Positions 1 through 55,707 of a stretch of 55,707 nt of DNA are shown one piece after another (within the stretch, counting starts at the first letter, position 1; every line of letters begins with the position of its first letter). The DNA is taken from positions 1-55,707 of the forward strand of contig JAKBUS010000008.1 in assembly GCA_021841585.1 (NCBI GenBank), given 5' to 3'. The notes under the pieces are model-generated. The model was not told the DNA's origin. It saw nothing but the letters and a program-made list of their open reading frames with translations, and did not search any database. This DNA is from Pseudomonadota bacterium. Its GTDB lineage: Bacteria; Pseudomonadota; Gammaproteobacteria; Acidiferrobacterales; Acidiferrobacteraceae. The position numbers and the translations under genes were made by a program.

Positions 1-120
1 GCCGGGCCTGACACCCAAGGCCCTCATGACCCCCTCCGGATCGGGCCACAGGGCCTGCCACCAGTCGGGATCAGGCATGACCGTGGCCGGGAAAAACGCC
101 GCTTGCTCTTTCGTATCCAT
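1..120 (-). CDS. SAM-dependent methyltransferase-like protein, N-terminal part (cut by window edge)
   Basis: Forty codons run from an ATG at 120 to the window edge. The peptide begins MDTKEQAAFFPATVMPDPDW and continues with a Trp/Pro-rich stretch (WPDPEGVMRALGVRPG). I associate this opening with small class I methyltransferases that sit beside SHOCT and ArsR genes; the SAM-binding motif itself lies outside the window. A good ribosome binding site (GGAAGGA) precedes the ATG. It is the last visible gene of a three-gene minus-strand operon after an ArsR repressor and a SHOCT membrane protein. The family assignment is by recall and cannot be confirmed from 40 residues. Confidence 0.6.
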   Translation of the reverse strand, partial: MDTKEQAAFFPATVMPDPDWWQALWPDPEGVMRALGVRPG

Positions 121-141
121 CCCTGTTCCTTCCGTACTGTA

Positions 142-387
142 CTATTCCATATCCTTGCGCATCTGCTGGTATTCCTCGCGGGTGATCTCGCCCCGGGCAT
201 AACGCCGATCCAGGGCTTCCCGGGGAGTTTCTCCCGCCCCGGGTGTTTTGTGCGAACCACCGCACATGGGGCCACCGCCCATGCCACCACGCATCACGAA
301 AACGATGAAAACCAACATCAGCACCAGAAACAACAAAGGAAAAATCATCATCCAGGGCGTCCAGCCCCACCCGCCATTGATCCACAT
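142..387 (-). CDS. SHOCT-domain small membrane protein
   Basis: An 81-residue protein with one hydrophobic helix at about residues 11-33, a Gly/Met-rich linker (GGMGGGPMCGG), and a C-terminal SHOCT domain at about residues 56-81 (EALDRRYARGEITREEYQQM). SHOCT is a short oligomerisation module found at the C-terminus of many small bacterial proteins; its exact role here is unknown. The start is supported by GGAGG eight bases upstream of the ATG. It lies between the ArsR gene and the methyltransferase-like gene with short gaps, so the three are probably cotranscribed. The Met/Cys/His-containing linker could bind metal, but that is speculation. Confidence 0.8.
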   Translation of the reverse strand: MWINGGWGWTPWMMIFPLLFLVLMLVFIVFVMRGGMGGGPMCGGSHKTPGAGETPREALDRRYARGEITREEYQQMRKDME

Positions 388-426
388 GAGTTGGCCCTCC
401 TTTCGGTCATGGAAACGCTTTCTTTG

Positions 427-753
427 CTAATACCTTCCGCTATCCTGAGTGCTGGCCAATGAGTCATGCGCGGCCACCCAAAGCTGCAACGATTGCAGGA
501 TCGCCAACAACTCCGGATCGGGGAGGCAATAGTAAATAAAGGCTCCCCGGCGCTCTGCGCGGACGAGGCCCGCCTCGCGCAAAATACGCAGATGAAAGGA
601 CACGTTGGTTTGGGGCAGATCGGTGGCATGAATGATGTCGGTCACCGGCCGACATTCCGTCCCCAATGCGCAGAGGATGCGCAGCCGGCTGGGCTCAGCC
701 AGGGCCTTGAAGACGGGTTCCAAGAGGGCGGCGGGACAGGATTTCCAATCCAT
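427..753 (-). CDS. ArsR/SmtB-family winged-helix repressor
   Basis: A 108-residue transcription factor of typical ArsR length. The winged helix spans about residues 15-80, with the recognition helix region LPQTNVSFHLRILREAGLV and a wing ending in AFIYYCLPD. Cysteines are at 6, 28, 34 and 76, but the classical arsenic motif ELCVCDL is absent, so the inducer cannot be named. It is the first gene of a minus-strand operon with a SHOCT protein and a methyltransferase-like gene. A promoter and a perfect palindrome sit directly upstream, which fits autoregulation. Confidence 0.88.
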   Translation of the reverse strand: MDWKSCPAALLEPVFKALAEPSRLRILCALGTECRPVTDIIHATDLPQTNVSFHLRILREAGLVRAERRGAFIYYCLPDPELLAILQSLQLWVAAHDSLASTQDSGRY

Positions 754-782
754 GGCGGTGACCCCCTTGATATAAACCGCGC

Positions 783-792
783 TACATATGTA
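783..792. promoter_or_regulatory. Candidate ArsR operator (perfect 10-bp palindrome)
   Basis: TACATATGTA is a perfect palindrome lying just downstream of the predicted transcription start of the ArsR operon (about 795 on the minus strand). That is a typical place for an autorepressor site. The palindrome is seen in the sequence; its role is inferred from position. Confidence 0.45.
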
Positions 793-801
793 TGTGTGCT
801 C

Positions 802-831
802 ATACTACGCGTGACCCATGGATTTTGTCAA
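802..831 (-). promoter_or_regulatory. Sigma-70 promoter of the ArsR operon
   Basis: On the minus strand a consensus -35 box TTGACA (826-831) is followed after 18 bases by TAGTAT (802-807). The arsR start codon lies about 40 bases downstream of the expected transcription start. Confidence 0.7.
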
Positions 832-857
832 CAGATTTCGATGGGTTGTTTTTATTG

Positions 858-1436
858 TCACGTATCGTTATCTCCTGGGCAAAGCACAGAGCGAAAGGTC
901 CGTGGATCGGCGCGGTTCTTTGCGTCAAGTTGACACCATACTACGTCCCGGGACTAAAGGCGGTAGGTTCGCCCCCTACCCAAGAGCAAGGGGCGAAATC
1001 CCGGATCGTGTCGTACTAGGCCCGTTGCTCATCCCGATAGGGCGGATCATTGTCCCGCTTGCGAAGGCGCTCACAAAGAGCACCTGCCACCGTCCAAGGG
1101 GATGCGAAAGGTCGTCGTCTAGGGTAGAGAACCTGCGTGATATTCCTGGGCTTCGTAAAATGCTGGGACTCGTCAAATTCTACGATACTATTTTGGGCTG
1201 GCAGAAAGGAATCGACCGGAGGTAGGTGTTTTGCCCGAATGAACTGCGTGAACCCCCGGTGCTTTTGTAACGCCTCGAAGGTGAGCGCCAAGCCCTCGTG
1301 CTCTTTGACGTCTTTGAAGGTCACGCAGACGGCAAGGGAAGCCTAGCGTCTCGTTAACAACGACATCCCCAAATAGCGACGTGAGCAGACGCTTGATGTT
1401 GTCTTTGCATTTAGGGCAACGCTCGTTGTGCCTCAA
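858..1436 (-). pseudogene. Degraded gene for a nuclease-like hypothetical protein
   Basis: Three reading frames together spell one protein. It starts at 1436 with RHNERCPKCKDNIKRLL, shifts frame near 1325 to VTFKDVKEHEGLALTF, runs through IVEFDESQHFT and DNDPPYRDEQRA, meets a TAG at 1016-1018 where Trp is expected, reads on as YDTIRDFAP, and shifts again near 950 to VVWCQLDAKNRADP before a TGA at 858. I recall an intact family of about 200 residues with this pattern (CPxCK, VEFDESQHFT, DNDPPYRDEQRAWYDT). The acidic and Gln residues suggest a restriction-endonuclease-like fold, but function is unproven. Two frameshifts and a stop make this a pseudogene. Confidence 0.65.
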
Positions 1437-1625
1437 ACTTGTGACTCGTGTAACCTCGGTCGCTTTTTAAGGCTTGAGGCGTGCAAAATGTCCCGGGGTG
1501 TTTTGGGGTGACCGAGGGAACGGTGTCTGTTGGAACTTGAGACAGTCCCGATGTAGGAAAGGCCGGCAATCCTCTGATATCGCGGGACGTTTTTACACTT
1601 TTCACAATAAAGAAGGGCCGACCTT

Positions 1626-2004
1626 ATGCATCGTATTCTATTCGAAATTATTGCCATTGCGAAGCATCTCCACGCCATGCGCAACGATTCTAAGATGTAT
1701 CGCCCTAAGCCGTGCCCGGATTGCGGCTTTGGTAAGCCCTGGGGGCACCGTTGTGACTTTTGCAAGGCGGATGGCGTTGCGGGGATTGCCGGGACACCCG
1801 TTCACGGCGGCCGCTGTGCATTGCGCCACGACGCTGGTTCAACTGGTCGTCAGGGCGCGGTGCTGTTGTGGGTGGCTCTCGGGGCGTTCGCACAAGCCGC
1901 AGGGCCTATGGCCGATGTCCTTGCAGGGGGCGGGGCCACCTGCAAGGACCCTACGCCTCCCGTAGATTACGCGGCCTCGCTTCCGTGACGCGCAGCGTTC
2001 GTTG
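1626..2004 (+). pseudogene. Decayed transposase remnant with a zinc-finger N-terminus
   Basis: The peptide from 1626 contains YRPKPCPDCGFGKPWGHRC, a zinc-ribbon opening like that of a transposase family with N-terminal CPxCG fingers. Continuity then moves to another frame, where CIAPRRWFNWS resembles the following conserved block of that family, and later to a third frame. No intact catalytic region is visible and several frameshifts are needed. The family is recognised by memory of the block order, so identity is moderate, but that this is a relic and not a functional gene is clear. Confidence 0.45.
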
Positions 2005-2192
2005 ATCCTTGCTACGGGCACAAGGGAATATAACCGCAGCTCCCTGCGTCTCTTTGCATTGGATCACCCTTGTGAGCAAGACGTCGATCCGAGCGTGGCG
2101 ACGCCCACAAAGAAGGCGGTCAAGCCAACTTTGTCATCGGTCAGCGGGGCGGGGCCCTGGACATTACGGATCCTCATTAAGGGTATACGGTA

Positions 2193-4031
2193 ATGGAAAA
2201 GGTCGGTGTGCGGTTGTTGTGGGTTAGCCTCTTGGTAATGCTCGGTCCGGTGGGATTAGCTCAGGCGCGCCTGTTGTCACCGGATCAGGCGTTTGGCTTT
2301 ACCGCCGTGCTGGCGCCGCATCACCGTATCGATGTCCGCTGGCGGGTGGCGCCGGGGTATCACCTCTATCGCCGCCACGTGCATGTGAAGATTGGCCCGG
2401 CGCCGGTGACTTTGGGATCTTATCAGCTGCCGCGGGGACAACGGCTCGTACTCCCAGGACTGGGGAGCATACCGGTCTATTTTCAGTCCGTTGCCTTGAC
2501 CCTACCCTACCATCTGCAAGGCGCCCTACCGGCAGTGCTCGTCGTGACCAGTCGCTATCAGGGCTGCGCCAACACTGGGATCTGTTATCCGCCGATCACC
2601 ACGACGGTGGCGCTGCGGCGGCCTGTGGGGCCGTCGACGGGCAGGGCCGCGCCCGCGGCGGCCTTAAAGCCGCCCGCAGTCGTAGCGGCAGCCCCCGCGC
2701 CGCGACCCGCTAAGGTGGTTACGAACCACGGATTCTACACCACCGTCTTGCAGGGCAATATCTGGCTGACCCTGGGATTATTTTTTGCGCTAGGTATTGG
2801 GCTGACCTTCACACCGTGTGTCTTTCCGATGATTCCGATCCTGTCGGCGCTGATCGTTGGCCAAGGCGACGGTGGCGATAATTCCCGACAGGCCCGCGGC
2901 CGCGCCTTTCGGTTGTCGCTCGCGTATATCAGCGGTATGGCCCTCACCTATACGGGGGCCGGGATCCTGGCGGCCTTGAGTGGCGCCTATCTGGCGGCGT
3001 TCTTCCAGAATCCGTGGGTGTTAGGACTTTTTAGCGGCGTGTTCGTGCTGCTGTCGTTGTCGATGTTTGGTTTCTACGACCTGCAGTTTCCCGCGGTCAT
3101 CCGCGACCGGTTTCTCGCCGTCGGCCGCGGCGGGCACCTGGTCGGCAGTTTCGTCATGGGGGCTTTGGCGGTGCTGATTGTGAGCCCCTGCATTGCGGCG
3201 CCATTGGCCGGCGCGCTTTTGTATATCTCCCAGACCGGTAACGTCGTCTTGGGGGGCAGTGCGCTGCTCGCGCTAAGCCTGGGCATGGGGTTGCCGCTCT
3301 TGATTATCGGCACGTCGGCCGGGCACCTGCTGCCACGCGCCGGGCGTTGGATGGATACCGTCAAGGCGGTCTTTGGGGTCTTGCTCCTCGGGGTCGCCAT
3401 TTTGCTCCTCTCGCGCATCATCCCTGGACCGGCGACGCTCGCCTTGTGGGCGCTGTTAGCGTTGGTGGTGGCGGTGTACATCGGCGCCTTTGATTCGGTG
3501 GCGCCGGGGGTGTCGGGATGGCGACGACTGGGGAAGGGTGTGGGGCTCGCGTTGTTTGCCTATGGGCTGGCGCTGGGATCCGGGGCGCTCCGGGGGGGCA
3601 GTAACGTCCTGGCGCCCTGGCCGTCCTCACCGCCTGCGATGGCCTATCCCTCCCGCCACCCCCCCGCGCCGGCATCGGCCTTTCGCACGGTGACCAACTG
3701 GTCGCAATTCCAGGCGGCGTTGACAGCCGCCCACGGCCGACCGGTGCTGGTGGATTTCTGGGCCACCTGGTGTCTCGATTGCAAGGCCATGGATGCTGTT
3801 ACCTTCGCCAATCCGCATGTACAGAAAATGCTGGCGACCATGGCGCTGATCCGTGTCGATGTCACGAAAAATGACGCCGCCACGCATGCGGTCTTACACA
3901 AGTTTGGCCTCTTTGGCCCGCCCGCCATCCTGCTCTTCAATGCCGCGGGCCATCAGGTGGGGCGCTATCCGGGATACGAGGGACCGACAACCTTGCGGCG
4001 GCGGTTACAACGGGTGGACGGTGCGACATAG
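2193..4031 (+). CDS. dsbD: Thiol:disulfide interchange protein DsbD
   Basis: A 612-residue DsbD with all three modules. A signal peptide (1-25) leads into the periplasmic alpha domain with the Cys125/Cys131 pair (GCANTGICYPP). A Pro/Ala-rich linker (about 144-173) leads to eight or so membrane helices (about 185-465) with the redox cysteines in TPCVFPM (Cys209) and VSPCIAAP (Cys333). The C-terminal thioredoxin-like gamma domain carries WCLDC (Cys527/Cys530). It passes electrons from cytoplasmic thioredoxin to periplasmic thiol proteins. The downstream DsbC/DsbG-like protein is a natural client. The start is the first ATG, shortly after a TAAGGG element. Confidence 0.96.
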   Translation: MEKVGVRLLWVSLLVMLGPVGLAQARLLSPDQAFGFTAVLAPHHRIDVRWRVAPGYHLYRRHVHVKIGPAPVTLGSYQLPRGQRLVLPGLGSIPVYFQSVALTLPYHLQGALPAVLVVTSRYQGCANTGICYPPITTTVALRRPVGPSTGRAAPAAALKPPAVVAAAPAPRPAKVVTNHGFYTTVLQGNIWLTLGLFFALGIGLTFTPCVFPMIPILSALIVGQGDGGDNSRQARGRAFRLSLAYISGMALTYTGAGILAALSGAYLAAFFQNPWVLGLFSGVFVLLSLSMFGFYDLQFPAVIRDRFLAVGRGGHLVGSFVMGALAVLIVSPCIAAPLAGALLYISQTGNVVLGGSALLALSLGMGLPLLIIGTSAGHLLPRAGRWMDTVKAVFGVLLLGVAILLLSRIIPGPATLALWALLALVVAVYIGAFDSVAPGVSGWRRLGKGVGLALFAYGLALGSGALRGGSNVLAPWPSSPPAMAYPSRHPPAPASAFRTVTNWSQFQAALTAAHGRPVLVDFWATWCLDCKAMDAVTFANPHVQKMLATMALIRVDVTKNDAATHAVLHKFGLFGPPAILLFNAAGHQVGRYPGYEGPTTLRRRLQRVDGAT

Positions 4032-4163
4032 AGAGCTGGTTGGAAGTTCCCGATTGGTGCGTGTTCGACGGTGATTTGTCCACAGGGAGGATCGGCGGTG
4101 CCGGGCATATGCCGCTATTTCGCGGGTCAGTGGTAGATCCATCACGCTATAGAGGGAGGGAGC

Positions 4164-4766
4164 ATGAAAAATAATCGTTATCCTGTCTTGTCGTATTATG
4201 CGATGGTGAGGCTCTTTTTGGCCGTAGGCCTCGTATTGAGTTCGGGACTTGCGTACGCGGCGACTCGACCACCACGCCTGGCGCCCAAGGCTCTCTATTC
4301 ACAACTGGCCCATGCGGCCTGGTTCGCTAATGGCCATGGTTCAAAGATTATCTATGAATTTTTCGACCCCAATTGCCCCTATTGTAACCTTCTTTACCAT
4401 ATACTCCTGCCGCGGATAGTACCCAATCACCTGACTGTTCGCGAAGTGCCCGTCGGCTACCTCACACCGACCAGCATGGGGAAAGCGGCGGCGCTGTTGG
4501 AGGCAAAAAATCGCCTCCGGGCCTACATCTACAATGAAACCCATTATTCGTTTATGACCGGCGGAGGTCTAGCGCCGGTTGCGCCAAATGCGCGCACGCG
4601 TCGTGAAATAGGCAACAACCTTAAGCTTGTGGAGGCGGCCATTGGGTACCCCATTGTTCCGGTACTGGTATACCAGAACAATAATGGCAAGATCGTGGTT
4701 ATGAATGCCGGCGTACCGACGGCGATAGAGTTGGCAAAAATATTTCCCACAATTAAAAGCCAATAA
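4164..4766 (+). CDS. Periplasmic DsbC/DsbG-like thiol:disulfide oxidoreductase
   Basis: A 200-residue secreted thioredoxin-fold protein. A signal peptide covers about residues 1-32 (AYA cleavage site). The active site is FFDPNCPYCN (Cys71/Cys74), and the cis-proline loop is GYPIVPVLVY (Pro166). It is similar in length to DsbG/DsbC but lacks a clear N-terminal dimerisation domain, so isomerase versus oxidase function is uncertain. GAGGGAGGG just before the ATG is a strong ribosome binding site. It follows dsbD by 132 bp on the same strand and probably receives electrons from DsbD. Codon use looks less GC-rich than its neighbours, and it lies next to mobile-element relics, which hints at separate acquisition. 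Confidence 0.85.
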   Translation: MKNNRYPVLSYYAMVRLFLAVGLVLSSGLAYAATRPPRLAPKALYSQLAHAAWFANGHGSKIIYEFFDPNCPYCNLLYHILLPRIVPNHLTVREVPVGYLTPTSMGKAAALLEAKNRLRAYIYNETHYSFMTGGGLAPVAPNARTRREIGNNLKLVEAAIGYPIVPVLVYQNNNGKIVVMNAGVPTAIELAKIFPTIKSQ

Positions 4767-4767
4767 C

Positions 4768-4983
4768 CTAGCGAGTCCTTTAGACTGGATCCAGGGCAGG
4801 ATCAGGAAACGGGCGTTGTTGACCACAAGTGGCAGGTTCTTCTGGCGCTCGGGCTCTCATTGCCGGCCGAATGGCCGGTGCCACCAGATGAAGCGATCAC
4901 GCCCGGCGAGCTTCCAGGCGCTCGCCCCAAAGCTCAAGAGCGCGACTCACCGCTCGCCGACAAAAACATTGTAGCGCATCTGG
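4768..4983 (-). pseudogene. DUF4338 (DruA-like) gene fragment with two in-frame stops
   Basis: One continuous minus-strand frame reads QMRYNVFVGER, a TGA, VALLSFGASAWKLAGRDRF, then a second TGA after PFGRQ, then EPERQKNLPLVVNNARF and LILPWIQSKGLA. This matches the central block of DUF4338, the domain of DruA in Druantia-type defence and of related mobile-element proteins. Both stops sit where Trp (TGG) would fit. The start and the C-terminal half are missing; the fragment ends against the 3' end of the DsbG-like gene and abuts the IS66 relic at 4984. Confidence 0.65.
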
Positions 4984-5621
4984 CTACCCGCCAAGCGGTG
5001 TGTAGCCCAGATAACGGTAACGGGGTAGTGCGGTGATGGGGCCAGGTACGCCCGCGCAGGAGCAGATCTTGCGATAACGCCGCCTGTGGATGACGCGTCG
5101 ATGGGCTTTTACTGTGATCTCCAGCACCTCGCTGTCTTCGGTGCCGGGGAAGTCGGTGGTGTCCAACCCACGGCGCGGGCACCGGGGTGAGTCGATTCCG
5201 ATCGTTTCCTCGTGCGCGGGTAAATGGGCTTGTAGGGTACGCCCGTGGCCGCGCGTGCCCGGTTGCCGACCCCGTGATCGGGGCGCTGGCCCATCCGGCG
5301 TGAGCCCCTTATGGTCCTGCGCGGAATTCTCGGACTTACGACCAAACACGCGCTTTTGTGGATAACCCCCGTGTTGTGGGGGCAGATCACGAGTCCTCGC
5401 CTGTGCGATCTTAAGCTCGCTCTGTAATGCCGTCTCGCGCAGGGCCGCTTGGGCCATGGCTTGTTGGTGCGCCGTCTTCCAGTTCCCCTGGACGCCAAGG
5501 CGCGGGCGTTTCACACGAGTTGGATATACTCTTGTTGGGTCAGCGTCACCCATTGCTGCGCAAATGGCGTGAGTTTCCTATCCGCGGGAGCGGGCTCTTT
5601 CTCGTGCGGCACAGTATCCAT
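4984..5621 (-). pseudogene. IS66-family transposase (TnpC) N-terminal remnant
   Basis: A start at 5621 gives MDTVPHEKEPAPADRKLTPF and then LTQQEYIQLV, after which a TGA and a frame change near 5520 lead into a 570-base frame ending at 4984. That frame has the IS66 N-terminal landmarks: a coiled coil (QAALRETALQSELKIAQ), the block VFGRKSENS, a basic RGRQPGTRGHGR stretch, and SEVLEITVKAHRRVIHRRRY. The whole DDE catalytic domain is absent, and the sequence switches to a DUF4338 fragment at 4984. No terminal inverted repeats or target duplication could be defined. Confidence 0.8.
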
Positions 5622-5745
5622 GCGCCAGACTGCAGCCTATACAGCCGTTTGTGTGCAGTGATCCTTGCGATACCTTGGGGGCCTACGGGTTTACCGAATG
5701 CGTACTTCTGCTTGCTAGGGGTATGCGCTAAGTCGTTGTTTTATG

Positions 5746-5822
5746 TGGTGGCTATGGGTGGACTCGAACCACCGACCTCAGCATTATGAGTGCCGCGCTC
5801 TAACCAGCTGAGCTACATAGCC
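5746..5822 (-). tRNA. tRNA-Met (anticodon CAT, elongator type)
   Basis: The minus strand folds as a 77-nt tRNA: acceptor GGCTATG paired with CATAGCC, D arm with AGCTCAGCTGGTTAGAGC, anticodon loop ACTCATAATG with CAT, T loop GGTTCGAGTCC, and an encoded CCA. The first base pair is a normal G-C, unlike initiator tRNA, and the sequence closely resembles E. coli elongator tRNA-Met. Confidence 0.96.
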
Positions 5823-5840
5823 GTGTCTTGAAGGTTGGGC

Positions 5841-5869
5841 ATTTTGGAGGCGGACTTAAATGATGTCAA
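5841..5869 (-). promoter_or_regulatory. Promoter of tRNA-Met
   Basis: Minus-strand TTGACA (5864-5869), a 17-base spacer, then CAAAAT (5841-5846). The expected start is about 12 bases before the mature tRNA 5' end, leaving a very short leader for RNase P. Confidence 0.75.
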
Positions 5870-5910
5870 GAAAACCCGCCGCGCCGGACGCCCCCCCGAG
5901 CCATGTTCCA

Positions 5911-7008
5911 TTAACGGCTCACGTTGAACCGGAAATGCACGACGTCGCCGTCATGCATCGCGTAATCGCGACCCTCCAATCTGAGCTTCCCGGCCTCGCG
6001 CGCCCCATGCTCGCCCCGTAACCGCACATAATCCTCGTAGCCTATGACCTCGGCGCGGATGAAGCCCTGCTCGAAGTCGGTGTGGATGACCCCCGCGGCC
6101 TGGGGGGCGAGGCTCCCTTGGCGTATCGTCCAGGCGCGAACCTCCTGGGGACCGGCGGTAAAGAAGGTCTCGAGGCCCAAGAGCGCGAAGGCCGCCCGCA
6201 CGAGACGGTTAAGACCTGGCTCGTCTAGGCCGATCTCGGCCAGAAACGCCGGACGGTCTTCGTCGGCGAGCGCCACCAGCTCGGCCTCGAAGGCCGCACA
6301 GATGGCGAGCGCCTGGGCGCCCTCATCGCGGGCCCGGGAGGCGACCCGTTCCCACAACGGGTTCTTGATAAAACCGCCCTCCTTTACGTTCCCGACGTAG
6401 AGCACGGGCTTGGCCGTCAACAACGAGAACCCGCGGATCGTCAGCCGCTCGTCGTCGGTCAAAGGCAGCGCCCGGACCATGCCGCCCTCGTTCAAATGTT
6501 CGCGGATTCGCGTGAGCAGCTCACGGCGCTTGATGTCCTCCTTGTTGCCGACGCGCGCGCCTTTGCTTTCGCGGGCAAGCGCGCGGTCGACGCTCTCGAG
6601 ATCGGCCAGTGCGAGTTCGGTATGGATCACGTCGATATCGGCCAACGGGTCGACACGGCCGGCCACGTGGACCACGTTCTCATCCTCGAAGCAACGCACG
6701 ACCTCGATGATGGCATCGGTCTCGCGAATATGCGAAAGAAACTTGTTGCCAAGCCCCTCGCCCTGCGCGGCGCCCGCCACAAGCCCGGCGATGTCCACGA
6801 ACTCCATGACCGCGGGCACGATGCGTTCGGGCTTCGCGATCTGAGCCAAGGCCTTGAGCCGGGGATCCGGGATCGCCACCACGCCCACGTTCGGCTCTAT
6901 GGTGCAAAAGGGGTAGTTTTCCGCGGGGATGGCCGCCGCCGTCAACGCATTGAAGAGTGTCGATTTGCCGACATTGGGGAGGCCCACGATACCGCACTTA
7001 AGCCCCAT
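5911..7008 (-). CDS. ychF: Redox-regulated ATPase YchF (Obg family)
   Basis: A 365-residue P-loop protein of normal YchF length. The G1 motif is GLPNVGKST at about residues 8-16, the TGS-like C-terminal domain includes EVRAWTIRQGSLAPQAAGVI, and the C-terminus ends DVVHFRFNV, a typical YchF tail. YchF prefers ATP over GTP and associates with the ribosome. The ATG overlaps the end of pth by 11 bases, the standard gammaproteobacterial pth-ychF arrangement, so translation is probably coupled. Confidence 0.97.
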   Translation of the reverse strand: MGLKCGIVGLPNVGKSTLFNALTAAAIPAENYPFCTIEPNVGVVAIPDPRLKALAQIAKPERIVPAVMEFVDIAGLVAGAAQGEGLGNKFLSHIRETDAIIEVVRCFEDENVVHVAGRVDPLADIDVIHTELALADLESVDRALARESKGARVGNKEDIKRRELLTRIREHLNEGGMVRALPLTDDERLTIRGFSLLTAKPVLYVGNVKEGGFIKNPLWERVASRARDEGAQALAICAAFEAELVALADEDRPAFLAEIGLDEPGLNRLVRAAFALLGLETFFTAGPQEVRAWTIRQGSLAPQAAGVIHTDFEQGFIRAEVIGYEDYVRLRGEHGAREAGKLRLEGRDYAMHDGDVVHFRFNVSR

Positions 7009-7597
7009 GGGTCGTCTCTCCGTCTGTCGTATGCAAAAGATTCATGGCCCGCTGCGTATCCCCCTGCGCGATCAGGGGCAGGACATCGAGCCCCCGCGCG
7101 AGGCTCGCGCCTATGGCCTCGAATTCCGCCCGGGATGGGCGTCCAAGCACATGGGGGATAAGGTCGCGCCGCGGGGGCGGACGGCCGATGCCGATCCGCA
7201 GCCGCCAGAAATCCGCGCCGATACGGGCGATGATGTCGGTCAAGCCATTATGGCCGCCCGCGCCGCCGCCCTTCTTCAGACGCGCGATTCCGGGTGCGAG
7301 ATCAAGCTCGTCATGCGCGACCAGCACCTGCGCCGGCGCCAAACGGTAATATCGACACACGGCACCGACCGTCGTCCCGCTCTCGTTCATGAAGGTCATA
7401 GGCTTGATAAGCCACAGATCCACCCCGCCGACCCGCGCCCGACATGCGGATGCCGACAGCTTGCCCTCGTGCCGCCACGAGGCTTGCGCATCCCGCGCCA
7501 CCTGGTCGACGAACCAGAACCCGGCATTATGCCGGGTGTCATCGTACTCTGGTCCCGGATTCCCGAGCCCCACCAGGGCTGCCAGGGGCTCTCCCAA
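6998..7597 (-). CDS. pth: Peptidyl-tRNA hydrolase
   Basis: Pth frees peptides from peptidyl-tRNAs dropped by ribosomes. The core begins LAALVGLGNPGPEYDDTRHN, with the catalytic His in TRHNAGFWFVD, followed by KPMTFMNESG, HDELDL and GGGAGGHNGL, all hallmarks. I place the start at a TTG at 7597, giving 199 residues, because AAGGGA lies six bases upstream and because this start begins one base after the rplY stop codon. A longer reading frame extends into rplY and would add about 30 residues of Arg/Pro-rich sequence that no Pth carries. Downstream it overlaps ychF. Confidence 0.95.
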   Translation of the reverse strand: MGEPLAALVGLGNPGPEYDDTRHNAGFWFVDQVARDAQASWRHEGKLSASACRARVGGVDLWLIKPMTFMNESGTTVGAVCRYYRLAPAQVLVAHDELDLAPGIARLKKGGGAGGHNGLTDIIARIGADFWRLRIGIGRPPPRRDLIPHVLGRPSRAEFEAIGASLARGLDVLPLIAQGDTQRAMNLLHTTDGETTHGA

Positions 7598-7598
7598 A

Positions 7599-8261
7599 CT
7601 ACTTCCCTTCGGCCTTGGGGGCCTGGGCCTCTGCGGCCGGCGTCGCGACCTGGGCCTCTGGGGCCGCCTCAGCCTCGGCCACCTCACGCACCACGGTTAT
7701 GGTGACGATCGCCAGATCGTTACCATGCGCGAGATCCGTCAGGGTCACGCCCTCGGGCACCGTAAGGTTGCTCAGGTGGATGGACTCGCCAACACGCAGG
7801 TTACCGACATCGACCGTCAGGAACTCCGGCAGCTGGCTCGGCAGGCAGGACACGTCCACCTCGGTCATGAGATGCGCAACGAGGCCGCCCTGGAGCTTCA
7901 CGCCGGGGGCCGTCTCCTGATTGATGAAATGCAGCGGTACCGGCAAATGCAGGCGCTCGGTGGCGCTCACCCGCTGCAGGTCCACATGCGCCACCCGCGG
8001 CTTGTAGGGATGCATGTGCAGGTCACGCAGGATCGCCTGATCGATGATCTTGCCGTCGACCTTGATCGACAGGATCGATGTGAAAAACGCCTCGTGGCGG
8101 GTCTGATGCCACAGCGGGTCATGCTCGAAGGACAGCATGACGGGGTCCTTGCCCGCCCCGTAGAGGATCCCCGGTACCTTGCCGGCGCGGCGCAGGCGGC
8201 GGCTCGCACCCGTACCCTTTGCGCTGCGCGTCTCGGCGTTCAGCTCGAATTTTCCACTCAT
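7599..8261 (-). CDS. rplY: 50S ribosomal protein L25/general stress protein Ctc
   Basis: A 220-residue two-domain L25 of the Ctc type. The N-terminal 5S-rRNA-binding domain (about 1-95) opens MSGKFELNAETRSAKGTGAS with RLRRAGKVPGILYG. The C-terminal TL5-like domain (about 96-185) is followed by a low-complexity Ala/Glu/Pro tail. ATG 8261 is chosen because GAGGAA lies seven bases upstream; a GTG two codons earlier sits too close to that site. It lies between prs and pth in the conserved order. Confidence 0.96.
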   Translation of the reverse strand: MSGKFELNAETRSAKGTGASRRLRRAGKVPGILYGAGKDPVMLSFEHDPLWHQTRHEAFFTSILSIKVDGKIIDQAILRDLHMHPYKPRVAHVDLQRVSATERLHLPVPLHFINQETAPGVKLQGGLVAHLMTEVDVSCLPSQLPEFLTVDVGNLRVGESIHLSNLTVPEGVTLTDLAHGNDLAIVTITVVREVAEAEAAPEAQVATPAAEAQAPKAEGK

Positions 8262-8324
8262 GACCACTTCCTCGATAAGGGGGCCCCGCGACCAGGGCCC
8301 GCCGACGTCCCGCGGCCGGACTGA

Positions 8325-9275
8325 TTAGTCCATAAAGAGCGAGCTCACGGAGTCTTCGTCCGCAATACGCCTTATGGTCTCCGCGAGCAGCTCAGCTACG
8401 CTCAGCTGCCGGATCTTCACGCAGGAACGGGCCTGCGCACTCAACGGTATGGTATCCGTCACCACGATCTCATCGAGCACCGACCCCTCGACGCGGCTCA
8501 CGGCGCGCCCGGACAGGACCGCATGGGTGCAATATGCCACTACTCGCACCGCGCCGTTGGCCTTCAGAGCATTGGCCGCCTCGCACAGGGTGTTGGCGGT
8601 GTCCACGAGATCGTCCACCAGAACACAGGTCCGGCCCTCGACCTCGCCTATGATATGCATGACCTTGGCCTCGTTGGGCTTAGGCCTGCGCTTGTCGATG
8701 ATCGCAAGCCCGGCGTCGAGGTGCTTGGCGAGCGCCCGGGCGCGCACCACGCCTCCGACGTCGGGCGACACGACGAGCAGGTTGTCATAACTGTGGCGCC
8801 AGATATCACCCAGCAGCACCGGACCGGCATAGACATTGTCGGTCGGGATACTGAAGAAGCCCTGAATCTGATCGGCATGCAGGTCCATGGTCAACACGCG
8901 ATCCGCGCCGGCCCCGCTCACCATGTCCGCCACCAGTTTCGCGGCGATCGCGACCCGCGCCGTGCGTGGCCTGCGATCCTGGCGGGCATACCCGTAATAC
9001 GGGATCACCGCCGTAATGCGGCGCGCCGACGACCTCTTGATCGCATCGATCAGGATCAAGAGCTCCATGAGGTTGTCGTTGCTCGGGGCGCACGTCGGCT
9101 GAAGGATGAAGACGTCCTTGCCACGGACGTTCTCCATGATCTCCACCTGGATCTCGCCATCACTGAAGCGCCCGACATGCGCCTTGCCGATCGGGATACC
9201 CAGATGCCGGACCACGGATTCGGCCAACGCCGGGTTCGCGTTGCCCGTGAAGACCGCCATATTGTCTGTTGACAC
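8325..9275 (-). CDS. prs: Ribose-phosphate pyrophosphokinase (PRPP synthetase)
   Basis: A 316-residue enzyme that makes PRPP from ribose 5-phosphate and ATP for nucleotide, His and Trp synthesis. Visible motifs are the flexible-loop region [14 protein letters not shown], the catalytic [11 protein letters not shown], and the PRPP loop [13 protein letters not shown]. The last motif has Asn where many family members have Gly (DTAGT). The GTG start at 9275 follows GAGGAA by a few bases; an in-frame ATG lies five codons later. It is directly downstream of tRNA-Gln and ispE. Confidence 0.97.
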
Positions 9276-9320
9276 GGGTTCCTCGCGGATCTTCTGAAAA
9301 CTTTTCCGTACCGATAAAAA

Positions 9321-9395
9321 TGGCTGGGGTGCCAGGATTCGAACCTGGGAATGCCGGAATCAAAATCCGGTGCCTTACCGCTTGGCGACACCCCA
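9321..9395 (-). tRNA. tRNA-Gln (anticodon TTG)
   Basis: A 75-nt minus-strand tRNA with acceptor TGGGGTG paired with CACCCCA, D arm CGCCAAGCGGTAAGGC, anticodon loop GATTTTGATTC, T loop GGTTCGAATCC and an encoded CCA. It is nearly identical to E. coli tRNA-Gln. Its first 21 bases are also the last seven codons of ispE, including the stop. Confidence 0.97.
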
Positions 9396-10250
9396 ATGCG
9401 TCATCGAGCGCAGTAGTGCATGCACGGGGTGGACATTGCGCCCGCGCGCCACACACGCACGCCAGCGCGACGGACAGGCCGCCACCACGTCTTGCCCGTA
9501 ATGCGGATCCGGCACCTCTATGAAGAGCGATGCGCCCGACCCGCTCATCCGTACGCGTCCGTAGGCCTCCAACCAACGCCACGCCTCGTCGACCGCCCTA
9601 TAGCCGGCGCGTACGACCGCCACGAGGTCATTATCTTCCTGCCCGGCACGGAAGTCGCGTATTGTGATGGGCCGCCGGAAGCCTGTCAAATGAAGCCCGG
9701 CAAAGACCGGTCCGGTCAGGACCGCGGCATCGGGCACGATCACCACATACCACGGCTCGGGCAGATCGACGGCGGTCAAGCGCTCACCCACCCCTTCCGC
9801 CCAGGCCGACACGCCACGCACGAACACCGGCACGTCGGCGCCCAGGGAGAGTCCGAGCTCCGCCAGCAGATCCAGGGACCAATTCAGCCCCCACAAGGCG
9901 TTCAGGGCCAGCAGGGTGGTGGCGGCATCCGAGCTCCCACCGCCCAGCCCTCCGCCGATCGGGAGACGTTTGGTGATCTGGATACGGACCCCGAGACGGC
10001 TTCCCGAGACCTCCTGCAGGAGGCGCGCGGCGCGCACGGTGAGGTCCCGGTCGGCATCGATGCCGACCACGTCATGGGCGCGGGCGATCACGCCATCGTC
10101 TTGGACCGTGAACTGCAGATCGTCCTGCCAGTCGATGAACTGAAAGATGGTCTGGAGCTCGTGATAGCCGTCGGGTCTGCGGCCCACCACGTGCAGGAAC
10201 AGGTTGATCTTGGCCGGTGCCGGCCAAACCGCCGGCCATTCGTTGGTCAT
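9375..10250 (-). CDS. ispE: 4-diphosphocytidyl-2-C-methyl-D-erythritol kinase
   Basis: A 291-residue GHMP kinase of the MEP isoprenoid pathway; it phosphorylates CDP-methylerythritol. Motifs are PAPAKINLFLHVVGRRPDGY near the N-terminus, the Gly-rich ATP loop PIGGGLGGGSSDAATTL at about residues 93-109, and MSGSGASLF near the C-terminus. The ATG at 10250 overlaps the lolB stop by four bases (ATGA). A longer frame extends far upstream but is lolB read in another frame. The C-terminus WGVAKR and its TAA stop lie inside tRNA-Gln, starting exactly at the tRNA 5' base. Confidence 0.96.
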   Translation of the reverse strand: MTNEWPAVWPAPAKINLFLHVVGRRPDGYHELQTIFQFIDWQDDLQFTVQDDGVIARAHDVVGIDADRDLTVRAARLLQEVSGSRLGVRIQITKRLPIGGGLGGGSSDAATTLLALNALWGLNWSLDLLAELGLSLGADVPVFVRGVSAWAEGVGERLTAVDLPEPWYVVIVPDAAVLTGPVFAGLHLTGFRRPITIRDFRAGQEDNDLVAVVRAGYRAVDEAWRWLEAYGRVRMSGSGASLFIEVPDPHYGQDVVAACPSRWRACVARGRNVHPVHALLRSMTHWGVAKR

Positions 10251-10852
10251 GTCACATCCCACCTGTTGATTCGGATCGTCACCACGACCGGGCCCGGGCC
10301 CTTGGTGACGGCATGCGTCAACGTCAGCAGGCGCGGCAACCGGCCCGTTCGTGTGTGGCGATAGCGGCGATAGCGGATCGTCCAGCCGTTCTGGCGCAGG
10401 GATGCCAAAAGCCCGGCGCGGTCGAGCCGGCGGCGAGCCACGGGCCCGGGCGCCGGAATCCCGCGTATCCAAAACCGCAGGCCCGCCACCGGCAAGCGCC
10501 AGCCGGTCAAGCGCCACAAGAGGCGCGAGGCGCTCGCGCCGTGGAAATGACCGCGCCCGGTCCGCAGGTGGGCGCCGGCGGCGTCGGCGCGCAAACGAAA
10601 AATCAGCCGCCCGAATGGGCCATAGCCGGTCATCTGATAGGCCGCGGGCTTCACGATCCAGCGCAGCGCCAGCGACCCACCGTGGTGGCCGGCGCGTACC
10701 GCGCCCTGCGCCGATACACGAAAACGCTGGATTGCCATCATGCGCATACGGTGCGCGCGCCACACACGCCTGGGATGGCGGACCGCGGTTGGGGGGATGG
10801 CCGCGCAGCCAGCCACAAAAATGGCAACGAGGACCACGACGAATCGTTGCAT
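10247..10852 (-). CDS. lolB: Outer-membrane lipoprotein insertion protein LolB
   Basis: A 201-residue lipoprotein with lipobox VAGC (Cys15). LolB accepts lipoproteins from periplasmic LolA and inserts them into the outer membrane. The body has the LolB-like order FRVSAQGAVR, GGSLALRW, YQMTGYGPFG and a basic C-terminal half ending PRLLTLTHA. Sequence support is moderate, but its position between a TPR lipoprotein and ispE is the conserved gammaproteobacterial arrangement. The ATG overlaps the TPR gene stop (TGATG). Confidence 0.88.
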   Translation of the reverse strand: MQRFVVVLVAIFVAGCAAIPPTAVRHPRRVWRAHRMRMMAIQRFRVSAQGAVRAGHHGGSLALRWIVKPAAYQMTGYGPFGRLIFRLRADAAGAHLRTGRGHFHGASASRLLWRLTGWRLPVAGLRFWIRGIPAPGPVARRRLDRAGLLASLRQNGWTIRYRRYRHTRTGRLPRLLTLTHAVTKGPGPVVVTIRINRWDVT

Positions 10853-12573
10853 CAGAGTGCCCGGTGCTTGGCGAGTTCGGCCTTCAGGGCGCTATTGCCC
10901 GGCGCCTTCGTGAGCGCCCCGCGCCACAGGCGCAAGGCACGCGCGTGTTGCCCCAAGCCCCAGAGGGCGGCGCCCAAGTGCGCGGCGATCGTGGGATCGT
11001 GGGACAGATCGAAGGCCTTCTGCAGGTAGCCGACGGCGGTCTTCAGATGCCCTTCACGGTAATAACCCCAACCGACGCTATCCAGGATATCGGGATTTCC
11101 AGGGGCGAGCACCAATGCCTGGCGCACGAGGGCCATGCCGTGCCGCACATGCTGACCGTTGTCGATGTAGGTATAACCGAGGGCATTGAGGGCCGTCGCG
11201 CTATGCGGATGGGCCGCCACCAGCCGCTTCAGGTCCTGCTCGGCCTGCGCCGCCGCGCCGAGCTTCTCCTCGTCCAGGGCGCGGGCGTAGAGCAGGACGT
11301 CGGGATGGGGGGCGTGATCCATGGCGGCATTCAGGAGCGCAAGCCCCTTGGCATATTGCCCCAGGGCCATCAGCACCTCATTGCGCGCGAGCGCCAGCGC
11401 CACGGCCTGGGCCGGGGTGTGGGCGGTTATCCGCGCCAGGCGCTGCCAGGCAAGATGCGGGGCCGACTGCGCAAGCAGCATGAGACCATCGCGCATCATG
11501 GCCGTGAACCGGTAAGGTTTGCCAACGCGCGCGTAGTAATAGTGCGCGCGCGCATAGCGTTTTTGGCTCTCGGCGATCTCGCCCAGGTACAGATTGGCAT
11601 GCGCATCATTCGGGGCCAGCGCCAAGCTGCGCTTGAGGTAGGATCTCGCGAGCCCGAACTCGTGCGAGCGTAAGGCGATCAGGCCCGCGGCATACAGGAC
11701 CCGCGGGTCATTGGGGGCGGCGGCCGCGATCATCTGAAACTGCGTCAACGCCCGGTGCCAATATTGGAGTGAGACGAGGCGCCGGGCATAGTCGAGGCGC
11801 AGCCGCGTCGCCGACGGGTTGCGTTGCAGAAACCGCGCGGAGAACGCCAACGCCCGGCGGGGCGTGATGGTCCACAGGATGCGCGCCTTCAAGACCGCGG
11901 CGCCTTCCCAATGGGGCTTCAAGGCCAGCGCCGCATTGACCGCGCGCAGCGCCGCCGCGCGGTCGTGGCTATGGCGCGCAAGCTCGGCCAGGGCGTATTT
12001 GCCGATCGGGTCTTTCGGATAGAGCTGCGTCAAAGCCCGCATGACCGTCACGGTCAGCGCGGCGCGCCGGTGGCGCAGGAGCAGGGTCGCTATGTGCTCG
12101 AAGGTAAAGGCGCGGCCTTCCGGCCCCTCGTGGATCGCAGCCTGGCTCAGGGCCTGCGCAAACTCCCGTTCGGCGGCCGCGATCCGGGTCAGACCGAGAT
12201 TGGCATCCGCCAAGGCGGCGCGCGCGCTCACGCTCTGCGGGGCCTTCGCAAGCCACAACTTGATCAACTGGCGGGCCTGGCCATAGCGACGGGCATAGAG
12301 CGAGAGCAGTGCCGAGCGCCGCGTCAGACCCGCATCACCGGTCTCCTGCGCGGCCTGCCCGAAGGCCTTCGCGGCCTGCCCTAGATGCCCTTGTTGGCCG
12401 GCGATGTCGCCGAGCAGGACATGATAGAGGAGCCGGCCCGAGGGGTGTACGGTCGGCGCCGATGCCGGACGCGGCCGGGAGATGGACGCGGGGCGCCCGC
12501 CGGTCGTCGCGCAGCCCGCCAAAATACCGAGCGCCAAGACCGGGAGCGCCGCCCGCCACAGACCCTGCCTCAT
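10852..12573 (-). CDS. TPR-repeat lipoprotein
   Basis: A 573-residue lipoprotein: signal MRQGLWRAALPVLALGILAGC with lipobox LAGC (Cys21), a Pro/Ser-rich spacer, then tetratricopeptide repeats along the rest. Clear repeats include DPRVLYAAGLIALRSHEFGL, NDAHANLYLGEIAESQKRYA and NPDILDSVGWGYYREGHLKT. Start 12573 follows GGGAG. TPR lipoproteins in this position are common upstream of lolB and are thought to scaffold envelope proteins; no enzymatic role is visible. It is divergent from the CstA-like gene, with an 85-bp shared intergenic region. Confidence 0.88.
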   Translation of the reverse strand: MRQGLWRAALPVLALGILAGCATTGGRPASISRPRPASAPTVHPSGRLLYHVLLGDIAGQQGHLGQAAKAFGQAAQETGDAGLTRRSALLSLYARRYGQARQLIKLWLAKAPQSVSARAALADANLGLTRIAAAEREFAQALSQAAIHEGPEGRAFTFEHIATLLLRHRRAALTVTVMRALTQLYPKDPIGKYALAELARHSHDRAAALRAVNAALALKPHWEGAAVLKARILWTITPRRALAFSARFLQRNPSATRLRLDYARRLVSLQYWHRALTQFQMIAAAAPNDPRVLYAAGLIALRSHEFGLARSYLKRSLALAPNDAHANLYLGEIAESQKRYARAHYYYARVGKPYRFTAMMRDGLMLLAQSAPHLAWQRLARITAHTPAQAVALALARNEVLMALGQYAKGLALLNAAMDHAPHPDVLLYARALDEEKLGAAAQAEQDLKRLVAAHPHSATALNALGYTYIDNGQHVRHGMALVRQALVLAPGNPDILDSVGWGYYREGHLKTAVGYLQKAFDLSHDPTIAAHLGAALWGLGQHARALRLWRGALTKAPGNSALKAELAKHRAL

Positions 12574-12658
12574 AACGCTCCCATTCACTGGTAGGATAGG
12601 GGGCCATCGAGACCGTGAGCGACTATGCTCTCCGAAAGCCCGAGGGAGACCCTGTGCC

Positions 12659-14188
12659 ATGAACCTGATTCTACTCCCCCTGATCGCCATCCCGGTCCTG
12701 GCCCTGGCCTACCGCCTCCTGGGCCGGCTCGCGCTCGCGCTTGGGGAAGGCCCGGGCCATTATAGTACAGAGCCGACCGCCGCGGCAGGCCCGGGGATCG
12801 TCTCCGGACTGCACGATCTCGGTCTCCTCGGGACCCCGCTGCTCCTGGCGGGCGCGGCCTTTGGTTTGCGCTTTGGCTGGGGGCCGGCGTTGCTTGCAAT
12901 CCTGCTGTCCGGCACCACCATGGGCGCCGCCTGCGCGCTTGCCCAGAGCCGGCTTGAGACACCGAGCGCGTGGCGCGCCGCCAATACCATCGCACGCCTG
13001 CTCATAAGCGCCATTCTGGCGCTCGTCTGGGCGGGCCTTGCCGCACACAGCAGCCGCGCACTCTTGACCTTTGTCGTCTTGTATCTCGCCGCCGACCGCC
13101 TGATCCCGCTCCTGCTCGCGCGGCGCGCCGAGCTTGCCGGTGGCCTGCTGCTGGTGGCGGCCATCGGTGTGCTGTTTTCGGCTATTGGTCTGTCCGCGCC
13201 GCTCGCGCTCCGGGGCGTGGCGCATATCGTCATCGGACCCTATCAGCGCCTGACGCCGGTCGCGCCGCTATTCTTTTATGGCCTGTTATTGGTCATGCTG
13301 ATCCAGAAAAAGCGCGCACGCCGCCTGGCGTTACGGCCCGCCTACGGGGCGGTCGGGGCCTTGCTGCTCGCCGCGGTGGCGGTAGGCCTGTTCGTGGCCG
13401 CCCTCCTTAGTCATCCGCCGCTCGTCATGCCGCGAGTGCGCTCGGGGCGTCTGGCGATGGCGCTACCGCTGCTTGCCTGCGCGCTACCCTTCGCTGCGGC
13501 ACTGGCGCCATTCGGGGACAACCCGATGAGCCGCCGGCCGCTATCGGCGATCTACCTCACCATTCTCGTGGAGGCCGCCTGCGCCGTGGCCTTCCTCGTG
13601 GCCACGGCGAGCGACTTCCCGGCAATCAATGCATGGAGGCATTTCTTTGCTCACGGCCCGGGCGTCATGGCGCTCCTCGGCGCCGCCATCGATGGGAGCC
13701 AGCGGCTCATGGCCTCCATCGGTCTTGGTCCATGGGTGAGCGAGACCTTGCGCGCAAGCCTGCTCTTGCTCACCGCCGCCGCCCTCGAAAGCCAACAGGA
13801 GGCCCTCGGCCGGGAGCACTGGCCGCTTCCCCGCATTCAGCCCCTGATGGCCACCGCCGTGCTCGGCGCGGTGTTGTGGGCAGTCCATGGCCTCGGCTCG
13901 GGCAACGAGCTCTTCCTTGCGGCCGTGCTCGCCGCCGGAGTGGCCTTCGGCTTGATCCTGGCACGCCGCGCCTTTCCGGGGTTTATGGTATCCTTCGGCT
14001 ATGTATTGTTGGCGTTGGCCGACATTGCGGTGATCGGGATCGGATGGACGGGCGCCGCCTCCCATCCGATGCGGGCCGTCCTGGCAGTCGCTGTTATAAC
14101 ATTCGAGGCCGTCGCGGCGGCTCGGATTTGGGGATTTCCGTCTCGGTCCAAAGACCATGCACCTCGTAACACTGGGCATCAACCATAA
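12659..14188 (+). CDS. Divergent CstA-like polytopic membrane protein
   Basis: A 509-residue hydrophobic protein with roughly a dozen membrane helices. Scattered segments recall the carbon-starvation/peptide transporter CstA: an N-terminal YRLLGRLALALG, FGLRFGWGPALLAILLSGTT early on, and GPGVMALLGAAIDGSQRLMA followed by SETLRASLLLLTAAALESQQ late. The match is partial and the protein is shorter than CstA, so substrate and even transport function are uncertain. The start is ATG 12659 after GGGAG; a much longer frame would run antisense through the TPR gene. Its 3' end overlaps hemA by 32 bp, so hemA translation may be coupled to it. Confidence 0.6.
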   Translation: MNLILLPLIAIPVLALAYRLLGRLALALGEGPGHYSTEPTAAAGPGIVSGLHDLGLLGTPLLLAGAAFGLRFGWGPALLAILLSGTTMGAACALAQSRLETPSAWRAANTIARLLISAILALVWAGLAAHSSRALLTFVVLYLAADRLIPLLLARRAELAGGLLLVAAIGVLFSAIGLSAPLALRGVAHIVIGPYQRLTPVAPLFFYGLLLVMLIQKKRARRLALRPAYGAVGALLLAAVAVGLFVAALLSHPPLVMPRVRSGRLAMALPLLACALPFAAALAPFGDNPMSRRPLSAIYLTILVEAACAVAFLVATASDFPAINAWRHFFAHGPGVMALLGAAIDGSQRLMASIGLGPWVSETLRASLLLLTAAALESQQEALGREHWPLPRIQPLMATAVLGAVLWAVHGLGSGNELFLAAVLAAGVAFGLILARRAFPGFMVSFGYVLLALADIAVIGIGWTGAASHPMRAVLAVAVITFEAVAAARIWGFPSRSKDHAPRNTGHQP

Positions 14189-15416
14189 AACCGCACCAGT
14201 CGCACTCCGCGAGCAGGCGGCCTTCGACCCACAGACCCTGCCCGATGCCCTGCGCGCGATAACCGAGGCCGGGGCCGGCGAGGCCACGATCCTGTCGACC
14301 TGCAACCGCACGGAGCTCTATTGCGGCCTCGACGGTGCCTCCGACGAAGCGCTGATCGACTGGTTTTGTCACTACCACAAACTTACCCCGCGCACGGTCC
14401 GCCCGTACCTCTATATTCATGATGGGCGGCTCGCGGTCGCGCACGCCTTTCGCGTGGCCTCCGGCCTCGACTCCCTGGTCCTTGGAGAACCCCAGATACT
14501 GGGCCAGATGAAGACCGCATTCGCCGCGGCGCACAAGGCCGGGGCCACCGGCAAGTTGCTCAATCGCCTGTTCCAGCACACCTTCTCGGTCGCAAAGCAG
14601 GTGCGCACGGACACCGCCATCGGCGCCAACGCGGTATCGGTGGCCTATGCAGCTGTGAGCCTCGCACGGCGCATCTTCGACAACCTGTCTCACCAGACGG
14701 TGCTGTTGATCGGCGCCGGCGAAATGATAGAACTGGCCGCCCGCCACCTGAAGGAACAGGGGATCCGGCGCATGATCGTCGCCAATCGGACGGTCGAGCG
14801 CGCAAGCAGTCTCGGAGGCATCTACGGGGCCGAGGCGGTCTCGCTTCTCGAGCTCCCAGACTACCTGGCGGGTGCCGATATCGTGATCTCCTGCACCGCG
14901 AGCCTTTTGCCGCTGCTCGGAAAGGGCGCGGTGGAGCGGGCCCTCAAGGCGCGCAAGCACCGGCCGATGTTTCTCGTCGATCTCGCCGTGCCGCGCGACA
15001 TAGAACCAGAGGTCGGCGAACTCCCCGACGTCTATCTGTACACCATAGACGACCTGAAGGGCGTCATAGAGGAGAACATGGAATCCCGCCAGGCCGCCGC
15101 TCGTGAGGCGGAGACCATCATCGAAGGCGAGGTGATCGAATTCATGCGCTGGGTGCACTCGCTGGATTCGGTACCCACCGTGCGTGCACTACGGGCGGCC
15201 ACCGAGGCCATGCGAGACGCCGAGCTCGAACGCGCCCGGCGGGCGCTTGAGCGCGGCGAACCCGCCGAGCAGGTGCTGCTGCGCTTCGCCCATGCCCTCA
15301 CCAACAAGTTCATGCACGGCCCGAGCACGACCTTACGGGACGCCAGAACCGACAACGAACTGGATCTCGTCGGGGCAACCCGCGCGCTGTTCCATCTCGA
15401 CGACAAAGCATCGTGA
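14157..15416 (+). CDS. hemA: Glutamyl-tRNA reductase
   Basis: A 419-residue enzyme making glutamate-1-semialdehyde from glutamyl-tRNA, the first step of C5 tetrapyrrole synthesis. The catalytic Cys49 is in ILSTCNRTE, the substrate region is [16 protein letters not shown], the NADPH site is [17 protein letters not shown], and the C-terminal dimerisation helix ends near [10 protein letters not shown]. The start is the ATG at 14157 giving [15 protein letters not shown]; no strong ribosome binding site is visible, consistent with coupling to the overlapping upstream gene. It is followed by prfA with a TGATG junction. Confidence 0.97.
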
Positions 15417-16498
15417 TGCAGGCCTCGCTGACCACAAAGCTCGAGCGCCTGGCATCGCGGCTCGAGGAGACCACGGCCGAGCTCTCCGACCCGCTCGTGA
15501 CCCACGACCAGGAACGCTTTCGGCGGTTATCGCGCGAACACGCCGAACTGACTCCGGTCGTGGAGCGTTTCGCGGCCTGGCGCCGGACCGAGGAACAGAT
15601 GGCCGCCGCCCAATCCCTGCTGCAAGACACCGACCCCGACGTGCGCGCCATGGCAAACGAGGAGATCGCATCGCTCGAGCGCTTGCGCGCGTCCTGCGAG
15701 GCGGACCTCAAGCGTCTCATGCTGCCGCGCGACCCCAATGACGAGCGCAACATCTTCCTCGAGGTGCGCGCCGGCACCGGCGGCGATGAGGCGGCGCTGT
15801 TTGCGGGCGACCTCTACCGCATGTACGCAGGTTACGCGACGCGACGGGGGTGGCAGATGGAGGTCGTCCATGCCAGCGAGGGTGAGCATGGCGGCTACAA
15901 GGAGATCATTGCGCGACTGGCGGGCCCCTCGGTCTATTCGCGGCTCAAGTTCGAATCGGGTGGACACCGGGTCCAGCGCGTACCGCTCACCGAGGCGCAA
16001 GGACGCATTCACACCTCGGCGTGCACGGTGGCGGTGATGGCCGAGGTGGAAGAGCGCGAGATCACGATCAACCCGGCGGACCTCAAGATCGATACCTTTC
16101 GTGCCTCGGGGGCCGGTGGCCAACATGTCAACAAGACCGATTCCGCCATTCGCGTCACGCACCTCCCCACCGGGCTTGTCGTCGAATGCCAGGACGAGCG
16201 GTCGCAACATAAAAACCGTTCACGGGCGCTGTCGATCCTGGCCTCGCGTCTGCGTGAGCAGGAGTTGCGCGCCAAACAGGAGCGGGAGGCGGCCACGCGC
16301 CGCCGGCTCGTGGGCAGCGGCGACCGCTCCGAGCGCATACGCACCTACAACTTTCCCCAGGGGCGAGTGACCGACCACCGCATCAATCTCACCCTCTATC
16401 GCCTCGAGCGCGTCCTCGAAGGCGACCTAGACGAGCTGATCGATGCCTTGATTGCCGAGGATCAGACCGAGCAGCTCGCCGCGCTCGCCCTCGAATGA
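15416..16498 (+). CDS. prfA: Peptide chain release factor 1
   Basis: A 360-residue RF1 reading UAA and UAG. The GGQ peptidyl-hydrolysis motif is at residues 234-236 (GAGGQHVNK). The anticodon-mimic PxT tripeptide is at 190-192, reading Pro-Leu-Thr inside [14 protein letters not shown]. Earlier [10 protein letters not shown] marks domain 2. ATG 15416 overlaps the hemA stop (TGATG); a GTG directly before it would add one residue. The next gene, prmC, methylates the Gln of this protein, and they overlap by ATGA. Confidence 0.97.
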
Positions 16499-17343
16499 CC
16501 ACCGTGCGGGCCTTTCTGGCGCACGCAACCGGGCGACCCTCGGAGGCCTCTGGGCCGCCGCGCTGCCCGGCGCGCGAGGTGTGGACGCTCGGCTGCCATG
16601 TCCTGCAGCGTCCGCTCGCCCGGCTGCTGGCGGCCGACGCGAACGAGCCGCTGAATCCCGCGGACGAGGCGCGCTGGCGCGCGCTCATCGCGCGCCGCGC
16701 GCAAGGCGAGCCGCTCGCCTACCTCGTCGGCCACACGGAATTCTGGTCATTGACGCTTACCGTCACACCAGATGTCCTGGTGCCACGACCCGAGACCGAG
16801 ATCCTGGTGGAGCAGGCACTGGGCATGCCGGCCATCGATGGGGCCTGCTATCTCGACGCCGGCACCGGATCAGGGGCAGTGGCGCTTGCCCTCAAAAAGG
16901 AACGTCCGCAAGCGCTCGTTGCGGCCTGCGATCGGAGCCCCGCGGCGCTTGCCGTGGCGCGCGCCAACGCCGCGGCCCTGGGGCTCGACGTGGCCTTCTG
17001 GAACGGCTCCTGGACCGAGGCGATCGCCGCTCGCTCTTGCGATCTCGTGGTGAGCAACCCCCCTTATGTCGAGAGCACCGACCCGTGCCTTGATGATGAC
17101 GGATTGCGCTACGAGCCGCGCGGCGCGCTCGATGGCGGGGCCGACGGCTTGCGCGCCATCGCCGCTTTGATCCCGGCGGCCGCGCGCGTCCTGCGCCCGG
17201 GCGGGCGTCTGCTCATCGAGCATGGTGCCGAGCAAGGTGGCCCGGTCCGGTCACTTTTTGAGCGCGCAGGCCTTGCGGACATCGCCACCCACCCCGACTA
17301 TGCCGGTCACCCGCGCGTGACCGGAGGGCTTTGGCATGGATGA
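16495..17343 (+). CDS. prmC: Release factor glutamine methyltransferase
   Basis: A 282-residue N5-glutamine methyltransferase acting on the GGQ motif of release factors. The SAM loop is DAGTGSG (121-127), the catalytic NPPY is at 188-191, and VPRPETE precedes the SAM loop as usual. The N-terminus carries an unusually Pro/Ser-rich stretch before the helical domain. It overlaps prfA by four bases and the following MoeB-like gene by eight, so the block is one operon. Confidence 0.96.
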
Positions 17344-18082
17344 CGCCGCGCTCCTGCGCCATAGCGCCCACATCTTCCTGCCGGACATGGGCGTGGAGGG
17401 GGTCTCGCGCCTCATGCGCGCGCGCGTTTTGATCGTGGGCCTGGGCGGTCTCGGCTCGGTCGTGGCCTTGTATCTCGCGCGCAGCGGGGTCGGCGAACTC
17501 GTGCTGGCGGACCCCGACACCGTGGCCCTGTCCAACCTCCCGCGCCAGATCCTCTATGCCGACCGTCATGTCGGTCAGGCCAAGACCGATGCCGCGCGCG
17601 AGAGCCTCGCGGCCCTGGGGGCGGGCCGCCTGCGTCTCTGCCCGGAGCGCCTGCTTGGCGCGCGCCTGGCAGACGAGGTAGCGCGCGTCGACCTGGTGTG
17701 CGATGCCTCCGATAATTTCACCACGCGCTTTGCCATCAATGAGGCGTGCGTGCGGGCCGCCATTCCGCTGGTATCGGCGGCGGTGATCCGCATGGCCGGC
17801 CAATTGCTCGTGGTTCATCCGCAAGAGCCCGCCGCCGGCTGCTATCGCTGCCTGTACCCGGAGGGCCTGGAGGAGGCCGAGAGCTGCTCGGAACGCGGGG
17901 TCCTCGGGCCGGTGGCCGGCACGCTCGCGACCCTGCAGGCCGCCGAGGCCATAAAGGTGCTTGCCGGCATCCCCACGCCGCTGTCCCGCGATCTATGGGT
18001 GTTCGATGACGCGACCCTGGAGAGCCGCCGCATCCGCCGCCGCCGGGATCCCGACTGCCCGGTATGCAAGACCCGGCCCTGA
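17336..18082 (+). CDS. HesA/MoeB/ThiF-family adenylyltransferase
   Basis: A 248-residue E1-like enzyme that adenylates the C-terminal glycine of a ubiquitin-like sulfur carrier (MoaD or ThiS type). The nucleotide loop is GLGGLG (35-40), followed by ADPDTVALSNLPRQILY and DNFTTRF. Two Cys pairs, CYRC and CPVC, form the structural zinc site, and CSERGVLGPVAG contains the probable catalytic Cys region. MoeB, ThiF and HesA cannot be separated by sequence alone. hemA-prfA-prmC-moeB order is common in proteobacteria, which favours MoeB and molybdopterin synthesis. Confidence 0.88.
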   Translation: MDDAALLRHSAHIFLPDMGVEGVSRLMRARVLIVGLGGLGSVVALYLARSGVGELVLADPDTVALSNLPRQILYADRHVGQAKTDAARESLAALGAGRLRLCPERLLGARLADEVARVDLVCDASDNFTTRFAINEACVRAAIPLVSAAVIRMAGQLLVVHPQEPAAGCYRCLYPEGLEEAESCSERGVLGPVAGTLATLQAAEAIKVLAGIPTPLSRDLWVFDDATLESRRIRRRRDPDCPVCKTRP

Positions 18083-18235
18083 GACCGCCGATACGGTCCT
18101 TCCGAGGTCCACCTCACCGGCTTCACCACCGACGCGAAAGGCCCGTTACGGCAAGCCTCGCGCACGGTGCCCGGCGAGACTCTCCGACAAAGGGGCAGCC
18201 GGTCCCAAGAAACCTGGCCAGCCGCACGCCAAGAC

Positions 18236-18832
18236 CTAGGACGCGGGCTCGTGGGCGAACAGGGCGGCCCTTAGGACCGCCCATTGGGCGTCCCACTCGG
18301 CAAGCGGCGATATGCGAAAGCGCGTGCGCACCGCCTGCGCCACGCGTCCGTCGGCGGTTGCCAGCAAGAGCCGGGCGCATACCGAGGGCGCGGGCAGGCC
18401 GGGGGGCAGGCCGGCATCCCGCAAGAGCGCCCGCAGATGGGTCTCCAGGCGCTCGTAGAGTTGCGCCAGCCGATCACGCAGGCGTTCGTGCTCTCCGGCC
18501 AGCACCGCCCCCTGAAGCAGGTTCGCAAGCCCATGATTCTTGTCGGCGAAGGCCAGCCAGAGATGCAGGATCTGGCCGACCTTGACGGAGGTTGCGACCG
18601 GCTCCGCGCCGATACGGTTGATGCGCGTAAACAGGCTCTCTTCGATGAACTCGAACAGCGCCTCGAACATCCGCGCCTTGCTCGGAAAATGCCGATAGAG
18701 CGCGGCCTCGGATACACCCACTGCCGACGCCAGGCGGGCGGTGGTGATGGGTGTCCCCGAGGTCTCCTCGAGAAGGCGTGCCAATGTCTCCAGGATTTCC
18801 TGACGGCGCTCGCCGCGACGTGGTCGGGCCAT
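18236..18832 (-). CDS. slmA: Nucleoid occlusion factor SlmA (TetR family)
   Basis: A 198-residue TetR-type DNA-binding protein. The N-terminal helix-turn-helix reads GTPITTARLASAVGVSEAAL followed by YRHFPSKARMFEALFEFIE, nearly the SlmA signature. SlmA binds chromosomal sites and blocks FtsZ ring formation over the nucleoid. It is the last gene of the argB - small protein - slmA set on the minus strand; slmA beside argB is conserved gammaproteobacterial order. It converges on the MoeB-like gene; I see no clear terminator in the 153-bp gap. Confidence 0.92.
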   Translation of the reverse strand: MARPRRGERRQEILETLARLLEETSGTPITTARLASAVGVSEAALYRHFPSKARMFEALFEFIEESLFTRINRIGAEPVATSVKVGQILHLWLAFADKNHGLANLLQGAVLAGEHERLRDRLAQLYERLETHLRALLRDAGLPPGLPAPSVCARLLLATADGRVAQAVRTRFRISPLAEWDAQWAVLRAALFAHEPAS

Positions 18833-18835
18833 GGC

Positions 18836-19125
18836 TCAGGTCACGTGCAACGCGTGCGTGATCCGGCCGGCCGCATCCCACTGTATGCGAAACCGTCCCC
18901 AGCAGGGCACCCGCCCCGCCACGCACCCCGCACCCTCGACCAAAATCTCCTCGAACGAGACGCCGCAGAGCGCGCTGTCCGGTCCCTGCTCAAGGACCTC
19001 GACCTTGAGACTGTCGTTATCCGGCCAGCCGTTTCGTGAGCACAGCACGGCGATCGCGGGCGTCACGGCAAAATACCGGTCGATTGCCGATTTATCCATC
19101 ATCCCCCCTTCTTGTATCCGACCCA

Positions 19126-19126
<1 letters not shown>
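18836..19126 (-). CDS. Hypothetical protein between argB and slmA
   Basis: A 96-residue protein of unknown family, with the body YFAVTPAIAVLCSRNGWPDN and CWGRFRIQWDAAGRITHALH. It looks like a small mixed alpha/beta domain without signal peptide or membrane helix. The ATG at 19126 overlaps the argB stop (TGATG). A second possibility, ATG 19099 or 19102 giving MMDKSAIDRY, has an AAGGGG ribosome binding site and would shorten it to about 87 residues. It sits three bases from slmA, so the three genes are cotranscribed. I do not recognise a function. Confidence 0.7.
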
Positions 19127-20055
<929 letters not shown>

Positions 20056-20107
20056 TCAGCCGCGCGCGAGCCCCTGGTGTTTGGCCTAGGCCCGACACCA
20101 CAAATGA

Positions 20108-20131
20108 GGAGGGCCCCCGCGGGGGCCCTCC
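20108..20131 (-). terminator. GC-rich hairpin after hsp20
   Basis: A perfect 24-base palindrome, with arms GGAGGGCCCCCG and CGGGGGCCCTCC, lies 17 bases past the hsp20 stop. The minus-strand 3' flank (TCATTTG) is not a proper T-run, so it may act as a transcript-stabilising 3' hairpin or a weak terminator. Confidence 0.55.
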
Positions 20132-20148
20132 ACGCGCATCGCGCGGCC

Positions 20149-20598
20149 TTAGGCGACTGTGATCTTCTTGGGCTTCATCTCCTCGGCCTTGGGCAGTGTG
20201 AGCTCCAGCACACCATCCTTATAATTCGCCGACACCTTCTTGTCGTCGATATGCGACCCGAGACGCACGCTGCGCGCCAATTTGCCATAGCAGCGCTCTT
20301 CACGGATCAGGCGGTCGCCCGCTTTCTCCTCGTGCTGGCGCCTGACCTCACCGGAGACCGTCAGGACGCCATCGGCGAGGGTGATGTCGATATCCTCGCG
20401 ATTGACGCCCGGCATATCCATGCGAATTACATACTCGTTCTCGCGCTCGGTCACATCCATGGCCGGTACAGCGCCTGCCGCCGCGCTATTCTCGCTCCTG
20501 CGCCGCAGGGGGCGGAAAAAACCCTCCAACAGGTTGTCCAGCTCATCGTTCACAAGGGTCCATCCCGAGTTCGTCGGGTTCGGCATCAATGCTGCCAT
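20149..20598 (-). CDS. Small heat-shock protein, Hsp20/alpha-crystallin family
   Basis: A 149-residue ATP-independent holdase. The alpha-crystallin domain spans about residues 47-140 (PAMDVTERENEYVIRMDMPG, then NREDIDITLADGVLTVSGEV), with the conserved GVLELTLPKAEE near the end. The start is ATG 20598, eight bases after a perfect AGGAGG; a GTG three codons upstream lies inside that site and is rejected. Upstream there is a sigma-32-like promoter and a leader that can pair the ribosome binding site. The neighbouring CBS protein and proton ATPase point the other way. Confidence 0.95.
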   Translation of the reverse strand: MAALMPNPTNSGWTLVNDELDNLLEGFFRPLRRRSENSAAAGAVPAMDVTERENEYVIRMDMPGVNREDIDITLADGVLTVSGEVRRQHEEKAGDRLIREERCYGKLARSVRLGSHIDDKKVSANYKDGVLELTLPKAEEMKPKKITVA

Positions 20599-20605
20599 GA
20601 TAATC

Positions 20606-20644
20606 ACCTCCTGATGATAGCGGTTTTCGGGGAACCACTCCCCG
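20606..20644 (-). promoter_or_regulatory. Candidate ROSE-like RNA thermometer in the hsp20 leader
   Basis: In the minus-strand RNA, ACCGCU (20619-20624) can pair with the ribosome binding site AGGAGGU (20606-20612) across a six-base loop, with a G-purine mismatch or a bulge in the stem. The motif resembles the conserved UYGCU anti-Shine-Dalgarno strand of ROSE elements. A second, stable hairpin with arms CGGGGA and UCCCCG and a five-base loop (20628-20644) lies just upstream. ROSE elements control small heat-shock genes in many proteobacteria; assignment here is by hand folding only. Confidence 0.45.
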
Positions 20645-20656
20645 TGACGGTTAGTA

Positions 20657-20684
20657 ATTTGGGGTCTGCGCCCTAGTTTTCAAG
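20657..20684 (-). promoter_or_regulatory. Sigma-32-type heat-shock promoter of hsp20
   Basis: Minus-strand CTTGAAA (20678-20684), 13-base spacer, then CCCCAAAT (20657-20664), close to the RpoH consensus CTTGAAA-N11-15-CCCCATNT. The expected start near 20650 gives a leader of about 52 bases that holds both hairpins. Confidence 0.75.
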
Positions 20685-21173
20685 GGCTTTCCCACGCAAT
20701 CCATGGCTCTTGCGTGCGCCCCTGGCCGGCCGCGCCGCGGCCGCTTGCGCCATGGATTTTAACACCCGCTTTAGGCCTATCCATCCAACCATACCGTCGC
20801 GTCGGCAAGCAGGCGGCGCCCACGCGGATGATTGGACACAGACCGACGGCGTGGACCACCGCCCGCGGTATTGCAGGCGCCCGCGAGAGGCCATGGCTTG
20901 GGGTGAGGCTGTAGGGTGAGGCCTCCTGCCGCTGGGCCAGTCGCCCTGACACAAGCGGCGGAGGCGCCTTCGACGCGCAGGCGCGCGGCCGGCCATGTCC
21001 CGAAAAGGCCATCATTTCCTGACCTTGCGGCGCCTATTCGGGCGGTCCGCGCTTTTGATTTTTTTACGCACTCATTGTCTGGCTTAATACCAGCGTTTCG
21101 TTATATATTTAAATCCTGCAAGAAATGCCATCACGCTTACAGCAGCGGTTTGATAAATTTCCCTTGCCTTTCA
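20685..21173. other. Gene-free stretch between hsp20 and the CBS gene
   Basis: No convincing coding sequence: the open frames here lack ribosome binding sites and family features. The left half is GC-rich; from about 21050 it turns AT-rich (TTTTTTACGC, GTTATATATTTAAATCC), as expected for regulatory DNA serving the rightward CBS/ATPase pair. An unannotated small RNA cannot be excluded. Confidence 0.5.
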
Positions 21174-21187
21174 TTGAGATAAATCAA
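21174..21187. promoter_or_regulatory. FNR/Anr-like binding site
   Basis: TTGAGATAAATCAA differs from the FNR consensus TTGAT-N4-ATCAA at one position. It lies in the AT-rich region about 300 bp upstream of the CBS-domain gene, followed by AT-rich sequence that could hold a -10 box near 21205-21221. Oxygen-responsive control of the CBS/ATPase pair is an inference. Confidence 0.45.
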
Positions 21188-21491
21188 GTCATAACGGAAC
21201 ATTTTATGTTGATGTAGGGTACGGTTTTTTTGCCTCCAACTATCTATAGAAAGTCTTTATCCTCCCCGATCGTCTTTTTCTCCCGTCAGGCCTGCCCCGC
21301 GCGCCGTCCCCGTTCTTGCGGCTCACGCGGGGGCGTCCTATAGTCCTAGGCCTCGATGCAGCGCCGTCTCCAGGTTCCTTGGCCTTGCGTCAACCGTCGT
21401 CGATTTATTCCACATTCCCGGGAGGCTGGTTGTACATGTATCGAGGTACCGAGCGCTGGGAATCGCACCGTTCCACCTACGGAGGTCCGTT

Positions 21492-21983
21492 ATGTTCGTA
21501 AAAGATGTCATGACCACGAAAATGAAGACCGTGCGTCCGGATAGCGCGCTACGCGACGTGGCGACCGTGCTTGGGTTCTATCACATAAGCGGCCTGCCGG
21601 TTGTGACCGAGGATGGGACCCTTGTCGGCGTGATATCCGAGAAAGACGTGCTGCGGGCCCTGTACCCCAAGATCGATGATGCCCTCCAGCTGTCGGCATC
21701 CGTGCAGTTTGGGGATCTCGACAGCGAGTTTCGCGACGTCATGGATGCGCGGGTCTCGGAATTCATGACCGCCCATGTCTTTACCGTGGGGCCTGATGAC
21801 CAGATCCTGCGCGCGGTGGCGGTCATGATCGCCCACAAGATCCGCCGCATTCCCGTGACCGTGGACCACAAGCTCGTTGGAATTCTAAGTATCGGCGACG
21901 TCCACAAGGCGGTCTTGAAGGAGACCTTCGATCACAAGCTCGGTCAGAGTGGCAAAAAGCCGCAGCTAAAGCCGCGGGTATAG
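21492..21983 (+). CDS. CBS-domain-pair protein
   Basis: A 163-residue soluble protein made of two CBS modules. The first opens VKDVMTTKMKTVRPDSALRD and includes HISGLPVVTEDGTLVGVISE; the second opens VSEFMTAHVFTVGPDDQILR and includes HKIRRIPVTVDHKLVGILSI. CBS pairs bind adenine nucleotides and often act as energy or redox sensors. GGAGG lies seven to eight bases before the ATG. It precedes the proton ATPase on the same strand with 48 bp between them, so it may tune or share regulation with that pump. Confidence 0.92.
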   Translation: MFVKDVMTTKMKTVRPDSALRDVATVLGFYHISGLPVVTEDGTLVGVISEKDVLRALYPKIDDALQLSASVQFGDLDSEFRDVMDARVSEFMTAHVFTVGPDDQILRAVAVMIAHKIRRIPVTVDHKLVGILSIGDVHKAVLKETFDHKLGQSGKKPQLKPRV

Positions 21984-22031
21984 GGTGGTCGCCATGATCG
22001 AGGGACAGCAACGGATACGAGGAGGGTTATG

Positions 22032-24392
22032 ATGGCTGAGGCAGCGAGCGAGCGCAGCAAAGAGCATGTGGTCAATCCCAAGGGCCTGACCAGCGAAGAG
22101 GTGGCGCGGTTATTGGCCGAATACGGACCGAATGTCATTGCCGAGGACAAACCTAACCCGTTCCGGCTCTTTTTCAAGAAACTCTGGGGGCCGGTACCAT
22201 GGATGCTCGAGGCCACTTTGGTGCTCGAGCTCATCATGGGCAACAACATCGAAGGCCTCATCATCGGCTTTCTGTTGATTTTCAATGCCATCCTCGGCTT
22301 TATGCATCAGCAAAAGGCCCAGAACGCCCTCAACATGTTGAGGACACGCCTGCAGATCATGGCGCGCGTGCTGCGCGATGGCGCATGGAAGCAGGTCGCC
22401 TCCTCCGAGCTCGTGCCCGGGGACTACGTGCATCTGCGCGTCGGCGACTTCGCGCCGGCCGATCTTGTGATCGCCGAGGGGCAGGTGCTGGTCGATCAAT
22501 CGGCCCTCACCGGGGAATCGGTGCCGGTGGAGCGCGAGCCGGGAGAGGTCGTATATTCCGGGTCGGTACTGCGTCGCGGCGAGGCAAGTGGCAGCGTGAC
22601 GGCAACCGGCAGCAAGAGCTTCTTTGGCAAGACCGCGGAGCTGATGCGCGGCGCCGGCAGCCGCAGCCACGCCGAGGAGCTGGTCATGTCCATCGTCCGC
22701 TATCTGCTGCTGATGGACGGCGCCCTGGTGATCGCGATCCTCATCTACGCGGCCATCACCGGGCTTTCCCTCCTGAAAGTGATGCCGTTTGCGCTCATCT
22801 TGCTGGTCGCCTCGGTGCCGGTCGCGCTCACCGCGACCTTCACGCTCACAAGCGCCGTGGCCTCGCTCGATCTGTCCAGCAAGGGCGTGCTGCTTACGCG
22901 CCTTGCGGCCATCGAGGAATCGGCGGCCATGAATGAGCTTTGCAGCGACAAGACCGGGACCCTGACCTTAAATGAGCTCACGCTCTCGGGCATGCAAACC
23001 GCAGACGGCGTGGACGATGCCGATCTTCTGCTCATGGGGGCGCTTGCGAGCGACGAACGCACCCAGGACCCGCTGGACAAGGCGATCCTAACGCGCCTCG
23101 AGGAGACCGGCGTTCGCGCCCCCCAAAAGACCGGCTTTGTGCCCTTCGATCCGGCCACCAAGCGCTCCGAGGCGACCTTCCTGCGCGACGGCGAGACATG
23201 GCGCGCGGTCAAGGGCGCACCGCACGTCGTGGCCAAGCTCGCCGGCGCCGATGGCGAGTTCTGGGAGACCGCGATCGCCGACCTCGCCGCGAGCGGGGCA
23301 CGCGTGCTCGGGGTGGCGGCCGGCCGTGACGGGACGCTTGCGTTCAAGGGACTGATCGCGCTCGCCGACCCGCCGCGCCCCGAGGCGCGCGGCATCATAT
23401 CCGAGCTCCGTCAATTGGGCGTCCGGGTACGCATGGTGACCGGCGACAGCATGGCGACCGCGCGGGTCGTGGCCGCGGAGCTTGGTATGGAAGGGGTCAT
23501 TATCGGCGGCCGCGATGAGATCGCGAAGGGCGACATCTGCGACATCTACGCCGGCGTCTACCCGGAGGACAAGTTCCGCCTGGTGCAGACCTTCCAGAAT
23601 ATCGGACACACGGTCGGGATGACCGGCGACGGGGTGAACGACGCGCCGGCATTGAAGCAGGCGGAGGTCGGGATCGCGGTGTCGTCCGCCACCGACGTCG
23701 CCAAGGCGGCGGCCAGCATGGTGCTGACCGAGTCGGGCTTGAAGGGGGTCGTGGAGGCCGTCAAGACCGGCCGCCGCGTCTATCAGCGGCTTTTGACCTA
23801 TACCCTGAACAAGATCGTGAAGACCATACAGGTGGCGGTCTTTCTGAGCGTCGGACTCATTGTGTTTCGGCACTTCGTGGTGACGCCGCTGCTCGTGCTG
23901 TTGCTGCTGTTCGCCAACGACTTCGTGACCATGTCGATTGCCAACGACAACGTGCGCGTATCACGCGAACCAGACATCTGGAACGTGCGTACGCTCATCA
24001 AGACCTCGGTCATCATCGCCGTTGCATGGCTTGTGTACATCTTCGCGGTATTTGGCGTGGGCAAGGACGTTATGGGTCTACCCATTTCCGAACTACGCAC
24101 CCTGAGTTTCCTGGGTCTCGTGTATTCGGGTCTGTCCAATGTGCTTCTGGTGCGCGAGCGCTCGTATATGTGGTCCTCGCGTCCGGGCACCTATCTGCTG
24201 CTTGCGATCGTGGGCGACGTCATCATGGTCTCCCTGCTTGCGCACTTTGGGGTATTCATGGCGCCCGTGGCGTGGACGGCGATAGGCGTACTGCTCGCGT
24301 TCACGATCGTCTTTGTGACGCTGCTCGACCTCATAAAGGTGCCGTTGTTGCGTTCCCCGACCGCGCGTGCCGCCGAGGCCAACGCCGCTTAA
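22032..24392 (+). CDS. P-type ATPase, plasma-membrane proton-pump (P3A) type
   Basis: A 786-residue pump with the actuator motif TGES (160-163), the phosphorylated Asp306 in CSDKTGTLT, and the hinge MTGDGVNDAPALKQAEVGIA. There is no N-terminal metal-binding domain, and the layout matches bacterial and fungal H+-ATPases, so proton export is the likely job. The membrane-helix-4 motif, usually PVxLP, reads PVALT here (Thr267). ATG 22032 is preferred because AGGAGG lies six bases upstream; ATG 22029 is too close. It is cotranscribed with the CBS protein and ends in a strong terminator. Confidence 0.93.
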   Translation: MAEAASERSKEHVVNPKGLTSEEVARLLAEYGPNVIAEDKPNPFRLFFKKLWGPVPWMLEATLVLELIMGNNIEGLIIGFLLIFNAILGFMHQQKAQNALNMLRTRLQIMARVLRDGAWKQVASSELVPGDYVHLRVGDFAPADLVIAEGQVLVDQSALTGESVPVEREPGEVVYSGSVLRRGEASGSVTATGSKSFFGKTAELMRGAGSRSHAEELVMSIVRYLLLMDGALVIAILIYAAITGLSLLKVMPFALILLVASVPVALTATFTLTSAVASLDLSSKGVLLTRLAAIEESAAMNELCSDKTGTLTLNELTLSGMQTADGVDDADLLLMGALASDERTQDPLDKAILTRLEETGVRAPQKTGFVPFDPATKRSEATFLRDGETWRAVKGAPHVVAKLAGADGEFWETAIADLAASGARVLGVAAGRDGTLAFKGLIALADPPRPEARGIISELRQLGVRVRMVTGDSMATARVVAAELGMEGVIIGGRDEIAKGDICDIYAGVYPEDKFRLVQTFQNIGHTVGMTGDGVNDAPALKQAEVGIAVSSATDVAKAAASMVLTESGLKGVVEAVKTGRRVYQRLLTYTLNKIVKTIQVAVFLSVGLIVFRHFVVTPLLVLLLLFANDFVTMSIANDNVRVSREPDIWNVRTLIKTSVIIAVAWLVYIFAVFGVGKDVMGLPISELRTLSFLGLVYSGLSNVLLVRERSYMWSSRPGTYLLLAIVGDVIMVSLLAHFGVFMAPVAWTAIGVLLAFTIVFVTLLDLIKVPLLRSPTARAAEANAA

Positions 24393-24415
24393 GGGGGCTA
24401 CGCCCGCCAACCTTG

Positions 24416-24445
24416 AAGGCCCTCCTTGCGAGGGCCTTTTCTTTT
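24416..24445 (+). terminator. Intrinsic terminator after the proton ATPase
   Basis: Stem AAGGCCCTC / GAGGGCCTT (9 bp, loop CTTGC) followed by TTCTTTT on the plus strand, 24 bases past the ATPase stop. Confidence 0.9.
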
Positions 24446-24497
24446 GGTCGCGGGTTATGCCCTAAACCGATGGATCAGTAGGATCGGGGCATCGCCT

Positions 24498-25841
24498 CTA
24501 GAGGATGTAGCGCGCCAGATCCTCGTTGCCGGCAAGCGCCGAGAGATGGTCGTCCACATAGGCGGCATCGATCGCAACGGCCGTACCGCTCTTGTCGGGG
24601 GCCTCGTAGGAGACGACCTCGAGGAGCCGCTCCATGAGCGTATGCAGGCGGCGCGCGCCGATGTTCTCGGTACGCTCGTTTACCTGAAAGGCGAGCTCCG
24701 CGATCCGGCGCACGCCATCGTTCCGGAAGTCGAGGGCAAGGCCCTCGGTCGCGAGCAGGGCCGTATACTGCTCGGTAAGCGAGGCATGAGTATCCTTCAG
24801 GATGTGCTCGAAGTCATCGGCGGTCAGGGCGTCGAGCTCCACGCGGATCGGGAGGCGGCCCTGCAATTCCGGAATGAGGTCGGACGGGCGGGCGACATGG
24901 AATGCCCCCGAGGCAATGAATAGGACGTGGTCGGTGCGCACCATGCCGTATTTGGTGGACACCGTCGACCCCTCGATAAGGGGCAGCAGGTCCCTCTGAA
25001 CCCCTTCCCGCGACACCTGTGCCCCCTGATTCTCCGCGCGCCCCACGATCTTGTCGATCTCGTCTATGAAGACGATACCATGCTGTTCGACGAGATCGAT
25101 GGCGCGCGCCTTCATGTCGTCCTCGTTGACGAGCCGCGCGGCCTCTTCCTCGGTCAGAAGCTTCATGGCCTCGCGGACCTTGAGACGCCTGAGCTTGGTC
25201 TGCTTGTTGCCGAGATTCTGGAACATCCCCTGCAACTGGCTCGTCATCTCCTCCATGCCCGGCGGCGCGAATATCTCGACCCCCGACGGCCCGGCGCGCA
25301 GCTCGATCTCGATCTCGGTGTCATCGAGCTCGCCCATGCGCAGGCGTTGCCGAAAGCGCTGACGCGCCGCCCCGCCGTCATGCTCGGCCTGCGAGCGCGT
25401 AAGCGAGTAGGCGTTCTCGCGGGCCGGCGGGATCAAGGCATCCAGCACCCGCTCCTCGGCGGCATCCTCAGCCTTGGCGCGCACCCGCTCCACTTCCTGC
25501 GAACGCATCATCTTGACGGCGATCTCCGCGAGATCGCGCACGATGGAATCGACATCGCGCCCGACATAGCCGACTTCCGTGAATTTGGTCGCCTCCACCT
25601 TTAGAAACGGGGCGTGCGCCAGCCGCGCGAGCCGCCGCGCGATCTCGGTCTTGCCGCAACCGGTCGGGCCAATCATAAGGATATTCTTCGGAGTGATCTC
25701 CATGCGCAGCTCGGCATCCTGCACCTGCGCACGCCGCCAGCGATTACGCAGCGCGATCGCCACCGCCCTCTTGGCCGCCCCTTGACCGACGATATGGCGG
25801 TCGAGCTCCTGCACGATTTCCCGTGGCGTCATCTCGGACAT
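24498..25841 (-). CDS. hslU: ATP-dependent protease ATPase subunit HslU
   Basis: A 447-residue AAA+ unfoldase that feeds proteins to HslV. Walker A is GPTGCGKTE at about residues 58-66, followed by the HslU block [20 protein letters not shown]. Walker B is [10 protein letters not shown], and the I domain lies between them. The C-terminus reads [11 protein letters not shown], the tail that inserts into HslV. The ATG overlaps the hslV stop (TGATG). No terminator is seen in the short gap to the convergent ATPase terminator. Confidence 0.98.
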
Positions 25842-26383
25842 CAGGCGTATCCCAGTTCTTCAATAGTGATGTTGTGATTCGTATACAGGCAGATATCGCC
25901 GGCTATGTGCAAGGCGCGCTCGACGATATCGCGCGCCGCGAGGTCGGTATGGGCGAGCAGGGCGCGTGCGGCGGCTTGCGCGTAGGGGCCGCCCGAGCCG
26001 ATGGCGATGAGCCCGTCCTCGGGCTCTATCACGTCACCGTTACCTGTCAAAATGAGCGAGGCACCCTTGTCGGCCACCGCCAGCAGGGCCTCGAGGCGGC
26101 GCAGCAGGCGATCGGTGCGCCAATCCTTGGCGAGCTCGACCGCGGCCCGGGTGAGATGTCCCTGATGCTTCTCGAGCTTGGCCTCGAAGCGCTCGAATAG
26201 CGTGAACGCATCAGCGGTGCCGCCCGCGAAGCCCGCCAGGATCGTCTCCTTATACAGCCTGCGAACCTTGCGCGCATTGGCCTTCATAATGGTATGGCCC
26301 ATGGTGACCTGGCCATCCCCACCGATCGCAACGTGTCCGTTGCGGCGTACCGACAAAATGGTGGTACCGTGAAACTGCTCCAA
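25841..26383 (-). CDS. hslV: ATP-dependent protease catalytic subunit HslV
   Basis: A 180-residue threonine protease (ClpQ). I choose a TTG start at 26383, five bases after GGAGG, giving MEQFHG before the catalytic [10 protein letters not shown]; the short propeptide is removed in many HslV proteins. A longer frame exists but has no HslV-like sequence before this point. Other hallmarks are [29 protein letters not shown] and [16 protein letters not shown]. It is followed by hslU in the same transcript and preceded by a small Arg-rich gene. Confidence 0.96.
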
Positions 26384-26448
26384 CGTCGCCTCCCGCGCAG
26401 ATGCCTGCACCCCATGTGGAGGCGCACCCCGCCAAAGGCAAGTGGTCG

Positions 26449-26634
26449 TCAGCGACCGAGGAAACGGTTGTCGGTCGCACGCCGGCCCTCGTTCTTGCGG
26501 CGGCCCCCCTGATCGGGCTCCCAACGCACCATGGCGCGCCGGTCACCCCGCGTCCGCCGTACCCGCTTCCGGCGATCCGGACCGCAGTAGGTCGCAGTGC
26601 GCACGCGGCCTGAAAGCCCATCCCCCTTGATCAT
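26449..26634 (-). CDS. Small Arg-rich protein upstream of hslV
   Basis: A 61-residue, very basic protein with repeated RR pairs: [20 protein letters not shown], then WEPDQGG and [11 protein letters not shown]. The GGGAGGG ribosome binding site five bases before the ATG is one of the best in the window, and a plausible promoter lies just upstream, so I think it is a real gene. It may bind nucleic acid, but I recognise no named family. It lies between xerC and hslVU and probably leads the hslVU transcript. Confidence 0.6.
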
Positions 26635-26671
26635 CGTACCCTCCCCCGAGCTTTATTTTTACTGTTCGGGC

Positions 26672-26700
26672 ACGCTAGCACAGCGCTGAAACCGCTTCAA
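26672..26700 (-). promoter_or_regulatory. Candidate promoter for the small gene-hslVU set
   Basis: Minus-strand TTGAAG (26695-26700), 17-base spacer, TAGCGT (26672-26677), placed at the end of xerC. A sigma-32 -10 box is not visible here. Confidence 0.45.
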
Positions 26701-27584
26701 CGCGTGCGCTTGCGCGCCCGCGGGTGGGCGGCATCATAAACGCGCGCCAACTGCTGATAATCGAGGTGGGTATAGATCTGGGTGGTGCTCAGATGCGCAT
26801 GCCCCAAGAGCTCCTGCACGGCACGCAGGTCCTGGCTCGACTGCAGGATATGGCTGGCAAACGAGTGGCGCAGCATATGCGGGTGAAGCGGCACATCAAG
26901 CCCGCGGTGGCGTCCGAGGCGTGCCAGGCGCTTTTGCACCGCACGCGCCCCAAGCGGCCGGCCGCTCGGCCCGGGAAACACCGCGCCTAGGGGATCATTG
27001 CCGGGCCGCAGCGGCAGCCACGCCTTTAGCGCGGCGTGCGCGGCGCGCCCCATGGGTACAAGCCGTTCGCGCCGGCCCTTGCCGGTGACGCGTACCAGGC
27101 CCTGCGCAAAATCGAGATCGGACAGACGCAGGCCGAGGAGTTCGGACAGGCGCAGGCCGGCGCCATAAAGGACTTCAGCGATGGCCATATCGCGAACCTC
27201 GAGATCGTCCTCTGGTGCCGCGCGCAGCAGGCCCTGAAGCGTGTCTACGTTCAGATCCTGCGGCAAGGAGCGTGGGGTACGCGGCGCCTTGACCCCGCGA
27301 AAGGGGTTGGCGCACAACCCGAGTTCACGATAGAGGGTGCGCGCCGCCGACAACGCGCGCGCCACGGTCCGGCCGCCCTGTCCGGCCCGCGACAGGCTCG
27401 CGACATAACGCCGCGCGAGCTCGACGGTCATATCCGATGGCGCGGCGCAGCGCAGCCCTTCGGCAAAACGCGCAAGCCCCTCGAGGTCGCGGCGGTAGGC
27501 CGACAAGGTATGCGCCGAATAGCGCCGCTCATAGGCCAAGCGATCGAGGCATGCGCCCACGGCCTCGCCCCACGCGCCACCCAT
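26697..27584 (-). CDS. xerC: Tyrosine recombinase XerC
   Basis: A 295-residue recombinase that with XerD resolves chromosome dimers at dif. All six catalytic residues are present: Arg145 (GAGLRLSE), Lys169 (VTGKGRRERLVP), His236 and Arg239 (HPHMLRHSFASH), His262 (LLGHA) and Tyr271 (TQIYTHLD). The N-terminal SAM-like core-binding domain spans about residues 1-90. ATG 27584 forms a TGATG junction with the DUF484 stop; a GTG one codon earlier is the alternative. dapF-DUF484-xerC is conserved gammaproteobacterial order, so this is the housekeeping XerC and not a mobile integrase. Confidence 0.96.
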   Translation of the reverse strand: MGGAWGEAVGACLDRLAYERRYSAHTLSAYRRDLEGLARFAEGLRCAAPSDMTVELARRYVASLSRAGQGGRTVARALSAARTLYRELGLCANPFRGVKAPRTPRSLPQDLNVDTLQGLLRAAPEDDLEVRDMAIAEVLYGAGLRLSELLGLRLSDLDFAQGLVRVTGKGRRERLVPMGRAAHAALKAWLPLRPGNDPLGAVFPGPSGRPLGARAVQKRLARLGRHRGLDVPLHPHMLRHSFASHILQSSQDLRAVQELLGHAHLSTTQIYTHLDYQQLARVYDAAHPRARKRTR

Positions 27585-28273
27585 CACGAGCGATCCAGCT
27601 GGCGGGCCACGGCGCGCATCACGAGATCGCCAAGGCGCCCGAGATAGAGGGTCCCGGCCCCCGGGGGGAATCGCTCGGGGTCACGGCTCCCGAGCAGGAT
27701 CACGCCCGAGCGCACGGGATCACGCAGGGCCACGAGCGCCACCGAGGCGATGCGCGCCTCGTCAGCCCCGAGCAGGCTGCGGGCCTCGGCGAGAACCGTC
27801 TTCGGTCCGCACAACGGCCGCCCCCGCGACAGGGCGAGCGCGCGCCGCAATCGGGCATCGTCCGGGGACACGAACTCGGCGCGGCCCACCAAGGGGCCGC
27901 CATCGATACCGAGCAGGACGGTGACCGTATCGAGCCGCAGCTGATTACGCCCGAGCTCGTAGACACTGCCGAAGACGTCATCAAGCGACGCCGCGTCGAT
28001 CAGGGCCACGGCCAGGCGATGCAATCTCTCGCCGAGCGCCTCGTTTTCCCGGGCGGCGGCCAGGAAGTCCCGGCGCTCGCGGTCCTTCGCGACTAGGCGT
28101 TCGCGCAACACCGCCGCCTGACGCTCGAGGAGCGAAACGGCGGCCCCGCGCCCGGCGTGCGGGACCCGCAGGACCTCCAGGAGATCTTCATGCTGCTCGA
28201 AATAATCCGGATGATCGCGCAAATAGCGCGCCACACCCTCTTCCCACGAGAGCTCTTCACTCGACTGTTTCAC
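27584..28273 (-). CDS. DUF484 family protein
   Basis: A 229-residue cytoplasmic protein of the DUF484 (GAF-like) family. The N-terminus VARYLRDHPDYFEQHEDLLE is the family signature. A coiled coil follows (about residues 45-90, ERQAAVLRERLVAKDRERRD), then a GAF-like domain with DTVTVLLGIDG and GVILLGSRDPERFPPG. Function is not established; it is nearly always found between dapF and xerC. It overlaps dapF by 17 bp and xerC by one base. Confidence 0.92.
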   Translation of the reverse strand: MKQSSEELSWEEGVARYLRDHPDYFEQHEDLLEVLRVPHAGRGAAVSLLERQAAVLRERLVAKDRERRDFLAAARENEALGERLHRLAVALIDAASLDDVFGSVYELGRNQLRLDTVTVLLGIDGGPLVGRAEFVSPDDARLRRALALSRGRPLCGPKTVLAEARSLLGADEARIASVALVALRDPVRSGVILLGSRDPERFPPGAGTLYLGRLGDLVMRAVARQLDRS

Positions 28274-29120
28274 GGCCCCACCCCCGCTCGCTCAACCGCC
28301 CCTCGTACACCCGCTGCGCCGGACCACGCATCCACACGGGGCCGGCCCCATCATAGCGTACAAAGAGACGCCCGCCGCGTAGGTGCACCTGCACGTCATC
28401 GTCCAGCAGGCCCCGCTCGCGCCCAGCCACGACCGCGGCACAGGCCCCGGAACCGCACGCCAGCGTCTCGCCCGCGCCACGCTCATGAACGCGCAGGCGG
28501 ATCGTACGCCGGTCGATGATCTGCATGAAACCGGCATTCACGCCTTCCGGGAAGCGCGCATGGCGCTCTATCAACGGGCCCTCGACGGCCACCTCGGCAC
28601 GCTCGACATCGCTCACGACCTGGACCGCGTGCGGGTTGCCAAGCGACAGCACGCTCAGATCCACAAAGCGCCCGCCGACATCCAGGGTATACAACCTTTG
28701 CTCGCGCTCGGCGACAAACGGGATAACGCCCGGGTCCCAGCGCACATACCCCATATTGACGACCACGTCCCCGTCATCCTGCACGGTGAGCGTTATGACC
28801 CCCCCCATGGTGCGTACCGTGAGGGTCTCCTTGGCGCTCAGGCCCTCGTCACGCACGTAGCGCGCGAAGCATCGCGCCCCGTTTCCGCATTGTTGCACCT
28901 CGCCGCCATCGGCATTGAAGATGCGATATCCGAAATCGATGCCAGGCTCGGTGCTCGGCAAGACCACGAGGACCTGATCGCAGCCAACGCCGAAATGGCG
29001 ATCAGCGAGGCGCCGGATGCGTTCGGGCGTAAGATCGGGCATCCCGGTCATGGCATCCAGGACCACGAAATCATTGCCCAGGCCATGCATCTTGACGAAA
29101 CGCTGGCCGCCATCGGTCAT
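28257..29120 (-). CDS. dapF: Diaminopimelate epimerase
   Basis: A 287-residue cofactor-independent racemase converting LL- to meso-diaminopimelate for lysine and peptidoglycan. The two catalytic cysteines are Cys78 (VQQCGNGARC) and Cys222 (LACGSGACA). The N-terminus FVKMHGLGNDFVVLD is diagnostic. The start is ATG 29120, which overlaps the lysA stop by ATGA; an upstream start lies inside lysA. It pairs metabolically with lysA, the next enzyme of the lysine branch, encoded just upstream. Confidence 0.97.
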   Translation of the reverse strand: MTDGGQRFVKMHGLGNDFVVLDAMTGMPDLTPERIRRLADRHFGVGCDQVLVVLPSTEPGIDFGYRIFNADGGEVQQCGNGARCFARYVRDEGLSAKETLTVRTMGGVITLTVQDDGDVVVNMGYVRWDPGVIPFVAEREQRLYTLDVGGRFVDLSVLSLGNPHAVQVVSDVERAEVAVEGPLIERHARFPEGVNAGFMQIIDRRTIRLRVHERGAGETLACGSGACAAVVAGRERGLLDDDVQVHLRGGRLFVRYDGAGPVWMRGPAQRVYEGRLSERGWGRETVE

Positions 29121-30385
29121 GACCGCGACCCCGCGCGCACCACGCACTCCCCGCGCATCAGGTCCTCATAGGTCTCGCGCTGACGCACCACATGGAAGGC
29201 CGCCCCATCCACGAGGACCTCGGCGGGCCGCGGGCGGGCATTGTATTGACTGCTCATGGCAAAGCCATAAGCCCCGGCCTCGCCGATCGCCAGGATATCG
29301 CCGGGTTCTATGACCAAGGGGCGGCCGCGCCCGAAGACATCGGCGCTCTCGCACACCGGGCCCACGACATCGTATTCGCGCGCAGGCCCCGGACGGCGGC
29401 GCGCGGCGGTCACGTTTTGCCAGGCGCCATAAAGCGCCGGACGGATCAGATCGTTCATGCCGGCATCGACGATCGCAAAACGCTTGACGTCGGTCTCCTT
29501 GATGTACTCGACGCGCGTGGCGAGTACCCCAGCCGCGGCCACCAACGCGCGCCCAGGCTCCATGATGAGCTCCATGTCCGAAAGCCCGTGGGCGGCCAGG
29601 CGCTCCTGGACGAGCGCGACGTAGGCGGCAATCGTGGGCGGCTGCTCGTCGCGGTACCGCACCCCAAGCCCGCCGCCGACATCGACATGGGTGAGGGTCA
29701 CGCCCGCGCGGCGCAGGCGCACGACCTCCGGGAGCACGCGGTCGAGGGCGTCACCGAAAGGTCGCAATTCGGTCAGTTGCGAACCGATATGGCAATCGAT
29801 GCCGACGAACGACAGATGGGGGTAACGCGATGCCTCGCGGTAGCAGGCCATGGCCTCGGCCAATGGTATGCCAAACTTGTTTTCCTTCAGCCCAGTGGCG
29901 ATGTAGTGGTGGGTGCCGGCATCGACATCGGGGTTCACACGCAAGGACACTGGGGCGCGCACCCCGAGCGCGAGCGCGACCGCATCGAGGCGCGCAAGCT
30001 CGGCCGTGGATTCGACATTGAAACAGTGGATTCCGACCTCAAGGGCACGGCGCATCTCGCCCTCGGTCTTGCCAACCCCGGAAAACACGACCCGTGCCGG
30101 ATCCCCGCCCGCCGCCAGCACGCGCTCGAGCTCCCCTTGGGAGACGATATCAAAGCCCGCGCCGAGCTCAGCCAGGGTGGCGAGCAGCGCGAGGTTGCCG
30201 TTGGCCTTCACCGCATAGCACACGAGGCTGCGCTGGCCGCTTAGGGCCTCGTGAAACGCCCGGTAGGCGTCGGTCAGGGCCCGGCGGCTATAGACATAAC
30301 ATGGGGAACCGACCGCGGATACGATGTCGGCGAGCGCCACATCCTCCACGAACAAGCGCTCGTCGCGATACGCAAACGCACTCAC
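29117..30385 (-). CDS. lysA: Diaminopimelate decarboxylase
   Basis: A 422-residue PLP enzyme of alanine-racemase fold that makes lysine from meso-diaminopimelate. The PLP Lys60 is in CYAVKANGNLALL, followed by GAGFDIVSQGELERVL. The catalytic Cys lies in PVCESADVFGRGR, and the loop GDILAIGEAGAYGFAMSSQY is typical. The GTG start at 30385 overlaps the lptM stop (GTGA). It is in the order lptM-lysA-dapF. Confidence 0.97.
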   Translation of the reverse strand: MSAFAYRDERLFVEDVALADIVSAVGSPCYVYSRRALTDAYRAFHEALSGQRSLVCYAVKANGNLALLATLAELGAGFDIVSQGELERVLAAGGDPARVVFSGVGKTEGEMRRALEVGIHCFNVESTAELARLDAVALALGVRAPVSLRVNPDVDAGTHHYIATGLKENKFGIPLAEAMACYREASRYPHLSFVGIDCHIGSQLTELRPFGDALDRVLPEVVRLRRAGVTLTHVDVGGGLGVRYRDEQPPTIAAYVALVQERLAAHGLSDMELIMEPGRALVAAAGVLATRVEYIKETDVKRFAIVDAGMNDLIRPALYGAWQNVTAARRRPGPAREYDVVGPVCESADVFGRGRPLVIEPGDILAIGEAGAYGFAMSSQYNARPRPAEVLVDGAAFHVVRQRETYEDLMRGECVVRAGSRS

Positions 30386-30513
30386 GGGCGCGGTCCCTTA
30401 TGGGGCGCCGCGTGGGCCGCCGGGGCGGGCTTGGGGGCGGGCATGTACAAGGGGCCCTGCTTGCCGCACGCGGTCAACGCGAGGAGGCTGACCAGGACCA
30501 ATCCCCTAGCCAT
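30382..30513 (-). CDS. lptM: LPS translocon maturation chaperone LptM (YifL-like lipoprotein)
   Basis: A 43-residue lipoprotein: signal MARGLVLVSLLALTAC, with lipid-anchored Cys16 followed at once by GKQGPLYMP, the LptM signature, and a Pro/Ala-rich tail. LptM supports oxidative maturation of LptD at the outer membrane. The ATG overlaps the stop of the saccharopine dehydrogenase-like gene (TGATG), and its own stop overlaps the lysA GTG. lptM before lysA is standard gammaproteobacterial order. It is short enough to be missed by gene finders. Confidence 0.9.
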   Translation of the reverse strand: MARGLVLVSLLALTACGKQGPLYMPAPKPAPAAHAAPHKGPRP

Positions 30514-31592
30514 CACGAGAGGTGCAACACCACTTGCCGCATCGTCCATTCGTGCGTCATATCCGAAAGAGTGAGAACACTAGAACAGGCAAAGGCGCCG
30601 GGTTCCCCGGCGCCCGCCATCCACTTGCGCACGAGCGTGATGGCCGGCGTGCACAGGATCGACAGGCCGTCGTCCCCGCCCGCCAGCCCGGCGCTGCGCA
30701 CGAGCGGCTGGCCCCCGCGCTCGCCACGCAATACGACCCGCAGACCGAACGCCGCCCTCCCGAAACGCCGCAGGCCCTGCTGCACGATATGCAGCCCCTT
30801 GGCAAACCGGGCGGGATCGGCGATCACCCCCAGGCGGTTCAATGAACCAAGCCACGCATGGGCGCGATTCAATACCGCGAGCTCGAGCCCCGTGCGGTAG
30901 GTCACCCCGGCGCCATAGCGCCGGCTCAGGATCTCGATCTCCGGGGCATCGGTCACATACAGGCGATGGCGCCCGAAGGGCTCGGGGAGGACCACGGTGC
31001 GGCCCCTCGTATAGCCCGGCACCTCGCGCCACGCGCCGCGCTCATAAATACGCGCCGGGCGACCCTGCGCGGCGAGCAGCGCGCGCACGCTCGCGAGCCC
31101 CCGCGGATTACGATTACCCGACAGCGCGGCGATCTCGATATCGGTGATGGTGTCGAACCCAGGGGCAATGGCGGCCGCCAGCACCGACGAGAAGGCCAAT
31201 GCCGATCCAGCCCCCGACACCAGCGACACCCCACCCTCGACGGCGTGCGCCGCCAAAGCTTGTATGCCCAGTATATAAGAGGTTTCGTCGGCCATGTCGA
31301 CATAATGCACGCCGCGCCGCGCGCAACGCTCGGCGACCCCGTAATCATGAGGGCGAAACGGCCCGCAGGTGTTCACCACGGCAAACACACCGTCGAGCGC
31401 GGCATTGAGCGAGGACTGCCGTTGGATATCGACCGCCACGAATGGAATACCGAGCGCCGCCGATACCGCCTGACCACGGCTCGTGTCGCGCCCGCCTATG
31501 AGGCACTCGGCCTGCGGATCTCGCATGAGGATCTCGGCGATTCGCCGCCCACAGGTGCCGTAGCCGCCAAGAATCAGGACTTTTTTGCTCAT
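30513..31592 (-). CDS. Saccharopine dehydrogenase-like NAD(P)-binding protein
   Basis: A 359-residue protein with an N-terminal Rossmann fold (KVLILGGYGTCGRRIAEIL, then CLIGGRDTSRGQAVSAALG) and a saccharopine dehydrogenase-like body: VVNTCGPFRPHDYGVAERCA followed by VHYVDMADETSYI. The family includes bacterial oxidoreductases and enoyl-reductase-like proteins, so the substrate cannot be named. The C-terminus has no lysine-biosynthesis domain. It begins the lptM-lysA-dapF transcript and overlaps lptM by one base; a lysine-related role is possible only by position. Confidence 0.82.
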   Translation of the reverse strand: MSKKVLILGGYGTCGRRIAEILMRDPQAECLIGGRDTSRGQAVSAALGIPFVAVDIQRQSSLNAALDGVFAVVNTCGPFRPHDYGVAERCARRGVHYVDMADETSYILGIQALAAHAVEGGVSLVSGAGSALAFSSVLAAAIAPGFDTITDIEIAALSGNRNPRGLASVRALLAAQGRPARIYERGAWREVPGYTRGRTVVLPEPFGRHRLYVTDAPEIEILSRRYGAGVTYRTGLELAVLNRAHAWLGSLNRLGVIADPARFAKGLHIVQQGLRRFGRAAFGLRVVLRGERGGQPLVRSAGLAGGDDGLSILCTPAITLVRKWMAGAGEPGAFACSSVLTLSDMTHEWTMRQVVLHLS

Positions 31593-31804
31593 GACGCCAA
31601 GAATAGAGGCTAAGGCATGCCCGACTCAAGGGCATCGCCCCGATTACGCCAGGGATACACCGGGGGCGATTTCCCGGGACTTACGCGCCCGTGGCCTGTT
31701 CGTTTCCCCCAAGGCCCGCTACCATGCCCCTTGCGCGGACCCCGCCGGCCGACGAGCGGGATGCGACGGGGACAAACGGCACACCACAAACGACGGGGGG
31801 CATC

Positions 31805-32125
31805 ATGGCAAGCGACGGCGACTACGAGAGACAGGCCCAGGAGATGCTCGAACACATCGAACAGGCCATAGAGACCCATGCCCCGGAGATCGAGTTCGAG
31901 ACCGAAGACGAAATCCTGACGCTGGAGTTTCCGGACGACTCGCGCATCATCATCAACAAACAGCGCCCGCTAAAGCAGATCTGGCTCGCGGCGCGCGCCG
32001 GCGGCTTCCACTATGACCACGACGCCACCACCGGGCAGTGGGTGCGCGCCGGCGGGCACGAACTCCTCGCCGACCTCGAGATCTTTGCAAGCCGCCAGCT
32101 GCAAAAACCCGTGCGACTGCGCTAG
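31805..32125 (+). CDS. cyaY: Iron donor protein CyaY (bacterial frataxin)
   Basis: A 106-residue frataxin-fold protein that binds iron and tunes the IscS iron-sulfur cluster machinery. The acidic N-terminal helix ERQAQEMLEHIEQAIETHAP precedes the strand EDEILTLEFPDDSRIIINKQ. PLKQIWLAARAGGFHYDHD is the most conserved block. The ATG at 31805 follows a G-rich ribosome binding site. It stands alone, divergent from the saccharopine dehydrogenase-like gene and convergent with the zinc-ribbon gene, a common place for cyaY near lptM-lysA. Confidence 0.95.
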   Translation: MASDGDYERQAQEMLEHIEQAIETHAPEIEFETEDEILTLEFPDDSRIIINKQRPLKQIWLAARAGGFHYDHDATTGQWVRAGGHELLADLEIFASRQLQKPVRLR

Positions 32126-32127
32126 AC

Positions 32128-32415
32128 CTATTCCCAGACCTCCTCGCGGTGGTGAATAACGATCCCCGCGGCAGAGCATTTCGGGCAGGCGGCCGCAGTG
32201 ACATCGTCGGCAAGCAGCGTGATGGCGTCGTGATAACAGAGACTGCATCGCGGAACGCTACCCGCGCCGACCCAGGCGCTATTGATCGAATGACAGTTAT
32301 CGCACCGAAATAGCCGCAGGCAAGGCTCCGGCCGGCGCCCGCACCCGACACCGAGATCACGTTCCTCGTAGCGGCACGCGCGACATAGAAAATCCACTTT
32401 GTGTCCCATGGTCAT
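32128..32415 (-). CDS. Zinc-ribbon protein downstream of lon
   Basis: A 95-residue protein with four Cys pairs: LCRAC, RCDNC, RCSLC and CPKC, plus a lone Cys in VGCGR. Two zinc ribbons are likely. There is no membrane segment. The ATG at 32415 overlaps the lon stop; an alternative ATG at 32409 (MGHKVDFLCRAC) is also plausible. Being coupled to lon suggests a link with proteolysis or stress, but I do not recognise a named family. Confidence 0.75.
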   Translation of the reverse strand: MTMGHKVDFLCRACRYEERDLGVGCGRRPEPCLRLFRCDNCHSINSAWVGAGSVPRCSLCYHDAITLLADDVTAAACPKCSAAGIVIHHREEVWE

Positions 32416-34790
32416 CCTGGAAAGATCAAGGCCGCGACATCGCGGTAATGCTTGACATAATGCATGACAAGGCCGCTACGGACATTGTCCGGCAACTCCT
32501 CGAAATCATTGCGGTTGGCCTCGGGGATGATGATCTCGGGGATCTTCACGCGGCGCGCGGCGATGATCTTCTCGCGGATCCCGCCGACCGGAAGGACATG
32601 CCCGGTAAGCGTGATCTCGCCGGTCATGGCAAGTGGCCGGGCGATCCGCTTGCCGCGCGCAAGCGACAAGAGTGCGCTTGCGATCGTTACCCCGGCGCTC
32701 GGTCCGTCTTTGGGGATCGCGCCCGCCGGCACATGCAGGTGCAAGGAGGCCTTGTCGAAGAAATCCTCGGGGGCGCCGTATTGCTTGCAATGCGAGGAGA
32801 TATAACTGTAGGCGATCTCCGCCGACTCACGCATCACATCCCCCAGTTGGCCGGTTATCTTGATCCCGCGCGTGGCGCGGTGCACGCGCGTAACCTCGAT
32901 ATCGAGGATGGCGCCGCCCATGGGGGTCCAGGCAAGACCGGTCACGACCCCAACGCCACGCAGGGGCTTGATGGGCTGAAAGACCGGCCGGTCGAGGTAC
33001 TTCTCGAGATTGCGCGCACTCACCTTGATGGGTGGCTCCTTGCCGTTGATCATGGCCACCACGGCCTTGCGCGCGATCGAGCCGAGCTTCTTTTCGAGGC
33101 TGCGAACCCCGGCCTCGCGCGCGTAGCCCTCGATGATCTCGCGTATGGCCTGATCCTCGATGCGCAATTGCCCACGCTTCAATCCCACCTTGTTCATCTG
33201 CTTGGGCAGGAGATGGTGCTTGGCGATCGCCATTTTCTCGCTCGTGATGTAACCGGCAAGCCGTATGACCTCCATGCGATCCAGCAATGGCCGGGGTATG
33301 GTGTCGAGCTGATTGGCCGTGCAGACGAACAGCACTTTGGATAGATCGAAACGCAGGTCGAGATAATGATCCAGGAAATCGACGTTCTGCTCGGGATCCA
33401 GGACCTCGAGCAGCGCCGACGCCGGGTTCCCCTGATATGAGGAGCCGATCTTGTCGATCTCGTCTAGCATGATGATCGGATTGGCCACCCCGACCTCGCG
33501 GATCGCCTGAATGAACTTGCCCGGCATCGCCCCTATATAGGTGCGGCGATGGCCCTTGATCTCGGCCTCATCGCGCATGCCACCCACCGAAAATCGGTAG
33601 AAAGTGCGGCCCAGCGAGCTCGCTATGGAACGGCCTATGGATGTCTTGCCGACCCCCGGGGGGCCTACGAGCAGCAGTATCGAACCCGCCACCTCGCCCT
33701 TCATGGCACCCACCGCCAGGAATTCGATGATGCGGTCCTTGACGTCATCGAGGCCGTCATGGTCGCGGTCCAGGATCGCCCGCGCCTGCTTTAAGTCGAT
33801 CTTGTCGCTTGAATAACGGCCCCACGGCAAGAGCGTCAGCCACTCGAGATAATTGCGCGTGACCGCGTATTCCGGAGACCCCATTTCGAGCACCGCCATC
33901 TTCTGCAGCTCCTCCTCGATGCGCTTGTTCGCGGCCTCCGGGAGGATGAGCGTGGCGAGCCGCTCGCGGAAGACCTCGATCTCGGCGGTGCGGTCATCCT
34001 TGGCGATGCCAAGCTCCTTCTGGATGGCCTTTAGCTGCTCGCGCAGGAAGAACTGGCGCTGCTGTTCATTGATCTTCTCCTCGACCCGCTCGCTGATACG
34101 CGCCTGGGTCCGGGCGAGCTCGAGCTCCTTTTTCAGGAGAAAGAGCACCTTTTCCAGACGCGGCTCGAGGTCGACGGTGCGTAGCACGTCCTGCAGCTCC
34201 ATCTTGCTCGCGGTGGTGAGGCTGGCGGCGAAATCGGCGAGACGCGAGGGCTGGTCGGGGCCAAAGCGCGTGAGAAAGAACTTGAGCTCCTCGCCGTACA
34301 GGGGGTTCAGCGGCAAAAGCTCCTTGATGGTGTTGATGATCGCCACCGAATAGGCCTTGACATCGCCGCTCTCCGGGGCCTCGGACTCGGGGAAATAGTG
34401 CGCGCGCACCGCGAATGGCCGTTCGCGAGACAGCCACCGGTCGATGCGAAAGCGCTGCAGGCCCTCCACGAAGACCTGCAGTTTCTCGTCGTTCTGAACC
34501 ACCTTATGGATACGGCAGACAGTCCCCGTTTCATAAAAATCGTCGCTCGTGACATCGACGGCCTCGTCCTTGCGGATCAAGACCAGGCCCAAAACCTTGT
34601 GCGCGGTCTCGGTGGCGGCCACGATCGTGGAACTCCATGGCTCGCGATCGAGGACCAGCGGGATGGCTTGGGCCGGGAAAAACGGCCGGTTCGTAATAGG
34701 CACGATCGGCACGGACGTCGGCAAGACATCGCCGGCGCGCGCCAGTGTCCCGCCGGATGCGGGCGTCGATTCGGGTTCGCTCTTGGTCAT
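32412..34790 (-). CDS. lon: ATP-dependent protease Lon
   Basis: A 792-residue LonA. The N-terminal substrate domain (about 20-300, opening TSVPIVPITNRPFFPAQAIP) ends in a long coiled coil. The AAA+ module has GPPGVGKTS and Walker B IIMLDEIDKIGSS. The protease domain has the Ser698-Lys741 dyad (KDGPSAGVTIA; GGIREKIIAARR). Lon degrades misfolded and regulatory proteins. ATG 34790 is preferred over a TTG one codon earlier. A sigma-32-like promoter lies upstream, matching heat-shock control. Confidence 0.97.
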   Translation of the reverse strand: MTKSEPESTPASGGTLARAGDVLPTSVPIVPITNRPFFPAQAIPLVLDREPWSSTIVAATETAHKVLGLVLIRKDEAVDVTSDDFYETGTVCRIHKVVQNDEKLQVFVEGLQRFRIDRWLSRERPFAVRAHYFPESEAPESGDVKAYSVAIINTIKELLPLNPLYGEELKFFLTRFGPDQPSRLADFAASLTTASKMELQDVLRTVDLEPRLEKVLFLLKKELELARTQARISERVEEKINEQQRQFFLREQLKAIQKELGIAKDDRTAEIEVFRERLATLILPEAANKRIEEELQKMAVLEMGSPEYAVTRNYLEWLTLLPWGRYSSDKIDLKQARAILDRDHDGLDDVKDRIIEFLAVGAMKGEVAGSILLLVGPPGVGKTSIGRSIASSLGRTFYRFSVGGMRDEAEIKGHRRTYIGAMPGKFIQAIREVGVANPIIMLDEIDKIGSSYQGNPASALLEVLDPEQNVDFLDHYLDLRFDLSKVLFVCTANQLDTIPRPLLDRMEVIRLAGYITSEKMAIAKHHLLPKQMNKVGLKRGQLRIEDQAIREIIEGYAREAGVRSLEKKLGSIARKAVVAMINGKEPPIKVSARNLEKYLDRPVFQPIKPLRGVGVVTGLAWTPMGGAILDIEVTRVHRATRGIKITGQLGDVMRESAEIAYSYISSHCKQYGAPEDFFDKASLHLHVPAGAIPKDGPSAGVTIASALLSLARGKRIARPLAMTGEITLTGHVLPVGGIREKIIAARRVKIPEIIIPEANRNDFEELPDNVRSGLVMHYVKHYRDVAALIFPG

Positions 34791-34827
34791 CAATTTGTCG
34801 TTCGCTTTTTTTAGGAACTCGGCTTTG

Positions 34828-34855
34828 TAATGGGGCCGCCCGGACTCGGTTCAAG
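34828..34855 (-). promoter_or_regulatory. Sigma-32-type heat-shock promoter of lon
   Basis: Minus-strand CTTGAA (34850-34855), 14-base spacer, CCCCATTA (34828-34835), an excellent RpoH match. The leader to the lon start is about 30 bases. Confidence 0.8.
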
Positions 34856-34994
34856 GGTTGGACGTATTGTGCCAGATCGCGCCCGCACCGGAACGCGGCC
34901 ATGGTCGCACGGCCGATACCATCTCTGGTCAAGGTCACACGGGCGGCTTATGATAAATAGCAAGGCAATGCCGCCAGGATGTGGAGGCCGCGCA

Positions 34995-35549
34995 ATGAAA
35001 GCCTTGTGGGTGCTAGTAGGCATACTTCTTCTCGCCGGGTGCGCCACACCCATTCCGCGCGCCCTGCGGGCGCCGCACATAAGCTCGGTGAGTGTGGCCG
35101 CGGCGCGCGCCCACATCGCACCCCTCGGGGCGCGCGTGCGCTGGGGCGGCGTCATCAGCAAGGTCATAAATAGTCCCCACGCGACCTGGATACAGGTTAT
35201 CAGCCGGCCGCTCAGGCACGATGGCCGCCCACGCCGGGCACGGTTCAGCGGAGGACGCTTCCTGGCCCGGGTCCCGGGCTTCCTCGATCCCGACATCTAC
35301 GCGGTCGGCCGCAAGATCACCGTCGTGGGGGTCTTCTCCGGCTATGAGAAGAACCCGATCGGGAGCTACCTGTATGACTTCCCGGTGGTCCATACGCTCG
35401 CGGTGCATCTCTGGCGGCCCCGGCCCCATTATTATTACCCGCGCTATTACTACGCCAACCCCTGGCCGTGGGGTTGGGGCATAGGCGTGGGGCCGGACTT
35501 CGACTGGGGGTGGCACGAGGACGATGACGGGCCCGGCTTCTGGCCATGA
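34995..35549 (+). CDS. Slp-family outer-membrane lipoprotein, copy 1
   Basis: A 184-residue lipoprotein with lipobox LAGC (Cys16) and the Slp core GARVRWGGVISKVINSPHAT, then RFLARVPGFLDPDIYAVGRK and ITVVGVFSGYEKNPIGSYLY. The C-terminus is Tyr/Trp/Gly-rich (HYYYPRYYYANPWPWGWGIG). Slp is a starvation- and acid-inducible outer-membrane lipoprotein in E. coli. GGAGG lies seven bases before ATG 34995. It is divergent from lon and followed 25 bp later by a paralogue. Confidence 0.88.
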   Translation: MKALWVLVGILLLAGCATPIPRALRAPHISSVSVAAARAHIAPLGARVRWGGVISKVINSPHATWIQVISRPLRHDGRPRRARFSGGRFLARVPGFLDPDIYAVGRKITVVGVFSGYEKNPIGSYLYDFPVVHTLAVHLWRPRPHYYYPRYYYANPWPWGWGIGVGPDFDWGWHEDDDGPGFWP

Positions 35550-35574
35550 GGCCTGCTTTCGGAGGGCATGAACC

Positions 35575-36084
35575 GTGACGGGCCGCACGATCAGGGTGTG
35601 GGCGCCACGGGCCGTGTGGGCCTGTATGGTCGTGGGTCTTGCCGGCTGCGCGCTGCGCCCGCGCCCCGCGGCCACGCATATCGACCGGCGCATGGATTTG
35701 CAGGCGGTCCTCGCGCATCCGCGGCGGACCCGCGGGGCACGCGTGCGCTGGGGAGGCATCATAGTGCAAGACACCGTGGGTCCCGCCCATAGCACGCTTA
35801 CAGTGCTCGCCTATCCCCTGAACGGACAGGGCCGGCCACGCCTGAGGCGGATACCAGAAGGGCGTTTTCAGGCGGTGGCGCCTGGCTATCTCGACCCCAT
35901 ATTGTTTGCCCGCGGGCGACTGGTGACGGTGGTGGGGACCGTGATCGGCACTAAACCTGGGCTCATCGGCCAGGCCCGCTACATCTATCCGCGCGTGCAG
36001 GTCCTCGCCAGCCACGTCTGGCGACTCTACCGGCCCAGGCGGCGCCACTGGCAATTCGGCTTTGGGGTTGGGATCGGCCTTTGA
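35575..36084 (+). CDS. Slp-family outer-membrane lipoprotein, copy 2
   Basis: A 169-residue paralogue of the preceding gene: lipobox LAGC, core GARVRWGGIIVQDTVGPAHS, then RFQAVAPGYLDPILFARGRL and VTVVGTVIGTKPGLIGQARY. The start is GTG 35575, nine bases after GGAGG; an ATG at 35568 is in another frame. It lacks the Tyr-rich tail of copy 1. The pair probably arose by tandem duplication and forms an operon, perhaps for acid or starvation stress at the outer membrane. Confidence 0.82.
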   Translation: MTGRTIRVWAPRAVWACMVVGLAGCALRPRPAATHIDRRMDLQAVLAHPRRTRGARVRWGGIIVQDTVGPAHSTLTVLAYPLNGQGRPRLRRIPEGRFQAVAPGYLDPILFARGRLVTVVGTVIGTKPGLIGQARYIYPRVQVLASHVWRLYRPRRRHWQFGFGVGIGL

Positions 36085-36106
36085 TGCGAGTCGCGGGCGC
36101 CAGTAC

Positions 36107-36167
36107 CGCTCACGATCCGGCAGCTCCGAGCGCGACGCTACGCGGACGACGACCCCGATCGTGAGCG
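36107..36167. repeat. 11-bp inverted repeat between slp2 and purT
   Basis: CGCTCACGATC (36107-36117) and GATCGTGAGCG (36157-36167) are exact inverted copies separated by 39 bases. They lie between the convergent ends of slp2 and purT, so they may form a transcript-end hairpin, though there is no T-run. Confidence 0.5.
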
Positions 36168-36248
36168 CGAGCGGATGGTCCTCGATGGACCTTCTCTAGG
36201 GCGCGCTTAGTGTCGGGGGGCAGCGTCCCTCAGGCAACGGGGCTCGCC

Positions 36249-37472
36249 TCAGGCACTTCTGGGCTCGGGGGCCTTCGCGGCAAGCACCTCCACCAGACTC
36301 GCGCACTCGTTGGCGCGGCGGCGCGCGGTATCGATGTCGGAGGCCATGGCCAGGGCCACACCCATGCGCCGGCGCGTGAAGCTCTCAGGCTTGCCAAAGA
36401 GCCGCAGCTTGGTGCCGGGCACGCGTAAGGCCGCATCCAGGCGCCCGTAACGCACGCCCACTTCGTCCCGATTTCCATAGATCACGGCGCTCGCCCCGGG
36501 ACGCAGCAGCTCGGTCGATACCGGAAGGCCCAGGATCGCGCGGACATGCAGCTCGAACTCGCTCTGGTACTGGCTCGCCAGCGTCACGAGGCCCGTGTCG
36601 TGCGGCCGCGGGCTTACCTCCGAAAACCAGACCTGGTCTTCATTCACGAAGAACTCGCAGCCGAATATCCCGCGGCCGCCGAGGGCCGCTGTGACCTTCT
36701 CGGCCATCTCACGGGCGCGATACAAGGCCTTCTCGCTCATCGGCTGCGGCTGCCAGCTCTCCACATAATCCCCGCGCTCCTGCCGGTGTCCGATCGGCTC
36801 ACAGAAGTGTGTCTCGATGACCCCGCCTAAGCCGCTTGCGCGCACCGTGAGCAGGGTGATCTCGTACTGGAACTCGATGAACGACTCGACGATGACGCGC
36901 GCGATCGCCACCCGGCTCTTCTTCTGGGCCTCGTGCCATGCGGCCACGAGCTCGGCCTCGTTTGTGGCTACCGACTGACCCTTGCCCGATGACGACATGA
37001 CCGGCTTCACGACGCATGGAAAGCCGGTGACCGCCGCCGCCGCCTGCAGCTCCTCGAGGCTGCCGGCAAAGGCATAGCGCGAGGTCGGGATCCTCAGCTC
37101 CTCGGCGGCCAGCCGCCGAATGCCCTCGCGGTTCATGGTGAGGAAGGTCCCGCGCGCGGTCGGTATGACCTCGGCCAGACCCTCGTTTTCAATCTCCATG
37201 AGGGTCTCTGTGGCGATCGCCTCGATCTCCGGGACTACGAAATCCGGCCGCTCGCGGGTGATGACATCGCGCACCGCGCGCGCATCGCGCATGTCGATCA
37301 CATAGGAGCGGTGGGCCACCTGGTGGGCCGGCGCATGCGCATAGCGGTCGACCGCCACCACCTCGACACCGAGCCGCTGGGCCTCGATGGCCACCTCTTT
37401 GCCCAATTCACCGCTGCCCAGCAAGAGCAGGCGCACGGCATCGCGTGTCAAGGGGGTGCCTAAAACTGTCAT
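36249..37472 (-). CDS. purT: Formate-dependent phosphoribosylglycinamide formyltransferase
   Basis: A 407-residue ATP-grasp enzyme that formylates GAR with formate and ATP in purine synthesis. The N-terminus [20 protein letters not shown] is followed by the GAR-binding region [20 protein letters not shown]. The ATP-grasp core has [23 protein letters not shown]-like [11 protein letters not shown] and the metal site [20 protein letters not shown]. The length is normal. It is monocistronic on the minus strand, converging with slp2. Confidence 0.97.
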
Positions 37473-37581
37473 GGCAAGAACTCCGCAGCGGGGGTGGGGT
37501 GGTTGGCGCGCATCATACCCTCGGTCCCAGGTCTGTCAATTCTCGATTCCCCGGTGATACGGCCGCACTGCCGCCCTCACG

Positions 37582-38681
37582 TCAATCCTCGGGGGCCCAT
37601 GCCGGGGATGCCGCGCCATCGATCAGGACGCGATCCTCCCCTGCCCCCACCGGGATGGGGCCTTGTTCGGCGGTCCCCGCGCGCGCGGCGCGCCAACCCA
37701 TAGACGAGGCCATGGCCGCCAAGGCGGCGATACTTACGAGCGCGCCGCGTGGCCCGAAGCCATCGGCGACCCCTCCGAAAAGCGGGGCCATGACCGGGGC
37801 GCCGCCTTAAGGCCACGGCGATCAGGAGCGCCAGCAGGCGGCCGCATATGGCCGGCTCCACCGACAACTGGAGGAGGCTGTTGGCGGACGTGCCGAAGAC
37901 CTGCAACGCAAAGCCGAGAATGAGGAACGCCAGGGCAAACACCCCGAGGTCCGGGGCCAGCGGCGTGGCCGTCGTGGCAGCGGCGCACGCCGCGGCCGCC
38001 AAGGTCAGCGTCATAAGCCGCGGCGCGCGGACCGCCACGAATAGCGCGCCGCCGATCGCGCCAAACGCCATCAACGAGGCGATTAGGCGGTAAGACACGG
38101 CGCCTGGGTGAAAGACCCGGACGGCCATGGTCGAGATCAGGATCGGGAGGTTGACGCCGACCGCCCCCATCAATCCGAACATCCACCATGCCCCGCCAAG
38201 ATCGGGGCGGCGGGCCATCAGGCTCAAGACCTCGGTGAATGCGCCCCCGGCCCGACCCGGACACGCGGGCTTGCGCGCAGCGATATGTGGCAGCGCGCGC
38301 AGAACACGCAGGACCATGCCAAACGACGCCGCATTGATCAAAAAGACGAGGCCCGTCCCCAGAGAACCGATCAGGACCCCCGTCAGGGCCAGCACCGCCA
38401 TGGGCCGCTGGGTTAAGGCCAGGAGCCGCCGCCGATCGCAATGATCGGCGGCGCGGCCGGTGAACGGCAGGAGCAAGACCTGGGGCGCGAACTGCAGCGG
38501 GGTCACAACACCAAGCGCCAAGGCGTTATGCGCGGTAAGGCGCGTCAGTACCAGCCAGTCCTGGGCGGTACGCTGCATCCAGGTACCGAGATTCGACCCC
38601 AGGGCCGCGGCCGCCCAGAGACGGTAATCGCGTCGATAAAGCGCGCCAGGCCGCGCGCGGGGACGACACCGGCTCGCTCAC
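37582..38681 (-). pseudogene. MFS transporter gene with two +1 frameshifts
   Basis: Three frames spell one MFS transporter. A GTG at 38681 overlaps the isochorismatase stop (GTGA) and gives VSEPVSSPRAAWRAL. One extra base near 38640 shifts to RRDYRLWAAAALGSNLGTWM, and the main frame runs through QDWLVLTRLTAHNALALGVV and GRAADHCDRRRLLALTQRP. A second extra base near 37808 shifts from LLIAVAL to GGAPVMAPLFGGVADGFGPR. The product would be a drug or metabolite exporter of about 365 residues. Two independent single-base insertions argue for a real pseudogene, though assembly error is possible. Confidence 0.75.
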
Positions 38682-39241
38682 CGGGCGCGCTGGGCGAGCA
38701 GCGCGATAACCTCTTCCGTGGTGGCAGTCTCCCCTAGGCGCGGAAAGATCCGCTGCACACTGTTGTCGTGGGCCTCGCGGCTCATGTCGGTCATGGCGTC
38801 AAGGGCCAGCGTGACATGGAAGCCGAGCTCATGGGCCTGGCGGGCGGTCGATTCGACACCGATGCTCGTGGCGATGCCCGCGATCACCACCTGGGTGATG
38901 CCGCGGACGCGCAAAAGACCCTCGAGACCGGTCGCGGTAAAGGCCCCCCAGGTGCGCTTGCCGATGCGATAATCCCCGGGCTGCGCGGCGAGTTCGGGCA
39001 CGAGTTGGTCCCAGTCGGACGGCCGGTCGGCAAAATTCCGCGACTGCTCGGTGCGGCCGGGCGCCCCGCCATGAACGGTAACGAGCACCACCGGCAAGGC
39101 CTGCGCCCGGAAGGCCGCCGCAAGCCGCGCGGCGTGCGCCACCACTGCATTCGTGGGATGCGCCATCGGCAGCCCGACGATCCCCTTTTGCAGGTCGACC
39201 ACGATGAGTGCCGTCTCTTTATCCAATGCTGTTGCTGTCAC
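38678..39241 (-). CDS. Isochorismatase-family hydrolase-like protein lacking the catalytic Cys
   Basis: A 187-residue protein of the cysteine-hydrolase fold. Asp16 (LIVVDLQKG) and Lys95 (IGKRTWGAF) of the usual triad are present, but the nucleophile position in GIATSIGVESTARQA is Gly128 instead of Cys. Some family members share this substitution, and their activity is unclear. GTG 39241 is chosen because GGAGG lies seven bases upstream; longer frames add unrelated residues. It precedes the broken MFS gene and overlaps the end of the glycosyltransferase gene. Confidence 0.85.
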   Translation of the reverse strand: MTATALDKETALIVVDLQKGIVGLPMAHPTNAVVAHAARLAAAFRAQALPVVLVTVHGGAPGRTEQSRNFADRPSDWDQLVPELAAQPGDYRIGKRTWGAFTATGLEGLLRVRGITQVVIAGIATSIGVESTARQAHELGFHVTLALDAMTDMSREAHDNSVQRIFPRLGETATTEEVIALLAQRAR

Positions 39242-40130
39242 CGTCACACCTCCCTCGATTACCATATTGCACAAACTTGCCGGTAGCGGCTGCGCCTATA
39301 CGAATACCCTGGGCGCGCACAGCCGTCTCGAACTCCTGAAAATACCGCATGCCACTTACCGGAAACGCGCGGTTGAGCGCCCGACGCCTCTCGAAGACCG
39401 CGATCGCGAAAGCCACCATCTTGGGGGGAAACGAAAACCGGTCTCCTTTGCGCAGCGCCGACAGGATCCAGCCGTAGGCCTCGTCGGCGCGCCGCACCGT
39501 ATCCCCTGATCGCGATAGCGAACCCGGACGTAAACGATATTCGTGCAGGACTCGCGGGTAAAGATAAGCGCCGCCGTGGCGAGCCATGACCGACAGGGTA
39601 AAGACCGCGTCTTCGGCAAACCTGAGGCATTCCGGAAAGCGTGCGCGGGCCATGACCCGCCGCTGGTATACCGGCCAGAGGCTCTCGCTCACACGCGCAA
39701 AGAATCGCCAGTCGTGGTACCCATCGGCCACGTCATGCCAACAGTCCGCGTCATACCCGGGTCCCGGATACTCGCAAAACCGTGTGTTCGCGAGCGCGAT
39801 ACCGTGCGTGCGAGCCAAGGGCGCGAGGATCGCCAGCTTGTCCGGGTACCAGACGTCATCGCTGTCAAGAAACGTGACGAGAGGTTGGCGGGCGGCATCG
39901 AGCCCGCGATTGCGGGCAGCCGAAGGACCCGAGCCGCAGGCCCCGGTGCGCACCAGCACGAGCCGCCGGTCGGTGGGCAACAACGCCCGGTAATCGACCC
40001 CGTCATCGGCGACCACGATCAATTCCCAGTGCGGGTAGGTCTGTGCCAGGACCGAGTGCACGGCCGCACCTATGCTTGCCTCGGCCTTGTAGGCTGGCAT
40101 GACGACACTTACGGATAGAGGCCGCCCCAT
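39219..40130 (-). CDS. Family 2 glycosyltransferase
   Basis: A 303-residue GT-A enzyme. The nucleotide-sugar domain opens VSVVMPAYKAEASIGAAVHS with VLAQTYPHWELIVVADDG. The metal-binding DSDD motif is in VTFLDSDDVWYP, and the probable catalytic acid is in LRFAEDAVFTLS. No membrane segment is visible, so it acts in the cytoplasm, perhaps on a surface polysaccharide. The acceptor is unknown. The gene overlaps the isochorismatase-like gene and has no other polysaccharide genes around it. Confidence 0.88.
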   Translation of the reverse strand: MGRPLSVSVVMPAYKAEASIGAAVHSVLAQTYPHWELIVVADDGVDYRALLPTDRRLVLVRTGACGSGPSAARNRGLDAARQPLVTFLDSDDVWYPDKLAILAPLARTHGIALANTRFCEYPGPGYDADCWHDVADGYHDWRFFARVSESLWPVYQRRVMARARFPECLRFAEDAVFTLSVMARHGGAYLYPRVLHEYRLRPGSLSRSGDTVRRADEAYGWILSALRKGDRFSFPPKMVAFAIAVFERRRALNRAFPVSGMRYFQEFETAVRAQGIRIGAAATGKFVQYGNRGRCDGDSNSIG

Positions 40131-40214
40131 ATGCGCTCTCCGTGCCCTTGACGCACCGCGGTGCGCAAGTTTAGCACGTAAGGTGCGTGACCCTGACGCC
40201 CGTCACCGCAGGGT

Positions 40215-40243
40215 CTTCCGCTGGCGTCGTCGCTTACTATAAT
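40215..40243 (+). promoter_or_regulatory. Promoter with consensus TATAAT
   Basis: A perfect TATAAT (40238-40243) is preceded at 17 bases by the weak -35 CTTCCG (40215-40220). The start near 40250 leaves a short leader to the gene at 40274. Confidence 0.55.
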
Positions 40244-40273
40244 ACGGATAGGGGATCGTGTTAGGAGGTGATC

Positions 40274-40789
40274 GTGACGCCGACTCTCTATCAGTTCTTT
40301 CATCGCCACATTCAATATGGCTTTAAGCGTGCGGGTCTCGGGGAACCGGAGACCGTGGCTTATGTAAGCGACCTACTCACCCGTTTTGCCCATACCAACG
40401 CCCTCTACCCCCTTTACGACCACGAACAACGCCCACTCACTACCCTCGTGCAGTTCCTCGCCGAACAACGGGCCGCGCAAGACGAGGACCGGGCCCGCGA
40501 AATGATCGTCGTACGCCATCTCGCCGAGTATGCGCTGTTTATGAGCGGCTTCTTTCGTGAACGCCTGCGCTCACGCGGGCAACTGTCATACTACGCCGAC
40601 CATGGGCGCAGCGCCTTCGCCCAGAGCGCCGACCTCGAGAAAAACAGCGGACGGGCGCGGGTCTATTGGCGGCTGCAGCGCGATTTCGCGCGCGTCGCGG
40701 AGGCCGTGGACGATATCCGCCGCCACCGGTTGCCGCTCCCTCCCGAGACCTGCATGGAGCGGCCGCTCGCCGCCCTGTGGCGCCGGTGA
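40274..40789 (+). CDS. Conserved-looking hypothetical protein
   Basis: A 171-residue, mostly helical soluble protein starting MTPTLYQFFHRHIQYGFKRA. Notable blocks are VAYVSDLLTRFAHTNALYPL, HLAEYALFMSGFFRERL and SYYADHGRSAFAQSADLE. No signal peptide or membrane helix is seen. GTG 40274 follows AGGAGG by five to six bases; an earlier GTG lies inside that site. It has its own promoter and converges with the LytTR regulator. I do not recognise a family, but the good expression signals make it a real gene. Confidence 0.8.
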   Translation: MTPTLYQFFHRHIQYGFKRAGLGEPETVAYVSDLLTRFAHTNALYPLYDHEQRPLTTLVQFLAEQRAAQDEDRAREMIVVRHLAEYALFMSGFFRERLRSRGQLSYYADHGRSAFAQSADLEKNSGRARVYWRLQRDFARVAEAVDDIRRHRLPLPPETCMERPLAALWRR

Positions 40790-40793
40790 GCCG

Positions 40794-41525
40794 CTAACGG
40801 CGCGCCCAGCGCCGCACCGCGGCGGCATGGCGGCGGCTTACCGCGAGCCGCTTGTCGAGACCTTTTAGGGTGACGTGCCAGGTGCCGCCCGTGTCCTTTT
40901 CGATACCGCTGATGTGGGGGGTGGCGACCAAAGCGTTCCTGTGGATGCGCAGAAAGCTCTCGCCGAATTCGTGCTCGAGATTGACAAGCGAGTCCTCGAT
41001 CAAATGCTCCTCGGCGGCGGTTCTCACCGTCACGTATTTGTTGTCGGCCAGGAAATACAAGACATCCTGGACCGGCACTAGGCGAATGTTGCCGCGCAGA
41101 TGCACGCTCAGATGAGTACGCACCACCGGGGATTCCTGCGCCTGATTCAGGTCCTGGAGCTGCTGCAAGGTAAGCTTGCCGGCCTTGCTCAAGGCCTTCG
41201 CCAGACGATCCTTGCGGATCGGCTTTAAGAGATAATCGACGGCATTGACCTCGAAGGCATCCAGGGCATGCTGGTCATAGGCGGTGGTGAAGATCACGCC
41301 CGGCGGGGCGTCGAGACCCATGAGATGCATGGCCGCCTCCAGGCCGTCCATGCCGGGCATGCGAATGTCCATGAGCAATACGTCGGGATTCAAGCGCTCG
41401 GTCTGGGCAATCGCCTCGCTACCGTTCATGGCCTCGCCCACGACCGTATGTTCGCCAATCTCTCCCACCATCTCCCGTAACCTGTCGCGCGCCAATTTCT
41501 CGTCGTCTACGATCAGGACCTTCAT
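40794..41525 (-). CDS. algR: LytTR response regulator, AlgR-like
   Basis: A 243-residue two-domain regulator. The receiver domain (1-120) has the acidic pocket VDDE, the phospho-acceptor Asp53 (LLMDIRMPG) and Lys in LLKPIRK. The LytTR DNA-binding domain (about 138-240) contains FLADNKYVTVRTAAEEHLIE followed by ESFLRIHRNALVA. ATG 41525 follows GAGGAGGG. It is cotranscribed with the AlgZ-like kinase just upstream. In Pseudomonas the pair controls alginate and type IV pili; target genes here are unknown. Confidence 0.92.
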   Translation of the reverse strand: MKVLIVDDEKLARDRLREMVGEIGEHTVVGEAMNGSEAIAQTERLNPDVLLMDIRMPGMDGLEAAMHLMGLDAPPGVIFTTAYDQHALDAFEVNAVDYLLKPIRKDRLAKALSKAGKLTLQQLQDLNQAQESPVVRTHLSVHLRGNIRLVPVQDVLYFLADNKYVTVRTAAEEHLIEDSLVNLEHEFGESFLRIHRNALVATPHISGIEKDTGGTWHVTLKGLDKRLAVSRRHAAAVRRWARR

Positions 41526-41563
41526 CGTGTCCCTCCTCTGTTCAGCTGGTGCCCCTGTCTCTC

Positions 41564-42643
41564 TCATCGTGAACTCTCCGCTAGGAATCGATCCCCCTGA
41601 TTTCTGACAATTGGCATTTTTATTTTGACGTGATATTGATCGCCTTCCTCGAAGGTTTGCAAGCTCGCGGCGTCCTGAAAATGCGAGGCAAGCCTTTGGC
41701 GGATATTGTCCATGGCGATCTTGTTGCCGCGCCCATGAGCGTGCTTGCGTACCTCCGGTACCGGATTACTGATGAGCACGTTCAAGGTATCGGACTGATC
41801 ACCCCACAACTCGACCTTCACCGTGCCCCCGCCAAAGCGCGGCTCGATACCGTGATATATGGCGTTTTCCAAGAGCGGCTGCAAGGTCAGCGTTGGGATG
41901 AGGGCGTTGCGTGGCACATTGCTGACCGTCCAGTGGACCTGAAGGCGATCCCCCAACCGCAGCTTTTCGATCTCCAGGTATTGACGCGATATCTCCTGCT
42001 CGGCGCTGATGGGCACGAGCTTGCGGGCATCGGCGAGCAACACCCGGAATAGATCCGCGAGATCCTGGAGCGCGGCCTCGGCGCGCGGCGGGTCGCTGCG
42101 CGTGAGGCTTGCGATGCTGTTCATGCTGTTGAATAGAAAATGCGGACGGATGCGCGACTGCAGCGCCTGTATGCGCGCCTCCTGCTCGAGCTTGGCATCG
42201 ACCTGGGCCTTGTGGGATACGAACAGATAACGCAGGCCAAGCAGCATGACGACGGTACCGATCAGCACGCTATGGACCATTATGGTGAGCTGCCAGGGCG
42301 GCGAGCGGGTAGCGATCATGCCCAGCGCGTAGAGCCCGTTTATGAGACCCTCGGTGACCGCGACCACCGCCACCAGCATGAGCGCGATCACGACCATGGA
42401 CCCCACGATCGCCGACAACTGGCGCAAGCCGCGGTTCACGATCCGCAGCAGGCCCAGGCTTACCAGGGCCACGATCAGGGTATAGGCCGAAAGAAACAGG
42501 AAACGGTGCAAGGTCGCGGGCCCCAGACTATCGCTTGAGGCAATGGTGAATATCACGGCAATGGCCTCGGCCATGAACAGCACCTTGGCGGCAATGGCGA
42601 GAGAGCTGAAGTCCGGCAGGAAGTAACTCGTCGAGTCCTTCAT
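41564..42643 (-). CDS. algZ: Sensor kinase of the LytS/AlgZ family
   Basis: A 359-residue kinase with four to five membrane helices (about residues 15-140), a short coiled coil, and a His-kinase domain with His168 in SRIRPHFLFNSMNSIASLTR, the signature of this family. The ATP-binding N box reads QPLLENAIYHGIEP. It probably phosphorylates the AlgR-like regulator encoded 38 bp downstream. ATG 42643 is chosen; a GTG two codons earlier is the alternative. A terminator-like hairpin lies 80 bp upstream, in the leader. Confidence 0.92.
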   Translation of the reverse strand: MKDSTSYFLPDFSSLAIAAKVLFMAEAIAVIFTIASSDSLGPATLHRFLFLSAYTLIVALVSLGLLRIVNRGLRQLSAIVGSMVVIALMLVAVVAVTEGLINGLYALGMIATRSPPWQLTIMVHSVLIGTVVMLLGLRYLFVSHKAQVDAKLEQEARIQALQSRIRPHFLFNSMNSIASLTRSDPPRAEAALQDLADLFRVLLADARKLVPISAEQEISRQYLEIEKLRLGDRLQVHWTVSNVPRNALIPTLTLQPLLENAIYHGIEPRFGGGTVKVELWGDQSDTLNVLISNPVPEVRKHAHGRGNKIAMDNIRQRLASHFQDAASLQTFEEGDQYHVKIKMPIVRNQGDRFLAESSR

Positions 42644-42720
42644 GATCACCCAAGGCTTGCGTTCGGTAAGCGGAGGTAACGATCCGCGAGGATCGGGGTA
42701 TGCTCCTTAAGACTACCAGG

Positions 42721-42749
42721 AAAAAGGCGCCCCGAGCAGGCTCGGGGCG
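42721..42749 (-). terminator. Intrinsic-terminator-like hairpin in the algZ leader region
   Basis: Arms CGCCCCGAG and CTCGGGGCG with a four-base loop (42728-42749) are followed on the minus strand by CCTTTTT. It points towards algZ, yet there is no minus-strand gene just upstream for it to terminate; argH starts on the other strand. It could be an attenuator of algZR or the end of a short RNA. Confidence 0.7.
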
Positions 42750-42819
42750 TGACAATTCCGGACTGGCATTTCGGGGTGGGGGTGCATAAGGAGAGTCCAG
42801 CCCGGACACTACGAGCCAA

Positions 42820-42848
42820 ACCTTAGCCGAATCACCCCCCACCCTCAA
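42820..42848 (-). promoter_or_regulatory. Candidate promoter for the algZ leader or a short RNA
   Basis: Minus-strand TTGAGG (42843-42848), 17-base spacer, TAAGGT (42820-42825). A transcript from about 42812 would meet the hairpin after about 70-90 bases. Confidence 0.4.
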
Positions 42849-42963
42849 CCTGGCACCGATGACCGGAAGTCGTCGACGGACAAGTGGCGACGCGCGAGCG
42901 CCCTTAACGGCGGGCTCGCGCTTCGGTACCATGGGAACCATTCTCCATTCGTCGAGCGTGTCC

Positions 42964-44370
42964 ATGTCCTCTCCCGACAAGGCCTGGAAAGGCCGTTTTA
43001 CCGAACCCACGGATGCCTTCGTCGAGGCCTTCACGGCCTCGGTCGGATTTGATCACAGGCTCTACCGTCATGATATTCGCGGCTCCATCGCGCATGCCGA
43101 CATGCTCGCCGCCGTGGGCATCATCGAGGAACGCGAGGCAGCGCTCATCACAGAAGGGCTTACCGCCATCGGAAAAGAGATCGACGAGGGCCGCTTTTCG
43201 TGGTCGGTGGGCCGCGAGGACGTGCACATGAATATCGAGGCGGCACTCATCAAGCGCATCGGCGAGGTCGGCAAAAAGCTGCACACCGCGCGCTCGCGCA
43301 ACGACCAGGTGGCGACCGCCGTGCGGCTTTATCTACGCGACGGGCTCGACGGACTCATCGGGCAACTGCAGCGCCTGGGCAGCGTGTTTCTGATGCTGGC
43401 CGAGCGCGAGGCCGAAACCATCATGCCCGGCTTCACCCACCTCCAGGTGGCCCAACCGGTGACCCTGGGCCACCATGTCCTGGCATGGTTCGAGATGATC
43501 CTGCGTGATACCGAGCGCCTGATCGATGCCCGCGGCCGCGTGAATGTCATGCCGCTCGGGGCCGGGGCGCTGGCCGGCACGAGCTTTCCGATAGACCGGC
43601 AAATGACCGCGCGGGCCCTGGGCTTTACGCGGCCCGCCGAGAACTCCCTGGACGCTGTCTCCGATCGCGACTTTGTCATCGAGTTCACGGCGGCCGCGGC
43701 CTTGATCATGATTCACCTGTCGCGGATCGCCGAGGAACTCGTGTTGTGGTCGACGCCGCAGTTCGGTTTCATAGAACTGGCCGACGGCTTTTGCACGGGC
43801 TCGTCGATCATGCCCCAAAAGAAGAACCCGGACGTCCCGGAACTGCTGCGCGGCAAGAGCGGGCGTGTCATAGGGCATCTCATGGCCCTGCTGGTCCTTA
43901 TGAAGGGCCAGCCGCTTGCCTACAACAAGGACAACCAGGAAGACAAGGAGCCGCTGTTCGATACCCTCGACACCGTGCGCGACTCGCTACGCGCGCTCAC
44001 GGAACTCCTGCCGGCGACCACCTTCCATCGCGAGCGTATGCGCCGCGAGGCGCTACGCGGCTATCCGACCGCCACCGATCTCGCGGATTATCTGGTACGC
44101 AGGGGCCTGCCGTTTCGTGATGCCCATGAAGCGGCGGGGCGCGCCGTGCGATTGGCCATAGATCAGGGCGTGGACCTGGCGGACCTGCCGCTTGCGGCGC
44201 TCAAGAGCTGCTCGCCCCTGATCGAGGCCGACATCTTCCCGGTGCTGACCTTGGAGGGGTCGCTTGCCGCACGTGACCATCTGGGGGGCACCGCCCCCCG
44301 CCAGGTACACGAAGCGGCCGCGCGCGGCCGCCAGCGCCTCGCGGACCTGGCCGCGCGGGCTGCTGATTAA
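42964..44370 (+). CDS. argH: Argininosuccinate lyase
   Basis: A 468-residue fumarase-superfamily enzyme that releases arginine and fumarate from argininosuccinate. The signature [12 protein letters not shown] is at residues 279-290, with the catalytic Ser in GSS. Other blocks are [34 protein letters not shown] and [17 protein letters not shown]. The start [15 protein letters not shown] at ATG 42964 fits the family; longer starts add unrelated sequence, and no strong ribosome binding site is visible. argH next to algZR is known in Pseudomonas; here they are divergent. Its end overlaps the next gene by four bases, tail to tail. Confidence 0.97.
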
Positions 44371-44765
44371 AAGAGATTGAAGAGGTCGCCTACGACATCG
44401 TCGGCGACGGCAAAGCCCGCGCCCATGCCAAGGCCGCTCACCAGCGATCCCATGAACCCGCCGCCGGCCTGCGGTGACTGATTGGCCCATCCGGTCGGCT
44501 GCATCGGGGCGTTGGGGTGCGTGGCCACGGCGCCTTCCAGCTGCTGGATGTATTGGGCCATCTGCTGGATGAGCGTTGTGGCGCCCTGCGCCTGGGTTTG
44601 CATCATCATCGCCACTTCACGCAGATCCATCGCCCACTCGCGCCCGGTGGTCGCATCGGGGGCAGCGGCGGCAAACTTCTGCGCCAGGGCCTGGAGCTTT
44701 TGGATGGTCGCCTGATTCTGCTGCTGCACGGTTGCCAACTGATTTTCGGCTTGCTGATAGTCCAT
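44367..44765 (-). CDS. Gln-rich coiled-coil protein with Gly-rich C-terminus
   Basis: A 132-residue protein. The N-terminal half is a Gln-rich coiled coil ([20 protein letters not shown]-like pattern, then a Met/Gln helix [20 protein letters not shown]). The C-terminus [20 protein letters not shown] ends in a hydrophobic Gly-zipper-like segment and DLFNLF. The overall plan recalls DUF2076-type proteins, but I cannot confirm it. There is no signal peptide. It converges with argH, overlapping by four bases, and stands alone. It could associate with membranes through the C-terminus. Confidence 0.72.
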
Positions 44766-44991
44766 TGCGTTTATCCTCGTAAGGAAATCCTCGGCCGGAC
44801 CGGCCGGACACGGCAGTGTTAAGACCCGTCGAGATTACCCAAGTTCCGGAGACAGGCCGGTCGCCTAGCTTAGCGCACCACCCCCGACGCGCCAACCGCG
44901 CCGCCAAGCGACCCCCCGCAGACCCCGGGCGCGGCTGCGCGCGACGATCCGCCGGTAGCGGGCGCCCCCGTAAGAGATACTATACAAACGA

Positions 44992-45006
44992 ATAATTGAA
45001 TATTAT
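44992..45006. promoter_or_regulatory. AT-rich inverted repeat upstream of the TauE/SafE gene
   Basis: ATAAT-N5-ATTAT (44992-45006) is an exact inverted repeat in an AT-rich island 33 bp before the exporter start and overlapping probable -10 sequences (TATATT). It could be the site of the ArsR-rhodanese regulator encoded downstream, by analogy with BigR/SqrR systems. Confidence 0.4.
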
Positions 45007-45038
45007 ATTAGTTGTCAGTCATTCTTAACGGGGGACGC

Positions 45039-45782
45039 ATGCAGGTCCTGACGGCGGTTGTGGGGGCCGGTACCGGCCTCTTGCTAGGCCTTTTCGGAAG
45101 CGGCGGCACCTTGATTGCCATGCCCACGTTGCACTTTCTCCTGCACGTGCCGGCACGCAGCGCCATCGCCATGGCATTTGGCATCATCGCGATGACAGCG
45201 GCGATCGCCACGTTCCATTATTGGCGGCGCGGGGCGATCGATCTGCGCGTGGCGGCCCTGTTCGGGCTATTCGGCATCGGCGGGGCCTATGCGGGCGCGC
45301 GCCTGGGGGCAGTGATCCCCGCACCCATTCATCTGGCCTTGTTTGCGGCCACCATGTATTACTCGGCCCATCGGCTACTCTTCACGGACACGCGTGCCGA
45401 CGAAGCGGGCATGCGCTCCGACCACCCGGCCCTCATCGCCGCCTATGGGCTTGGTATCGGGACATTCGCGGGCATCGTGGGTGTCGGTGGCGGCTTTCTG
45501 ATCGTCCCGGCCTTGATACTTCTCTGGCGACTGCCGGTAAAACGCGCCGTGGGGACCTCGCTCATGGCGGTCACCGCCAATTCCTTGGCGGGATTTGCGG
45601 GCTATACCACCTCCGTCGCCATCAGCTACCCGATCATGGCGGTGTTCGCCACAAGCGCGGTGTGCGGTACCTTTGCCGGCAGCGCCCTGCATAGATACCT
45701 GCCGGAGAAGACCGTCAAACTCGCCTTGGGCCTGTTTCTGGCAACGGTCGCGACCTACATCATCGGCAAGGGCCTGGTCTAG
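45039..45782 (+). CDS. TauE/SafE-family sulfite/organosulfur exporter-like permease
   Basis: A 247-residue membrane protein with about eight helices in two repeats. Each repeat has a Gly-rich loop: GLLLGLFGSGGTLIAMPTLH in the first and GTFAGIVGVGGGFLIVPALI in the second, the TauE/SafE hallmark. The family exports sulfite, sulfoacetate or related anions. ATG 45039 follows GGGG; an earlier start would add nine residues. It precedes an ArsR-rhodanese regulator on the same strand, which supports a role in sulfur detoxification. Confidence 0.9.
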   Translation: MQVLTAVVGAGTGLLLGLFGSGGTLIAMPTLHFLLHVPARSAIAMAFGIIAMTAAIATFHYWRRGAIDLRVAALFGLFGIGGAYAGARLGAVIPAPIHLALFAATMYYSAHRLLFTDTRADEAGMRSDHPALIAAYGLGIGTFAGIVGVGGGFLIVPALILLWRLPVKRAVGTSLMAVTANSLAGFAGYTTSVAISYPIMAVFATSAVCGTFAGSALHRYLPEKTVKLALGLFLATVATYIIGKGLV

Positions 45783-45889
45783 CAGGACACCTTCGCTGGT
45801 CGGGCGCGGCCGCGGTGGTATCCTTAAGGGCTCCTGCCGCTACGCACCCGTTAGCTGCCGCGCGGCCGGCGGGCGCGCCGACACGAATC

Positions 45890-45898
45890 TGTTATAGT
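45890..45898 (+). promoter_or_regulatory. Extended -10 promoter of the ArsR-rhodanese gene
   Basis: TGTTATAGT is an extended -10 (TGn-TATAGT) with no clear -35 box. The start near 45905 is about 25 bases from the GTG start codon. Confidence 0.5.
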
Positions 45899-45930
45899 GG
45901 TCAAACGAAGACTGCACGGTCGGAGGCGGC

Positions 45931-46653
45931 GTGGCCGACACAATACAACCCAAGCGGCTGATATTCGAGCAGTTGGCGCGGGTCGCCAAGGCCCTTGCGC
46001 AACCCAACCGCCTCGACCTTCTCGAGGCCTTGAGCCAGGGCGAGCGGGGCGTCGAGGAACTGGCGCGAATCTGCCGGCTGTCGGTCGCCAATACCTCACA
46101 CCATCTCCAGATCCTCCGGGATGGCGGTTTCGTGGTGCCGCGCAAAAGCGGGGTGCAGGTCTACTACCGGCTGAGCGGCGACGAGGTCACGACGCTGCTG
46201 TCGGCCTTGCAACGCATGGGCGAACGCCATATCGCCGAGATCGAGCAGCTTGTGCGCCGACACTTCGCGACGATCGACGACCTCACCCCGGTCGGCCAGG
46301 ACGAGCTGTTACGGCTTTTGCGGACCGATCAGGTCGTGGTGATCGATGTGCGCCCGGAATCCGAATATCGTGCCGGACATGTCAAGGGCGCCATCAACAT
46401 CCCCCTGGACCACCTGTCCCGACAACTGCCGCAGTTGCCAAGGGATCATGAGATCATTGCCTACTGCCGGGGACCCTATTGTCTGCTGGCGTTCGAGGCG
46501 GTCCAGGCACTTCGCGCACACGGCTACCGCGCGCGTCGCCTGCAGGAGGGATTCCCGGAATGGAAGGCGCGCCACTTGCCGCTGATATCCGCCGCGGAAG
46601 ATCCCGGCCGGCAGCCGCCCGCTGTGACTGCCCGAGAGGACCACGAGGGGTAG
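45931..46653 (+). CDS. ArsR-family regulator with C-terminal rhodanese domain
   Basis: A 240-residue fusion. Residues about 10-95 are an ArsR winged helix (RLSVANTSHHLQILRDGGFV) with one Cys (Cys48). Residues about 120-220 are a rhodanese domain with Asp/Arg motif VVVIDVRPESEYRAGHVKGA and the active loop YCRGPYC (Cys179 and Cys184). Such fusions are thought to sense persulfide or thiosulfate-derived sulfur and control sulfur genes. The GTG start at 45931 follows GGAGG. The TauE/SafE gene upstream is the obvious target; the DsrE genes may be others. Confidence 0.93.
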   Translation: MADTIQPKRLIFEQLARVAKALAQPNRLDLLEALSQGERGVEELARICRLSVANTSHHLQILRDGGFVVPRKSGVQVYYRLSGDEVTTLLSALQRMGERHIAEIEQLVRRHFATIDDLTPVGQDELLRLLRTDQVVVIDVRPESEYRAGHVKGAINIPLDHLSRQLPQLPRDHEIIAYCRGPYCLLAFEAVQALRAHGYRARRLQEGFPEWKARHLPLISAAEDPGRQPPAVTAREDHEG

Positions 46654-46655
46654 GC

Positions 46656-46675
46656 AAAAAAGTGGCCGGTCGGCC
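46656..46675 (-). terminator. Weak terminator-like hairpin after the MFS gene
   Basis: On the minus strand GGCC-GACC-GGCC is followed by ACTTTTTTG. The stem is only four to five base pairs, but the T-run and position past the MFS gene, convergent with the regulator, make a terminator possible. Confidence 0.35.
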
Positions 46676-46774
46676 TGGCAAGGAATGAGCCGCCGGCCAT
46701 CGCTAGGCCGCCGACGGTCAAGGGCGGGCCGCTCACCGCGGCCGCCCAGGGTCCGGGGCCTCGATCGTTTCGGG

Positions 46775-48196
46775 CTAGCGAGACGCGCTCGTGCGTACCA
46801 GCCGTGGATCGTCTTCCATGCGCCCCTCGTGCGTCTCGGCCGACAAGGCCTCGAGCGACCGGCCACTGGTCTCAGGCAGGACTAACTGGGTCAGCAGCAG
46901 GCCAAGGAACGAAACGCCGGCGGCGAACATCATCGCCCCCTTCAACCCGCCCGCGTGACTGATGAAGGGAAACAAGAAGGTACCGACAAAAGCGCCAAGC
47001 TTGCCGATGCCGGCCGCGATCCCGTGACCCGTGGTGCGCCCGCCGGTCGGAAAGACCTCGGCGGGGATCACGAAGGTCGTACAGTTGGGCCCGAACTCGG
47101 TAAAGAAGAAACTTGCGCCATACAAGAGCAGAAAGGGCAGCGCATCGTGGGTCACGCCGGGCGTGAATGCGATCACGCCAAAACTGATCGCCATCACCGC
47201 AAAGCCGATCATCTGCAGGCGGCGATGACCGATACGATCCATCAGCAGGATGGAGGCCAGGTAGCCGGGCACCGCGGCCACGGCAAAGATCACGAGCGCC
47301 CAGGCCGTGCCCTGCACAAGGCTCGCGTGGGGCGCGAGCAGGCCTATGATCTGGGGGGTCGAGATGACGTTGCCGTAAAAGGCGTAGTCGAGCAAGAACC
47401 AGGAGCCGGCGGTCCCCAGGATCATGAGCAGATTGCGGCGGTCGCCGAGAAAGGAGCGCAGCGTCATCTTGCGCGGTTGCTGCAGGCTGGCGCCGGTGGA
47501 CTGGATCTGCCCCTCGGAATAGCGGGCCATGTCACGGGCCGCGGCCTCCGATTGCCCGCGCACCAAGGCCTTGTAGCGTGGCGACTCGGGCATGGTGCGG
47601 CGCAGATACAAGACCGCGAGCGGCGGGAGGGCGCCAAGACCCAGCATGATCCGCCAGATGATGTCATGGTCGAGGCCCGCGGCCTCGAGCGTGAGCGCAA
47701 CCACCGGCCCAAATACGAGCCCCAGACCCTGCATGCCAAAGACGAGCGAGACCAGTGAACCGCGCTGCTTGGCATTACTGTACTCCGACATGAGCACCGC
47801 GCTCATGGGATAATCGCCGCCGATACCGAAGCCCAGAATGAAGCGAAATACGAGCAACCACGTGAAATCCGGGGCAAAGGCGCACGCCAGAGCGCCTATG
47901 ACCATCAGCGTGGCCTCCAGGCCATAAATCGTCTTGCGGCCGATGAGATCGGCTAAACGCCCGAAAATCAGCGCGCCAAAAAACGCCGCGAGCAGCGAAC
48001 CGCTCCCCAAAAGGCCGATCTGGCCGGCGGTCAGATGCCATTCGGGCTTCAAGTACACGAGCGCCATGCCGATAATGAAGAGATCGTAGGCATCGGTGAA
48101 AAAGCCCATCCCGGCGGTCACGGCGGCGCGCATATGGAAAAAGCTGATCGGCGCCTCATCCAGCGCCTGAAGTAACGAGCGATTGTTTTGGGCCAT
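46775..48196 (-). CDS. MFS transporter, phosphate:proton symporter (PHS)-like
   Basis: A 473-residue, 12-helix transporter. The N-terminus GMGFFTDAYDLFIIGMALVY and FILGFGIGGDYPMSAVLMSE are typical of the PHS family, as is LDYAFYGNVISTPQI in the second half. The inter-repeat loop is GRLADLIGRKTIYG. PHS members move inorganic phosphate with protons; some relatives carry sugars or aromatic acids, so phosphate is likely but not certain. The gene is isolated, with a pair of tandem repeats upstream that may be a regulator site. Confidence 0.85.
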   Translation of the reverse strand: MAQNNRSLLQALDEAPISFFHMRAAVTAGMGFFTDAYDLFIIGMALVYLKPEWHLTAGQIGLLGSGSLLAAFFGALIFGRLADLIGRKTIYGLEATLMVIGALACAFAPDFTWLLVFRFILGFGIGGDYPMSAVLMSEYSNAKQRGSLVSLVFGMQGLGLVFGPVVALTLEAAGLDHDIIWRIMLGLGALPPLAVLYLRRTMPESPRYKALVRGQSEAAARDMARYSEGQIQSTGASLQQPRKMTLRSFLGDRRNLLMILGTAGSWFLLDYAFYGNVISTPQIIGLLAPHASLVQGTAWALVIFAVAAVPGYLASILLMDRIGHRRLQMIGFAVMAISFGVIAFTPGVTHDALPFLLLYGASFFFTEFGPNCTTFVIPAEVFPTGGRTTGHGIAAGIGKLGAFVGTFLFPFISHAGGLKGAMMFAAGVSFLGLLLTQLVLPETSGRSLEALSAETHEGRMEDDPRLVRTSASR

Positions 48197-48245
48197 GAGG
48201 CCTCCTTCGAAAGCGATCCCGTGATTGCGGGTGGATATACGAATT

Positions 48246-48289
48246 AGCCGGTACTTCCGGGACGTCTAAGCCGGTACTTCCGGGACGTC
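48246..48289. repeat. Two tandem 21-bp direct repeats upstream of the MFS gene
   Basis: An identical 21-base unit occurs at 48246-48266 and 48269-48289, so the period is 23 bases, about two helical turns. Each unit contains GGTACTTCCGGGACGTC. They lie 50-93 bp before the MFS start codon and look like paired activator sites, although they do not match a Pho box. Confidence 0.7.
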
Positions 48290-48478
48290 GGCCTTGAGCG
48301 ACCTCTCGATGCTACGGGCGATATATGACGAAAAAATGACAGGCGGCCTCGTCTGGCCACAGGCGGGCCGACGCAAGCCGGCGAAATCCGTTAGACTGGC
48401 GGCTTTTCAGAGGGGCGAGGGCACACCACCGGGCGGATCGGCGGGCCAGGGTGCGGGTACACTTTGTCGGAGGACCTC

Positions 48479-48829
48479 ATGAGTAGCTTTAACGATCTCA
48501 CGGAACGTCTCGCGCAATTCGCCAAGGAGCGCGACTGGGGGCAATTCCACTCCCCGAAGAACTTGGCCATGGCGCTCATCGTCGAGGCCGGCGAGCTCGT
48601 CGAGCCACTGCAGTGGCTGAGCGAAGACGAGAGCTACACGCTGTCCGAGGCACAACGTCAAGCCGTGAGCGAGGAGGCGGCCGACGTCCTCCTTTATTTG
48701 TTACGCCTCTGTGATCAGCTTGGTATCGACCTGGAACAGGCGGCGTGGGCCAAGATCGCCAAGAATGCCGTCAAATACCCCGCCGACAAGGTGCGGGGCA
48801 GCGCCCGCAAATACACGGACTACCCGTGA
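48479..48829 (+). CDS. MazG-like nucleotide pyrophosphohydrolase
   Basis: A 116-residue all-alpha NTP pyrophosphatase of the MazG/RS21-C6 (dCTPase) type. The metal-binding helices are visible: ALIVEAGELVEPLQW holds the ExxE motif, and VSEEAADVLLYLLRL holds ExxD. It likely cleaves non-canonical or excess dNTPs. ATG 48479 follows GGAGG by five bases. Its stop overlaps the rlmJ GTG start (GTGA), so the two are cotranscribed. Confidence 0.92.
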   Translation: MSSFNDLTERLAQFAKERDWGQFHSPKNLAMALIVEAGELVEPLQWLSEDESYTLSEAQRQAVSEEAADVLLYLLRLCDQLGIDLEQAAWAKIAKNAVKYPADKVRGSARKYTDYP

Positions 48830-49623
48830 ATTACCGCCACGCCTTTCATGCCGGATCGGCGGCCGATGTGCTGAAACATGTCGTGCTGCTGGAGACCCTG
48901 GATCTGGCCCTGCAGAAACCCAAGCCGCTATTCGTGCTCGACACCCACGCCGGCGAGGGCCTCTACCGCCTGCAGGCAGAAGGGGAGGCCGACGAGGGCA
49001 TCCGCCGCCTGTGGGGGCGTCGTGACGAGTGGCCGGCTTTGAGCGGATACTTCGAGGCGGTAGGGCGCTTCAACGGGACACGCTTGCGGGACTACCCGGG
49101 TTCGCCGCTTCTCATCTCCGAACGCCTGCGTCCCGAGGACCGGTTCGTGGCCGTCGAGGAGGCGAGCGCCGCCCACGCCGCGTTGCAGCAGGTGTTGCGG
49201 TCCCCGCATAGCCAGATCTTTCTGGGAAACGGTTATCACGCCTTGAAGGCCCTGCTGCCCCCCCGGGAGCGCCGCGGGGTGATCCTGATCGACCCCCCCT
49301 ACGAGCGCGTGACGGAACGAAGCGCGCTACTGACGGGCCTCAAGACCGCCTTGCAACGATTCCAGCAGGGGATCTATCTCGTATGGTATCCGATCAAGGA
49401 CAAGCGCGACGCCGAGCGCCTGGTGGCGGTCTTGTCGGCCCTCGGAGATAACCTGTGCGTGGAGCTGCTCACCTGGCCCGCGGACGTCAAGAGCCGCCTC
49501 AACGGCTCGGGGCTGCTTATCCTGAACCCGCCCTATGGCCTCAAAAAAAGATTGGGCGAGGTCGTGCCGACCCTCGCCCAGACCCTCACCCGTGACGGGA
49601 CGCCGCGTTACCGCATCCGCTAG
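48826..49623 (+). CDS. rlmJ: 23S rRNA (adenine2030-N6)-methyltransferase RlmJ
   Basis: A 265-residue class I methyltransferase. The N-terminus MNYRHAFHAGSAADVLKHVV is the RlmJ signature, followed by the SAM-binding region FVLDTHAGEGLYRLQ and the catalytic motif IDPPYE (DPPY). LVWYPIKDKRDAERL and SGLLILNPPYGL occur later. It methylates A2030 of 23S rRNA. The GTG start at 48826 overlaps the MazG-like stop. It converges with the DsrE-like gene, overlapping by four bases. Confidence 0.95.
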   Translation: MNYRHAFHAGSAADVLKHVVLLETLDLALQKPKPLFVLDTHAGEGLYRLQAEGEADEGIRRLWGRRDEWPALSGYFEAVGRFNGTRLRDYPGSPLLISERLRPEDRFVAVEEASAAHAALQQVLRSPHSQIFLGNGYHALKALLPPRERRGVILIDPPYERVTERSALLTGLKTALQRFQQGIYLVWYPIKDKRDAERLVAVLSALGDNLCVELLTWPADVKSRLNGSGLLILNPPYGLKKRLGEVVPTLAQTLTRDGTPRYRIR

Positions 49624-50132
49624 GGGTTGACCTCGATGTAGCCATGCTGCTCGAGCCAGATGATGCGCGCCACCGCCCCGGCGTTCACCTTCACATTGGG
49701 CAGCAACTGCTTGTTGCCCCAGTGATGGGCGCGCATGGTAACCCCGCACTCCTCGATGTCGACGCCCTTATGGAACAGGGCCTCGATCTGGCCGCGGTAG
49801 GGGTTGCCGGTACGCACATGCCGGAACTGATCGTAGGCCGTGTTGCTCAATAGCATGTAGCCATCCGCCCCCTGAAAGACCGCATCGATCTTCCAGCGCG
49901 TATGGTCACGCGTGAACTTCGCCACCATCATCCGCAGCTGCGACAGACCCACAGGCTCCTTCGTGTGGGGAATGAACACCGGGTGGTCCATATTGAAGAC
50001 CACCTTGGCGTGCTTCAAGCGCACCGGGATCTGGATATGGATCGTGTGCCAGTGCAGGTTCCCCTGGACGGCGAGCGCCGGAGCGCTCACCGCCAGAAAA
50101 GACAGGGCTGTCCATAACACGCCTTTTTTCAC
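49620..50132 (-). CDS. Periplasmic DsrE/F-like sulfur-relay protein, copy 2
   Basis: A 170-residue secreted protein with a signal peptide at about 1-21 (APALA). The mature part has the DsrE-like C-terminal block HKGVDIEECGVTM with Cys129, then NVKVNAGAVARIIWLEQHGY. Cytoplasmic DsrE/TusD proteins carry sulfane sulfur on this Cys; secreted versions are less studied. It is third in a minus-strand set after another DsrE-like gene and a porin, 26 bp from the porin, so all three may handle periplasmic sulfur compounds. Confidence 0.8.
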   Translation of the reverse strand: MKKGVLWTALSFLAVSAPALAVQGNLHWHTIHIQIPVRLKHAKVVFNMDHPVFIPHTKEPVGLSQLRMMVAKFTRDHTRWKIDAVFQGADGYMLLSNTAYDQFRHVRTGNPYRGQIEALFHKGVDIEECGVTMRAHHWGNKQLLPNVKVNAGAVARIIWLEQHGYIEVNP

Positions 50133-50157
50133 AAAACCTCCTTTTCGCTATCGACTC

Positions 50158-51594
50158 TCAAAAAAACAGGGTCGTCTGCAACGCGATGGTGTTGTCCTTG
50201 GCACTGGCAACGGCCGAGGCGTTGCCCTGGGCAATCGCGGTGCCAGCCGGCGTGGGTCCGTTGATGGCCGACAGATGCGGCACATCGATGCGGTTGAACG
50301 CATAATTCAATGTGATGCGCGCCATCGGCGAGATGTAGTATTGCACGCCCAGGGTCGTAGTCTTGAAGACCCGCTCGAGGCCCGGGTTGTTGGTCATGCG
50401 ATCATACTGATCGTAGCGGGCCTCGAGGTCCCAGTGCTTCGTCACGAAGACACCGGTCTCGATATAACCGCCGACCGCGGCATTGTTGGCGCCCGGGTAG
50501 AGGGTCTCGGTGCATAGGCCGTTGCTTGCGGTCCCTGGACCACAGGTCGGCTGGGTGCCGGAATACCCCGCCGCCGCCCCTGCAAAGGCCGCCGGGGACA
50601 AGATCCACCCCGTACCGCGCATCAGTTCCCCCGTCACGCGCACGGCCCCCGGCGTCATGAAGCCGCTGCGGTATTGGGCGCCGACGCCATAGCGCTTAAA
50701 GGTATAGTTTTGGCGGGTGTAGCCGCCGCCCGACTGCGCCACATCCAACGCCTGGTGCCCGAGATGGTCCCACACCCAGGCCGTGATACCGGCCTGATGC
50801 GGGCCCTTGCTGTGATTGAAGATATAGGACTCCTGCAAGCGGCCATAATAGCTCGTACTATTCGACTGGGCGTTGTAGTAAAGCGGGGCGCCGTTGCCGA
50901 CCATGGCCGCATAAGCGAACTGCCAGGGACCGTTGTTGAACCAGTCGAAGAGCTGGACGCCCTGGTCACGGCCGGCATTGATCGGGGCCGATTGCACGGC
51001 ATAGGCGCCAGGTCCCGTTGAAACCGCCGGCGCCGAACCGATGAACTGGTTCAGGATGAGCTGGGCGCTCACGTTCGTGAAGTTGATGTAATCGAAGTCC
51101 GGGATACCCTGCAGGACCTCCTCGGGGCCCGGGGTCTTGAAGAGGCCCACCCGCACACGCATACCCGGGATTTCATTAAAGGTGACCGAGGCGTCGGTCA
51201 GGCGCGGGGTGTAGCTGCCGTTGTCGTAGGTGTAGCCGTTGTTTCCGAACTCGGCCATGATGAAGTAGTCGATCTTGTTGCTGATCGGCGTCACCGTGCC
51301 GCGCACCGCGATGCGCGCGCGGAGCATGTTGAAACTGCTCATCGAGGTGTCCTGGGGGGCGACCTCATTGAACTTCGGGACCGCATTATTGAAAGGCACG
51401 CCAGCGCCCCTAAGGCCCGTGACCGCCGTGCCCCCGCTATCCTCATAAGTGGGCTGGATAAACCCGAAGAGATGGAATGGAGCGGCGATGCCGCTGGGCT
51501 CCGTGCCCTGGAGCTGGAACCAGTTGGTGGCGTGCGCGCTCCCCACGAAACAGGCGGCGGCCACCGCCGCCGTCAGCAACGACTGCTTTTTCAT
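50158..51594 (-). CDS. Outer-membrane porin (OprO/P-like)
   Basis: A 478-residue beta-barrel with a signal peptide (1-22, GSAHA) and a C-terminal Phe (ALQTTLFF) for BAM recognition. Aromatic-rich alternating strands run throughout: IDYFIMAEFGNNGYTYDNGS, then MRVRVGLFKTPGPEEVLQGI and FKTTTLGVQYYISPMARITL. The RLTDASVTFNEIPGMRVRVG region resembles phosphate-selective porin O/P family members. Substrate is unknown. It sits between two secreted DsrE-like proteins, so it may pass sulfur oxyanions or sulfur-linked material. Confidence 0.88.
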   Translation of the reverse strand: MKKQSLLTAAVAAACFVGSAHATNWFQLQGTEPSGIAAPFHLFGFIQPTYEDSGGTAVTGLRGAGVPFNNAVPKFNEVAPQDTSMSSFNMLRARIAVRGTVTPISNKIDYFIMAEFGNNGYTYDNGSYTPRLTDASVTFNEIPGMRVRVGLFKTPGPEEVLQGIPDFDYINFTNVSAQLILNQFIGSAPAVSTGPGAYAVQSAPINAGRDQGVQLFDWFNNGPWQFAYAAMVGNGAPLYYNAQSNSTSYYGRLQESYIFNHSKGPHQAGITAWVWDHLGHQALDVAQSGGGYTRQNYTFKRYGVGAQYRSGFMTPGAVRVTGELMRGTGWILSPAAFAGAAAGYSGTQPTCGPGTASNGLCTETLYPGANNAAVGGYIETGVFVTKHWDLEARYDQYDRMTNNPGLERVFKTTTLGVQYYISPMARITLNYAFNRIDVPHLSAINGPTPAGTAIAQGNASAVASAKDNTIALQTTLFF

Positions 51595-51661
51595 GAACTC
51601 CTCCTAGAGATGGTATTGCTCTTTTTAATCTTTTCTTATGTCGACCGGCACGCCTCGGCGT

Positions 51662-52111
51662 TTAGGGACGGATATAATTCCAGCCCTCGCTCTCTCGGCG
51701 CATGATCTCGATCACACCACCCGGAACCACGTGGGCGACGGGATTCAGGTCGGCCTTCGTCAGGTGCAGCTTCACCATCGTGTTATGACAGGCCGCGAAC
51801 TCGATGCCCTCGGCATGCAGGCTCTGGATCATCTTCGAATGCACGTTATTCTTCAAGAGCAGGCGTAGGCCGGGGCCAAAGGCCACGATCTCGATCTGCA
51901 CCTTGGTGGGCCCGAAGTACTTCAAGACGTTCGCCGCATTGGCCAGCACAAGCTCCTGCTCCTGGGCCGAACCATTGCTGATCTGGAACACGACGTGATG
52001 GTTTGCGAACGCATGGCTTTGCATGCCCGCATGGCTTTGCGCCGTGAACGTCAGGAACGCCAGCATGGCCAATGCTATCACCAACCGACTCTGGAACCTT
52101 TTATACATCAT
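51662..52111 (-). CDS. Periplasmic DsrE-like sulfur-relay protein, copy 1
   Basis: A 149-residue secreted DsrE-family protein: signal peptide at about 1-28 (AQSHA), then HHVVFQISNGSAQEQELVLA and VLKYFGPTKVQIEIVAFGPG, the DsrE fold, with Cys108 in IEFAACHNTM. The C-terminus VPGGVIEIMRRESEGWNYIR is like other secreted DsrE proteins. GAGGAG lies nine bases before the first ATG. It heads the DsrE-porin-DsrE set; an AT-rich inverted repeat lies upstream. Confidence 0.85.
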   Translation of the reverse strand: MMYKRFQSRLVIALAMLAFLTFTAQSHAGMQSHAFANHHVVFQISNGSAQEQELVLANAANVLKYFGPTKVQIEIVAFGPGLRLLLKNNVHSKMIQSLHAEGIEFAACHNTMVKLHLTKADLNPVAHVVPGGVIEIMRRESEGWNYIRP

Positions 52112-52138
52112 ATCGCGCTGCTCCTCTGGTGGGTTTTG

Positions 52139-52154
52139 ATAAATCGCTATTTAT
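52139..52154. promoter_or_regulatory. AT-rich inverted repeat upstream of the DsrE-porin operon
   Basis: ATAAAT-CGCT-ATTTAT is an exact inverted repeat 28 bases before the first DsrE start, inside an AT-rich segment. It could be an operator, perhaps for the ArsR-rhodanese regulator. Confidence 0.4.
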
Positions 52155-52155
52155 T

Positions 52156-52557
52156 ATCGAGTTATTATTTTGGGTCCCTTTGCCTGCGGTGCGCACCCGC
52201 GTCACGGGGCGGGAGGCGGCCAGACGCGAAGGCGCTCCCTATGAGAGACCCGCGAGCGTCAGGGACTGAATGATTTTCTGCCGCATCAAAAAAGCTTATA
52301 GCAAGAACGGTCCGGCAAAGAAACCTTGCGCCTCGACAGGCCCCTCCTCCCAAACCGGCCGGGGGATGACTATCAACCACCCCGTGGTAGCGATCGTTCG
52401 AAGATCGGGGCGCGGGCACGGGGATGCATGGTCCGTCCAGGTTGGCGGCTATAGCAAAATGACCCGGCGCGCCGGGGACCGGGACAGCGACGGTTTGCGT
52501 AAGTCCCGCCGATTTCTTAGGATGACAACCCTTACACTCCACCACTTCGGATTCTCC
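52156..52557. other. Divergent intergenic region between dsrE-like copy 1 and hemC
   Basis: About 400 bases with no convincing gene. The left edge is AT-rich and holds promoter-like DNA for the DsrE set. The remainder is GC-rich; one open frame continuing into hemC has no HemC features. A hemC promoter must lie here, but I see no consensus box. Confidence 0.5.
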
Positions 52558-53490
52558 GTGACGACCCTGCACCTCGGAACCCGCAAGAGCGCGCTGGCCC
52601 TATGGCAGGCCACTCACGTCCGTGATCGGCTCCTCGCCCTGCATCCCGACCTCAACGTCACCATCGTGCCGATGACCACGATGGGTGACCGACAGCTTTC
52701 CGGCCCCTTGACGGCCTCCGGGGGCAAGGCGCTCTTCACCAAGGAGCTGGAACAGGGTCTTAGTGAAGGACGCATCGACCTCGCGGTTCATTCCATGAAG
52801 GATGTGGTTGCGCAACTCCCGGAGGGGCTGACCATCGGCGCAATCCTGGAACGTGAGGACCCGCGCGATGCCCTGGTATCGGCCCTCAGGGTCGCCGGTC
52901 TCGACGACCTCCCGCCGGGGGCGCGAATCGGGACCGCGAGCCTGCGCCGCTCCTGTCAGATCCGCCATGGGCGGCCGGACCTGCACATCGAGACCCTGCG
53001 CGGCAATGTGAACAGCCGCTTGGCGCGGCTCGACGCCGGCGAGTTCTCGGCGATCATCCTGGCCGCCGCCGGATTGAAGCGCCTAGGGCTCGCCGAGCGC
53101 ATCAGTGGCTACCTGCCGATCAATGTGAGCCTGCCGGCGGCCTCGCAAGGGGCGATCGGGATCGAATGCCGACAGGCGGACGCCCAGACCACGGCCCTCA
53201 TAGCGCCCCTGCATCACCCGGACACGGCGCTGTGCGTGGAGGCCGAACGCGCGGTGACGGGCGCGCTGGAAGGGGGGTGTCGGCTGCCAATCGCCGCGTT
53301 CGCGACCCTCGAGGACGATCGACTCACTCTGCGCGCCCTGGTCGGCGAGCCCGACGGCAGCCGGCTTTTGACCGAGACCCGCCGCGGACCCGCCGCGCAG
53401 GCCGCGGCGATTGCGCGCGCGGTCGTCGCAGGCCTACTCTCACAGGGGGCCGGCACCATCATCGAACGGCTCCTGAAGGAAGGGGCGTGA
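52558..53490 (+). CDS. hemC: Hydroxymethylbilane synthase (porphobilinogen deaminase)
   Basis: A 310-residue enzyme that polymerises four porphobilinogens. The N-terminus LHLGTRKSALALWQATHVRD and the substrate region AVHSMKDV are diagnostic. The dipyrromethane cofactor Cys241 is in EGGCRLPIAAF. I choose GTG 52558 because it gives a normal HemC N-terminus; ATG 52522 would add 12 residues. It overlaps hemD by GTGA and begins the hemCDXY operon. Confidence 0.96.
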   Translation: MTTLHLGTRKSALALWQATHVRDRLLALHPDLNVTIVPMTTMGDRQLSGPLTASGGKALFTKELEQGLSEGRIDLAVHSMKDVVAQLPEGLTIGAILEREDPRDALVSALRVAGLDDLPPGARIGTASLRRSCQIRHGRPDLHIETLRGNVNSRLARLDAGEFSAIILAAAGLKRLGLAERISGYLPINVSLPAASQGAIGIECRQADAQTTALIAPLHHPDTALCVEAERAVTGALEGGCRLPIAAFATLEDDRLTLRALVGEPDGSRLLTETRRGPAAQAAAIARAVVAGLLSQGAGTIIERLLKEGA

Positions 53491-54272
53491 CGGATCTCGC
53501 CGGCCTTTACATCCTCGTCACCCGGCCCGCCGGCCAGGCCCAAGGCTTGATGGATAAACTCGCCGCAGCCGGCGCCAGGCCCTTGCACTTCGCGGCCGTA
53601 GAGATCGTGGAACCCCACGACATCGCCGGCCTCAAGGCCGTGGTTGCGGGTCTCGCCACCTTCGATTGGGCGATTTTCATAAGCCCCAACGCCGTGACCC
53701 GCGCCTTCAACCTCATGCGATCCTGGGGGCAGGACTGGCCACCGACGGTGCGCGTGGCGGCCATCGGCCGTGGCAGCGCCCGCGAGTTGCGGCGCCTCGG
53801 GTTCGGCGACATCCTGGTCCCCGAGGGGCGATTCGACAGTGAGTCGTTACTCTCCATGAGACCGTTCGAGGATATCCAAGATAAGTCTGTACTGATCTTT
53901 CGGGGGGAGGGTGGACGCGAGCTCCTCGGCGACACCCTGAGCGCCCGGGGGGCGCGCGTCGGGTATGCCGAATGCTATCGGCGCGCGGCGCCCTCGGCGG
54001 ACGTATCTGGACTACTGCGCGCCTGGGCCCGCCATGGTCTGGATGCCGTGATCGTGACGAGCGTCGAGGGTCTCCATCATCTGTATGATGCCCTGGGCCA
54101 GGTCGGCCGCCAGTGGCTGACGAAGACCCCGCTGGTCGTGGTCGGCATGCGCCAACGGGACGCCTGTCTGGCGTTAGGGCTTCAGGGCCCCGTCATCGTG
54201 GCCTCCGGCGCCGATGACGAGGCGCTCATCAACGCGCTGCTTTCCTGGCGTGCGGCAAAAAACCCCCTATAA
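53487..54272 (+). CDS. hemD: Uroporphyrinogen-III synthase
   Basis: A 261-residue bilobed enzyme that closes and isomerises hydroxymethylbilane to uroporphyrinogen III. Sequence conservation is low, as usual, but YILVTRPAGQAQGLMDKLAA and AIFISPNAVTRAFNLM, AAIGRGSARELRRLG, VLIFRGEGGRELLGDTLSAR, and YAECYRRA fit the family order. GTG 53487 overlaps the hemC stop, with AAGGAAGGGG upstream. A longer frame runs antisense to nothing and lies within hemC, so it is rejected. Its place between hemC and hemX supports the call. Confidence 0.94.
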   Translation: MTDLAGLYILVTRPAGQAQGLMDKLAAAGARPLHFAAVEIVEPHDIAGLKAVVAGLATFDWAIFISPNAVTRAFNLMRSWGQDWPPTVRVAAIGRGSARELRRLGFGDILVPEGRFDSESLLSMRPFEDIQDKSVLIFRGEGGRELLGDTLSARGARVGYAECYRRAAPSADVSGLLRAWARHGLDAVIVTSVEGLHHLYDALGQVGRQWLTKTPLVVVGMRQRDACLALGLQGPVIVASGADDEALINALLSWRAAKNPL

Positions 54273-54295
54273 TCGCCTAAACTCAAAGAGCCCCC

Positions 54296-55300
54296 ATGAC
54301 CAACGAGACCGAGAATACGAACCTTCCCGCGCCGCCTTCCGCGCCGCGCCGCACGCGTTCGGTGGCCGGCGGATTGGCGCTGCTCCTGTCGCTCGTGACC
54401 TTGGTCGGCCTCGGCTATGTCTGGTATGTGCTGTCCTACAAGGCCCATATCGTCGGGCTGGACGTGACGAGGAGCTTCCAGGCGCAGAGCGCGGCGCTCG
54501 TCCAACTCGACCATAAAATCGCGACCCTCGATACGACGCAGAGCGCAGACCGTAAGGCCGTCAAAGATTTGGCGCAGCGCGAAGCGTCGCTGGCCACCAC
54601 CCATCGTCCAGGGCGTCATTGGCGCGTGCGTGCGGCCGCCGACCTATTACTCATTGCCAACGACCAGCTGCGCTTTCAGCATGACATCCCACTCGCCCTT
54701 CTCGCCCTCCACCAAGCGCAACGCGAACTGCGCCGCCAATCGGACCCGCGACTGATCCCGGTGCGCCGGGCGATCCTGCAGGAAATCCTGCGGTTGAGGG
54801 CCCTGCGCCGCCAACACACATCCACCATGGCCCTTGAGCTCGTGGCCCTCGCCCACAGCGCCCGGACCCTGCCGCTTGCCGTGCCGCGCGTCCTGCGAGC
54901 CACGCCCCCGGCGGCCGCCAAGGCCGGGCCGCAGCCGTTCTGGCGGCGCGCCGCCTACGGCATCTGGCGCGACTTCAGGAACCTCATCAGGATCCACAAG
55001 GAACCCGTTCACGAGCGCGCCCTGCTGGCGCCCAAGCGCGCCTACTTCGTGCGCGAAAACCTGGAGCTGCGGTTCTACGGGGCGCAGCTCGCGCTGCTCG
55101 AGCACCGCCCAGCACTCGTCACGGCTGATCTCGATGCCGCCGGCCGCTGGATCAACCGCTACTTCGACGTAAAGGCGCGCGCCTCGCAGGTGGTCTTGAC
55201 GAAACTCGGGGCACTCCAGAAACGCACCAGCGCCTTGAAATGGCCAGACATCTCGCAGTCCTTGCACCTTTTGCGCAAACTGTCGCGCGCGGCCTCATGA
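54296..55300 (+). CDS. hemX: HemX-like membrane protein
   Basis: A 334-residue inner-membrane protein: a Pro-rich cytoplasmic N-terminus, one helix at about residues 24-45 (GGLALLLSLVTLVGLGYVWY), and a long helical periplasmic domain with WRVRAAADLLLIANDQLRFQ and FVRENLELRFYGAQLALLEH. Often annotated as uroporphyrinogen-III methyltransferase, but HemX has no SAM domain and its role is unclear. It overlaps hemY by ATGA, the usual hemCDXY order. Confidence 0.92.
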   Translation: MTNETENTNLPAPPSAPRRTRSVAGGLALLLSLVTLVGLGYVWYVLSYKAHIVGLDVTRSFQAQSAALVQLDHKIATLDTTQSADRKAVKDLAQREASLATTHRPGRHWRVRAAADLLLIANDQLRFQHDIPLALLALHQAQRELRRQSDPRLIPVRRAILQEILRLRALRRQHTSTMALELVALAHSARTLPLAVPRVLRATPPAAAKAGPQPFWRRAAYGIWRDFRNLIRIHKEPVHERALLAPKRAYFVRENLELRFYGAQLALLEHRPALVTADLDAAGRWINRYFDVKARASQVVLTKLGALQKRTSALKWPDISQSLHLLRKLSRAAS

Positions 55301-55707
55301 AAATTTTGTCGGCTATCGTCGCCCTGCTCCTCATCACGATCCTCGTGACCCTGGCGGCCATGCACAACCCGGGCTATGTCTTGATCGAACGCAGCCCGTG
55401 GAGCGTCGAGATGCCGCTTACGCTCTTTGCGTTGCTTTTGATCGCCGCGGTCATCGTGCTTTATGCCTTGCTGCATGTGGCCATGCGGCTCTTGCGTCTC
55501 CCCAAAGACGTGGGCCGCTGGCGCCTGGATCGACGTCTTCGTCACCAACAAAAGGCCCTTCATTCCGGTCTCGTCAAATTTCTGGAGGGCGATTATGTCG
55601 GCGCCGAAAAGGATCTGGTCGGCGACATCAAGACCGATGACGTACCGGGGATCCACTATCTGGCGGCGGCCTGCGCGGCGCAGGGCCAGGGGCATCATGA
55701 AAAACGC
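55297..55707 (+). CDS. hemY: HemY-like TPR membrane protein, N-terminal part (cut by window edge)
   Basis: The first 137 residues of HemY. Two membrane helices lie at about residues 3-21 and 42-65, joined by the conserved MHNPGYVLIERSPWSVEMPL. TPR-like helices begin with HQQKALHSGLVKFLEGDYVG and GIHYLAAACAAQGQGHHEKR. It overlaps hemX by four bases. This HemY is unrelated to protoporphyrinogen oxidase, despite the name, and its role in heme synthesis is not settled. Confidence 0.92.
   Translation, partial: MKILSAIVALLLITILVTLAAMHNPGYVLIERSPWSVEMPLTLFALLLIAAVIVLYALLHVAMRLLRLPKDVGRWRLDRRLRHQQKALHSGLVKFLEGDYVGAEKDLVGDIKTDDVPGIHYLAAACAAQGQGHHEKR

Follow-up and report, generated by a model that had tools for sequence, protein, structure and literature searches.

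How can the gene for a housekeeping enzyme end inside the tRNA gene that follows it, and how would a cell obtain both products from such a junction? The question is raised by ispE and the neighbouring tRNA-Gln gene in a stretch of 55,707 nucleotides (the window) from a gammaproteobacterium whose genus, we infer, is Acidiferrobacter and whose assembly consists of 124 contigs. The succession of ispE, tRNA-Gln and prs is an old, tightly packed gene order of the Gammaproteobacteria. The features of the locus are the following.

10247 to 10852, minus strand: lolB, upstream of ispE (TIGR00548, E 4.5e-24)
9375 to 10250, minus strand: ispE, encoding 4-diphosphocytidyl-2-C-methyl-D-erythritol kinase, 291 aa (TIGR00154, E 9.1e-72, residues 7-279)
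9661 to 9689, minus strand: predicted internal promoter, TTGACA (9689-9684), 17 nt, CACAAT (9666-9661), 265 nt upstream of tRNA-Gln
between 9396 and 9395, minus strand: expected RNase P cut, at the codon boundary CAU / UGG, deduced from the tRNA 5' end
9375 to 9395, minus strand: overlap of ispE and tRNA-Gln, in which the codons W-G-V-A-K-R-UAA are tRNA-Gln nt 1-21
9321 to 9395, minus strand: tRNA-Gln, anticodon UUG (TTG in the DNA), CCA encoded, single copy in the genome (ARAGORN, Rfam)
8325 to 9275, minus strand: prs, encoding ribose-phosphate diphosphokinase, GTG start (NF003428, E 7.1e-162)

The ATG of ispE at 10250 overlaps the stop codon of lolB (ATGA), and prs starts 45 nt beyond the 3' end of tRNA-Gln. 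Read in the ispE frame, positions 9398-9375 are CAT TGG GGT GTC GCC AAG CGG TAA, that is, H-W-G-V-A-K-R-stop, with the UAA (9377-9375) falling within the D loop of tRNA-Gln. A protein gene thus has its stop codon inside an intact tRNA gene of the same strand. That the final seven codons of ispE are tRNA-Gln bases 1-21 had been noticed in a sequence-only reading of this DNA, and the sequence, ARAGORN and Rfam confirm it in coordinates and residues alike. The Rfam tRNA model matched 9324-9395 with 64.5 bits. On the protein side, the family match and the three PDB alignments shown for IspE, which are to enterobacterial-type relatives and cover residues 8-279, end at residue 279 of 291, so that the six residues encoded by the tRNA belong to a 12-residue tail behind the enzyme.

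The same reading held that RNase P would remove the ispE stop codon. For a full-length transcript this follows from the geometry, the cut itself being only predicted: cleavage at the tRNA 5' end would take away the stop and leave a 3' end right after the complete codon CAU. A full-length ispE mRNA thus keeps its stop in the tRNA, and RNase P would turn it into a non-stop fragment.

Relatives of the window's genome were compared at this junction. Fourteen genomes of the genus were searched, and ispE was matched in 13; in all 13 the protein ends in WGVAKR, followed by UAA at tRNA nt 19-21, down to approximately 71% protein identity. The remaining assembly (G006) contains neither ispE nor a UUG tRNA-Gln, only a CUG tRNA-Gln, and the locus is thus probably missing from it. 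The sequence-only reading could have failed through a sequencing error hiding a true ispE stop before position 9395. An error of this kind, or a wrongly placed ispE end, is ruled out by the identical 21-nt overlap in the 13 genomes, one of which (G001) is a single contig, and these agree on the stop. A false call of a tRNA-like sequence was likewise dismissed, since both ARAGORN and Rfam call the gene and 13 of the 14 genomes each have one copy of 100% identity.

A second tRNA-Gln match, 75% identical, occurs in 12 of the 14 genomes and carries the anticodon CUG in the four that were checked; the other tRNA-Gln of the window's genome (on contig C100) also has CUG. With a single UUG copy, and the other tRNA-Gln having a CUG anticodon, the overlapped gene appears to encode the only tRNA of the genome reading CAA. 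A tmRNA was found above the Rfam cut-off in nine of the 14 genomes, including the window's own.

The overlap does not extend to the whole family. In a sister genus, ispE stops 14 nt before the tRNA in all three genomes, which shows that the family can do without the overlap, and a third genus (G017) again shows a 21-nt overlap with a different tail. Comparison of the junction in related genomes, which the sequence-only reading had proposed, thus gave an overlap kept in 13 of 13 genomes of the genus and a stop ahead of the tRNA in 3 of 3 of the sister genus.

The survey was widened by another 33 genomes from the order, by single representatives of 80 families of the class (taken from the best matches listed) and by 30 hand-picked genomes of the class. 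It yielded 160 loci, of which L073 was dropped as no stop was found in its stretch; the sampling is non-random and one genome (G073) is counted twice. In this gammaproteobacterial sample, a tRNA-Gln lies near ispE in 150 of 159 loci, from 103 families. Seventeen of the 103 families in this non-random sample include a genome in which ispE extends 3 nt or more into tRNA-Gln, and 12 of the 17 include one with an overlap of exactly 21 nt and the stop at nt 19-21; in the other 86 sampled families no sampled genome overlaps by at least 3 nt. When the genus is counted once, the distances in 138 genomes comprise 20 overlaps of at least 3 nt, four of 0-2 nt, 56 gaps of 1-30 nt and 58 longer ones, with a median gap of 19 nt. 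Two named records stand outside this tally, L052 with an overlap of 36 or 37 nt and L053 with one of 2 nt.

Several junctions of the survey have structures of their own. In L052, a Chromatiaceae record, the D-loop TAA reads GAA and ispE continues as far as a TGA within the anticodon loop; since the 3' end of this tRNA is unusual too, the tRNA itself may have changed or the assembly may contain an error. In L258 (G060), ispE apparently reads 64 nt into tRNA-Gln to a stop in the T arm, leaving the tRNA almost wholly nested. In loci L065 (G045) and L064 (G043), ispE is followed by a partial tRNA-Gln comprising its 5' part (about 38 nt and about 50 nt, respectively); an insert with many inverted repeats separates this fragment from an intact tRNA-Gln, an arrangement that looks like a small element inserting into tRNA-Gln; in L065 the ispE stop is the TAG of the fragment. 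Tandem tRNA-Gln genes follow ispE in L267 (G403), with three copies, and in L272 (G098), with two.

The frame in which ispE enters the tRNA was also compared. The tRNA-Gln sequence has stops only in the frame that starts at nt 1 (TAA at 19, TGA at 34), and its other two frames are wholly open. Among the 20 overlapping genomes (genus counted once), ispE enters 15 times in the first frame, which has the D-loop stop, five times in the second and never in the third. In the five second-frame cases the stop is a TAG at nt 8-10 (three genomes), the D-loop TAA displaced by one additional base in the loop (L156) or a stop in the T arm (L258), and read-through of the whole tRNA was not seen in any of the 20. 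The bias has a p of 1.7e-4 for 15 or more in the first frame and of 3e-4 for none in the third; by family, leaving out the mixed family f6, it is 12 of 16 in the first frame (p 8e-4). These tests treat the frames as equally likely and the genomes as independent, which is only roughly true, L066, L069 and L085 being from one genus. Entry is thus biased towards frames that hold a tRNA stop, implying counter-selection at least of reading through the tRNA. Judged from these sequence comparisons, the pattern of overlaps is more than chance.

Other tRNA genes of the window's genome were inspected too, 20 stretches with 21 tRNAs (L223-L242) out of 37 tRNA matches. An in-frame TAG occurs at nt 8-10 in one frame of 17 of the 21 tRNA genes, which thus provide genes running into them with stops that are already in place. 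Eleven frames open for at least 60 codons run into one of these tRNAs; a Pfam scan of nine of the 11 gave no matches, and no second overlap was found among these frames.

The second part of the question concerns the origin of the tRNA. In a scan of positions 9250-10950, the site at 9689-9661 was the sole sigma-70-like site on either strand, with shuffled sequences averaging 0.3. It has TTGACA, a spacer of 17 (within the range of 16-18) and a -10 box whose second and sixth bases are A and T, and matches the consensus at 10 of 12 positions, the -10 box alone at four of six. Both boxes and their spacing are invariant in the 13 genomes of the genus. Synonymous-codon conservation of ispE in these 13 genomes is highest in the nine codons lying 300-273 nt before the tRNA (z 3.28), with z above 2.5 at further places in the promoter stretch; the only other peak is the overlap with the tRNA (z 3.27).

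Farther relatives show the same constraint. The TTGACA is exact at the homologous place in 73 of 82 loci, some of which are duplicates. In 99 loci, the codons at the promoter site are TTG for Leu in 94, ACA for Thr in 90 and ATA at the Ile site in 83, against a background in the same genes, promoter sites included, of 18% TTG among Leu codons, 21% ACA among Thr codons and 19% ATA among Ile codons. By family, TTGACA occurs in 19 of 20 and a -10 of the form xAxAAT in all 20, though the residue encoded at the -10 is Thr, Lys or Arg. The promoter codons and xAxAAT are thus kept although the encoded amino acid changes, which points to a constraint at the DNA level; the DNA of the site is conserved beyond the demands of the protein. 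In 18 of the 20 overlapping genomes (genus counted once) TTGACA is accompanied by a -10 of at least four matches in six, that of L272 being displaced by 12 nt in the alignment, and two overlapping genomes (L176 and L271) are without the site. A sigma-70-type promoter inside ispE is, on this comparative evidence, strongly supported.

The promoter also goes together with the neighbouring tRNA. Of 28 loci with a tRNA-Gln within 200 nt, 19 have the promoter at the homologous place, against none of four loci without such a tRNA (Fisher test on 32 loci, p 0.02), related loci in these promoter comparisons not being independent. E. coli and Shewanella are among the four; in E. coli K-12 there is no tRNA between ispE and prs, and the boxes read CTCCCG and GTCAAT. 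One of the nine tRNA-adjacent loci without a promoter at the homologous place has a copy 12 nt away. Exceptions occur in both directions: in L033, L035, L051 and L055 the tRNA is present and TTGACA is absent, and in L092 the whole promoter is kept with no tRNA in the stretch fetched. E. coli prs starts inside ispE and has a leader of about 300 nt; no paper on this start was found in the open-licence literature. The promoter inside ispE probably drives tRNA-Gln and prs in many Gammaproteobacteria.

On balance, we favour the view that the overlap is tolerated and that two kinds of transcript make it workable. In Acidiferrobacter, ispE no longer has a stop ahead of the tRNA and uses the D-loop UAA instead. 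Most tRNA-Gln and prs RNA would come from the internal sigma-70-type promoter; such RNAs would have no ispE start codon and few ribosomes, so that the tRNA would fold and be cut freely, releasing tRNA-Gln and leaving prs with an mRNA leader of 45 nt. IspE would be made from longer lolB-ispE transcripts running through the tRNA, on which a ribosome terminating at the ispE stop would keep the 5' half of the tRNA open. The promoter by itself does not prevent cutting of the full-length ispE mRNA: whenever no ribosome is there, the tRNA could fold and RNase P could cut, and the ribosomes upstream would end on a non-stop fragment and then be rescued, tmRNA being available for ribosomes on such ends. 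No more than six C-terminal residues would be lost in this way; they are not part of the conserved enzyme, and their loss should be harmless. In this picture the division between transcripts, the RNase P cutting and the rescue are inferred.

The sequence-only reading had gone further, suggesting that each transcript could give either tRNA-Gln or a translatable ispE mRNA, unless the tRNA had a promoter of its own inside ispE, and that this might couple isoprenoid synthesis to tRNA processing or ribosome rescue. As a switch, RNase P cutting or tmRNA tagging would set the level of IspE. The geometrical part of that reading stood, the stop being within tRNA-Gln and the predicted cut falling between two codons, and such a switch would gain from the fact that this is the only UUG tRNA-Gln found in a genome that also has tmRNA and from an overlap that is kept across the genus and recurs in 17 of the 103 sampled families. 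Were the tRNA without a promoter of its own, it would come only from ispE transcripts and the either/or would follow; yet the claim is weakened by the comparative evidence for a conserved promoter inside ispE, which would uncouple the supply of tRNA from ispE mRNA. The earlier stop of the sister genus and the predominance of families without overlap speak against it as well. Nor is there an evident functional connection between IspE and tRNA-Gln: IspE is by family match a kinase of isoprenoid synthesis, not a partner protein acting on the overlapped tRNA, and we know of no tRNA role for it. Such a switch thus seems quite improbable. We regard as decidedly improbable a coupling in both directions, in which ribosomes at the D-loop UAA would delay maturation of the sole CAA-reading tRNA by keeping its 5' half open while RNase P would make ispE mRNA non-stop at a codon boundary, the convergence of 12 families on this UAA would be due to selection for the coupling, and the internal promoter would act as a bypass for a basal tRNA supply.

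It is rather unlikely that the overlap merely drifted into being where the genes are tightly packed, affecting neither of them, and that the internal promoter matters for prs only. The overlaps do resemble the tail of the continuous spread of distances seen in the 138 genomes, and the seven tail codons before the tRNA have 8, 5 and 10 changes at codon positions 1, 2 and 3, compared with 38, 40 and 112 over 75 codons upstream, which is not clearly the mark of a selected protein. Drift alone, however, would not account for entry frames biased towards the tRNA stops, nor for a promoter missing from the four loci without an adjacent tRNA though prs is present there. Very unlikely, in our estimate, is a tRNA-Gln promoter directly beside the tRNA in the tail of ispE, instead of or besides the site 265 nt upstream; in G017 (L063) a perfect TATAAT precedes the tRNA by about 12 nt, and L116 has a TATAAT in the same stretch, but in the genus the sequence just before the tRNA is GC-rich and without such a box, and the scan around the locus gave only the upstream site. 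As for a function in IspE of the WGVAKR tail itself, the recurrence of this or a close form in several families is set against residues that are fixed by the tRNA sequence alone, their place behind the conserved enzyme and the lack of the tail in most sampled relatives, and it is extremely unlikely. The preferred reading is that of an overlap tolerated with the help of two kinds of transcript.

A single-copy and apparently essential tRNA gene can thus hold the end of a bacterial housekeeping gene, and the arrangement has arisen repeatedly. The overlap being real and recurrent, annotation procedures that trim or drop genes overlapping a tRNA would give wrong protein ends. If cutting of the ispE mRNA is real, the locus constitutes a natural test of translation and tRNA processing competing on one RNA.

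In the open-licence literature no paper was found on the ispE/tRNA-Gln overlap, on the repeated use of the D-loop UAA or on a tRNA-Gln promoter inside ispE, and a comparison of the junction with a phage collection gave only tRNA-level matches among the matches listed. Joint transcripts of an mRNA and a tRNA are familiar from secG-leuU of E. coli, where the two are separated by nucleases and the stop of the mRNA lies upstream of the tRNA. The ispE case would share the joint transcript, but a secG-type mRNA keeps its stop ahead of the tRNA, whereas that of ispE does not. Neither ispE nor prs is mentioned in the main text of a Burkholderia start-site mapping study (PMC4603805).

Overlapping or punctuating tRNAs also occur in animal mitochondria, as described in Mukai 2021 (PMC8124441), and non-stop mitochondrial mRNAs are treated in PMC9674279. 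As may be the case with ispE, tRNA cutting there frees the adjacent mRNAs, which can end up lacking a stop codon; mitochondria, however, have compact genomes with one transcription unit, unlike a bacterial operon with an internal promoter. The closest likeness is with selB and selC. According to Mukai 2021 (PMC8124441), tRNA-Sec genes are nested in, or partly overlapped by, selB, with the stop inside the tRNA in some Dyella and Luteibacter and before the tRNA in selB relatives, and a non-stop mRNA arising from tRNA cutting, which would reduce the yield of protein, was proposed. In both cases a protein gene runs into the following tRNA gene of the same strand, and a non-stop model was put forward there too; the selB case differs in pairing tRNA-Sec with its partner factor SelB and in having the tRNA mostly wholly nested. 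The ispE case, in contrast, involves a housekeeping enzyme whose gene contains a conserved promoter and nearly always has the D-loop UAA as its stop. The non-stop idea is not new in kind, being of the same kind as in the selB/tRNA-Sec overlaps; what is new here is the gene pair, its recurrence and the conserved internal promoter.
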